A program made the translations under genes and the position numbers. Shown here in pieces: positions 1-35,197 of a DNA stretch of 35,197 nucleotides (within the stretch, counting starts at the first letter, position 1; each line of letters begins with the position of its first letter). Origin of the DNA: Acidobacteriota bacterium (GTDB lineage Bacteria; Acidobacteriota; Terriglobia; Terriglobales; SCQP01); the NCBI GenBank assembly GCA_021826505.1, contig JAKAZV010000013.1, positions 1-35,197 of the forward strand. Reading direction: 5' to 3'. The notes beneath the pieces were generated by a model. That model saw only the letters and a program-made list of their open reading frames with translations. It did no database searches and was not told the DNA's origin.

Positions 1-236
1 TCAACTCTGGTTTCCCCCGGATTCAGCACACCTTGTTGGTATTCCAGCCCCATGCCTTCGAGAAACTGATGCACGATGGCGGCCAATATATATTCGCCGC
101 GGCCGTGAATAATGCACAGCCCCTGATGCCGCCGGCGCGCCTGGCTCAGGGCCGTCCGCAGCTTCGGACCAACGGCGTCATTTTCCGGCCGCACGCCATG
201 CAGATCAAGCTCGTAATACGCATCCTTTTTGGGCAT
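1..236 (-). CDS. Smr-domain-like small protein, C-terminus cut by window edge
   Basis: My translation of the reverse complement from ATG at 236 reads MPKKDAYYELDLHGVRPENDAVGPKLRTALSQARRRHQGLCIIHGRGEYILAAIVHQFLEGMGLEYQQGVLNPGETRV. It is open to the edge, with the LDLHG and IIHGRG motifs of Smr domains. Not in the ORF track because it runs off the window. Confidence 0.65.
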   Translation of the reverse strand, partial: MPKKDAYYELDLHGVRPENDAVGPKLRTALSQARRRHQGLCIIHGRGEYILAAIVHQFLEGMGLEYQQGVLNPGETRV

Positions 237-2769
237 CCATCGCTACCCCGAAACACCTACACTATACTTCATGTTCCTCCCCGCGCCTCTCCCGCGGCCG
301 CAGCCTCTGCGGCCGCCCATCGAACATCGCATGGGCAGCCGGGCGTGGCCGGCGCAATGGATTGCCGATAGCCGCTGGCCTGGCCGGCACGCCGGCGAAT
401 TTCATTTTCGCAAGCGGCTGTTTTTATCGGCCCCGCCGCGCCGCTTTCCCGTCGCGGTTTCCGGCGATACCCGCTATTTACTGGTGGTGAATGGCCATCG
501 CATCGGCTTCGGTCCGGCCCGCGGCAATCCCCGGGCCTGGCGCTATGAGCGTTACGATCTGGCGCCCTATTTGCATGCCGGCGCGAATGTCATTGCGGCC
601 ACGGTCTGGAACTTCGGCGCCCGCGGACCCATTGCCCAGATGACGCTGCGCACCGGGTTCCTGCTGCAGGGCCTGACGCGGCAGGCGCAAATTGCCAACA
701 CCGGCGCGGGCTGGCAAGTCGAGCGCGACCGCGGCTTTTCGCTGCCGCCCGTCAACATGGGCGCGGCCCTGCGCGGCTACTACGCCGCCCTGCCGGATAC
801 GAAAATGCGGGCGGCGCGCAGCGATTGGAGCTGGGCCGCGCCGCGGGACGCCAGCTCGAACGCCCATTGGCGCGCGGCACAAATTCTGGGGCGCGGCTCC
901 CCGCGCGGGGCGCAGGATGCGCACACCGCCTGGTGGCTGGTGCGCGACCGGTTGCCGGCGATGAGCTACCAGCCCACCCCGCCGGGGCACGTGGTCCGCA
1001 TCACCGCATCGCGGCCGCTCGCCGGCTGTGCCAGCCCCGCCGCCTGCGATTTTCCCGTCCGCGCCCTCACCATTCCCGCCCATGCCCAGGCCCGCATTCT
1101 GCTCGAGCGTCATGCCCTGACCACCGCCTGGCCGGTGCTGCGCCTGTCGGGCGGCGCGCATGCGCGGATTCGAATGATCTATGCCGAAGCGCTCCGCAGG
1201 CCCGATGGCCGCAAAGGCAACCGCGATCGCATCGCCGGCAAGCATATTCTCGGCGTGGATGATGAGCTGATCGCCGATGGCTCTCCGCTTCGCTATTCGC
1301 CGCCGGAATGGCGTACCTGGCGGTTTCTCGAGCTGCGCATCCGCACCGCGGGCCAGCCGCTGCGGCTGTTATCTTTGCACGCCGATTACAGCGCCTTTCC
1401 GTTTCAACTGCGGGCCCGCATTCATGTCCACCGGCGCTGGTTGGAACAAACCTGGCGGGTCAGCTGGCGCACTGCCCGCCTCTGCGCCCACACCACTTAT
1501 ATGGACTGCCCCTATTGGGAACAGTTGCAATATATCGGCGATACCCGCATTCAGGCGCTGCTGTCGTATACCCTGACCGGCGATGACCGGCTGGCGAAGC
1601 AGGCCATCCGGCAGCTCAATCAATCGCGCATTCCCGCCGGCATCACCCAAAGCCGCTTTCCTTCCCGGCTGCCGCAGATGATTCCTCCCTTTGCCCTGAT
1701 GTGGGTGGGCATGGTGCATGACTACTGGATGTACCGCGGCGGCCGTGCCTTTGTGCGGCAACAGCTGCCGGGCGTGCGCGCGGTACTGGGGTGGTTCAAC
1801 CGCCGGCAGTTGCCCAATGGCCTGCTCGGCCCGCTGCCCTGGTGGAATTTCGTGGACTGGACCCGCGGTTTTCCCGCCGGGGTTCCTCCCGGCGGACATC
1901 GCGGCGAATCCGCCGCTCTCAGCCTGCAATACGCCATGGCGCTGCGCTATGGCGCGGAGCTGGAAAATGTCTTCGGACATGCCGGGCGCGCCGCGCACGA
2001 TCAGCGGCGGGCGCGGGCCGCCATCGCCGCCGTGCGCCGGCTATGCTGGAATTCGAAGCTGGGCTTGTTCGCCGATACGCCTCGCCTTGATCGCTACAGC
2101 CAGCAGACGAATATCCTCGCCGTCTGGCTGGGCGTGGTCTCGCCCTCCCGCGGCCGGACCATTATGAAAAAAATTCTGGCCGATGAACTGCATCCCCGGC
2201 CGGCGGTCCAACCCCAACCCATGCCGGCTTTTCCCCGGCGCCCGAAAAGCATCGTGCGCCGGCCGGCGGCGGCCGCGCCATCTCATAGCCAGGCTGCCCG
2301 TCCGCCGTTCATCACGCCGGCCAGTTATTACTTCCGGTTTTATCTGGCCCGGGCGCTGGACCGGGCGGGGATGGGGAATGACTATATAAAACTGCTCGGC
2401 CCCTGGCGCGCCATGCTGCGGCGCGGCCTCACCACCTGGGCGGAAACGCCGCCGCCCACCCGCTCCGACTGCCACGCCTGGAGCGCCCATCCGGCCTATG
2501 ATCTGTTGACCACCGTGGCCGGCATTCAGCCCGCCGCCCCCGGTTTTGCCCGGGTTACGATCGCGCCCCATCTCGGCGGCTTGCAAAACTTTTCCGCCGT
2601 CATGCCCACTCCGCTGGGCCGCATCCGGGTGCGGGAAGCCCAGGCGGGCAATGAAATGGATGCCAGCGTGACCCTGCCGGCGGCCATGAGCGGCCAGTTC
2701 CGCTGGCAGGGCCAGACGATCGCCCTGCACGGCGGCCCGCAGTCGTTCGTGATCAAGCCGCAATATTAA
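229..2769 (+). CDS. Alpha-L-rhamnosidase-like glycoside hydrolase (GH78-type); true start probably at a later ATG (271 or 331)
   Basis: 846 aa ORF with GH78-like segments: AQWIAD N-terminal region, YMDCPYWEQLQYIGDTR (cf. DCPxRxExxGWxGD), and DCHAWSAHPAYDLLTTVAGIQPAAPGFARVTIAPHLGGL near the C-terminus. No evident signal peptide. Confidence 0.8.
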   Translation: MGIHRYPETPTLYFMFLPAPLPRPQPLRPPIEHRMGSRAWPAQWIADSRWPGRHAGEFHFRKRLFLSAPPRRFPVAVSGDTRYLLVVNGHRIGFGPARGNPRAWRYERYDLAPYLHAGANVIAATVWNFGARGPIAQMTLRTGFLLQGLTRQAQIANTGAGWQVERDRGFSLPPVNMGAALRGYYAALPDTKMRAARSDWSWAAPRDASSNAHWRAAQILGRGSPRGAQDAHTAWWLVRDRLPAMSYQPTPPGHVVRITASRPLAGCASPAACDFPVRALTIPAHAQARILLERHALTTAWPVLRLSGGAHARIRMIYAEALRRPDGRKGNRDRIAGKHILGVDDELIADGSPLRYSPPEWRTWRFLELRIRTAGQPLRLLSLHADYSAFPFQLRARIHVHRRWLEQTWRVSWRTARLCAHTTYMDCPYWEQLQYIGDTRIQALLSYTLTGDDRLAKQAIRQLNQSRIPAGITQSRFPSRLPQMIPPFALMWVGMVHDYWMYRGGRAFVRQQLPGVRAVLGWFNRRQLPNGLLGPLPWWNFVDWTRGFPAGVPPGGHRGESAALSLQYAMALRYGAELENVFGHAGRAAHDQRRARAAIAAVRRLCWNSKLGLFADTPRLDRYSQQTNILAVWLGVVSPSRGRTIMKKILADELHPRPAVQPQPMPAFPRRPKSIVRRPAAAAPSHSQAARPPFITPASYYFRFYLARALDRAGMGNDYIKLLGPWRAMLRRGLTTWAETPPPTRSDCHAWSAHPAYDLLTTVAGIQPAAPGFARVTIAPHLGGLQNFSAVMPTPLGRIRVREAQAGNEMDASVTLPAAMSGQFRWQGQTIALHGGPQSFVIKPQY

Positions 2770-2874
2770 AACCAACGACCGTAAAAAATCCGGGACTTTG
2801 CCTTCATTCCAGCGTAAACTCGATGCTTTGGATGTATGAACTTCGCCGGCCACGGCGTATCGGGAGAGCGGAAC

Positions 2875-3168
2875 ATGGAAGCTTTGGGCATGATTGAAAC
2901 CAAGGGCCTGGTGGGCTCGATTGAAGCGGCCGATGCCATGGTGAAGGCCGCCAATGTGGTGCTGCTGGGCCGTGAATATATCGGCGCCGGTTATGTCACC
3001 GTGATGGTGCGCGGCGATGTGGGTGCGGTCAAGGCCGCCACCGACGCCGGCGCCGCCGCCGCCCGGCGGGTGGGCGAATTGGTCAGCGTGCACGTGATTC
3101 CGCGCCCGCATAGCGAAGTCGAGCGTATTTTGCCCAACAAGGGCGTGGTCCCGGGCGATAAGAAATAG
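2875..3168 (+). CDS. Bacterial microcompartment shell protein, BMC-H (EutM/PduA/CcmK-type)
   Basis: [87 protein letters not shown] is a canonical single BMC domain. The internal ATG at 2875, preceded by ggagagcgg, is the likely start (the track ORF begins at 2836). Confidence 0.95.
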
Positions 3169-3183
3169 CGGTTTGGGATCATC

Positions 3184-5031
3184 ATGATTCGCTCTGGCGG
3201 GCCGGACCGATTGCATGCTGGCCCGCTGAATCCGGTCGAGATGGAATCGGCTCATGGCGCGGCCATGGATTCAGATCTTCAATCAATTCAGGAAGCGCGT
3301 GATCTGGCCGAGCGCGCCTGGCGCGGCTGGCAATCCCTGCGCGACTTTTCCCAGGCCCAGACCGATGCAATTGTGGACGCCATGGCCGCCGCCGCGCAGC
3401 AGCATGCCCGGCGGCTCGCCGAGCTGGCGGTGCGCGAAACCGGCTACGGCAAGCCGGAAGATAAACTTAAAAAAAATCTCTTTGCCGCCCAGCGGGTGCA
3501 TGCCGCCCTCCGCGGCCTCCGGACCTGCGGCATCGTCGGCGAAGACCGCGAGGCCGGCATCGTCGAGATCGCGGTTCCGGTGGGGGTGGTGGCCGCGATT
3601 CTGCCCTCCACCAACCCCACCAGCACCGCCATTTATAAAACCCTGATCGCGCTCAAGGCCCGCAACAGCATCGTCATCAGCCCCCACCCCAGCGCCCGGC
3701 GCTGCATCTGCGAAACGGTAAGCGTGCTGGAAGAGGCGGCGCGCGCGGCCGGCGCGCCCGAAGGCGCCATCAACTGCTGCCAGCATCCCTCGCTGTCCGG
3801 CACCCAGGAGCTCATGCGTCATCGCCGCACCGCGGTGATCCTGGCCACCGGCGGCAGCGGCATCGTCAAAGCGGCCTATAGCTCGGGCAAACCGGCCTAT
3901 GGCGTCGGTCCGGGCAATGTCCCGGTTTTTATTGACCGCTCGGCCGATCTGGCCAAGGCCGTGGCCGATGTGGTGCGCGGCAAAACCTTCGACTGGGGCA
4001 CCATCTGTTCCAGCGAGCAGGCCATCGTGGCCGAGCTTGACTTAAAACCCCGCATCGTGGAAGAGCTGCGTAAACTCCATGCGCATTTTCTCAGCCCCGC
4101 GGAAGCCGCCCAACTCGCCCGCACCCTGATTCATCCCGGACAATTCATCGTCAACCCCAAATGCGTGGGCAAATCCCCCCAGGTTCTGGGCGAGCTGGCC
4201 GGCATCGCGGTTCCGGCCGAAGCCCGGCTGCTGGTGGCTGAACTCGATGGCATCGGCAGGGCTCATCCGCTCTCCGCCGAAAAGTTGTCTCCCGTGCTGG
4301 CGCTCATGTTTGTCGCCGATCGCAATGCCGGCTTCGAGGCCTGTTCGAACCTGTTGCACTTCGGCGGCCTCGGCCATACCTGCGTCATTCACGCCCAGGA
4401 TGACGCCGTAATCCGCGAATACGGCCTGCGCATGCCGGCCTATCGCGTGGTCGTCAACAGCCCGTCTCCCTGGGGCTCGATTGGCCTTTCCACCCATCTG
4501 TTCCCGGCCATGACGCTGGGCTGCGGCGCGGTGGGCGGCAATATTACCTCCGACAACATCGGCCCCCGGCATTTGTTGAATCTGAAGCGTATTGCCTGGG
4601 AGAATCGTTCGCCGGAACTGGATCCAGTTCCGGGACATCCGGAGCGCTCTTCCAGCCCCGCTCCCGCCGCGACTGCCCCGCCACCGGTTTCCCTCGCGGC
4701 CACGCCTCCCGATCCCTCCCGCATTCGCGGCCTGGTGGAACGCATCCTCACCGAAAAAGGGCTCAACCCGGCGGTGAATTCTCAACCCACGCATGCACCG
4801 GCGCCGGCCGCCCCGGTTCCCCCACCGGCAGAAAATCAGGCGTCTCCGCTCGATTTCGTCTGTGAAGCCGATGTGCGTCAGGCTATGCGGCAAAATCACA
4901 AACTGCGGATCGGCCCTAAAACCCTGATCACCCCGGCGGCGCGCGATCTGGGTGAGCAGGAAAAAATATTTGAACCTGTTCCGCGGGAAGTCGGCAGCCA
5001 GGATAAAAAAAAGAACGATGCGGAATCGTAA
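3184..5031 (+). CDS. BMC-associated CoA-acylating aldehyde dehydrogenase (PduP/EutE-like) with extended Pro/Ala-rich C-terminal tail; start could be 3241 or 3265
   Basis: ALDH core with PVGVVAAILPSTNPTSTAIYKTLIALKARN, YGVGPGNVPVFIDRSAD, catalytic-Cys motif FDWGTICSSEQ, and NLLHFGGLGHTCVIHAQD. Lies directly downstream of BMC-H. The tail carries DPSRIRGLVERILTEKGL and DFVCEADVRQAMRQNHKLRIGPKTLITPAARDLGEQEKIF. Confidence 0.92.
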   Translation: MIRSGGPDRLHAGPLNPVEMESAHGAAMDSDLQSIQEARDLAERAWRGWQSLRDFSQAQTDAIVDAMAAAAQQHARRLAELAVRETGYGKPEDKLKKNLFAAQRVHAALRGLRTCGIVGEDREAGIVEIAVPVGVVAAILPSTNPTSTAIYKTLIALKARNSIVISPHPSARRCICETVSVLEEAARAAGAPEGAINCCQHPSLSGTQELMRHRRTAVILATGGSGIVKAAYSSGKPAYGVGPGNVPVFIDRSADLAKAVADVVRGKTFDWGTICSSEQAIVAELDLKPRIVEELRKLHAHFLSPAEAAQLARTLIHPGQFIVNPKCVGKSPQVLGELAGIAVPAEARLLVAELDGIGRAHPLSAEKLSPVLALMFVADRNAGFEACSNLLHFGGLGHTCVIHAQDDAVIREYGLRMPAYRVVVNSPSPWGSIGLSTHLFPAMTLGCGAVGGNITSDNIGPRHLLNLKRIAWENRSPELDPVPGHPERSSSPAPAATAPPPVSLAATPPDPSRIRGLVERILTEKGLNPAVNSQPTHAPAPAAPVPPPAENQASPLDFVCEADVRQAMRQNHKLRIGPKTLITPAARDLGEQEKIFEPVPREVGSQDKKKNDAES

Positions 5032-5110
5032 GCAATTTTTAAAAAAATCAAAATCTTGCCTACACGCCTACACACATGCGCTAAACCATTGATTTCATAG
5101 CTAGTTACGC

Positions 5111-5139
5111 GTGGTGGGGGAAATACTTTTCCCCACCAC
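5111..5139. repeat. Intergenic inverted repeat / hairpin (about 13-bp stem, TAC loop)
   Basis: GTGGTGGGGGAAA-TAC-TTTTCCCCACCAC read directly; one G-T position. No T-tract follows, so it is not a classic intrinsic terminator. Confidence 0.7.
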
Positions 5140-5269
5140 ACTTGGATTCTCCCCACACGGCCTTTGAATTCAATGATTTACAACTTACAAAGCGCAAACA
5201 GGATGCGATTTTGACTTGATTCGGCACTAATTCCTGCCTTTGAACCTGGTTTTTCTTCGCTTCACCACC

Positions 5270-6076
5270 TCATGCTGCGGCTCTCAGCGCCGAGGCCAGT
5301 GTCAGCCATGCGGCGACCGCCACCGCGCCCAGCACTAATACCAGTCCCAGCTCCAGATGCAGATGGGGCAGCGGCGTCCATGCCAGCCAGGCGGCGGCGC
5401 GGGCCGGCAGAAATAATTGGGCCGCGCCCAGGAGGCAAAAAGCGCCCCCGCCGGCTAGCAGTGTCCGGCCGGCGGTCAATTGCGCGGCGCGCGTGCGGGC
5501 GGCATCGCTCAGCTTCCGGCGCGCCATCCACCCGCCCACCGCCGCGCCGATGATGACCTGCATGAGCATGGTGCCCAGGCCAAAGGCCAGGCCGGGAGTA
5601 AAGGCCAGCCAGGGGCTATGGGTGGCCGGAACCAGCGTGGCATAAACCACCAGGGCAAAGGCGCCGGTGCCCCAGCCGGCGATAAAGCCATGCAGCAGCG
5701 GCAGCCACGCCCGGGCGTCAGTGCGCTCGGCCTGCGGATAGCCGAGATGATGCGAATGCAGCAGATGGGGAATGCGGCAGCGGCGCAGAATATAGACGCC
5801 CGAGGCCAGCATCACCGCGCCCACGATCAATGCCGTCATGGCATTCCAGCCCGGGGAGCGCAAAAAGGGCGACAGCGCGAACCAGGCCAGTTCGCAGGCC
5901 AGCGCGCGCTGCAGCGTGAAGCTGAGCGAAAACAAAAAACCGGCCCGCATGCCGCCGCGCCGGCTGTAGCTGCCGATGGCGTAGCTGAAGGTGATCGGCC
6001 AGGTGTGCTCGTCGGGCGCGATGCCGTGGACCATGCCCAACAGCAGCGCCAGCGCAAGAATGAGAAGCAGAGACAT
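5270..6076 (-). CDS. Polytopic membrane protein, NicO/UreH-like (possible heavy-metal transport)
   Basis: 268 aa, several hydrophobic segments. N-terminal GMVHGIAPDEHTWPITFSYAIGSYS resembles the HxxxPDH region of UreH/NicO-type transporters. Confidence 0.6.
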   Translation of the reverse strand: MSLLLILALALLLGMVHGIAPDEHTWPITFSYAIGSYSRRGGMRAGFLFSLSFTLQRALACELAWFALSPFLRSPGWNAMTALIVGAVMLASGVYILRRCRIPHLLHSHHLGYPQAERTDARAWLPLLHGFIAGWGTGAFALVVYATLVPATHSPWLAFTPGLAFGLGTMLMQVIIGAAVGGWMARRKLSDAARTRAAQLTAGRTLLAGGGAFCLLGAAQLFLPARAAAWLAWTPLPHLHLELGLVLVLGAVAVAAWLTLASALRAAA

Positions 6077-6224
6077 GAATATTCAAATCGTTGCCGCCAC
6101 ACGAGCCGGCGATGGCGGCATCTTTCATCATGCACGAATCAACACGGTTCGGTAAAAATATGAAAACAGGTTGCGGCGGCGGGAATCGAAGCTATGCCAT
6201 GCTTATCTGTTGGTGGCCCTCGGC

Positions 6225-7229
6225 ATGAATACTTCCCTGCCTTATCAGGCTCTTGTGCTGGTTTCCTTTGGCGGACCGGAAAAGCCCGAGGATGTTCTGC
6301 CCTTTCTCGATCGCGTGCTGCGCGGGCGCAATGTTCCGCCGGAGCGCAAGATCGAGGTCGCGGAACATTATCATCATTTTAGCGGCCAAAGCCCGATCAA
6401 TGCCCAGAACCGCGCCCTGCGGCTGGAAATCGAGCGCGAGCTGCACCGGCGCGGCATCCATATGCCGGTCTACTGGGGCAACCGCAACTGGCATCCGCTG
6501 CTGGAGGACACGGCGCGGGAAATGCAACGCCAGGGAGTGGAGCGGGCGCTGGCGTTTGTGACCTCGGCTTTTGGTTCCTATTCCGGCTGCCGGCAATACC
6601 GCGAAGACCTGGACCACGCTTCCGCCGGCGCCGGCGGCGCAATTACATTCGATAAAATCGGGCCGTTCTTCCGCCATCCCGGCTTTATCTCGGCCCAGGC
6701 GCGGCGCCTGGCCGATGCCTTCGCCGCCCTGCCCCCGGAACGCCAAGCTGGCGCCCGGATTTTATTTACCGCCCACAGCATTCCCCTCGGCATGGCGCAG
6801 TCCAGCCCCTATGCGGCCCAGCTCGAAGCCGCCGTCAAGCTGACTTTGGGCGAATGGGCGCGATTGCAGCCCCATCTCGCACCCGTTGCCGGCCAGGCGC
6901 AGCTTGTCTATCAAAGTCGCAGCGGCCCTCCCGGCCAGCCCTGGCTGGAGCCTGATATTCTCGCCGCGCTGCGGTTGGCGGCGTCCGAAAACGCGCGGGA
7001 AGTGGTGGTGGCGCCGATCGGGTTTCTATCCGACCACATGGAAGTGCTCTATGATCTCGACTGCGAGGCCCGGCGCGTGGCCGGAGAGCTGGGCCTCGGC
7101 TTTTACCGGGCCGCTACCGTGGGCCAACACCCGGAGTTCATCAATATGATTGGCGAACTGGTGGAGCAATATCTGCGCGATCCGGCGCTTGACCGCTGCG
7201 ATCCTTCCTGCTGCCAGTTAACCCATTAA
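6225..7229 (+). CDS. hemH: Ferrochelatase
   Basis: ALVLVSFGGPEKPEDVLPFLDRVLRGR, HFSGQSPINAQN, YWGNRNWHPLLEDT, VVVAPIGFLSDHMEVLYDLD. Start at 6225 (MNTSLPYQALVLVSFGGP) preferred over 6171. Confidence 0.93.
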   Translation: MNTSLPYQALVLVSFGGPEKPEDVLPFLDRVLRGRNVPPERKIEVAEHYHHFSGQSPINAQNRALRLEIERELHRRGIHMPVYWGNRNWHPLLEDTAREMQRQGVERALAFVTSAFGSYSGCRQYREDLDHASAGAGGAITFDKIGPFFRHPGFISAQARRLADAFAALPPERQAGARILFTAHSIPLGMAQSSPYAAQLEAAVKLTLGEWARLQPHLAPVAGQAQLVYQSRSGPPGQPWLEPDILAALRLAASENAREVVVAPIGFLSDHMEVLYDLDCEARRVAGELGLGFYRAATVGQHPEFINMIGELVEQYLRDPALDRCDPSCCQLTH

Positions 7230-7243
7230 TTGAGCTGTGACAA

Positions 7244-8269
7244 TTACTCCGGCCGCAGGGGGCGGCGCATGAGCGCCTCGATCGCCTGCCGCGGAGTACC
7301 CCCGTCAAACAGCACGCGGTGCATCTGGGCGGTAATGGGCAATTCGATCTGATTGCGGCGGGCCAGCTCAAGCGCGGCATCGCAGGCAGCGACACCCTCG
7401 GCCACCATGCCGCCTAACCCGGTTAAGCCTTCGGCCAATGATTTGCCTTGCGCCAGCGCCAGACCCAGCCGGCGGTTGCGGCTCAGCTCGCCAGAGCAGG
7501 TCAAAACCAGATCGCCCAGGCCGGCCAGGCCGGCGAGGGTTTCCGGGCGTCCGCCGAGAGCGACCGCCAGGCGGGTCATCTCGGCCAGCCCGCGTGCGAT
7601 CAAGGCCGCCTGGGTGTTGCCGCCCAGTCCCAGGCCGGCGCAGATGCCGGCGGCGATGGCAATCACATTTTTCAGGGCGGCGGCCAGCTCCACGCCCACG
7701 CAATCGGAGCTGGCGTAAAGGCGCAGACTGGAGGTGGAAAAAAGCGCCTGGGCGGAGGCGGCAAATTCGGCATTGGTGCTGGCCAGCACCAGCGCCGCCG
7801 GCTCGCCGCGGGCGACTTCGAGGGCGAAACTGGGCCCGCTGAGCGCGGCCAGGCGCGAGCTTTGCGGCAGCTCGGCCGCCAGCACCTCGGTCATGCGGGC
7901 CAGCGTACCCCGCTCCAGTCCCTTGCTGGCACTGATGAGGCCAACGTCCGGTAGCAGATGCGGGCGCAGTTGGCGGGCCACGCCGCGCAAAACGTGGGAG
8001 GGAACCGCGACCAATATATGACTGGCGCCGGCAAGACAGGCGGCGAGATCGGCGGTGGGAGCAACGGTTTCCGGCAAAGCCTGGGCGGGAAGATATTTGG
8101 GATTCTCCCGGCGCGCGCGCAGCAGCTCGGCCAATTCCGGCGTATGGGACAAGAGCCGGATTTCCAGTCCCTTGCGCGCCAGAACAATCGCCAATGCGGT
8201 GCCCCAGCTTCCGGCGCCGATGATGGCGATGGGAGATGAATTTGCGGCTGTATCCGGCATGGGGTTCAT
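7244..8269 (-). CDS. gpsA: NAD(P)-dependent glycerol-3-phosphate dehydrogenase
   Basis: IAIIGAGSWGTALAIVLARKG, ISASKGLE, ALSGPSFALEVARGEPAALVLAS, ELAAALKNVIAIAAGICAGLGLGGNTQAALIARGLAEM, GLAGLGDLVLTCSGELSRNRRLG. Start ATG at 8269 overlaps the plsY stop (ATGA). Confidence 0.96.
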   Translation of the reverse strand: MNPMPDTAANSSPIAIIGAGSWGTALAIVLARKGLEIRLLSHTPELAELLRARRENPKYLPAQALPETVAPTADLAACLAGASHILVAVPSHVLRGVARQLRPHLLPDVGLISASKGLERGTLARMTEVLAAELPQSSRLAALSGPSFALEVARGEPAALVLASTNAEFAASAQALFSTSSLRLYASSDCVGVELAAALKNVIAIAAGICAGLGLGGNTQAALIARGLAEMTRLAVALGGRPETLAGLAGLGDLVLTCSGELSRNRRLGLALAQGKSLAEGLTGLGGMVAEGVAACDAALELARRNQIELPITAQMHRVLFDGGTPRQAIEALMRRPLRPE

Positions 8270-8958
8270 GACGAGGCAGGCGGCTGGCGCGAAGCCGCGG
8301 CTGGGGAAGCACCGCCCCTCCGCCAGGAAAAACGATGTTCCGTGCCCGTCAACAGCCGGCGCAGATTGGCGCCATGGCGGATCACGATCAAAACCGCGGC
8401 GGCCGCGGCCGCGGCATAAATCACGGCCGGATAGGCGCGGCCGTACGTCAGGGCCATCAGGCCGGGCAGAAGCAGGCTGGCCAGCATCGAAGCCAGCGAA
8501 ATATAGCGGCTCACGGCGACAATGAGCACAAAGAGCACCAGCGTCCAGGCCACCGCGCGCGGCGCCAGCGCCAGGAATACTCCCAGCCCGGTTGCCACTC
8601 CCTTGCCACCCTGAAACTTCAGCCAGGGCGTGAAAATATGGCCCGCCAGCGCCAACAGCACGGCCGCCGCCAGCCAGTACCACGCGGCGGAGAGCTGCGC
8701 GGGCGCGTGTGGCATCGGCGGCGCCGGCAAATGCAGCCAGTGCGCCGCCAGCCAGACCGCCAGCCATCCCTTGGCCGCATCGCAGAGCAGCGTCAGCAAG
8801 CCTAATCGGGCGCCGGCGCGGCGCATCACATTAGTGGCGCCAATGTTGCCGCTGCCCTCACGGCGAATATCCTGGCCATGGCGCCAGCGGTAGAACAGAT
8901 AGCCACTCGGGATGGAGCCCAGCAGGAAGGCAACGGCGGGAATCAGAATGGCTGGCAT
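8266..8958 (-). CDS. plsY: Glycerol-3-phosphate acyltransferase PlsY
   Basis: FLLGSIPSGYLFYRWRHGQDIRREGSGNIGATNVMRRAG, GHIFTPWLKFQGGKGVATGLGVFLALAP. Start at 8958 (MPAILIPAVAFLLGSIPSGYL). Confidence 0.95.
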   Translation of the reverse strand: MPAILIPAVAFLLGSIPSGYLFYRWRHGQDIRREGSGNIGATNVMRRAGARLGLLTLLCDAAKGWLAVWLAAHWLHLPAPPMPHAPAQLSAAWYWLAAAVLLALAGHIFTPWLKFQGGKGVATGLGVFLALAPRAVAWTLVLFVLIVAVSRYISLASMLASLLLPGLMALTYGRAYPAVIYAAAAAAAVLIVIRHGANLRRLLTGTEHRFSWRRGGASPAAASRQPPASS

Positions 8959-8969
8959 AGCGGGCGAAT

Positions 8970-11675
8970 TTAAGGATATAACACCAGCGTGTGCCGCAGA
9001 CGGGCGGCGACGGCGGCGTGCGTAAACCACAGCGGCTCGCCCCGGCCGGCGAGCCAGGCTGGATATTGATCGCGGTAATGCGGGCTGAAGGGTTCGCCCG
9101 ATTCTCCGGAAAACAGCGTCAGCGTGGAGCGGTTCCAGTGTGCGAGATCGGCGGTGAACCGCATGCTCGGCCCAATGCCGTGCATGTTGGCCTTCACCGT
9201 CCAGCGGCCGCCGCCGACACCGCGCGGGCCGAAATCGGCGCGGTCGCGCAGCAGCCAGAAATGATCATAAAACGGGTGCGGCACAAAGAAGCGGTTGAAG
9301 CGGCCCCAGCGCCAGCGCGCGGCTTTGAGCCGGGAAGCGCCGGTGACCCGCGCCAGGGCGTCAAGCGTCAGTTGATCCCAGGCGGCGCGCGCTCCGCGCG
9401 CCCGCGCCAGCGCCTGGTATTTTCCCGGCAGCCATTGCGCCGGGGCCTCGCGCAGCCAGCGGAGCCAGACCAGCGGTGATTCGCTCCAGCGGTAGCGCGC
9501 CGCCAGCCGCGCGCCCAGACGCGCGGACAAAACCATTTGCAGCAGGTTCCGCGCCGTCAGCCAGGTCAGCGTGGGGGCGACCGCATGCGGCGTCATATCG
9601 CCGTGAAAGGCGGCTAGTATTTTGAGGGCCCGCGCCAGATTCGGCGCCGCATGCCACCCGCCGGCTTCGGCCCGGCCGGCGGCGGCCACGAGATATTGCG
9701 CCAGCTCGGCGTCGGGACGCGAATGAATATCCATCTGGATCTCAGGCATCTGCCCCGGCGGCCAGCGCGGCTTCCGGCTGAGCAAACTGGCAATGCGATG
9801 AACGCGAAACGGCGCTTCCCACTGGTGCGATAACGGATAGCGATACCCAGGCGGAACGATGCGGTTATTGGCGGTGACGATCATGCCGGAGGCGGGATTA
9901 TAGACCGCGGGCAGGTGTTGAAATGGAATCCAGCCGCGCCAGCCCACGCCACGGCGCGCGCCCGATTGCGGCCGCCAGCCGCGCCCGTGTCCGCGCACCG
10001 GCAGCCAGCCCGCGGCCTGATAGCCGATATTGCCCTGCCGGTCGGCATAGACGAAATTCATCGCCGGCCCGGGAAACCTGGCCAGCGCGGATTGGAAATG
10101 CTTCCAGTCGTGGGCGCTATCGAGATGCAGAAACGCGCCCACCGCATCCAGCGCGCCGGGCGCATATAAAGTCCAGTCCAAAGCCAGCAGACGGTGATCC
10201 GCGGCTCCCACCACGGGTCCGCGCGGCGTCAGCCAGATCAGTTGCCGGACCTGGGCATGGCCGGCCACGGAAATTTTCGCGATGTGATAGCGCAGCGGCC
10301 GCCAGCCCGAGGCCCGCTTGATCTGCGGCAGGTTCGCGTTCGCCAGCGCCGCTTTCAGATCGGCCGGCGCGCGGCCGCGGGCCAGCATTTTCCAATCGCC
10401 GGGCGCCAGGCGCGGCTGACCGGGAATGCGCAGTTGATAGCGATAGACTTGCTGCGCTTCGGCGCCCAGATTGGTCATGCCCCAGGCAATATGGCGGTTA
10501 TGGCCGATAATCACTCCGGGTATGCCGGCCAGCGCCGCGCCGGCGACATGAAAGGAATGAATGCGCGGCTGGCTGGATATCCGCACCGGCTGCGATACCG
10601 CTGTTCGCATGGCGGGATGGGACGGTCGCGCCCGGGTGGATTTCTGGCGGGCATGGGGCTTTGCCGCAACCGCGCCTGGCCGAGCATTTGCTGCCGGCCG
10701 CAGGCGAAGATCCACCGTCCACCAGACGCCGGGAACCTGATAATGCAGATGCGGATCGTTGGCCAGTATGGGTTGGCCGTTCGTGCTGCGCGAGCGCGCC
10801 AGCACCCAGTTGTTGCTGCCGGTGGATCCGGATCGCTGGAAAGACGGCGGCTGTAAAAATGCGGAAAGCGCGGAAAGCATGGATAAGCCGGGCTGAATTG
10901 CGCTCCGCCGCGGGTCGAAAACATTGCCGGCCGGCAGCATGGCCGATGCTTTTGCCGTTGGCAATTCCTGTCCGGGGTAGAAATCGAGCCGGGAGCGGGT
11001 GGGAAATATCTGCGCCGTCAGTTTCGGGCCAAGCTTGCGCAAAATGGCGGCATAGGCCAGCTCGCGATGGTAATCGTTCGTCATCTGCATGAACATGCTT
11101 GCGTCTATGGCCAGACTGTCGGCATCGGTCCAGGGCGCGGGCCGGTAGCGCAGCAGCGTAAACTCGAGCGGCAGATGCGAGAGATTGCCGTTGATGAAGG
11201 CATTGACGCCGTCGCTGAAATCCTGCAGCGCCCGGCCATCGGCGTTGGGCAAGTGCCGCATCGCCTGTTGCGCCATCGCACCCAGGCGCAGTTGGCGCAG
11301 GCGGCGATCAATCGGCAGGGCGCGCGGGCCGAAAACGGCGGCCAGTTTGCCCTCCGCGAAGCGGCGCAGCAGATCCATTTGAAATAACCGGTCCTGGGCC
11401 ATGGCATAGCCTTGGGCGAATAAAAGATCGCGCAGATGGCTGGCGGTAATATGCGCCACCCCGAGTTTGTCGCGCTGGATGGTGACCGGCGCGCGCAGGC
11501 CGGCCATCAGGATGCGGCCGTCCCGTTGCGGGCGGGCGCGCCAGATCAGGCCGCCAATGATCAGCCCCGCCAGCCCGAGCAGGATGGCCAGATAAATCCC
11601 CAGGTGTATGAGCCATTTGCGCCACCAGGGCGGGGATAGCGCCTGGACCGGATTCAGCACGGGAATAATGCTCAT
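8970..11675 (-). CDS. Penicillin acylase family protein (Ntn hydrolase, S45)
   Basis: VTIQRDKLGVAHITASHLRDLLFAQGYAMAQDRLFQMDLLRRFAEGKLAAVFG and the autoprocessing-site motif GSNNWVLARSRSTNGQPILANDPHLHYQVPGVWW. Start at 11675 (MSIIPVLNPVQAL) with an N-terminal TM helix; the upstream extension in the track is antisense to ftsY. Confidence 0.92.
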   Translation of the reverse strand: MSIIPVLNPVQALSPPWWRKWLIHLGIYLAILLGLAGLIIGGLIWRARPQRDGRILMAGLRAPVTIQRDKLGVAHITASHLRDLLFAQGYAMAQDRLFQMDLLRRFAEGKLAAVFGPRALPIDRRLRQLRLGAMAQQAMRHLPNADGRALQDFSDGVNAFINGNLSHLPLEFTLLRYRPAPWTDADSLAIDASMFMQMTNDYHRELAYAAILRKLGPKLTAQIFPTRSRLDFYPGQELPTAKASAMLPAGNVFDPRRSAIQPGLSMLSALSAFLQPPSFQRSGSTGSNNWVLARSRSTNGQPILANDPHLHYQVPGVWWTVDLRLRPAANARPGAVAAKPHARQKSTRARPSHPAMRTAVSQPVRISSQPRIHSFHVAGAALAGIPGVIIGHNRHIAWGMTNLGAEAQQVYRYQLRIPGQPRLAPGDWKMLARGRAPADLKAALANANLPQIKRASGWRPLRYHIAKISVAGHAQVRQLIWLTPRGPVVGAADHRLLALDWTLYAPGALDAVGAFLHLDSAHDWKHFQSALARFPGPAMNFVYADRQGNIGYQAAGWLPVRGHGRGWRPQSGARRGVGWRGWIPFQHLPAVYNPASGMIVTANNRIVPPGYRYPLSHQWEAPFRVHRIASLLSRKPRWPPGQMPEIQMDIHSRPDAELAQYLVAAAGRAEAGGWHAAPNLARALKILAAFHGDMTPHAVAPTLTWLTARNLLQMVLSARLGARLAARYRWSESPLVWLRWLREAPAQWLPGKYQALARARGARAAWDQLTLDALARVTGASRLKAARWRWGRFNRFFVPHPFYDHFWLLRDRADFGPRGVGGGRWTVKANMHGIGPSMRFTADLAHWNRSTLTLFSGESGEPFSPHYRDQYPAWLAGRGEPLWFTHAAVAARLRHTLVLYP

Positions 11676-11738
11676 GGGCAAAACCTCATCATAGCTTGTC
11701 TGTTTCCGGCTGTGATCACGGCATGAGACGATACAAGC

Positions 11739-12710
11739 ATGATCCAGACCTTGTTTGGACCGGAAAAAAAAGCCGGTTTTCTGGAGCGGCTGCAGAACAA
11801 AATGGCCGGCGCGGTGGAAAAAACCCGCGCCTCGCTGGTCAGCCGCGTGGATGAAATCCTGCGCGGCAAAACCGAGATCAGCCCGGAAACCCTGCGCGAG
11901 CTGGAAACCGCGCTGATCGCGGCCGATGTGGGCGCGGCCACCGCCCGGGAGATCATCGCGCATCTGCGGCAAGCCGCCGCCGCCGAGCCTCATATGGACG
12001 CTGAAACCGCCCGGCAATTGCTGCAAAACGAACTGATCCAGTGTCTGAAGGTTGCCGTCCCGCCGGTTGAGAACGCGGCGCCGCCACGCGTGATCATGCT
12101 GGTGGGAGTAAACGGAGCGGGCAAAACCACGACCCTGGGCAAGCTGACCCAGCGCTACCGGGACGAAGGTAAAACCGTGATCTTGTGCGCGGCCGACACC
12201 TTCCGCGCCGCGGCGGGAGAACAGCTGCAAGCCTGGGCCGAACGCACCGGCACTGAAATGATCCACCAGAAACCGGGCGCCGATCCTTCGGCCGTAATCT
12301 TCGATGCCTTGACCGCCGCCAAAGCGCGCGGCACGGATTGCGTGCTGATTGACACCGCCGGCCGGCTGCACACCAAAGACAATTTAATGCAGGAGCTGGC
12401 CAAGATGCGGCGCACCGCCGGTCGGGTGATCGCTGGCGCGCCGCATGAAATTTATCTGGTGCTCGACGCCACCACCGGCCAGAATGGCCTGCAGCAGGCG
12501 CGGCAGTTCACCGCCGCCGCGGGCATCACCGGCGTGATCGTGACCAAGCTCGACGGCACCGCCCGCGGCGGCATCGTGATCGCCATCGCGCGCGAGCTGA
12601 AACTGCCGGTCTGCTATGCCGGAGTGGGTGAAAAACTGGACGATCTAATACCGTTTCAGGCCGAAACTTTCGTTCATTCGCTGTTTGGCGGCACAGCCGC
12701 ATTTCTTTAA
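11739..12710 (+). CDS. ftsY: Signal recognition particle receptor FtsY
   Basis: VIMLVGVNGAGKTTTLGKLTQRYRDEGKTVILCAADTFRAAAGEQL, DTAGRLHTKDNLMQELAKM, VTKLDGTARGGIVIAIARELKLPVCYAGVGEKLDDLIPF. Confidence 0.97.
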   Translation: MIQTLFGPEKKAGFLERLQNKMAGAVEKTRASLVSRVDEILRGKTEISPETLRELETALIAADVGAATAREIIAHLRQAAAAEPHMDAETARQLLQNELIQCLKVAVPPVENAAPPRVIMLVGVNGAGKTTTLGKLTQRYRDEGKTVILCAADTFRAAAGEQLQAWAERTGTEMIHQKPGADPSAVIFDALTAAKARGTDCVLIDTAGRLHTKDNLMQELAKMRRTAGRVIAGAPHEIYLVLDATTGQNGLQQARQFTAAAGITGVIVTKLDGTARGGIVIAIARELKLPVCYAGVGEKLDDLIPFQAETFVHSLFGGTAAFL

Positions 12711-12734
12711 GGCGAAACCATTTCGCAACTTCCC

Positions 12735-12827
12735 GGCCGAAGGCGGGGTTTGCGAACCGTGATGGAGGTTGGAATTCTATTTTCATTCATAGGCGCGGAA
12801 CCTAACCGGAAACCCCGCTCTTCGGCC
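12735..12827. repeat. Long intergenic inverted repeat between ftsY and ribD
   Basis: Left arm ggccgaaggcggggttt (12735-12751); right arm aaaccccgctcttcggcc (12810-12827). Complementary except for one bulged base. Confidence 0.75.
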
Positions 12828-12882
12828 TGCGATCTCGCATGGCTTGCCAGCGGCTCGGTCGCTGTGTCATTTAGAATGAACC

Positions 12883-14007
12883 ATGGTTGTGAACGACTCT
12901 GAAGCCATGCGCCGGGCCCTGGAGCTGGCCTACCAAGGCGCGGCGCTCAGCTCCCCTAACCCGCGCGTGGGCGCGGTGATCGTGCGCGGGGGCGGCGTAG
13001 TGGGGGAAGGATTTTACGAATATGCCGGCCTCAAGCACGCCGAAATCCGCGCCCTGGAAGCGGCGGGCGAGCGCGCCCGGGGCGCGGATTTGTACGTAAC
13101 GCTCGAACCCTGCGCCCATACCGGCCGCACTCCGCCCTGCACCCGGGCCATTATTCAGGCCGGCGTGCGCCGCGTCATCTGCGCGCTGCCCGACCCCAAC
13201 CCCGGAGTGCGTGGCGGCGGGCTGGAAGAGCTGCGCCAGGCGGGCATTGAAGTCACCACCGAAGTGCTGGAGCCGGAAGCCCGGCGCATGAACGAAGCCT
13301 GGCTGAAATGGGTCACCCGCGGAGAGCCATGGGTCATTCTGAAAGCCGGCATGACGCTGGACGGAAAAATCTCTACCCCGCCCACGTCCTTCGATGAAGG
13401 CACGCGCACTCACGAATGGATTACCTCGCCCCAGGCCCGCTGGCATGTGCAGCAGTTGCGCCACGAACAGGATGCCATCCTGGTGGGAGTGGGCACGGTG
13501 ATCAGCGACAACCCGCTGCTCACCGACCGCACCGGTCTGCCCCGGCGCCGGCCCCTGCAGCGGATTATTCTCGATAGCACGCTGCGCCTGCCGCTGGACT
13601 CGCGGGTGGTGCAGACCGCGAAAGAGGATGTGATCGTCTTCTGCACCTTCGCGGAAAGCCATAAGCGCCGGGAACTGGAGCGGGCGGGAGTAAAAATTTT
13701 TCAGGTGCGGTCGGAACGCGGCCGGCCCGATATGGGCGAAGTCATGCGCCTGTTGGGCAAATCGGAAATTGTTTCGCTGATTGTGGAAGGCGGGTCGCTG
13801 GCCAACTGGACGGTGCTGAACCAAGGCTGCGTGGATAAAGTGTTTCTTTACTATGCGCCCAAGATTCTGGGCGGAACCGAGTCGGTGCCGCTGGCCGGCG
13901 GCGCCGGCTACCGGCGGCTGGCCGAGGCGGTGACGCTGGGCGAAAATTACCGTTTACACCGGTTCGGGCCGGACTTCGCCATTGAGGGATATGTGGTCAG
14001 GCAATGA
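12883..14007 (+). CDS. ribD: Bifunctional diaminohydroxyphosphoribosylaminopyrimidine deaminase / 5-amino-6-(5-phosphoribosylamino)uracil reductase
   Basis: MRRALELAYQGAALSSPNPRVGAVIV, HAEIRALEAAG, TLEPCAHTGRTPPCTRAII, VILKAGMTLDGKIST, LIVEGGSLANWTVLNQGCVDKVFLYYAPKILGG. Confidence 0.96.
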   Translation: MVVNDSEAMRRALELAYQGAALSSPNPRVGAVIVRGGGVVGEGFYEYAGLKHAEIRALEAAGERARGADLYVTLEPCAHTGRTPPCTRAIIQAGVRRVICALPDPNPGVRGGGLEELRQAGIEVTTEVLEPEARRMNEAWLKWVTRGEPWVILKAGMTLDGKISTPPTSFDEGTRTHEWITSPQARWHVQQLRHEQDAILVGVGTVISDNPLLTDRTGLPRRRPLQRIILDSTLRLPLDSRVVQTAKEDVIVFCTFAESHKRRELERAGVKIFQVRSERGRPDMGEVMRLLGKSEIVSLIVEGGSLANWTVLNQGCVDKVFLYYAPKILGGTESVPLAGGAGYRRLAEAVTLGENYRLHRFGPDFAIEGYVVRQ

Positions 14008-14032
14008 CGGCCGCGCGGCCAAGGTTTTCCTT

Positions 14033-14743
14033 ATGTTTACTGGATTGATCGTAACCACAACTCCTGTGCACAGCCTGCGCGGCCAGGCCGGAGGCGCGAT
14101 CTTGAAGCTGGTGGCTCCGGCGCCGGAGGTGCTGGCGCCGGAGCGGCTGCCTCTGGGCGGAAGCCTGGCGGTCAACGGCTGCTGCCTGACCCTGGCGGGC
14201 ATAGAACGCGAACAGGGAAAGAAATTGTGGGTTTTTCAACTCGCGCCCGAAACCCTGGCCCGCACCGCGCTGCGGCGGCTGCGGCCGGGCGTGAGTGTCA
14301 ATCTGGAACCGGCGCTGCGGGCCGGCGACGCGCTGGGCGGACATTGGGTGCAGGGCCATGTGGATGCCACGGGAATCATTGTGGACTTGAAACGCCTGCG
14401 CCCCGGGCATCAATCCAGGCCGTCCGGAGCGCCGGACCATTCCTGGCTGCGGCTTGAAATACCCGCAGAGTTGCTGCCGCTGGTCGCCGAAAAAGGCTCA
14501 CTGGCGGTGGATGGCATCAGCTTGACCGTGGCCCGCATCTCCGGCGGCATCGCCGAATTCACAATCATTCCGCATACCCTGCGCCAAACCAGTCTGGGGC
14601 AGCTCCAGGCCGGGAATCTGGTGAATCTGGAAGCCGATCTGATCGCCCGCTATCTGGCGCGGCAATTGACGATGCAAACCCGCTCAGGCCGCACAAAAAA
14701 ATCCTCATTGCAACCTGCCGAACTGCGCCGGCAGGGATTTTAA
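14033..14743 (+). CDS. ribE: Riboflavin synthase alpha subunit
   Basis: MFTGLIV start at 14033; LPLGGSLAVNGCCLTLAG, GGHWVQGHVDATGII, GSLAVDGISLTVARI, FTIIPHTLRQTSLGQLQAGNLVNLEADLIARYLARQL. Confidence 0.95.
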   Translation: MFTGLIVTTTPVHSLRGQAGGAILKLVAPAPEVLAPERLPLGGSLAVNGCCLTLAGIEREQGKKLWVFQLAPETLARTALRRLRPGVSVNLEPALRAGDALGGHWVQGHVDATGIIVDLKRLRPGHQSRPSGAPDHSWLRLEIPAELLPLVAEKGSLAVDGISLTVARISGGIAEFTIIPHTLRQTSLGQLQAGNLVNLEADLIARYLARQLTMQTRSGRTKKSSLQPAELRRQGF

Positions 14744-14762
14744 GCGGACCGCGCGATACGCA

Positions 14763-15404
14763 TCAATGACGGGACTGCAAGGCTACGGCGCGGCGGAGCA
14801 TGCGGTAATCGGGAGCGGGAAATTGTCGGCGGAAATTGGGATTATTCAACAGTCGGCGCCGGCGCCAGGGCGGCAGATGCATTAAGCGCTGAAAGGCGCG
14901 GGCAAGATGGCCGCGGCGGCGCGCCGGCAGCTGCTGCCAGCGCCGAAAAATCTGGCGCATCTGGCGGCGCTGGCGCGGGGTCATCCGGCCCAGCATGCGC
15001 AAGCGGGCCAGCACCTGGCGCTGACGCCGGGGCGGCAGCGAGTTGAACCAGCGCAGCTGGCGCACGATTTGTTGCCGCCGCCAGGCGGGCAGATGGCGGA
15101 AGTTAGGGTCCTGGCGCAGCCGCCGCAGGCGCTGGCCGGGAGGAAGTTGAGCCAGCTTCGCTAGTCCCAGGCCCAGCTGCGGTTTTCCGCGGCGCAAATT
15201 GGGACCGCGCCGCCCGGGTCTCCTATACGCTGGACCGCGATTCGGCCGCTGGACATACGCCCGGGCCGGAGCATGAAAGCGTGGCCCGGCCATGCGGCGC
15301 TGAGCCCATAACCCGCCGACCAGGCAGAGCACGCTCATGATCGCGGCCCGCAGGCCGCGCCCGTATGCGTGACGCAGGCGCGATCTGGGAAGGGACTGAG
15401 GCAT
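14763..15404 (-). CDS. Arg-rich exported protein with repeated DUF3106-like motifs
   Basis: Repeating pattern LPPGQRLRRLRQD / LPAWRRQQIVRQLRWFNSLPPRRQRQVLARLRMLGRMTPRQRRQMRQIFRRWQQLPARRRGHL. Hydrophobic stretch near the N-terminus (AAIMSVLCLVGGLWA). Confidence 0.65.
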   Translation of the reverse strand: MPQSLPRSRLRHAYGRGLRAAIMSVLCLVGGLWAQRRMAGPRFHAPARAYVQRPNRGPAYRRPGRRGPNLRRGKPQLGLGLAKLAQLPPGQRLRRLRQDPNFRHLPAWRRQQIVRQLRWFNSLPPRRQRQVLARLRMLGRMTPRQRRQMRQIFRRWQQLPARRRGHLARAFQRLMHLPPWRRRRLLNNPNFRRQFPAPDYRMLRRAVALQSRH

Positions 15405-15433
15405 TTTATGCCGCCTGGCCGTGCCGGTTGGGT

Positions 15434-15940
15434 TTAATTAGCATACGTCGTGCTGCTGGCAGCGCCGGCCGTATTGCCCGCGCTCGTGCTCAAGAGGGGG
15501 AAATTCGTCAGCATGCCGCGATCGTGATTGAGGGCCTGCAGGTCGCGCACCACGCCCCGGGCAGGCGCCGGTGCGGGGGCCACCGCGGCGGTATGCGGCC
15601 AGGCGAGAATGCCCAGGCAGATGGCGGCCAGCAAAGTGCCGCTGGCGGCCGCCAGCCGCAGCCGGCCAGGATGCGGCACGCCATCCCAGGACTCAAACCA
15701 GCCCCGGATCCGGCTCCCCACCGAGCGCCGGGGCTTTGCTTCGAGCGCGAGTTGCCGGCGCAGACGCAAGGTCAGATCGGGTGGGAGCCGCGTTTCCGGC
15801 TGCCAGGCGTCCAGCGCCGATTGCATGTGGGTATGCTGTTCCCAGGCGGCCCGGCAGCGGGCGCAACTTTCCAGATGCCGCACCGCGGCAACCGGCGGCG
15901 CGGCATCCATCCACGATTGACGAACCTGGCGGCAATTCAT
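15434..15940 (-). CDS. Anti-sigma factor with zinc-finger (ZAS-like) domain and one TM helix
   Basis: MNCRQVRQSWMDAAPPVAAVRHLESCARCRAAWEQH (HxxxCxxC), a TM-like segment LAAASGTLLAAICLGILAW, and adjacency to an ECF sigma gene. Confidence 0.85.
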   Translation of the reverse strand: MNCRQVRQSWMDAAPPVAAVRHLESCARCRAAWEQHTHMQSALDAWQPETRLPPDLTLRLRRQLALEAKPRRSVGSRIRGWFESWDGVPHPGRLRLAAASGTLLAAICLGILAWPHTAAVAPAPAPARGVVRDLQALNHDRGMLTNFPLLSTSAGNTAGAASSTTYAN

Positions 15941-15958
15941 AACTGACTCCTCGGCGGC

Positions 15959-16585
15959 CTAGCCGGGCATGGCTTCCAACTGCTCCAACTGGCCGCGTAA
16001 CACCTCGTAAGCGCGAAACAAGAGCGATTTGGTGGCACTGACGGAAAGCTGCAGGGCTTGGGCGATTTCGCGATATTCCATCTCCTGGTATTTGTGCAGG
16101 ATCACCGCCGCTCGCTGACGCTCGGGCAGGCTGGCAATCGCCTGCTGCACCCGGCGCCGCCACTCCCGGCGCATCAGCCGGGTTTCGATGCCCGGCCGGC
16201 CATCCGCAGCATCGGGCGGGTGGCCGCCCTCGGTTTCCGGCTCATCGAGCGAAGCCTGGTGAGCCTCGGCCCGATGGTCGCGGAGATAGTTGAGCGCCAG
16301 ATGGGTGGCAATGCGATAGAGCCAGGTGGTGAAACGAGCCTGGGGCCGGTAGCGCTCTCGCGAACGATAGACCCGCAGAAACACGTCCTGCACCAGTTCT
16401 TCACTCACGCCGGGATGCCGCACCAGGCGCAGCATATAGCCGGTCAGCGGGCGCTGATAACGCAGCACCAGCGCATCAAAACAGGCCTCTTCGCCTTGCT
16501 GGAAACGCAGCATCAGCGCCGCGCCCGCATCCACATCGGCCGATGCGCCGGCCAGGCCGTCCGTTAGCTGGTCTTCGATCACCAA
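15959..16585 (-). CDS. ECF RNA polymerase sigma factor (RpoE-like); non-ATG start (TTG or GTG)
   Basis: FDALVLRYQRPLTGYMLRLVRHPGVSEELVQDVFLRVYRSRERYRPQARFTTWLYRIATHLALNYLRD (region 2) and LPERQRAAVILHKYQEMEYREIAQALQLSVSATKSLLFRAYEVLRGQL (region 4). Confidence 0.95.
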   Translation of the reverse strand: MVIEDQLTDGLAGASADVDAGAALMLRFQQGEEACFDALVLRYQRPLTGYMLRLVRHPGVSEELVQDVFLRVYRSRERYRPQARFTTWLYRIATHLALNYLRDHRAEAHQASLDEPETEGGHPPDAADGRPGIETRLMRREWRRRVQQAIASLPERQRAAVILHKYQEMEYREIAQALQLSVSATKSLLFRAYEVLRGQLEQLEAMPG

Positions 16586-16662
16586 CGCATCCCTCGCATC
16601 CGGGGCATCGCCAAAGAACCACTGCTGACTGATTGAACCCCAGATACCGGCAAAAGTTGCGG

Positions 16663-17265
16663 CTATTGGCTGCCAAAGTTGACTTTGGGCGGGGCCGCGC
16701 GATAGGCGGGATTGGTCTTGAAATAATTCGGATCAATCCGGAAGCCGCTCATGTTGGCGATGATGTTGCTGGGAAAACTGCGGACATAGGTGTTGTAAGC
16801 CTGAATGTCGCGGTTGTATTTGTGGCGTTCGACGGCAATGCGATTTTCCGTGCCCTCGAGCTGATCCTGCAGGGCCAGAAAGTTGCGGTTGCTTTTCAGG
16901 TTAGGGTAGTTTTCCACGATCATCAGCAGATGGCCCAGCGCGCCATCCAACTGGTTATTGGCCGCCATGGTCTGGCCGCGGGTCTGCGCTCCGCCCAGGG
17001 CGGCGCGGGCGGCGGTGATTTCTCCGATCACCTTGGTTTCATGCGCGGCAATGCCTTTGACGGTGGCGACCAGGTTGGGAATCAGGTCGGCCCGGCGCTG
17101 GATGACGACATCCACCTGCGACCATTGCTGGTGCACCCTCTCCTGCAGCGCCACCAGGCGGTTATAGCTGGAAGTATAGGTGCTGATCGCCATGAGGATC
17201 AGCACTGCCAGAACGATAATGACGATGAGCCAGGGGCGCATGGCGCCGCGGTTTTTCCGTTTCAC
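16663..17265 (-). CDS. LemA family protein
   Basis: YNRLVALQERVHQQWSQVDVVIQRRADLIPNLVATVKGIAAHETKVIGEITAARAAL, YPNLKSNRNFLALQDQLEGTENRIAVERHKYNRDIQAYNTYVRSFPSNIIANMSGF. Confidence 0.96.
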   Translation of the reverse strand: MKRKNRGAMRPWLIVIIVLAVLILMAISTYTSSYNRLVALQERVHQQWSQVDVVIQRRADLIPNLVATVKGIAAHETKVIGEITAARAALGGAQTRGQTMAANNQLDGALGHLLMIVENYPNLKSNRNFLALQDQLEGTENRIAVERHKYNRDIQAYNTYVRSFPSNIIANMSGFRIDPNYFKTNPAYRAAPPKVNFGSQ

Positions 17266-17984
17266 GCGAGTTCCTCCAAACCACGCTCCACCCGCTGAAT
17301 GGAGTCAAGATACTGGGCAAATAAAGAATGCAACTGGGTTTTCGGCAGATGGCCGTGATTCCGATGCGCGGCCAGCAGCGTCTGGCAGGCATCGGAAGAA
17401 AACTGAAAGCGCCGGGCGGCCGCCGCCAGGGCTTCGCCGCGGCTCGCCGGCCAGGGCTCGCCGGCGGCCACCAGGGCATGGCGAAATAAAACCAGAAAGG
17501 TGCTGATGGAATCGAGCAGCAGCGATTCCAGCCGGCGCCAGTGCCGGCGCACCAGGGCATAGTTGGAGCGCAGGCGTATGAGCTGGGTGCGCAGATCGTG
17601 CTCGACCTGCAGGCGATGCAGCTCGGGATGCGAGGAAATGACGGAGAAGACATCGGCGCCGGCCAGCAGACGGTGCTGACGCTGGATGTCGAGGTATTCA
17701 ATGGGAAATACGTCGCAGGAAGCTTTTTGCTCGTCCTGGCTGAGCACCACCACGGGTGGATTGCCCTGTTTGGCCCACCATAATTGGGCAGGAGCCAAGT
17801 CGTCGAGCAGCCCGGCGGAAACCGCATCCACAACCGCCAGAAGATTATGGTCCGAGCGATGGCCGCGCGGCTCCGAGCCGGCGGCGGAACCATACAGCAC
17901 CAGGGCCTGCAGCCGCGAGCCAAGGACTGAGGTCAGCCAGGTGGTAATGCGGTCAAGTTGTTGTTGGGAAGTTAATTTCGCCAT
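17262..17984 (-). CDS. Nucleotidyltransferase-fold protein, probably translationally coupled to LemA
   Basis: LQALVLYGSAAGSEPRGHRSDHNLLAVVDAV (Pol-beta/MNT-like GS...SDxN), followed by a helical C-terminal domain. 4-bp overlap with the LemA ORF. Confidence 0.7.
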   Translation of the reverse strand: MAKLTSQQQLDRITTWLTSVLGSRLQALVLYGSAAGSEPRGHRSDHNLLAVVDAVSAGLLDDLAPAQLWWAKQGNPPVVVLSQDEQKASCDVFPIEYLDIQRQHRLLAGADVFSVISSHPELHRLQVEHDLRTQLIRLRSNYALVRRHWRRLESLLLDSISTFLVLFRHALVAAGEPWPASRGEALAAAARRFQFSSDACQTLLAAHRNHGHLPKTQLHSLFAQYLDSIQRVERGLEELA

Positions 17985-18007
17985 GGCTTTTTTACTGTGA
18001 GGCGGTT

Positions 18008-18814
18008 TTACCAGCCGCCGCTGGCCCCGCCGCCGCCAAAATTACCGCCGCCAAAGCCTCCAAAGCCTCCGCCACCGCCACCCCCGCCGAATCCACCGCC
18101 AAACCCTCCGCCGCCGAAGCCGCCGCCACCGAATCCGCCCAGCAGAAACGGCAGCCAGCAGCCCATGCCGCCTAGTCCCAAAGCACGGGACACCACCGAA
18201 ACGATGATGATCAGAAAAATAAAACCCAGCAGGCCGGCAAGCGGATTGGCGCCGCGCGGCGCCGCCCCCGCTCTGCCGCCGTGGTTGAGCGTGCCGGGGT
18301 GAATGGAACCTTTGCCCATCCGGCGGGCCAGGGTTCGTTGGATATTGCCAAGCATGGCGGCAAAAACCGCACCGTAATGGCCGGACCGCAAGACCGGAAT
18401 TTCCGCCCGCATCCAGGCGCCGGCATCGGCATCGGTTATATATGGCTCAAGACCGTAGCCGACCTGGGTCGTGTATTTGTGGTCTTTGACCGCGATCAGT
18501 ATCAGCAGGCCGGTATCGTGGCCTTTGTAGCCTACCCCATTGCGATGTGCGACTTCATAGCCATACATGCCGATGGATCGGCCGCCGATCGTATTGACCG
18601 TCAGCATCGCCACCTGAACCCCCAGGCGGCGATCCAGTTGGCCGGCCCAATCGGCCAATTGCACTTTGCGATTCGGGCTGATAACGCCTGCTAAATCAGT
18701 AACATAACCCCGCAGTTTCAGCTTTCCTGCGGGTATGGCCTGGCTGCGGAGTGATCCGAACAGCGCCAGGCAGCAGGCGGCAATGAACAACGTGTTCTGG
18801 ATGCGTTGACGCAT
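18008..18814 (-). CDS. TPM-domain (YgcG-type) membrane protein with Gly/Phe-rich C-terminus
   Basis: GYVTDLAGVISPNRKVQLADWAGQLDRRLGVQVAMLTVNTIGG, DTGLLILIAVKDHKYTTQVGYGLEPYITDADAGAWMR, and tail GGFGGGGFGGGGFGGGFGGGGGGGGFGGFGGGNFGGGGASGGW. Start at 18814 (MRQRIQNTLFIAACCLALF). Confidence 0.9.
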   Translation of the reverse strand: MRQRIQNTLFIAACCLALFGSLRSQAIPAGKLKLRGYVTDLAGVISPNRKVQLADWAGQLDRRLGVQVAMLTVNTIGGRSIGMYGYEVAHRNGVGYKGHDTGLLILIAVKDHKYTTQVGYGLEPYITDADAGAWMRAEIPVLRSGHYGAVFAAMLGNIQRTLARRMGKGSIHPGTLNHGGRAGAAPRGANPLAGLLGFIFLIIIVSVVSRALGLGGMGCWLPFLLGGFGGGGFGGGGFGGGFGGGGGGGGFGGFGGGNFGGGGASGGW

Positions 18815-18968
18815 GCTTCTTTGGTTATACGCCGGCCGGAGCCAAATACTTGCAATTGATTCCCATAGGCGGATTCTCATTGTCCGCTTTTCTAAGCTCT
18901 GAAGTCCAGTTGCGTTGATGAATGACCCCGGAGTGTGCGTAAAGACCGAAGGTGGGGAACTGCAAAAA

Positions 18969-19002
18969 ATGAAGGCTTCATGGCCATGAATAAAGCCTTC
19001 AT
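18969..19002. repeat. Intergenic inverted repeat with nested palindrome
   Basis: ATGAAGGCTT (18969-18978) and AAGCCTTCAT (18993-19002) flank CATGGCCATG, itself a perfect palindrome (18979-18988). Confidence 0.75.
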
Positions 19003-19093
19003 GCAATGCATCGCAATTTTCAGGCTGATCATCAAGTTAAAAGTATAGGACTTGGGGATCGTTCAAAATGGTTACGAAAATCAGGAGCAAGCG

Positions 19094-19393
19094 ATGAATC
19101 GAACGCTGGAAAGTTTAATGATCTGGGGTTCGCTGGGAGCCGGCGTGGGCCTGCTCGCCAGTGGGCACAAAAAAGCCGGATGGGCCATCATCAGCATCGC
19201 GCCCGCGACGGTGTCCATTCGGCATCCGCGAGCGACCGTGCGGACATTGAGAGCAATACCCCAGGCATTGCAGGCTTCGGGACGAACCATGGCCGCCTCC
19301 GGTCAGGCCGGCGGCAAAGCAATATGGCGCAGCGCCGAAGTGATCGCAAAAGGCATCGTGGTGGCCAGCAAAATCGCAAATAGCGCGGCTTAA
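19094..19393 (+). CDS. Small uncharacterised membrane-associated protein
   Basis: MNRTLESLMIWGSLGAGVGLLASGHKKAGWAIISIAPATVSIRHPRATVRTLRAIPQAL... Start at 19094 preceded by caggagcaagcg; the track ORF begins at 19052. Confidence 0.55.
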   Translation: MNRTLESLMIWGSLGAGVGLLASGHKKAGWAIISIAPATVSIRHPRATVRTLRAIPQALQASGRTMAASGQAGGKAIWRSAEVIAKGIVVASKIANSAA

Positions 19394-19881
19394 TCAGCTA
19401 TCTTGTCATGCCATTGGCATGTAATCTGCCGATGTTCCGGACTGATGATATTGATTTGCACGTCCAGCCAACCGGCTGCAAACCATGATGGATTGCCGGC
19501 TTGCGCTAATTTTGCTCCCCATTCCACCAGCACCAGCGAGGATTCGTCACCGGCCGGGTGTGCGATGAAATCATCTAAGCCCAGACTGGCCAGATCACGG
19601 GCGGACTCCAGGCGATACAGATCGAGGTGGTAAATGCGCAAACCCGGCGCCGCGTATTCATGGATCAGAGTGTAGCTGGGGCTTGCCACCTCGGCTTCGC
19701 TCTCTGCCGCGCCCAGGCCCAAGATCAAGCCCTTGGCCAACTGGGTTTTTCCCGCACCCAATTCCCCCTGCAATAAAATCAGGGGGGGATGGGGCGTTAG
19801 ATGAGCGAGATGGCCACCATACTCTCGCGTCCGGGTTTCAGAGAACGAATGAAAATTCCGTAATTCCGCGGGAATCACCAT
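19390..19881 (-). CDS. tsaE: tRNA (adenosine(37)-N6)-threonylcarbamoyltransferase complex ATPase subunit TsaE
   Basis: LILLQGELGAGKTQLAKGLILGLG, VASPSYTLIHEYAAPGLRIYHLDLYRLESARDLASLGLDDF, LVLVEWGAKL. Confidence 0.93.
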   Translation of the reverse strand: MVIPAELRNFHSFSETRTREYGGHLAHLTPHPPLILLQGELGAGKTQLAKGLILGLGAAESEAEVASPSYTLIHEYAAPGLRIYHLDLYRLESARDLASLGLDDFIAHPAGDESSLVLVEWGAKLAQAGNPSWFAAGWLDVQINIISPEHRQITCQWHDKIAD

Positions 19882-19884
19882 GAT

Positions 19885-21540
19885 TTATTGGATTTCCCAC
19901 GGCATGTCGGGTTCAGGTTCCATTTCCTGCCGCAGCGCATCCGGCAGGGCCGCAATGACATCGGACGCCAGCAGTGTCATGTCCGTATTCTGATGCATGG
20001 CGCAATCGGCGGCAACGCCGTGAATCCGCACAGCCGCGCCGGCCAGGTGAAATGGATCCGCATCGGGGTTTTGGGCCCATAAACCAGCGATTAAACCGGT
20101 GAGGACATCACCCGAACCGCCTTTGGCCAGCCCGGGATTGCCGCTGATATTGATGCCCACACGGCCATCGGGAGCGGCTATCAGGGTGCGATGGCCTTTC
20201 AGAATCACTATCGCGTGCAAACGAGCTGCAAGATTGACGGCCAGCCGCAGGCGGTCATTTTGCACGGCCGCCGGCGTGGTCCCCAGCAGACGGGCCATTT
20301 CACCCGGATGCGGAGTCAGGATCGCGCCCAGCTTGCCGCGTTTCCGCGCGATCGTGGCGGCCATGGCGGCCAGCATTTCCACATGGCCGGCAAAAGCATT
20401 CAGTCCATCGGCATCGAGAATCCAGGGTATAGGAGAAATAGAGAGCAAATGCCGGATGGCAGCGCAGGTTTCCGGCTGCTGGGAAAGCCCTGGGCCAAGA
20501 GCCATCAGCGTTTTGCCATGAAATAACCGATCCAGCCAATCCTGGGCGTGGGCGCCGGAATCCAGCCATCTCCCTGCCAGGGTGCCATCCGCAGTCTCCG
20601 GCATCGGTTCGGTCATCAGTTCCGGACAGTGCCCGGCTACCAGCGGCAGACAGGATTTGGGTGTGGCTACGGTAACCAGACCCGATCCGGTCTTCAATGC
20701 CGTTTTACCGGCCAGGGCTGCCGCCCCGGTCTTGCCCAGGGAACCGGCGAGCAGCAGCACATGGCCGAAATTTCCTTTATGAGAAGCCGGGACGCGGGAT
20801 TCCAGATAGGGTTGCGTTTGCCGGCGGCGGATGACCGAAAATTTGAATTCAGGCCGTTCCAATGCCACGGCCGGGGTGCCGATATTGACCACACGCACAC
20901 GGCCCACCCGATCCGCATAGGGCCCCAATAAATGACCCATTTTAGGCGCAGTAAAGGTCACCGTCCATTGAGCGCGCACAATCGCCGGTGCTCGGGCCGC
21001 AAGCGCGGTGCTGGAGAACTGCGCATTTCCCGGCAAACCTGAGGGCAAATCCACCGCGACCACCGGCACTCTGCTCTGATGAATGGCTTCAATCAGTTCG
21101 GCTTCCAGACCTTGCGCCGGCTGGGTCAAGCCCGCGCCTAAAATCGCATCCACGATCAAACCAGCCTGACGCATTTCGGACAACGGGCGCGGCCAGACGC
21201 CCGGATCGAACAAAAGCATTATCTCCACTTGTGGCGTTTCCTGGCGCAGCCGCGCCCAGGCCGCCTGCGCATCCTCAGTCACCGGCAAAGCCGTCAGCCA
21301 GACCTTGACCGGGTCGCCGGCCGCTGCCAGATGGCGGGCGGCCACCATTCCGTCGCCGCCATTATTGCCTTTTCCCGCCAGCACGAGAACGGGAGCGCGA
21401 ACCTGCCGAGGGAATTCCCGGACAATGAGTTCCGCTACCGCCGCGCCGGCCTTTTCCATTAATACTGAGCCCGGCACCCCATACTCAGCGCTGGTGAGCC
21501 GGTCCACTTGCCGCATTTGTTCAACCGTGAGGACGCGCAT
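19885..21540 (-). CDS. nnr: Bifunctional NAD(P)H-hydrate epimerase / ADP-dependent NAD(P)H-hydrate dehydratase
   Basis: MRVLTVEQMRQVDRLTSAEYGVPGSVLMEKAG, VLVLAGKGNNGGDGMVAARHLAAAG, GHVLLLAGSLGKTGAAALAGKTALKTGSGLVTVATP, ILTPHPGEMARLLG, GNPGLAKGGSGDVLTGLIAGLWAQ. Confidence 0.96.
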   Translation of the reverse strand: MRVLTVEQMRQVDRLTSAEYGVPGSVLMEKAGAAVAELIVREFPRQVRAPVLVLAGKGNNGGDGMVAARHLAAAGDPVKVWLTALPVTEDAQAAWARLRQETPQVEIMLLFDPGVWPRPLSEMRQAGLIVDAILGAGLTQPAQGLEAELIEAIHQSRVPVVAVDLPSGLPGNAQFSSTALAARAPAIVRAQWTVTFTAPKMGHLLGPYADRVGRVRVVNIGTPAVALERPEFKFSVIRRRQTQPYLESRVPASHKGNFGHVLLLAGSLGKTGAAALAGKTALKTGSGLVTVATPKSCLPLVAGHCPELMTEPMPETADGTLAGRWLDSGAHAQDWLDRLFHGKTLMALGPGLSQQPETCAAIRHLLSISPIPWILDADGLNAFAGHVEMLAAMAATIARKRGKLGAILTPHPGEMARLLGTTPAAVQNDRLRLAVNLAARLHAIVILKGHRTLIAAPDGRVGINISGNPGLAKGGSGDVLTGLIAGLWAQNPDADPFHLAGAAVRIHGVAADCAMHQNTDMTLLASDVIAALPDALRQEMEPEPDMPWEIQ

Positions 21541-21621
21541 AAAGACGGGATTATTATACGCAAACAAAAGCCCGCACCAGCAGAAGCCGGTGCGGGCCCT
21601 GAGATCGCAACTCCGTGCAGC

Positions 21622-22248
21622 TTAGTAAGAGGGGCTAACCATGCAACCGCTGCAGACGGTGGCGTGATGGGTAATCACACCAGTCACAATGGCGGGAACA
21701 GCGATAATCGCCACCGCAACGGGATAGGGAACGGTGCGGCCGCCTCCACCCATGCCGGCGCCTCCGCCCATAGCCATGCGGGCGGCTTTGCCGGAAGCAA
21801 TGGTAAAGGTTTTACCGGAAGAAGTCACCTGCAGCGCGCCATGGTTAGCCACAATGTAAAGAACATTACGCTGCATACGGGAGACAGTATAAATTCCAGA
21901 CTGCCCCGCGGGCGCAATGCTGATGTGCCGCACCAGCACCGGCAGACTGCCCGAGACACGCACCACGCCATAGCTCAGGCGCAGGCCATTGACGCGGGAG
22001 GCCAGGCGGAACCGGGCTTGCGCGCCGGCCAGAACGGCGGCATGCGGCAGCACCATGCGGGCGCCACCCTTGAGTCCAACCGCAACCACGTCGCCCGGCA
22101 TAACCGCGGCGCCGCTGATCACGGACTGGCCATTCAGCGTGACTTGGCCAGCCAGGGGCGTAATCATGGCCGCGGGCTGAGCAGTGAGTGGCAGGCAGGC
22201 CATACCCCAGGTTAAAAATAAAGCCAGTGTCCAACGTGCATTTTTCAT
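21622..22248 (-). CDS. Exported FecR-like uncharacterised protein
   Basis: Signal peptide MKNARWTLALFLTWGMACLPLTAQPA, then ITPLAGQVTLNGQSVISGAAVMPGDVVAVGLKGGARMVLPHAAVLAGAQARFRL (FecR-like) and C-terminus GVITHHATVCSGCMVSPSY. Confidence 0.6.
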   Translation of the reverse strand: MKNARWTLALFLTWGMACLPLTAQPAAMITPLAGQVTLNGQSVISGAAVMPGDVVAVGLKGGARMVLPHAAVLAGAQARFRLASRVNGLRLSYGVVRVSGSLPVLVRHISIAPAGQSGIYTVSRMQRNVLYIVANHGALQVTSSGKTFTIASGKAARMAMGGGAGMGGGGRTVPYPVAVAIIAVPAIVTGVITHHATVCSGCMVSPSY

Positions 22249-22387
22249 CTGTTTGATCTCCTTCAACAGTATTCGCGCGGCAGTCACCGCGCTTTCAGGG
22301 ACCAGGAGATACCGATATACCTGCCCCAACCTACCAAAAACTATAGCACGAAAATAGAGAAAGTAAACCTAATTGCGCGGCTTCTTT

Positions 22388-25300
22388 TTATTCCCCCGGA
22401 GAGAGTGGTTCCGGCGGGATATTGGCGCCTGAATCAGCCGCATGCCGCGGTTTGCCGGGAAACACGGAACGGACGATCAGATAGAGCACGGGAATAAAAA
22501 CCAGATTCAGGGTGGTCGCCGCCAGCATGCCGCCAAAAACCGCTGTGCCCACCGAATGCCGTGCGGCCGCCCCCGCGCCGGAGGCCAACATGAGGGGAAC
22601 GATGCCCAGCATGAAAGCGACTGAAGTCATTAAGATCGGGCGCAGGCGAATGCGGGCGGATTCAAGCGTGGCTTCGAGCAGGGTGCGGCCGCGCTCGCGC
22701 AACTGCTCGGCAAATTCCACAATCAGAATCGAGTTTTTGCTGGCCAGGCCAATCAGCATGACCAGCCCGATCTGGCAATAGATGTCATCGTAGTAGCCGC
22801 GCAGCGCCTGCGCCGCTAGGGCGCCCAGCAAGGCCGCCGGCACCGCCAGCATGACGATGAACGGCAGTACCCAGCTTTCGTATTGCGCCGCCAGAGTCAG
22901 AAAGACCACCAGAAAGCCCAGCAGAAATAGAATGAGGGTTTTGCTGCCGGACTGGATTTCTTCGAGTGACAGACCGGTCCAGTCATAACTCATACCCCGC
23001 GGCAGCACCTTAGCCGCCAGTTGCTGCATGGTGGCAATGGCCTGGCCGGAGCTGTAACCGGGAGCCGCTGAACCGTCAATTTCGGCCGAACGAAACAAGT
23101 CGTAGTGGTTGATGGTCGCGGGCGCGCTGGTGAGATTCATGCGCACCAGGCTGGAAAGCCGGATCATCTGTCCGGTGTTGGAGCGCACATAGTATTGCCG
23201 CATGTCGCCAGGATTGTTGCGGAATTGCGGATCGGCTTGGGCATAAACCCGGTAGGCGCGGTGATTGAAGGTGAAGTTGTTGATGTAAACCGAACCCATG
23301 AAAGCCTGCAGGGCATCGGTGATCTGGCTGAATGGCACCTGCAGGTTCTGGGCGCGGTTGCGGTCAATGGTGACCTCAATCTGCGGATCGTTGGCGGTAA
23401 AAGAGCTGAAAAGGCTAGTCAGGCCGGGATTTGCATTGCCGGCGCGCACCAGGGCCTGAGTGGCCTGATAGAGCTTTTGCTCCGAAGCGCCGCTTTTGTC
23501 GAGAACTTCAAATTGAAAGCCGCCAAAGTTACCCAGACCGCGAATCGTGGGCGGGAGAAATGCCTGGACCATGGCGCCGGGAATCATAAACAGCGGACCC
23601 CGCAGGCGCGCCACCAAGGCCTGGGCGGAGTTTTGCGGACCCACGCGCTGGCCATAGGGCTTGAGCTGGATGAAGGCCATGCCGGAATTAGATCCGCCGC
23701 CGGCCAGGCTGAAACCCGCGACCGCAAAGCCGCCCTCGACTTCCGGCTGGCGGTCCACCACGGCGAGCACCTGATGCAAAATGCCCGAGGTATAGCCGAG
23801 AGACGCGCCCGGCGGAGCCTGGACCAGGATCATGATCATGCCCTGATCTTCCGGCGGAACAAAGGCCGAAGGTACCCGCTGAAAAACAAAATACGTCAGC
23901 CCCAGCACTGCGATAAAGATTAAGGCCATGGCCCAGCGCCAGCGCGCGGCCCAGTGCAGGATATGTCCATATATGCGGGTCAGGCCATGAATGCCGGCTT
24001 CCATAATCCGCCAGATGCCGGCCTTGGCCCGGACCTGGCGCAGCAATAGCGCCGACAGAGCCGGAGTCAGCGTCAGTGCGTTAAAGGCCGAGATGGCGAT
24101 GGAAAAGGCGATGGTCACGCCAAACTGCCGGAACATGATGCCGGTGGTGCCGGGGAAGAGGGCCACCGGCACGAAGACCGAGATCAGGACCAGCGAGGTG
24201 GCAATGACGGCGCTGGTGATTTCCCGCATGGCATTCGCGGTAGCATGATGAGGCTCGCTTTCTCCCGAGGAGATATGGCGCTCGACATTTTCGATGACGA
24301 CGATGGCGTCATCCACCACGAGGCCGGTGGCCAGCACCAGCGCGAACAGCGTCAGCGTATTGATGGAAAAGCCAAATAGTTTAATGAAGGCAAAGGTCCC
24401 GATGAGTGAAACGGGGATGGTGACGGCGGGAATCAGGGTGGTGCGCCAGTCCTGGAGAAATAAAAAGATGACCAGGATGACAAGCCCAATGGCCTCGGCC
24501 AGCGTGATCAGCACATCTTTAATGGATTCCCGGACGGGGATGGTGTTATCAAACGCGATCTTATAGACCAACCCCGAGGGAAACTGGCGGGATAATTTCC
24601 GCAGCTCGTTGCGAACCCCGGTATCCACGGCCAGCGCGTTGGCGCTGGATAACTGTTCGACCGCCAGCCCGATCACCTGATGTCCGTCGTATTCGAGGTG
24701 GCTGGAGTAATCCTGGGCACCGAGTTGGGCATGGCCCACGTCGCGCAGCCGCACCAGCCCCCCGCCCGGCGCGGTTTTCAGCACCACCGCGTCAAACTGA
24801 CGCGGACTGGCCAGTTGGCCGGAGACGCGAACGCTGAATTGATATGCCTGGCCGGGCGGTGCGGGCGGCTGGCCGACGGCGCCGGCAGCGATCTGCACAT
24901 TCTGCTGCTGCAGGGCGCTCAGCACATCGGCCGCGGTCAGGCTGTACTTGGCCAGCTTCAGGGGATTGAGCCAGACCCGCATGGCATAGGTGCGCTGGCC
25001 GAAGATAATGACATCGGCCACCCCCGGCACCCGTTTGATGGCATCCACGACATAGATGGAAATATAGTTGCTGATAAACAGGTTGTCGTAGGTCTGGGTG
25101 GGAGAAAAAAATCCGGCCGCCAGCACAAACCCGCTGGCCGCCTTGGTGACGGTGAGGCCATTGGCGATGACCGAGGCCGGCAGTTCACCTTCCACGCTGC
25201 TGATGCGGTTCTGCACATCCACGGCAGCCAAGTCAAGATTGCGGGAGACGTCGAATACGGCGGAGATGGTTACGGCGCCGGTATTCGTGCTGGAAGAAGA

Positions 25301-25534
25301 AATATATTTCAGGCCCTGGGCGCCGTTGATGGCCTCTTCCAGCGGAATGGTCACCGCCGATTCGACTTCCTGGGCGCTGGCGCCGTTGTAAACCGCCGAC
25401 ACCGAAATGGTGGGGGGCGCCAGGCGGGGATACTGCTCCACCGGCAGGCTGGGGATCGAGACCGCCCCGGCCAGGATAATGATCAAAGCGCAGACGGTGG
25501 CAAAAATGGGACGGCGAATGAAAAAATCAACCAT
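22388..25534 (-). CDS. RND efflux transporter permease, HAE1/AcrB-type
   Basis: MVDFFIRRPIFATVCALIIILAGAVSIPSLPVEQYPRLAPPTISVSAVYNGASAQEVESAVTIPLEEAINGAQGLKYISSSS, LVVDDAIVVIENVERH, GLASKNSILIVEFAEQLRERG. Confidence 0.97.
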   Translation of the reverse strand: MVDFFIRRPIFATVCALIIILAGAVSIPSLPVEQYPRLAPPTISVSAVYNGASAQEVESAVTIPLEEAINGAQGLKYISSSSTNTGAVTISAVFDVSRNLDLAAVDVQNRISSVEGELPASVIANGLTVTKAASGFVLAAGFFSPTQTYDNLFISNYISIYVVDAIKRVPGVADVIIFGQRTYAMRVWLNPLKLAKYSLTAADVLSALQQQNVQIAAGAVGQPPAPPGQAYQFSVRVSGQLASPRQFDAVVLKTAPGGGLVRLRDVGHAQLGAQDYSSHLEYDGHQVIGLAVEQLSSANALAVDTGVRNELRKLSRQFPSGLVYKIAFDNTIPVRESIKDVLITLAEAIGLVILVIFLFLQDWRTTLIPAVTIPVSLIGTFAFIKLFGFSINTLTLFALVLATGLVVDDAIVVIENVERHISSGESEPHHATANAMREITSAVIATSLVLISVFVPVALFPGTTGIMFRQFGVTIAFSIAISAFNALTLTPALSALLLRQVRAKAGIWRIMEAGIHGLTRIYGHILHWAARWRWAMALIFIAVLGLTYFVFQRVPSAFVPPEDQGMIMILVQAPPGASLGYTSGILHQVLAVVDRQPEVEGGFAVAGFSLAGGGSNSGMAFIQLKPYGQRVGPQNSAQALVARLRGPLFMIPGAMVQAFLPPTIRGLGNFGGFQFEVLDKSGASEQKLYQATQALVRAGNANPGLTSLFSSFTANDPQIEVTIDRNRAQNLQVPFSQITDALQAFMGSVYINNFTFNHRAYRVYAQADPQFRNNPGDMRQYYVRSNTGQMIRLSSLVRMNLTSAPATINHYDLFRSAEIDGSAAPGYSSGQAIATMQQLAAKVLPRGMSYDWTGLSLEEIQSGSKTLILFLLGFLVVFLTLAAQYESWVLPFIVMLAVPAALLGALAAQALRGYYDDIYCQIGLVMLIGLASKNSILIVEFAEQLRERGRTLLEATLESARIRLRPILMTSVAFMLGIVPLMLASGAGAAARHSVGTAVFGGMLAATTLNLVFIPVLYLIVRSVFPGKPRHAADSGANIPPEPLSPGE

Positions 25535-25595
25535 GAAACTCTTCCACGTGGCTCAGGCAAGCGATTGTCATCCGGTTGAGGCGCCAGCCCCAGGT

Positions 25596-26747
25596 TCAGG
25601 AGTGCCGGGCTCCCGGCGCGGTCGGCAGCGGCAGGACCGGCATGCCGGTAAATAAAAACTGGGTATGGGAGACGATGATGTGCTGCCCTGCGCTCAACCC
25701 CTGCAGCACGGGATAACTGTTGCCCGTGATCGGGCCCAGCGTAATCGGCACCTGGCGCGCCATAAAGCCATGCCCCTGCGGGGCCAGCAGGAAAACAAAA
25801 TCACGGCCGTTCACCAGCTGCACATCCAGCACCGGCACCAGCAGGGCGGCACGCGTGCCCCAGAGGATGCGGGCCTTGACTTCCTGCAGATCCCGCAACT
25901 GGCCTTGCCGATCAGAAATCCAGGCCTTGACCAGGATGGTCTGGGTGGCATTATCCACGCGCGGCGAGATGAACGCGATCCGGCTGCGGGCCAGCACCTC
26001 GCCGGACGATGAGATCAGTTGCAGCGGCAAACCCAGGCGCAGATCGGCGGCGCGGCGCACCGGCACCGGAACATAGACCTGCAACCGGCCTGGCTGATTG
26101 ATCGTGGTCAGGAGCGTGGATGTAGTCACCAGATCGCCCAGATGAACCGGAATATCCCCGACGATGCCGGCCCGGGGCGCTGCGATGCGATAGTAGCCAA
26201 GTTGCTGGCGCTGCTGCTGCACCAGGGCCTGCAGCGAGCGCAGCTGGGCCTGGGCATTTGTATAGGTGGAGCGGGCCTGATCCAGAGCCTGCCGGCTGGC
26301 CACCTGGGCTTTATAGAGCGCCTGCTGGCGCCGTAATTCTTTCTTGTCGTAGGCGACCAGAGCGGCTTGCGCCTGCTCGGCCTTGAGCTGCGAAGATAAA
26401 GTGGCTTCCTGCTTGCGGGGGCTGATTTCCAGCAGCAACTGCCCGGCCTTTACCGACTGGCCGGCGTGCACCAGAATGCGGGAAATATAGCCCGTAACCT
26501 GGGCTTGCAGAGTAGCGGCATGCCGGGAATTGAGCGTGGCCACATAATCAGAACTGCGCGGAATGGAAGCCGGTTGGACGGTTAAGGTCGCCACCGGCAT
26601 GGCCTGGGGGCCTTTGGCATGCGGCTCGACTTGGGATGAACAGCCCGCGATCCAATAGCCGCTGCCCAGCAGCATCAGCAATACAAGGCCCTGCCGCAAG
26701 CCAAGTGACTTAAAAAACTGCAACCCTTGTGTTTTCATCGGAAACAC
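25596..26747 (-). CDS. RND efflux periplasmic adaptor (MFP), lipoprotein
   Basis: Lipobox-like GYWIAGCSSQ; GYISRILVHAGQSVKAGQLLLEISPRKQEATL, YYRIAAPRAGIVGDIPVHLGDLVTTSTLLTTINQPGRLQVYVPVP. Confidence 0.95.
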   Translation of the reverse strand: MFPMKTQGLQFFKSLGLRQGLVLLMLLGSGYWIAGCSSQVEPHAKGPQAMPVATLTVQPASIPRSSDYVATLNSRHAATLQAQVTGYISRILVHAGQSVKAGQLLLEISPRKQEATLSSQLKAEQAQAALVAYDKKELRRQQALYKAQVASRQALDQARSTYTNAQAQLRSLQALVQQQRQQLGYYRIAAPRAGIVGDIPVHLGDLVTTSTLLTTINQPGRLQVYVPVPVRRAADLRLGLPLQLISSSGEVLARSRIAFISPRVDNATQTILVKAWISDRQGQLRDLQEVKARILWGTRAALLVPVLDVQLVNGRDFVFLLAPQGHGFMARQVPITLGPITGNSYPVLQGLSAGQHIIVSHTQFLFTGMPVLPLPTAPGARHS

Positions 26748-26833
26748 TATTTTACGTTGAATGGGCTGAATACATTACACACTGGGAACTTTTTTCCCCA
26801 TCGTCAGGGCGCGGGCTTCCTGGTAGAAAGTCT

Positions 26834-28258
26834 TCAGGACCCTGCGGGGAGAGCGACTTCAGGCTGTAGCGTCACGGCCGCAAGATTGGTCGGGCGGCCT
26901 ATGCTGATATATTCGTAGCCGAACGCTTCCAGCTGACCCAGAGGAAAGAGATTGCGGCCGTCCAGCACCAGGAGACGAGTCATGCGGGCGGCCATGGCAG
27001 CCCAATCCAGGGCCAGAAATTGCGGCCATTCGGTCAGAATCAGCAGGGCTTCCGCCTGCTCGGCCACCGCTTCACCCGATTCGCAGTACTCCAGCGCAGC
27101 AGAACCCTCAGGGGGAAGCAATTCGCGGCGCGCGCGCTCCATGGCCTGGGGATCATAGACCCGGATCCGCATGCCGACCCGCAGCAGTTCGCGCACAATC
27201 ACACAGGCGGGGGAGAGGCGTATATCATCGGTGCCTGGCTTAAACGCCAGCCCCAAAACTCCCACCCGCTTGCCGTCGAGCACCCACAAGGCATCGCGCA
27301 GCTTGGCAATGAATTGCCGCGGCCGGGCGTCATTCATGGCCTGCACTTCGGCGAGCAGGCGGAAATCATAGCCCAGTTCGGCGGCGATTTCATGAAAAGC
27401 ACTCAGATCCTTGGGGAAGCAAAATCCGCCGAAGCCGATGCCGGGGCGCAAAAACTGCGGACCAATGCGCGGGTCTAGACCGATGCCGCGCAGCACTTCT
27501 TCCACATTGGCGCCGGCCAACTCGCAGAGATCGGAAATCGCATTGGCATAGGTAATCTTCAAAGACAAAAACGAGTTGGCGGCGTGCTTGATCAATTCCG
27601 CGCTGGCGGTGCTGGTGGCCAGCCAGACCGGAGCACGCCATCCGCAGGCCTGAGCCGGCCGGCCGTGCGCGGGGCAATCGAAACGGCCCTCGAGCACGGG
27701 GGCGTAGAGCGCGCGCATGCAGGCCTCCGCACCGGCATGATCGCGGCCGATAATGATGCGGTCGGGGTGAAAAAAGTCGTAAATGCCGGTGCCTTCGCGC
27801 AGAAACTCCGGATTGGAGATCACGCCGAAGGTGAAACGGCCGTGGGCATAGGTGCGCAGGGTTTTTTCAATCCGCTCGGCCGTGCGCACCGGCACCGTGC
27901 TTTTGCCGACCACCCATTTATGGCCGCGGGCGACTTCGGCAATTTGCCGCGTGACTTGCTCGACTGCCGCCATATTGGCTTTGCCATCGCGATCGGGCGG
28001 CGTGCCCACACAGACAAAGATCACTTCCGCGGCTTCAATGGCGGCGGCAATTTCGCTGGTAAATTGCAGGCGCCGGGATTGCACGCCCGCGGCCAGAACG
28101 TCCGGCAGATGTTCTTCATATATGGGTAAACGGCCCTGGCGCAAGCCAGCGATTTTTTCCTTATCGCAATCGGTGCAGATTACATCATGGCCGATATAAG
28201 CCAGACAAGCGCCTGTGGTTAACCCCACATATCCAGTGCCAATCACGCAGATTTTCAT
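26834..28258 (-). CDS. ugd: UDP-glucose 6-dehydrogenase
   Basis: MKICVIGTGYVGLTTGACLAYIGHDVICTDCDKEKIAGLRQGRLPIYEEHL, NPEFLREGTGIYDFFHPDRIIIG, ELIKHAANSFLSLKITYANAISDLCE, GIGFGGFCFPKDLSAF, VLGLAFKPGTDDIRLSPA. Confidence 0.95.
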   Translation of the reverse strand: MKICVIGTGYVGLTTGACLAYIGHDVICTDCDKEKIAGLRQGRLPIYEEHLPDVLAAGVQSRRLQFTSEIAAAIEAAEVIFVCVGTPPDRDGKANMAAVEQVTRQIAEVARGHKWVVGKSTVPVRTAERIEKTLRTYAHGRFTFGVISNPEFLREGTGIYDFFHPDRIIIGRDHAGAEACMRALYAPVLEGRFDCPAHGRPAQACGWRAPVWLATSTASAELIKHAANSFLSLKITYANAISDLCELAGANVEEVLRGIGLDPRIGPQFLRPGIGFGGFCFPKDLSAFHEIAAELGYDFRLLAEVQAMNDARPRQFIAKLRDALWVLDGKRVGVLGLAFKPGTDDIRLSPACVIVRELLRVGMRIRVYDPQAMERARRELLPPEGSAALEYCESGEAVAEQAEALLILTEWPQFLALDWAAMAARMTRLLVLDGRNLFPLGQLEAFGYEYISIGRPTNLAAVTLQPEVALPAGS

Positions 28259-28494
28259 ACTGTTTTGGCCGCCTTACGAACGCAGACCTATTGATTATGC
28301 CATGGCCAGCCGGGCTGACCGTTTTCACTTCAGGCATGATTCGCAGTGGCATAGCCCAATCTTGAACGTCCCGAGTCATGGGAGTTTTATATTTTCATAA
28401 AAGGAAAATCTATTCTGCAATGAAACCCAAATCGCAGCATAATGAGAGTACCTAACGGCTTTTGCAGTGCAAAGAAAGCCATTACCGTGAGGAG

Positions 28495-29439
28495 ATGATG
28501 ACAACAATTACACAGACAAAAAAGCGTTGGCTGAAAGTCGGAACGGCCAGTTTCGCTCTCATAGCCCTCGGGCTAGGCAGCAGCGGATGCAAGAGAAAGA
28601 GCGCCCAGGACACACAACTACAGACCACCATCAGCAATCGGCTGGCGGCGGACCCCGCCCTGCAGGGACTCAATATTCAGGATCGGGTAAAGGGCGGCGT
28701 GGTAACCCTGACCGGGACCGCGCAAAATTACCAGCAACTCCAGGCAGCTTCGCAGGATGCGCAAATGCCCGGAGTGAGCAAAATTGTCAACCAGATCTCA
28801 ACTGTCAGCACGCCCGGAGTTCAGGCGGGCAATTCCGGCAATCAGGGGAATCAGGCAAATCCCCGGCCGGCTATGGCACGCCCCACTCCTGTGACTGCCC
28901 AAACGACCGCCGCGGCTCCCGTCATACGCTGGATCCAGGTGCCGGCGGGAACAAACCTGATGGTTCGCATCAATCAGCCGCTGGCCTCGAACCTGGCCCA
29001 TGCCGGCGAAACCTTCAGTGGCCGGGTTGAGCGGACGGTAACGGTACGCGGACATCGCATTATTCCCTCCGGCGCCGCGGTGCAAGGGGTGGTGGTGTAT
29101 GCCCATTCAGCCGGTCATTTTCGCGGCCGTTCCGGCCTGCGGCTGCGTCTGAACCAGATTACGATCCGGGGCCGGGCTTATGCCATGCAGACTTCGATCT
29201 GGCAAAAATTCACCTACGCCCGGGGCAAGCGCAGCGCGATTGCGATTGGCGGCGGGGCCGGCCTGGGCGCGTTGGTGGGCGCGCTGGCGGGCGGCGGCAA
29301 AGGCGCCGCGATCGGCGGCGCGATCGGAGCGGGCACGGGCACCGCGGTGCAAGGCTTGACGCATCCGCCGGAGATCCGCTTGCCGGCGGAAACCGGATTG
29401 CAATTTCAACTTGCCCGGAGCATTCAAGTCGAGCAGTAA
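28495..29439 (+). CDS. BON-domain lipoprotein with TrbI/conjugal-like beta region and glycine zipper
   Basis: Lipobox-like LGSSGCKRK; DTQLQTTISNRLAADPALQGLNIQDRVKGGVVTLTGTAQNYQQLQAASQDAQMPGVSKIVNQISTV (BON). GGGAGLGALVGALAGGGKGAAIGGAIGAGTG near the C-terminus. RBS gtgaggag before ATG at 28495. Confidence 0.8.
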   Translation: MMTTITQTKKRWLKVGTASFALIALGLGSSGCKRKSAQDTQLQTTISNRLAADPALQGLNIQDRVKGGVVTLTGTAQNYQQLQAASQDAQMPGVSKIVNQISTVSTPGVQAGNSGNQGNQANPRPAMARPTPVTAQTTAAAPVIRWIQVPAGTNLMVRINQPLASNLAHAGETFSGRVERTVTVRGHRIIPSGAAVQGVVVYAHSAGHFRGRSGLRLRLNQITIRGRAYAMQTSIWQKFTYARGKRSAIAIGGGAGLGALVGALAGGGKGAAIGGAIGAGTGTAVQGLTHPPEIRLPAETGLQFQLARSIQVEQ

Positions 29440-29441
29440 AT

Positions 29442-29472
29442 AAAAAAGGGCGGCCTACGGCCGCCCTTTTTT
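29442..29472. terminator. Bidirectional intrinsic terminator between convergent genes
   Basis: AAAAAAGGGCGGCC-TAC-GGCCGCCCTTTTTT, a perfect GC stem flanked by A6/T6, immediately after the stop of the + gene and before the stop of the - gene. Confidence 0.93.
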
Positions 29473-29490
29473 ACACGTTCAGGATGGAAA

Positions 29491-30315
29491 CTATTGCGCC
29501 GAAGCCGCGGCTTTGGCCTTGGCGGCGGCTACCGCTTTGCTGACCGCCAGCGAGCGGTTAAACCAGTGATTGGCTTTTGCCAGATACACCTTGCTTTGCT
29601 TCGCATTCCCGCAGGTAAGATCGGCGTCTTCGCGGTAGAGCAAATTCATGTAGGTCATGGCGTTGACGTATTGCGGATTAATTTCCAGTGCCTTATGCAT
29701 CATCTGCAGTCCCTGCTGCACCTTGGGCAGGTTTTGCGCCGCCAGTTTTTTACAAGCCTGAATCACTTTACGGGGCGTGCCGGGAGTGATGAAGGACTTG
29801 GTGGGATTGGTGATGCCGAAGCCTTCGCGAGCGGCAATGCGGGGCTTGTAGGAAGCATTCCAGTCAATCACCCCGATCGTGTAGTACGGATCGGGATTAT
29901 TGGGCGCGATTTGAATCTGCTGGTTGTAATATTTTTCGGCTTGCTTCATTTTGCCCATGCCGAAATAAATGGAAGCGATTCCCGCCACGGCATTGGCATT
30001 GTTTGGCTGCCGTTTCAGAATGCTGGAATAAGCCCGAATGGCCTGCTGGCCGAGCCGGAGATTGTCGGGTGAAGGATTGTTGGGAACGAACTGCGTCTGG
30101 TAGGTCGTGGCCAGAAATAAACGCGCGGTCAACAGCGTGGGATCAAGCCGGACGGCTTCCTTGAAGTGCTGGGCGGCGGCGCTGAACTGGGCCGATTTGT
30201 AGGAGCGCACGCCCTTATTGAGCTGATCGCGGGCCTTCAATTTGTCACAGCCCGCCAGTAAAATAAATGCGCCCGTCAGCACGGCACAAATCACCAGGGT
30301 TGCCAATCGTTTCAT
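29491..30315 (-). CDS. TPR-repeat lipoprotein
   Basis: Lipobox-like ILLAGCDK; TPR-like SAAAQHFKEAVRLDPTLLTARLFLATTYQ, RAYSSILKRQPNNANAVAGIASIYFGMGKMKQAEKYYNQQIQIAPNNPDPYYTIG. Confidence 0.85.
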   Translation of the reverse strand: MKRLATLVICAVLTGAFILLAGCDKLKARDQLNKGVRSYKSAQFSAAAQHFKEAVRLDPTLLTARLFLATTYQTQFVPNNPSPDNLRLGQQAIRAYSSILKRQPNNANAVAGIASIYFGMGKMKQAEKYYNQQIQIAPNNPDPYYTIGVIDWNASYKPRIAAREGFGITNPTKSFITPGTPRKVIQACKKLAAQNLPKVQQGLQMMHKALEINPQYVNAMTYMNLLYREDADLTCGNAKQSKVYLAKANHWFNRSLAVSKAVAAAKAKAAASAQ

Positions 30316-30372
30316 AATCCAAATCTCCTCTGTAAGCTTAGTTCCGGGCCGGGATGGGCCGCGATCGGAGCC

Positions 30373-30804
30373 TCAGTGTCCGGCCAGCATTTTCGGGGTC
30401 AGGATGCCAACTTTAATGGTGGGGTCGACGCCTTTGGCAATATCCACCACGCGGGCCACGGCGGCAAAGGGAATGTCCTTATCGGCATGAACAAACATGA
30501 CTTTTTCCGCCCGGGTCTTATAAATCGCCTCCAGCTGATCGCCCAGGGTTTTCCAGGTCACCGCGGTCTGATTGATCATGACTTTGCCGCCATCAAGCAC
30601 CTGCACAACGATGGTGGCGTTATTTTGCGGCGTCTGTTTGTGTTTGTGATGATTGGGCTGGGGCACCAGGGTATGCAGGCCATGCGGCTTGAGGGGTGTG
30701 ATCACCATGAAGATGATGATGATCACCAGCAACACATCGATGAGAGGGGTGACGTTGATATCTGAACTGGGGCCGCCCTTTTTTCCGCCCACTGACATTG
30801 CCAT
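30373..30804 (-). CDS. exbD: ExbD/TolR family biopolymer transport protein (copy 2 in operon order)
   Basis: GPSSDINVTPLIDVLLVIIIIFMVITPL; KVMFVHADKDIPFAAVARVVDIAKG. Confidence 0.94.
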   Translation of the reverse strand: MAMSVGGKKGGPSSDINVTPLIDVLLVIIIIFMVITPLKPHGLHTLVPQPNHHKHKQTPQNNATIVVQVLDGGKVMINQTAVTWKTLGDQLEAIYKTRAEKVMFVHADKDIPFAAVARVVDIAKGVDPTIKVGILTPKMLAGH

Positions 30805-30894
30805 AATGAATTCTCCTGATAACCGCCAAAGAACAGACGGCGAATTTAACCGTCCGCCTGTCCCGGCCAGCGAGCCGGCACAGGCCGTTTCGGC

Positions 30895-31335
30895 TTACTG
30901 CCCGACAATCACATTGCCATTGGCGTCAACTTTTTGAGTTTCCAGACCCAGCCGCGATACGCCCGCGTCCCGGACCGCGTCCACCACCTTGGCCACGCTT
31001 TGAAAGTCGGCGCGGGCATCGGCTTTGACGTAAACCGTTTTATTCAGGCGTTTTTTCAAGGCTTTACGCACCTGATCCGTGAGCGCGGCCGAAGAAACCA
31101 TCCGGTTTTCCAGAAACACCCGGCCATCGCGTCCAATCGCGACGATAATGGCATTGGTTTTGCTGGCATTGGGCATACGCACCGCATTCTGGGCATCGAC
31201 CAGCGTGACGTTGATGCCTTTGGTCAGCATGGGAGTAACGACCATGAAAATAATCAGCAGAACCAGCATCACGTCCACCAGGGGAGTGACGTTGATATCA
31301 GAATTCACTTCCACGCGTTGTTTGGGTAATGCCAT
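30895..31335 (-). CDS. exbD: ExbD/TolR family biopolymer transport protein (copy 1 in operon order)
   Basis: VEVNSDINVTPLVDVMLVLLIIFMVVTPM; TVYVKADARADFQSVAKVVDAVRDAGV. Confidence 0.94.
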   Translation of the reverse strand: MALPKQRVEVNSDINVTPLVDVMLVLLIIFMVVTPMLTKGINVTLVDAQNAVRMPNASKTNAIIVAIGRDGRVFLENRMVSSAALTDQVRKALKKRLNKTVYVKADARADFQSVAKVVDAVRDAGVSRLGLETQKVDANGNVIVGQ

Positions 31336-31416
31336 AACAGCCTCACGATCCAGGATTTCGTCATGCCTGCACAGTCACGGACAATTTCAGCCTGCCGGCG
31401 CCGCGCGCCATCGAGG

Positions 31417-31446
31417 GCGCCGCGCGGCTTTAAAGCCACGCGGCGC
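31417..31446 (-). repeat. Strong intercistronic hairpin between exbB and exbD
   Basis: gcgccgcgcggcttt / aaagccacgcggcgc. In minus-strand RNA: GCGCCGCGUGGCU-UUAA-AGCCGCGCGGCGC, 13 bp with one U-G wobble. Confidence 0.75.
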
Positions 31447-31481
31447 GAAGGAGGATGCGGCACAATCCCAGCGCGGGCTGC

Positions 31482-32210
31482 CTACTTGCGCACCGCCGAG
31501 CGGCCGGAACGCTTGAGGAAGTAGTCCACCAATTCGCTCGAGGAATTATCCATTTCAATATCGAATGCCTCGACCTTGCTGGTGAAATAGTTATAAGCCC
31601 AAACCGCGGGAACCGCGACAAACAGACCGAACGCGGTGGTGATCAGAGCTTCCGAAATACCTCCGGCGACGGCGGCGATACCCGTGGTGTTGGTCTGGCT
31701 GATGGAGGTGAAGGCGTGAATGATGCCCAGCACCGTGCCGAACAGCCCTACGAACGGGCCGGTGGCGCCGATGGTGGCCAGCGAACCCAGGCCGCGTTTG
31801 AGCTCGGCATGTTCGATGGCTTCGGCGCGGTCCAGAGCGCGGCGGGAAGCTTCGATCTGTTCGCCGGGCACATCGCTGCCGGGATCATGAGCTTGAAATT
31901 CCGCCAGACCGGCGGTCACCACTTTGGCCAGATGGCTTTTCTTATTGCGCTCGGCGATTTTGAAAGCCTCATCGAGGCGTCCATTTTTGAGCGCCCCGGC
32001 CACCGCGGGAGCAAACTCACGCGACTGCCGGCGAGCGGCTGAATACACCAGCCAGCGGTCCACCATGACGCCGATCGAAATGACCGACATGATGAAAAGC
32101 ACAACCACGACGGCCTTGGCGGCAAAACCCATCTGATGCCAGAGGCCGACGAAGTCAAAACTGACAGATCCCCCATGGGACTGCAGGAAAAAGTAGATCG
32201 CGTACAACAT
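31482..32210 (-). CDS. exbB: MotA/TolQ/ExbB proton channel family protein
   Basis: FIMSVISIGVMVDRWLVYSAA, GLGSLATIGATGPFVGLFGTVLGIIHAFTSISQTNTTGIAAVAGGISEALITTAFGLFVAVPAVWAYNYF. Confidence 0.95.
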   Translation of the reverse strand: MLYAIYFFLQSHGGSVSFDFVGLWHQMGFAAKAVVVVLFIMSVISIGVMVDRWLVYSAARRQSREFAPAVAGALKNGRLDEAFKIAERNKKSHLAKVVTAGLAEFQAHDPGSDVPGEQIEASRRALDRAEAIEHAELKRGLGSLATIGATGPFVGLFGTVLGIIHAFTSISQTNTTGIAAVAGGISEALITTAFGLFVAVPAVWAYNYFTSKVEAFDIEMDNSSSELVDYFLKRSGRSAVRK

Positions 32211-32346
32211 GCAGGGTGCCTATCCTCCTCGAAAATAATAGCCTGATTGTTACCAAAAACGTTGCCGACAGCACCAGCTTGGGCGGAAAGTCCGGCCCAG
32301 GCTGAACGAATCCGCCATGGCGGCTTGCACAATGCCCGCCCCCATA

Positions 32347-33066
32347 TCAATCGCCCAGGGTGAAATTCACCCGGATTATTGAATCCACTTTCACCGGCAC
32401 GCCATTCAGCAGCGTGGGAGCGTAGCGCCAGGTGCGCACCGCCTGCATCGCGGCACTCACCAAAAGTGCCGGGCCGCTGACGACCGATAAATTTTGAATC
32501 GTGCCATCCTTGGCAATGATGGCATGCAGCACCACCACGCCCTGAATATGGGCGGCCTTGGCAATCGACGGATATTCGACCGCTTCTCCACTGATCTTCT
32601 TGGCGGCCAGCACATTACCGCCAATCCGGACAATCGAAGGAGTGGGCGGGGGCGGGGCCGGTGCGGTGCCGGTTCCACCCAGAATTCCGTTGTATACGCC
32701 CGAGCCTGAACCCGGCAGGCTGCCCACCACGCCGACCGGAGCGGGAGGCGGGGGCGCGGTTTCCTTGATCATGGCGATCTTTTTAGGAATTTTTTTGGGC
32801 GCGATCAGCTGGCCATTTTTGATCTGGCTGAAGATCTTATGCACCACTTTTGGCATCGGCGGCGGGGGCGGCGGGGGTGGGGGGGGCGGCGGCGGGGGCT
32901 GCATGAACGAGGTAAAAATCGAAGCCGGCAGCACCTGGGTATAGATCAGCGGAATGATGACTAGAACCAGGATCACGCCAACCTGAATGGCGAGCGAAAT
33001 CGCCATTGTCAACGGTTTTTTGGTCTTCGCCCGATTGCCGGAGACCACTAAGCTTTGTTCAAACAT
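32347..33066 (-). CDS. tonB: TonB energy-transducer family protein with polyproline segment
   Basis: N-terminal TM, MQ followed by 14 Pro codons, and TonB C-terminal domain AKKISGEAVEYPSIAKAAHIQGVVVLHAIIAKDGTIQNLSVVSGPALLVSAAMQAVRTWRYAPTLLNGVPVKVDSIIRVNFTLG. Confidence 0.94.
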   Translation of the reverse strand: MFEQSLVVSGNRAKTKKPLTMAISLAIQVGVILVLVIIPLIYTQVLPASIFTSFMQPPPPPPPPPPPPPPMPKVVHKIFSQIKNGQLIAPKKIPKKIAMIKETAPPPPAPVGVVGSLPGSGSGVYNGILGGTGTAPAPPPPTPSIVRIGGNVLAAKKISGEAVEYPSIAKAAHIQGVVVLHAIIAKDGTIQNLSVVSGPALLVSAAMQAVRTWRYAPTLLNGVPVKVDSIIRVNFTLGD

Positions 33067-33089
33067 AGCTCACCTCAATCCCTACGCGG

Positions 33090-34337
33090 CTATTTGCCCC
33101 GGTCGGCCCGCTTGCCCGCCGGTTTCACTTCGCTCTCGGGCCGCCCCGCCGCTACCGCCCGCAAGGGGCGCTGGCGGCGATTACGCCAGTCAATGTAGGC
33201 CACCATCATGGGCGCGGCCACGGCGATCGAAGAATACGTGCCGACTAGAATGCCAAAAGTCATGGCAAAGGAAAAGCCCCTTAGCACTTCCCCGCCCAGA
33301 ACCAACAGCGAGAGCACCGAAAGAAAGGTCAAGCCCGAGGTCAGCACCGTCCGGCTCAGGGTCTGATTGATGCTCTTATTCACCACATCGGCCAGCTTTT
33401 CGCGCCGCAAAATCCGCAAATTTTCGCGCACCCGGTCAAAGACCACGATCGTATCATTCATGGAATAACCGACCAAGGTCAAAAACGCGGCAATGACGGT
33501 CAAATCGATGGGAATCCGGAAAAGTGAAAACATGCCAAGCGTGATCAGCACATCATGGAAGACCGCAACCACGGCCGCGACGCCATAAATCCACTCAAAA
33601 CGCAGGGCGATGTAAATCAGCATGCCGAGCAAGGCCAGCAAGACAGCCTTGACCGCCTGGCCACGCAGCTGGGCGCCCACCTCCGGCCCCACAATATTGA
33701 CGCTGCGAATGGAAAACGGGCCCAGAAAGAAGGCGGTTTGCATCTGCTGCAATAAACTCGCGCTCATGCCGGGAATCGCGGCCAGGGCCTGAAACGAGGG
33801 CACCAGCCCATCCCACCGGCGGTCACGGTACTGGCGTAAAACCAGCTCGGCAAATTGCGTATATTTGGCCTGAGCCTGCGGATCTCCCTGGGCCACATAG
33901 CCGCTGGGATCTTTCTGCATCAGCCACACTGCCAGGCCCTGAGGACTGATGTTGTTCAGATCCAGTTTTCCCTGGGGCTGGCCCAAAACGGAGTAGAGCG
34001 CTTTTTCGATATCCTGACGGCCTTTTTCCAGATCGGCCTGTCTGAGGTGGGAGAGCGGCACAGAAATCAATACTTCCGTACCTCCGGTTCCACCCACCGG
34101 CTGGATGGTGCTGGCGCCCAAACCGATTTTTTCCAATCCCGCACGAACCTGACCCAAGGGAGCGGGATGGCTGAATTTAACATCCACCATGGTGCCTCCC
34201 GTAAAGTCTATGCCCAGCTTGGGGCCATGTTCGATTGCCAATGACGCCATGCCAACCACAAAAAGAATCATCGTCAGGGTGAGAAAGTACCACTTCTTGC
34301 CCAGAAAATCTATATTCGTTTGCTTGAAAAATTCCAT
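33090..34337 (-). CDS. secF: Protein translocase subunit SecF
   Basis: LGIDFTGGTMVDVKF, VGPEVGAQLRGQAVKAVLLALLGMLIYIALRFEWIYGVAAVVAVFHDVLITLGMFSLFRIPIDLTVIAAFLTLVGYSMNDTIVVFDRVREN. Start at 34337 (MEFFKQTNIDFLGKKWYF). Confidence 0.95.
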   Translation of the reverse strand: MEFFKQTNIDFLGKKWYFLTLTMILFVVGMASLAIEHGPKLGIDFTGGTMVDVKFSHPAPLGQVRAGLEKIGLGASTIQPVGGTGGTEVLISVPLSHLRQADLEKGRQDIEKALYSVLGQPQGKLDLNNISPQGLAVWLMQKDPSGYVAQGDPQAQAKYTQFAELVLRQYRDRRWDGLVPSFQALAAIPGMSASLLQQMQTAFFLGPFSIRSVNIVGPEVGAQLRGQAVKAVLLALLGMLIYIALRFEWIYGVAAVVAVFHDVLITLGMFSLFRIPIDLTVIAAFLTLVGYSMNDTIVVFDRVRENLRILRREKLADVVNKSINQTLSRTVLTSGLTFLSVLSLLVLGGEVLRGFSFAMTFGILVGTYSSIAVAAPMMVAYIDWRNRRQRPLRAVAAGRPESEVKPAGKRADRGK

Positions 34338-34567
34338 GCTCAATCGGCCCTTGAAAAATGTTTTGGCTCCATTTGAAAAGCCAGCGCCGCGGGCATTCGG
34401 GATTGCCAAAGGCAACGAATTGGCTCATATGCCGTCTCCGTGCATATAGACACCAACCGGCCCAAGCGGGTTCCCGAAACAGGCCGCGGAATGATCCGGA
34501 TCAAACTCATACTTTTTCCACTTTGCCCAAGCCGGGAATCAGCGCTCGCATCCGCATCCCCGGCCGC

Positions 34568-35197
34568 TTAAATGCTCAACTCAGCTCCCCGCGGCAGGCG
34601 CATTAATTCGAAATCAAAGATCACGCGCGAGACAAAGACCGCGGTGAACAGATTGGCAATCAGACCCGCCGTCAAGGTTAAAGCAAAGCCCTTGACGTCG
34701 GCCGTGCCGAACAAGTACAGGATAATGGCCGAAACCACGGTAGTGACGTGGGTATCGAGAATGGTGGTAAAGGCCCGGCTGAAGCCGACATCCACGGCCG
34801 AGGCCATGGCTTTGCCGTTGCGCCTTTCCTCGCGGATTCTCTCAAAAATCAGGACGTTCGAATCCACCGCCATACCGATCGTCAAAATGATGCCGGCGAT
34901 GCCCGGCAGGGTGAGCGTGGCGCTGACCCAGGCCATATAGGCCATCAAAATCACCAGATTGAGAACCAGCGCCAGCACCGCATTGATGCCCGCGCCCTTG
35001 TAATAGACCAGCATGAAGCCGGCTACCAGCACGAAACCGGTGAGCGCGGCCAGAATGCCATCGTGAATGGAATCGGCGCCGAGCGATGGTCCTACGACCT
35101 CTTCTTCCAGGTAAGAAATGCCCGCCGGCAACGCGCCGGAGCGCAAAACGAGGGCCAGATCGGACGCCGCCTGCTGCGAGAAGTTGCCGGTAATGCG
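34568..35197 (-). CDS. secD: Protein translocase subunit SecD, N-terminus cut by window edge
   Basis: LVLRSGALPAGISYLEEEVVGPSLGADSIHDGILAALTGFVLVAGFMLVYYKGAG, LTLPGIAGIILTIGMAVDSNVLIFERIREE. The frame stays open to the window end. Confidence 0.95.
   Translation of the reverse strand, partial: RITGNFSQQAASDLALVLRSGALPAGISYLEEEVVGPSLGADSIHDGILAALTGFVLVAGFMLVYYKGAGINAVLALVLNLVILMAYMAWVSATLTLPGIAGIILTIGMAVDSNVLIFERIREERRNGKAMASAVDVGFSRAFTTILDTHVTTVVSAIILYLFGTADVKGFALTLTAGLIANLFTAVFVSRVIFDFELMRLPRGAELSI

Follow-up and report, generated by a model that had tools for sequence, protein, structure and literature searches.

The CoA-acylating aldehyde dehydrogenase (AldDh) described here carries, in its long C-terminal tail, an encapsulation-peptide-like helix followed by a conserved terminal module. 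In 19 related species that form a clade, the enzyme is cut off from that module by an in-frame TGA, yet the module stays under purifying selection beyond the stop. From the anatomy of the tail, its conservation, a profile match of the module to EutQ and EutT and the conserved stop with its selected extension, we infer a role for each part of the tail and stop-codon readthrough as the route to the extension. On balance, we favor a model in which the AldDh of this ACI-type microcompartment would bear a two-part targeting tail, helix plus docking module, with the stop clade splitting anchored from unanchored forms.

A shell protein gene and an extended aldehyde dehydrogenase gene

The window, by which we mean the whole stretch of 35,197 nucleotides that was analyzed, corresponds to positions 1 to 35,197 (forward strand) of contig JAKAZV010000013.1 from Acidobacteriota bacterium (Terriglobales; SCQP01), assembly GCA_021826505.1. 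In it, the AldDh gene lies directly downstream of a gene for a BMC-H shell protein (Table 1), which scores 132.9 bits against the EutM model NF012018 (cut-off, 133). The AldDh reading frame is open from an ATG at 3184, with the ATG at 3265 as the likely start. Its translation contains the active-site motif GTICSSEQ, its nearest solved structure is PDB 5j78 (query residues 3 to 450, E = 2e-148), and it scores 561.9 bits against TIGR02518, acetaldehyde dehydrogenase (acetylating), which is under the equivalog cut-off of 620.1. Of the orthologous loci, 46 extend far enough upstream to be checked, and in every one of these BMC-H immediately precedes AldDh.

Directly upstream of the pair in the window is an alpha-L-rhamnosidase with GH78-type domains (229-2769), a neighbor that would suit a microcompartment acting on a deoxysugar. 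Two Bryobacteraceae-like AldDh loci come from records filed under other names, one as Arcobacter sp. (L101) and one as an Acidimicrobiia bacterium (L074). In the AldDh tree, the former has a Bryobacteraceae sequence as its sister, and both are probably mis-binned contigs.

TABLE 1 Features of the BMC-H/AldDh pair and of the AldDh tail, in window coordinates
Feature	Position	Strand	Basis
BMC-H shell protein (hexamer tile), EutM-like, 97 aa	2875-3168	+	Pfam PF00936, E = 5.7e-29
CoA-acylating aldehyde dehydrogenase (AldDh), extended C-terminal tail	3265-5031	+	Aldedh, PF00171
First Pro/Ala linker, disordered	4615-4710	+	Translation; pLDDT about 50-60; 24% gaps (13 orthologues)
Encapsulation-peptide-like helix DPSRIRGLVERILTEKGL, 18 residues (helix proper, 4714-4755)	4711-4764	+	Translation, AlphaFold2, spacing pattern
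Second Pro/Ala linker, disordered	4765-4848	+	Translation; pLDDT about 46-52 over most
Terminal module LDFVCEADVRQAMRQNHKLRIGPKTLITPAARDLGEQEKIFEP, 43 residues, candidate shell-docking	4849-4977	+	AlphaFold2, alignment, profile
Short charged C-terminal end	4978-5028	+	Window protein only; not conserved between orthologues (13-sequence alignment)

A putative encapsulation peptide inside the tail

Translated on the forward strand, positions 4600 to 4900 read SSPAPAATAPPPVSLAATPP, then the helix segment, then the second Pro/Ala linker and DFVCEADVRQAMRQNH. The first-pass annotation had taken this segment for an internal, C-terminally placed encapsulation peptide, flanked by two Pro/Ala linkers, helical and docking on the adjacent BMC-H. 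Much of this holds. Translation confirms the segment and both linkers, and AlphaFold2, given the 13-sequence tail alignment, predicts SRIRGLVERILTEK to be helical (pLDDT about 84) and the rest of the surrounding linker to be disordered. In the same close-family alignment, the helix segment has 3% gaps, compared with 24% in the preceding linker; with its low pLDDT and these gaps, the tail up to the peptide is a flexible and poorly conserved linker. Encapsulation peptides are helices of 15 to 20 residues with one hydrophobic face, usually at the N or C terminus of the cargo; this segment lies in the C-terminal region but is internal, as had been claimed, in that about 88 further residues follow it, including a folded and conserved module.

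The hydrophobic spacing of the segment, I..LV..IL, is that of the N-terminal peptide of E. coli EutE, DIEQVVKAVLLKM (I..VV..VL), and of 64 orthologous tails, 63 show the general pattern PHI..PHI-PHI..PHI-PHI within their linker portion, where 7.9 would be expected from shuffled residues. The proposed helical-wheel check was of no help. The hydrophobic moment of the helix is no higher than in shuffled versions (P = 0.6), and the EutE peptide likewise fails to exceed its shuffled versions (P = 0.23), so that the argument is uninformative for either one. The predicted helix, the spacing and the constant BMC-H neighbor, with helix prediction and conservation beside the shell gene being two checks that the first-pass annotation had set for itself, nonetheless leave the reading of the helix as an encapsulation peptide well supported, with docking on BMC-H left as a candidate role. 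Two roles of encapsulation peptides have been published: cargo-cargo condensation (PMC12339742), and binding between shell tiles, with Pdu peptides occupying a groove between PduA hexamers (PMC11157265).

Several other features of the linkers vary among orthologues. Many Bryobacterales tails (L061 to L064, L079 to L081, L090, and others) bear a pair of encapsulation-like helices, ..AVERYLA.RG.. and ..VVDRFL..R... Disordered tails also show, repeatedly and on either side of a helix, a Cys-x-Cys motif such as CACQH or SCGCS (L007 to L010, L012 to L014, L061 to L064, and others); the window protein and its genus sister do not have it. In L011 and L015, the AldDh linker from helix to module is built of imperfect copies of QPSRLSEP, a Pro/Ser repeat that is expanding.

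The terminal module is the most conserved part of the tail

The first-pass annotation had the tail end as plain linker. This part of its account does not stand, and with it the encapsulation-peptide reading, well supported as to the helix, proves incomplete: it had overlooked a module resembling the H1/H2 region of EutQ. The module is common to all 13 close orthologues, with the consensus FVCEADVR.A....KI.IGPKT.ITPAARDL. Its mean pairwise identity is 0.57 with zero gaps, against 0.38 for the helix, and thus the module, not the helix, is the most conserved part of the tail. AlphaFold2 predicts a beta-alpha-beta-alpha-beta mini-domain with pLDDT of 87 to 96.

Standard searches returned little for this region. 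The tail (4690-5028) had no match in NCBIfam; by sequence, its sole match in the PDB was a spurious one to Pro/Ala, and Foldseek found nothing better than E = 0.6 in the PDB for its AlphaFold2 model. For the module itself, there was no match in Pfam or NCBIfam and no convincing one among PDB structures by Foldseek. We then built a profile from 64 modules and searched it against the E. coli eut operon together with a 49-kb unrelated E. coli region as a control (497 six-frame ORFs in all). EutT ranked first (residues 3 to 38, 11.7 bits) and EutQ second (residues 9 to 39, 11.1 bits), the same order as in a search of the operon by itself, with the best control ORF at 4.5 bits; the EutQ/EutT match is short (about 36 residues) and, at about 11 bits, weak in absolute terms.

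The EutQ match spans H1/H2 (residues 9 to 41). In Salmonella EutQ, those residues bind the shell, and once H1/H2 are deleted, EutQ still accompanies the cargo but is no longer on the shell; cargo encapsulation peptides are bound by residues 62 to 99, H3/H4 (PMC12487888). H1 and H2 are described there as helices (PMC12487888), whereas the module is modeled as beta-alpha-beta-alpha-beta, which counts against the match. In the alignment and the AlphaFold2 model, the AldDh tail has the helix and the module, and we did not find the peptide-capturing H3/H4 of EutQ in it; we therefore do not class the tail as a full EutQ adaptor. Because the homology to EutQ and EutT is distant and short, the function of the module is carried over by inference. 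With that in mind, the module is a better candidate for shell docking than the helix is, and the tail would combine, within one chain, a peptide for cargo with a module for shell docking. The division of labor between the two could also be reversed.

One can also envision that the helix alone acts, as a conventional encapsulation peptide docking on the adjacent BMC-H, with the remaining tail as linker. The prediction of the helix, its conservation beside BMC-H and the binding of Pdu peptides in the PduA groove all speak for this. However, it leaves out the module, whose conservation exceeds that of the helix and which folds in the model, resembles EutQ and EutT, and stays under selection even past a stop codon; we consider this reading unlikely. 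Even less can be said for the module as a regulatory or catalytic appendage of AldDh with no docking role, for example in cofactor or metal handling with the Cys-x-Cys motif: EutT, a cobalamin adenosyltransferase enzyme, bears the same module, and Cys-x-Cys is present in many tails, but a long disordered tail separates the module from the enzyme, Cys-x-Cys lies outside the module and is absent from the window protein and its genus sister, and EutT and EutQ have little in common except being microcompartment enzymes, all of which makes such an appendage quite improbable. That EutT and EutQ are otherwise so dissimilar points instead to a common localization role for the module, in keeping with the two-part targeting tail that we favor.

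A stop codon between enzyme and module in one clade

A scan of the genome collection for the module gave 50 loci, among which 13 have an AldDh frame closed by a TGA soon after a second helix, with the module continuing onward in the same frame. Class- and family-wide surveys with DNA patterns, together with fetched regions, brought the stop clade to 19 species (L058, L059, L065, L070 to L073, L078, L085, L086, L088, L091, L098, L138, L185 to L187, L189, and L190), after three unrelated proteins among the pattern matches (L108, L125, and L133) had been dropped. In the AldDh tree, the 19 group as a single clade (support, 100/99), with one origin of the stop. They are related Bryobacterales species, of another family than that of the window but of the same class; in the window species, enzyme and module are permanently fused, with no inner stop. 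Most of the genomes are metagenome assemblies, and the stop agrees across independent assemblies of the 19 species.

The sequence TGACTG lies between enzyme and module in all 19 species, and the context GG-N-T.....-TGA-CTG-N-C is invariant at the named positions. The terminal stops of the same 19 genes are mixed (8 TGA, 7 TAA, and 4 TAG), in contrast to the inner TGA in 19 of 19 (Fisher P = 1.3e-4, for sequences that are related and hence not independent). Leucine is encoded by CTG in 61% of cases in the stop-clade genes, which gives a naive probability of 8e-5 for CTG in every species. Past the stop, the module has a pN/pS of 0.10 to 0.24 between close pairs, and of 0.29 when unsaturated pairs are taken together; this is no worse than the 0.38 of the module in the clade without a stop. 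No further in-frame stop precedes the module end in any of the 19 species. When the TGA is read as tryptophan, AlphaFold2 places two isolated helices upstream of the stop in the 19 tails and folds the module downstream of it (pLDDT, 84 to 90). Given that the module is in frame and under purifying selection past the stop, the extension must be translated, as far as can be judged from these comparisons.

One genus-mate of two stop-clade species has no stop, its tail running directly into the module (L124/L137, genome G329). L137 is at a contig edge, where only the last 135 residues are seen, and in these the GGYS and Cys-x-Cys stretches are missing. Its lineage possibly lost the stop.

How the extension might be made

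The conserved UGA-CUG and the selected extension suggest stop-codon readthrough. Also in favor of readthrough are the C that follows UGA, a post-stop linker of Pro/Ala like that of the uninterrupted tails, and the existence of the fused protein in orthologues outside the clade. Two other accounts were rejected. The stop is not a dead gene end, given purifying selection on a module that is always in frame beyond it, and UGA is not a genome-wide sense codon, since it ends the same gene in 8 of the 19 species.

The module might instead be made as a separate small protein, by termination at the stop and reinitiation at the CTG. This is conceivable because the two are contiguous, and the CTG directly follows TGA in every species of the clade. 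However, CTG is a very poor start codon in bacteria, and a single base change would turn it into ATG, GTG, or TTG, which is seen in none of the 19. Between stop and module no ATG is conserved, enzyme and module are made fused in the clade that lacks the stop, and L137 is uninterrupted. Reinitiation is thus a doubtful alternative. Decoding of the UGA as selenocysteine seems improbable to us. SelB is above cut-off in 12 of the 13 stop-clade genomes examined, and several stop-clade genomes have strong tRNA-Sec matches, but these (above 66 bits) are found in only 4 of the 13, which are drafts, and also in genomes without the stop, and the same genes use UGA as a terminal stop as well. Nor did the 42 nucleotides after the UGA show SECIS-like RNA stability (mean z, +0.45 against dinucleotide shuffles).

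A model for partial anchoring, and its precedents

We imagine that the helix would gather AldDh with other peptide-bearing cargo, and it may touch the shell too, while the module, reaching out on the flexible second linker, would dock AldDh on the shell. In the stop clade, most AldDh subunits would end after the helices, and the minority made by readthrough would bear the shell anchor. We give an even chance to the further proposal that readthrough sets the ratio of enzyme-to-shell tethering, so that in these 19 species one gene would supply cargo with a free end together with a smaller share anchored to the shell.

The closest parallel for the tail is the N-terminal region of Salmonella EutQ, a protein of the ethanolamine organelle, which, like the AldDh tail, has an H1/H2-like sequence beside a flexible linker (Yang et al. 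2025, PMC12487888). EutQ and the proposed AldDh tail share the same logic of bridging shell and cargo, with the difference that EutQ captures the peptides of other enzymes through its own H3/H4 (PMC12487888), whereas AldDh would have peptide and docking module on one chain. For the paired forms, a parallel exists in alpha-carboxysomes, in which frameshifting yields short and full-length isoforms of CsoS2 (CsoS2A and CsoS2B) and isolated mini-shells took in only full-length CsoS2B, with its shell-binding C terminus (PMC10484944). CsoS2 is a scaffold made by frameshifting; in the stop clade, the protein would be the enzyme itself and the device an in-frame UGA, as deduced from gene sequences. 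LDHB and MDH1 offer another parallel: their UGA CUA readthrough isoforms go to peroxisomes (PMC4207609), and, as is proposed for AldDh, these metabolic dehydrogenases acquire an extension past UGA CU that targets an organelle. They differ in being read by a eukaryotic ribosome and sent to a lipid-bounded organelle, while the AldDh case is bacterial, with UGA CUG, a protein-shelled compartment, and putative readthrough.

If true, the stop clade would be to metabolosomes what CsoS2A/B is to carboxysomes, and would give bacteria an equivalent of the readthrough that sends LDHB to peroxisomes. To our knowledge, conserved functional readthrough of chromosomal genes has rarely been reported in bacteria. 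A literature search whose coverage left out most subscription journals found no paper joining microcompartments and stop-codon readthrough. For the assembly of a catabolic microcompartment, it matters what ties cargo enzymes to the shell and what number of them is tied. A peptide and a EutQ-like module on one chain would divide two activities between parts that lend themselves to separate tests, and the module would be a new candidate targeting tag for engineered shells. The stop clade can be seen as an experiment set up by nature: provided that the anchored isoform arises by readthrough, altering a single codon would fix the proportion of enzyme with and without an anchor.

A probable ACI-type setting

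According to the survey by Sutter et al. (2021, PMC8217296), the ACI type of Acidobacteria has a class II aldolase with a C-terminal peptide, a BMC-P triplet, and BMC-H, and its AldDh is consistently on a satellite locus. The window genome has two BMC-H and three BMC-P genes. One BMC-H gene is clustered with BMC-P on contig C73, AldDh is on C23, and the class II aldolases are on other contigs, so that in this draft genome shell, aldolase, and AldDh are spread over three contigs. In relatives, AldDh and the shell cluster are likewise on separate contigs or lie about 72 kb apart, and the class II aldolase stands beside the shell genes with a C-terminal peptide, ..VTREELxxLVExA..KRRW (L043, L044, L046, L210, and L212).

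Assignment of the window AldDh to an ACI-type microcompartment fits these data. The likeness extends to the BMC-P triplet, BMC-H, the AldDh satellite locus, and the acidobacterial host, and to the aldolase peptide in relatives. The published type is mainly from subdivisions 4 and 6, unlike the window's class and the relatives here, which are named Bryobacterales and Terriglobia; the terminal module and the stop-codon clade are absent from the passages of that account consulted here (PMC8217296).

The survey describes a C-terminal encapsulation peptide as the rule in the type I AldDh class, and the type I enzyme (in a group dominated by EUT2) shares the TIGR02518-like class and a C-terminal peptide helix with the window AldDh (PMC8217296). 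With this and the ACI-like composition, the helix is of a kind already known. What differs from the type I enzyme is that the window helix is followed by a conserved folded module and that many Bryobacterales tails have two helices.

The aldolase ends show a further pattern. The window-genome aldolase on C82 ends in ..GQLLSYAKRRW, without the VTREEL helix; indeed, the VTREEL..LVE helix is missing and KRRW kept in the aldolases of both the window genome and genome G005. The KRRW end is invariant in the class II aldolases L209 (G000:C82), L207, L210, L212, L217, L218, and L222.
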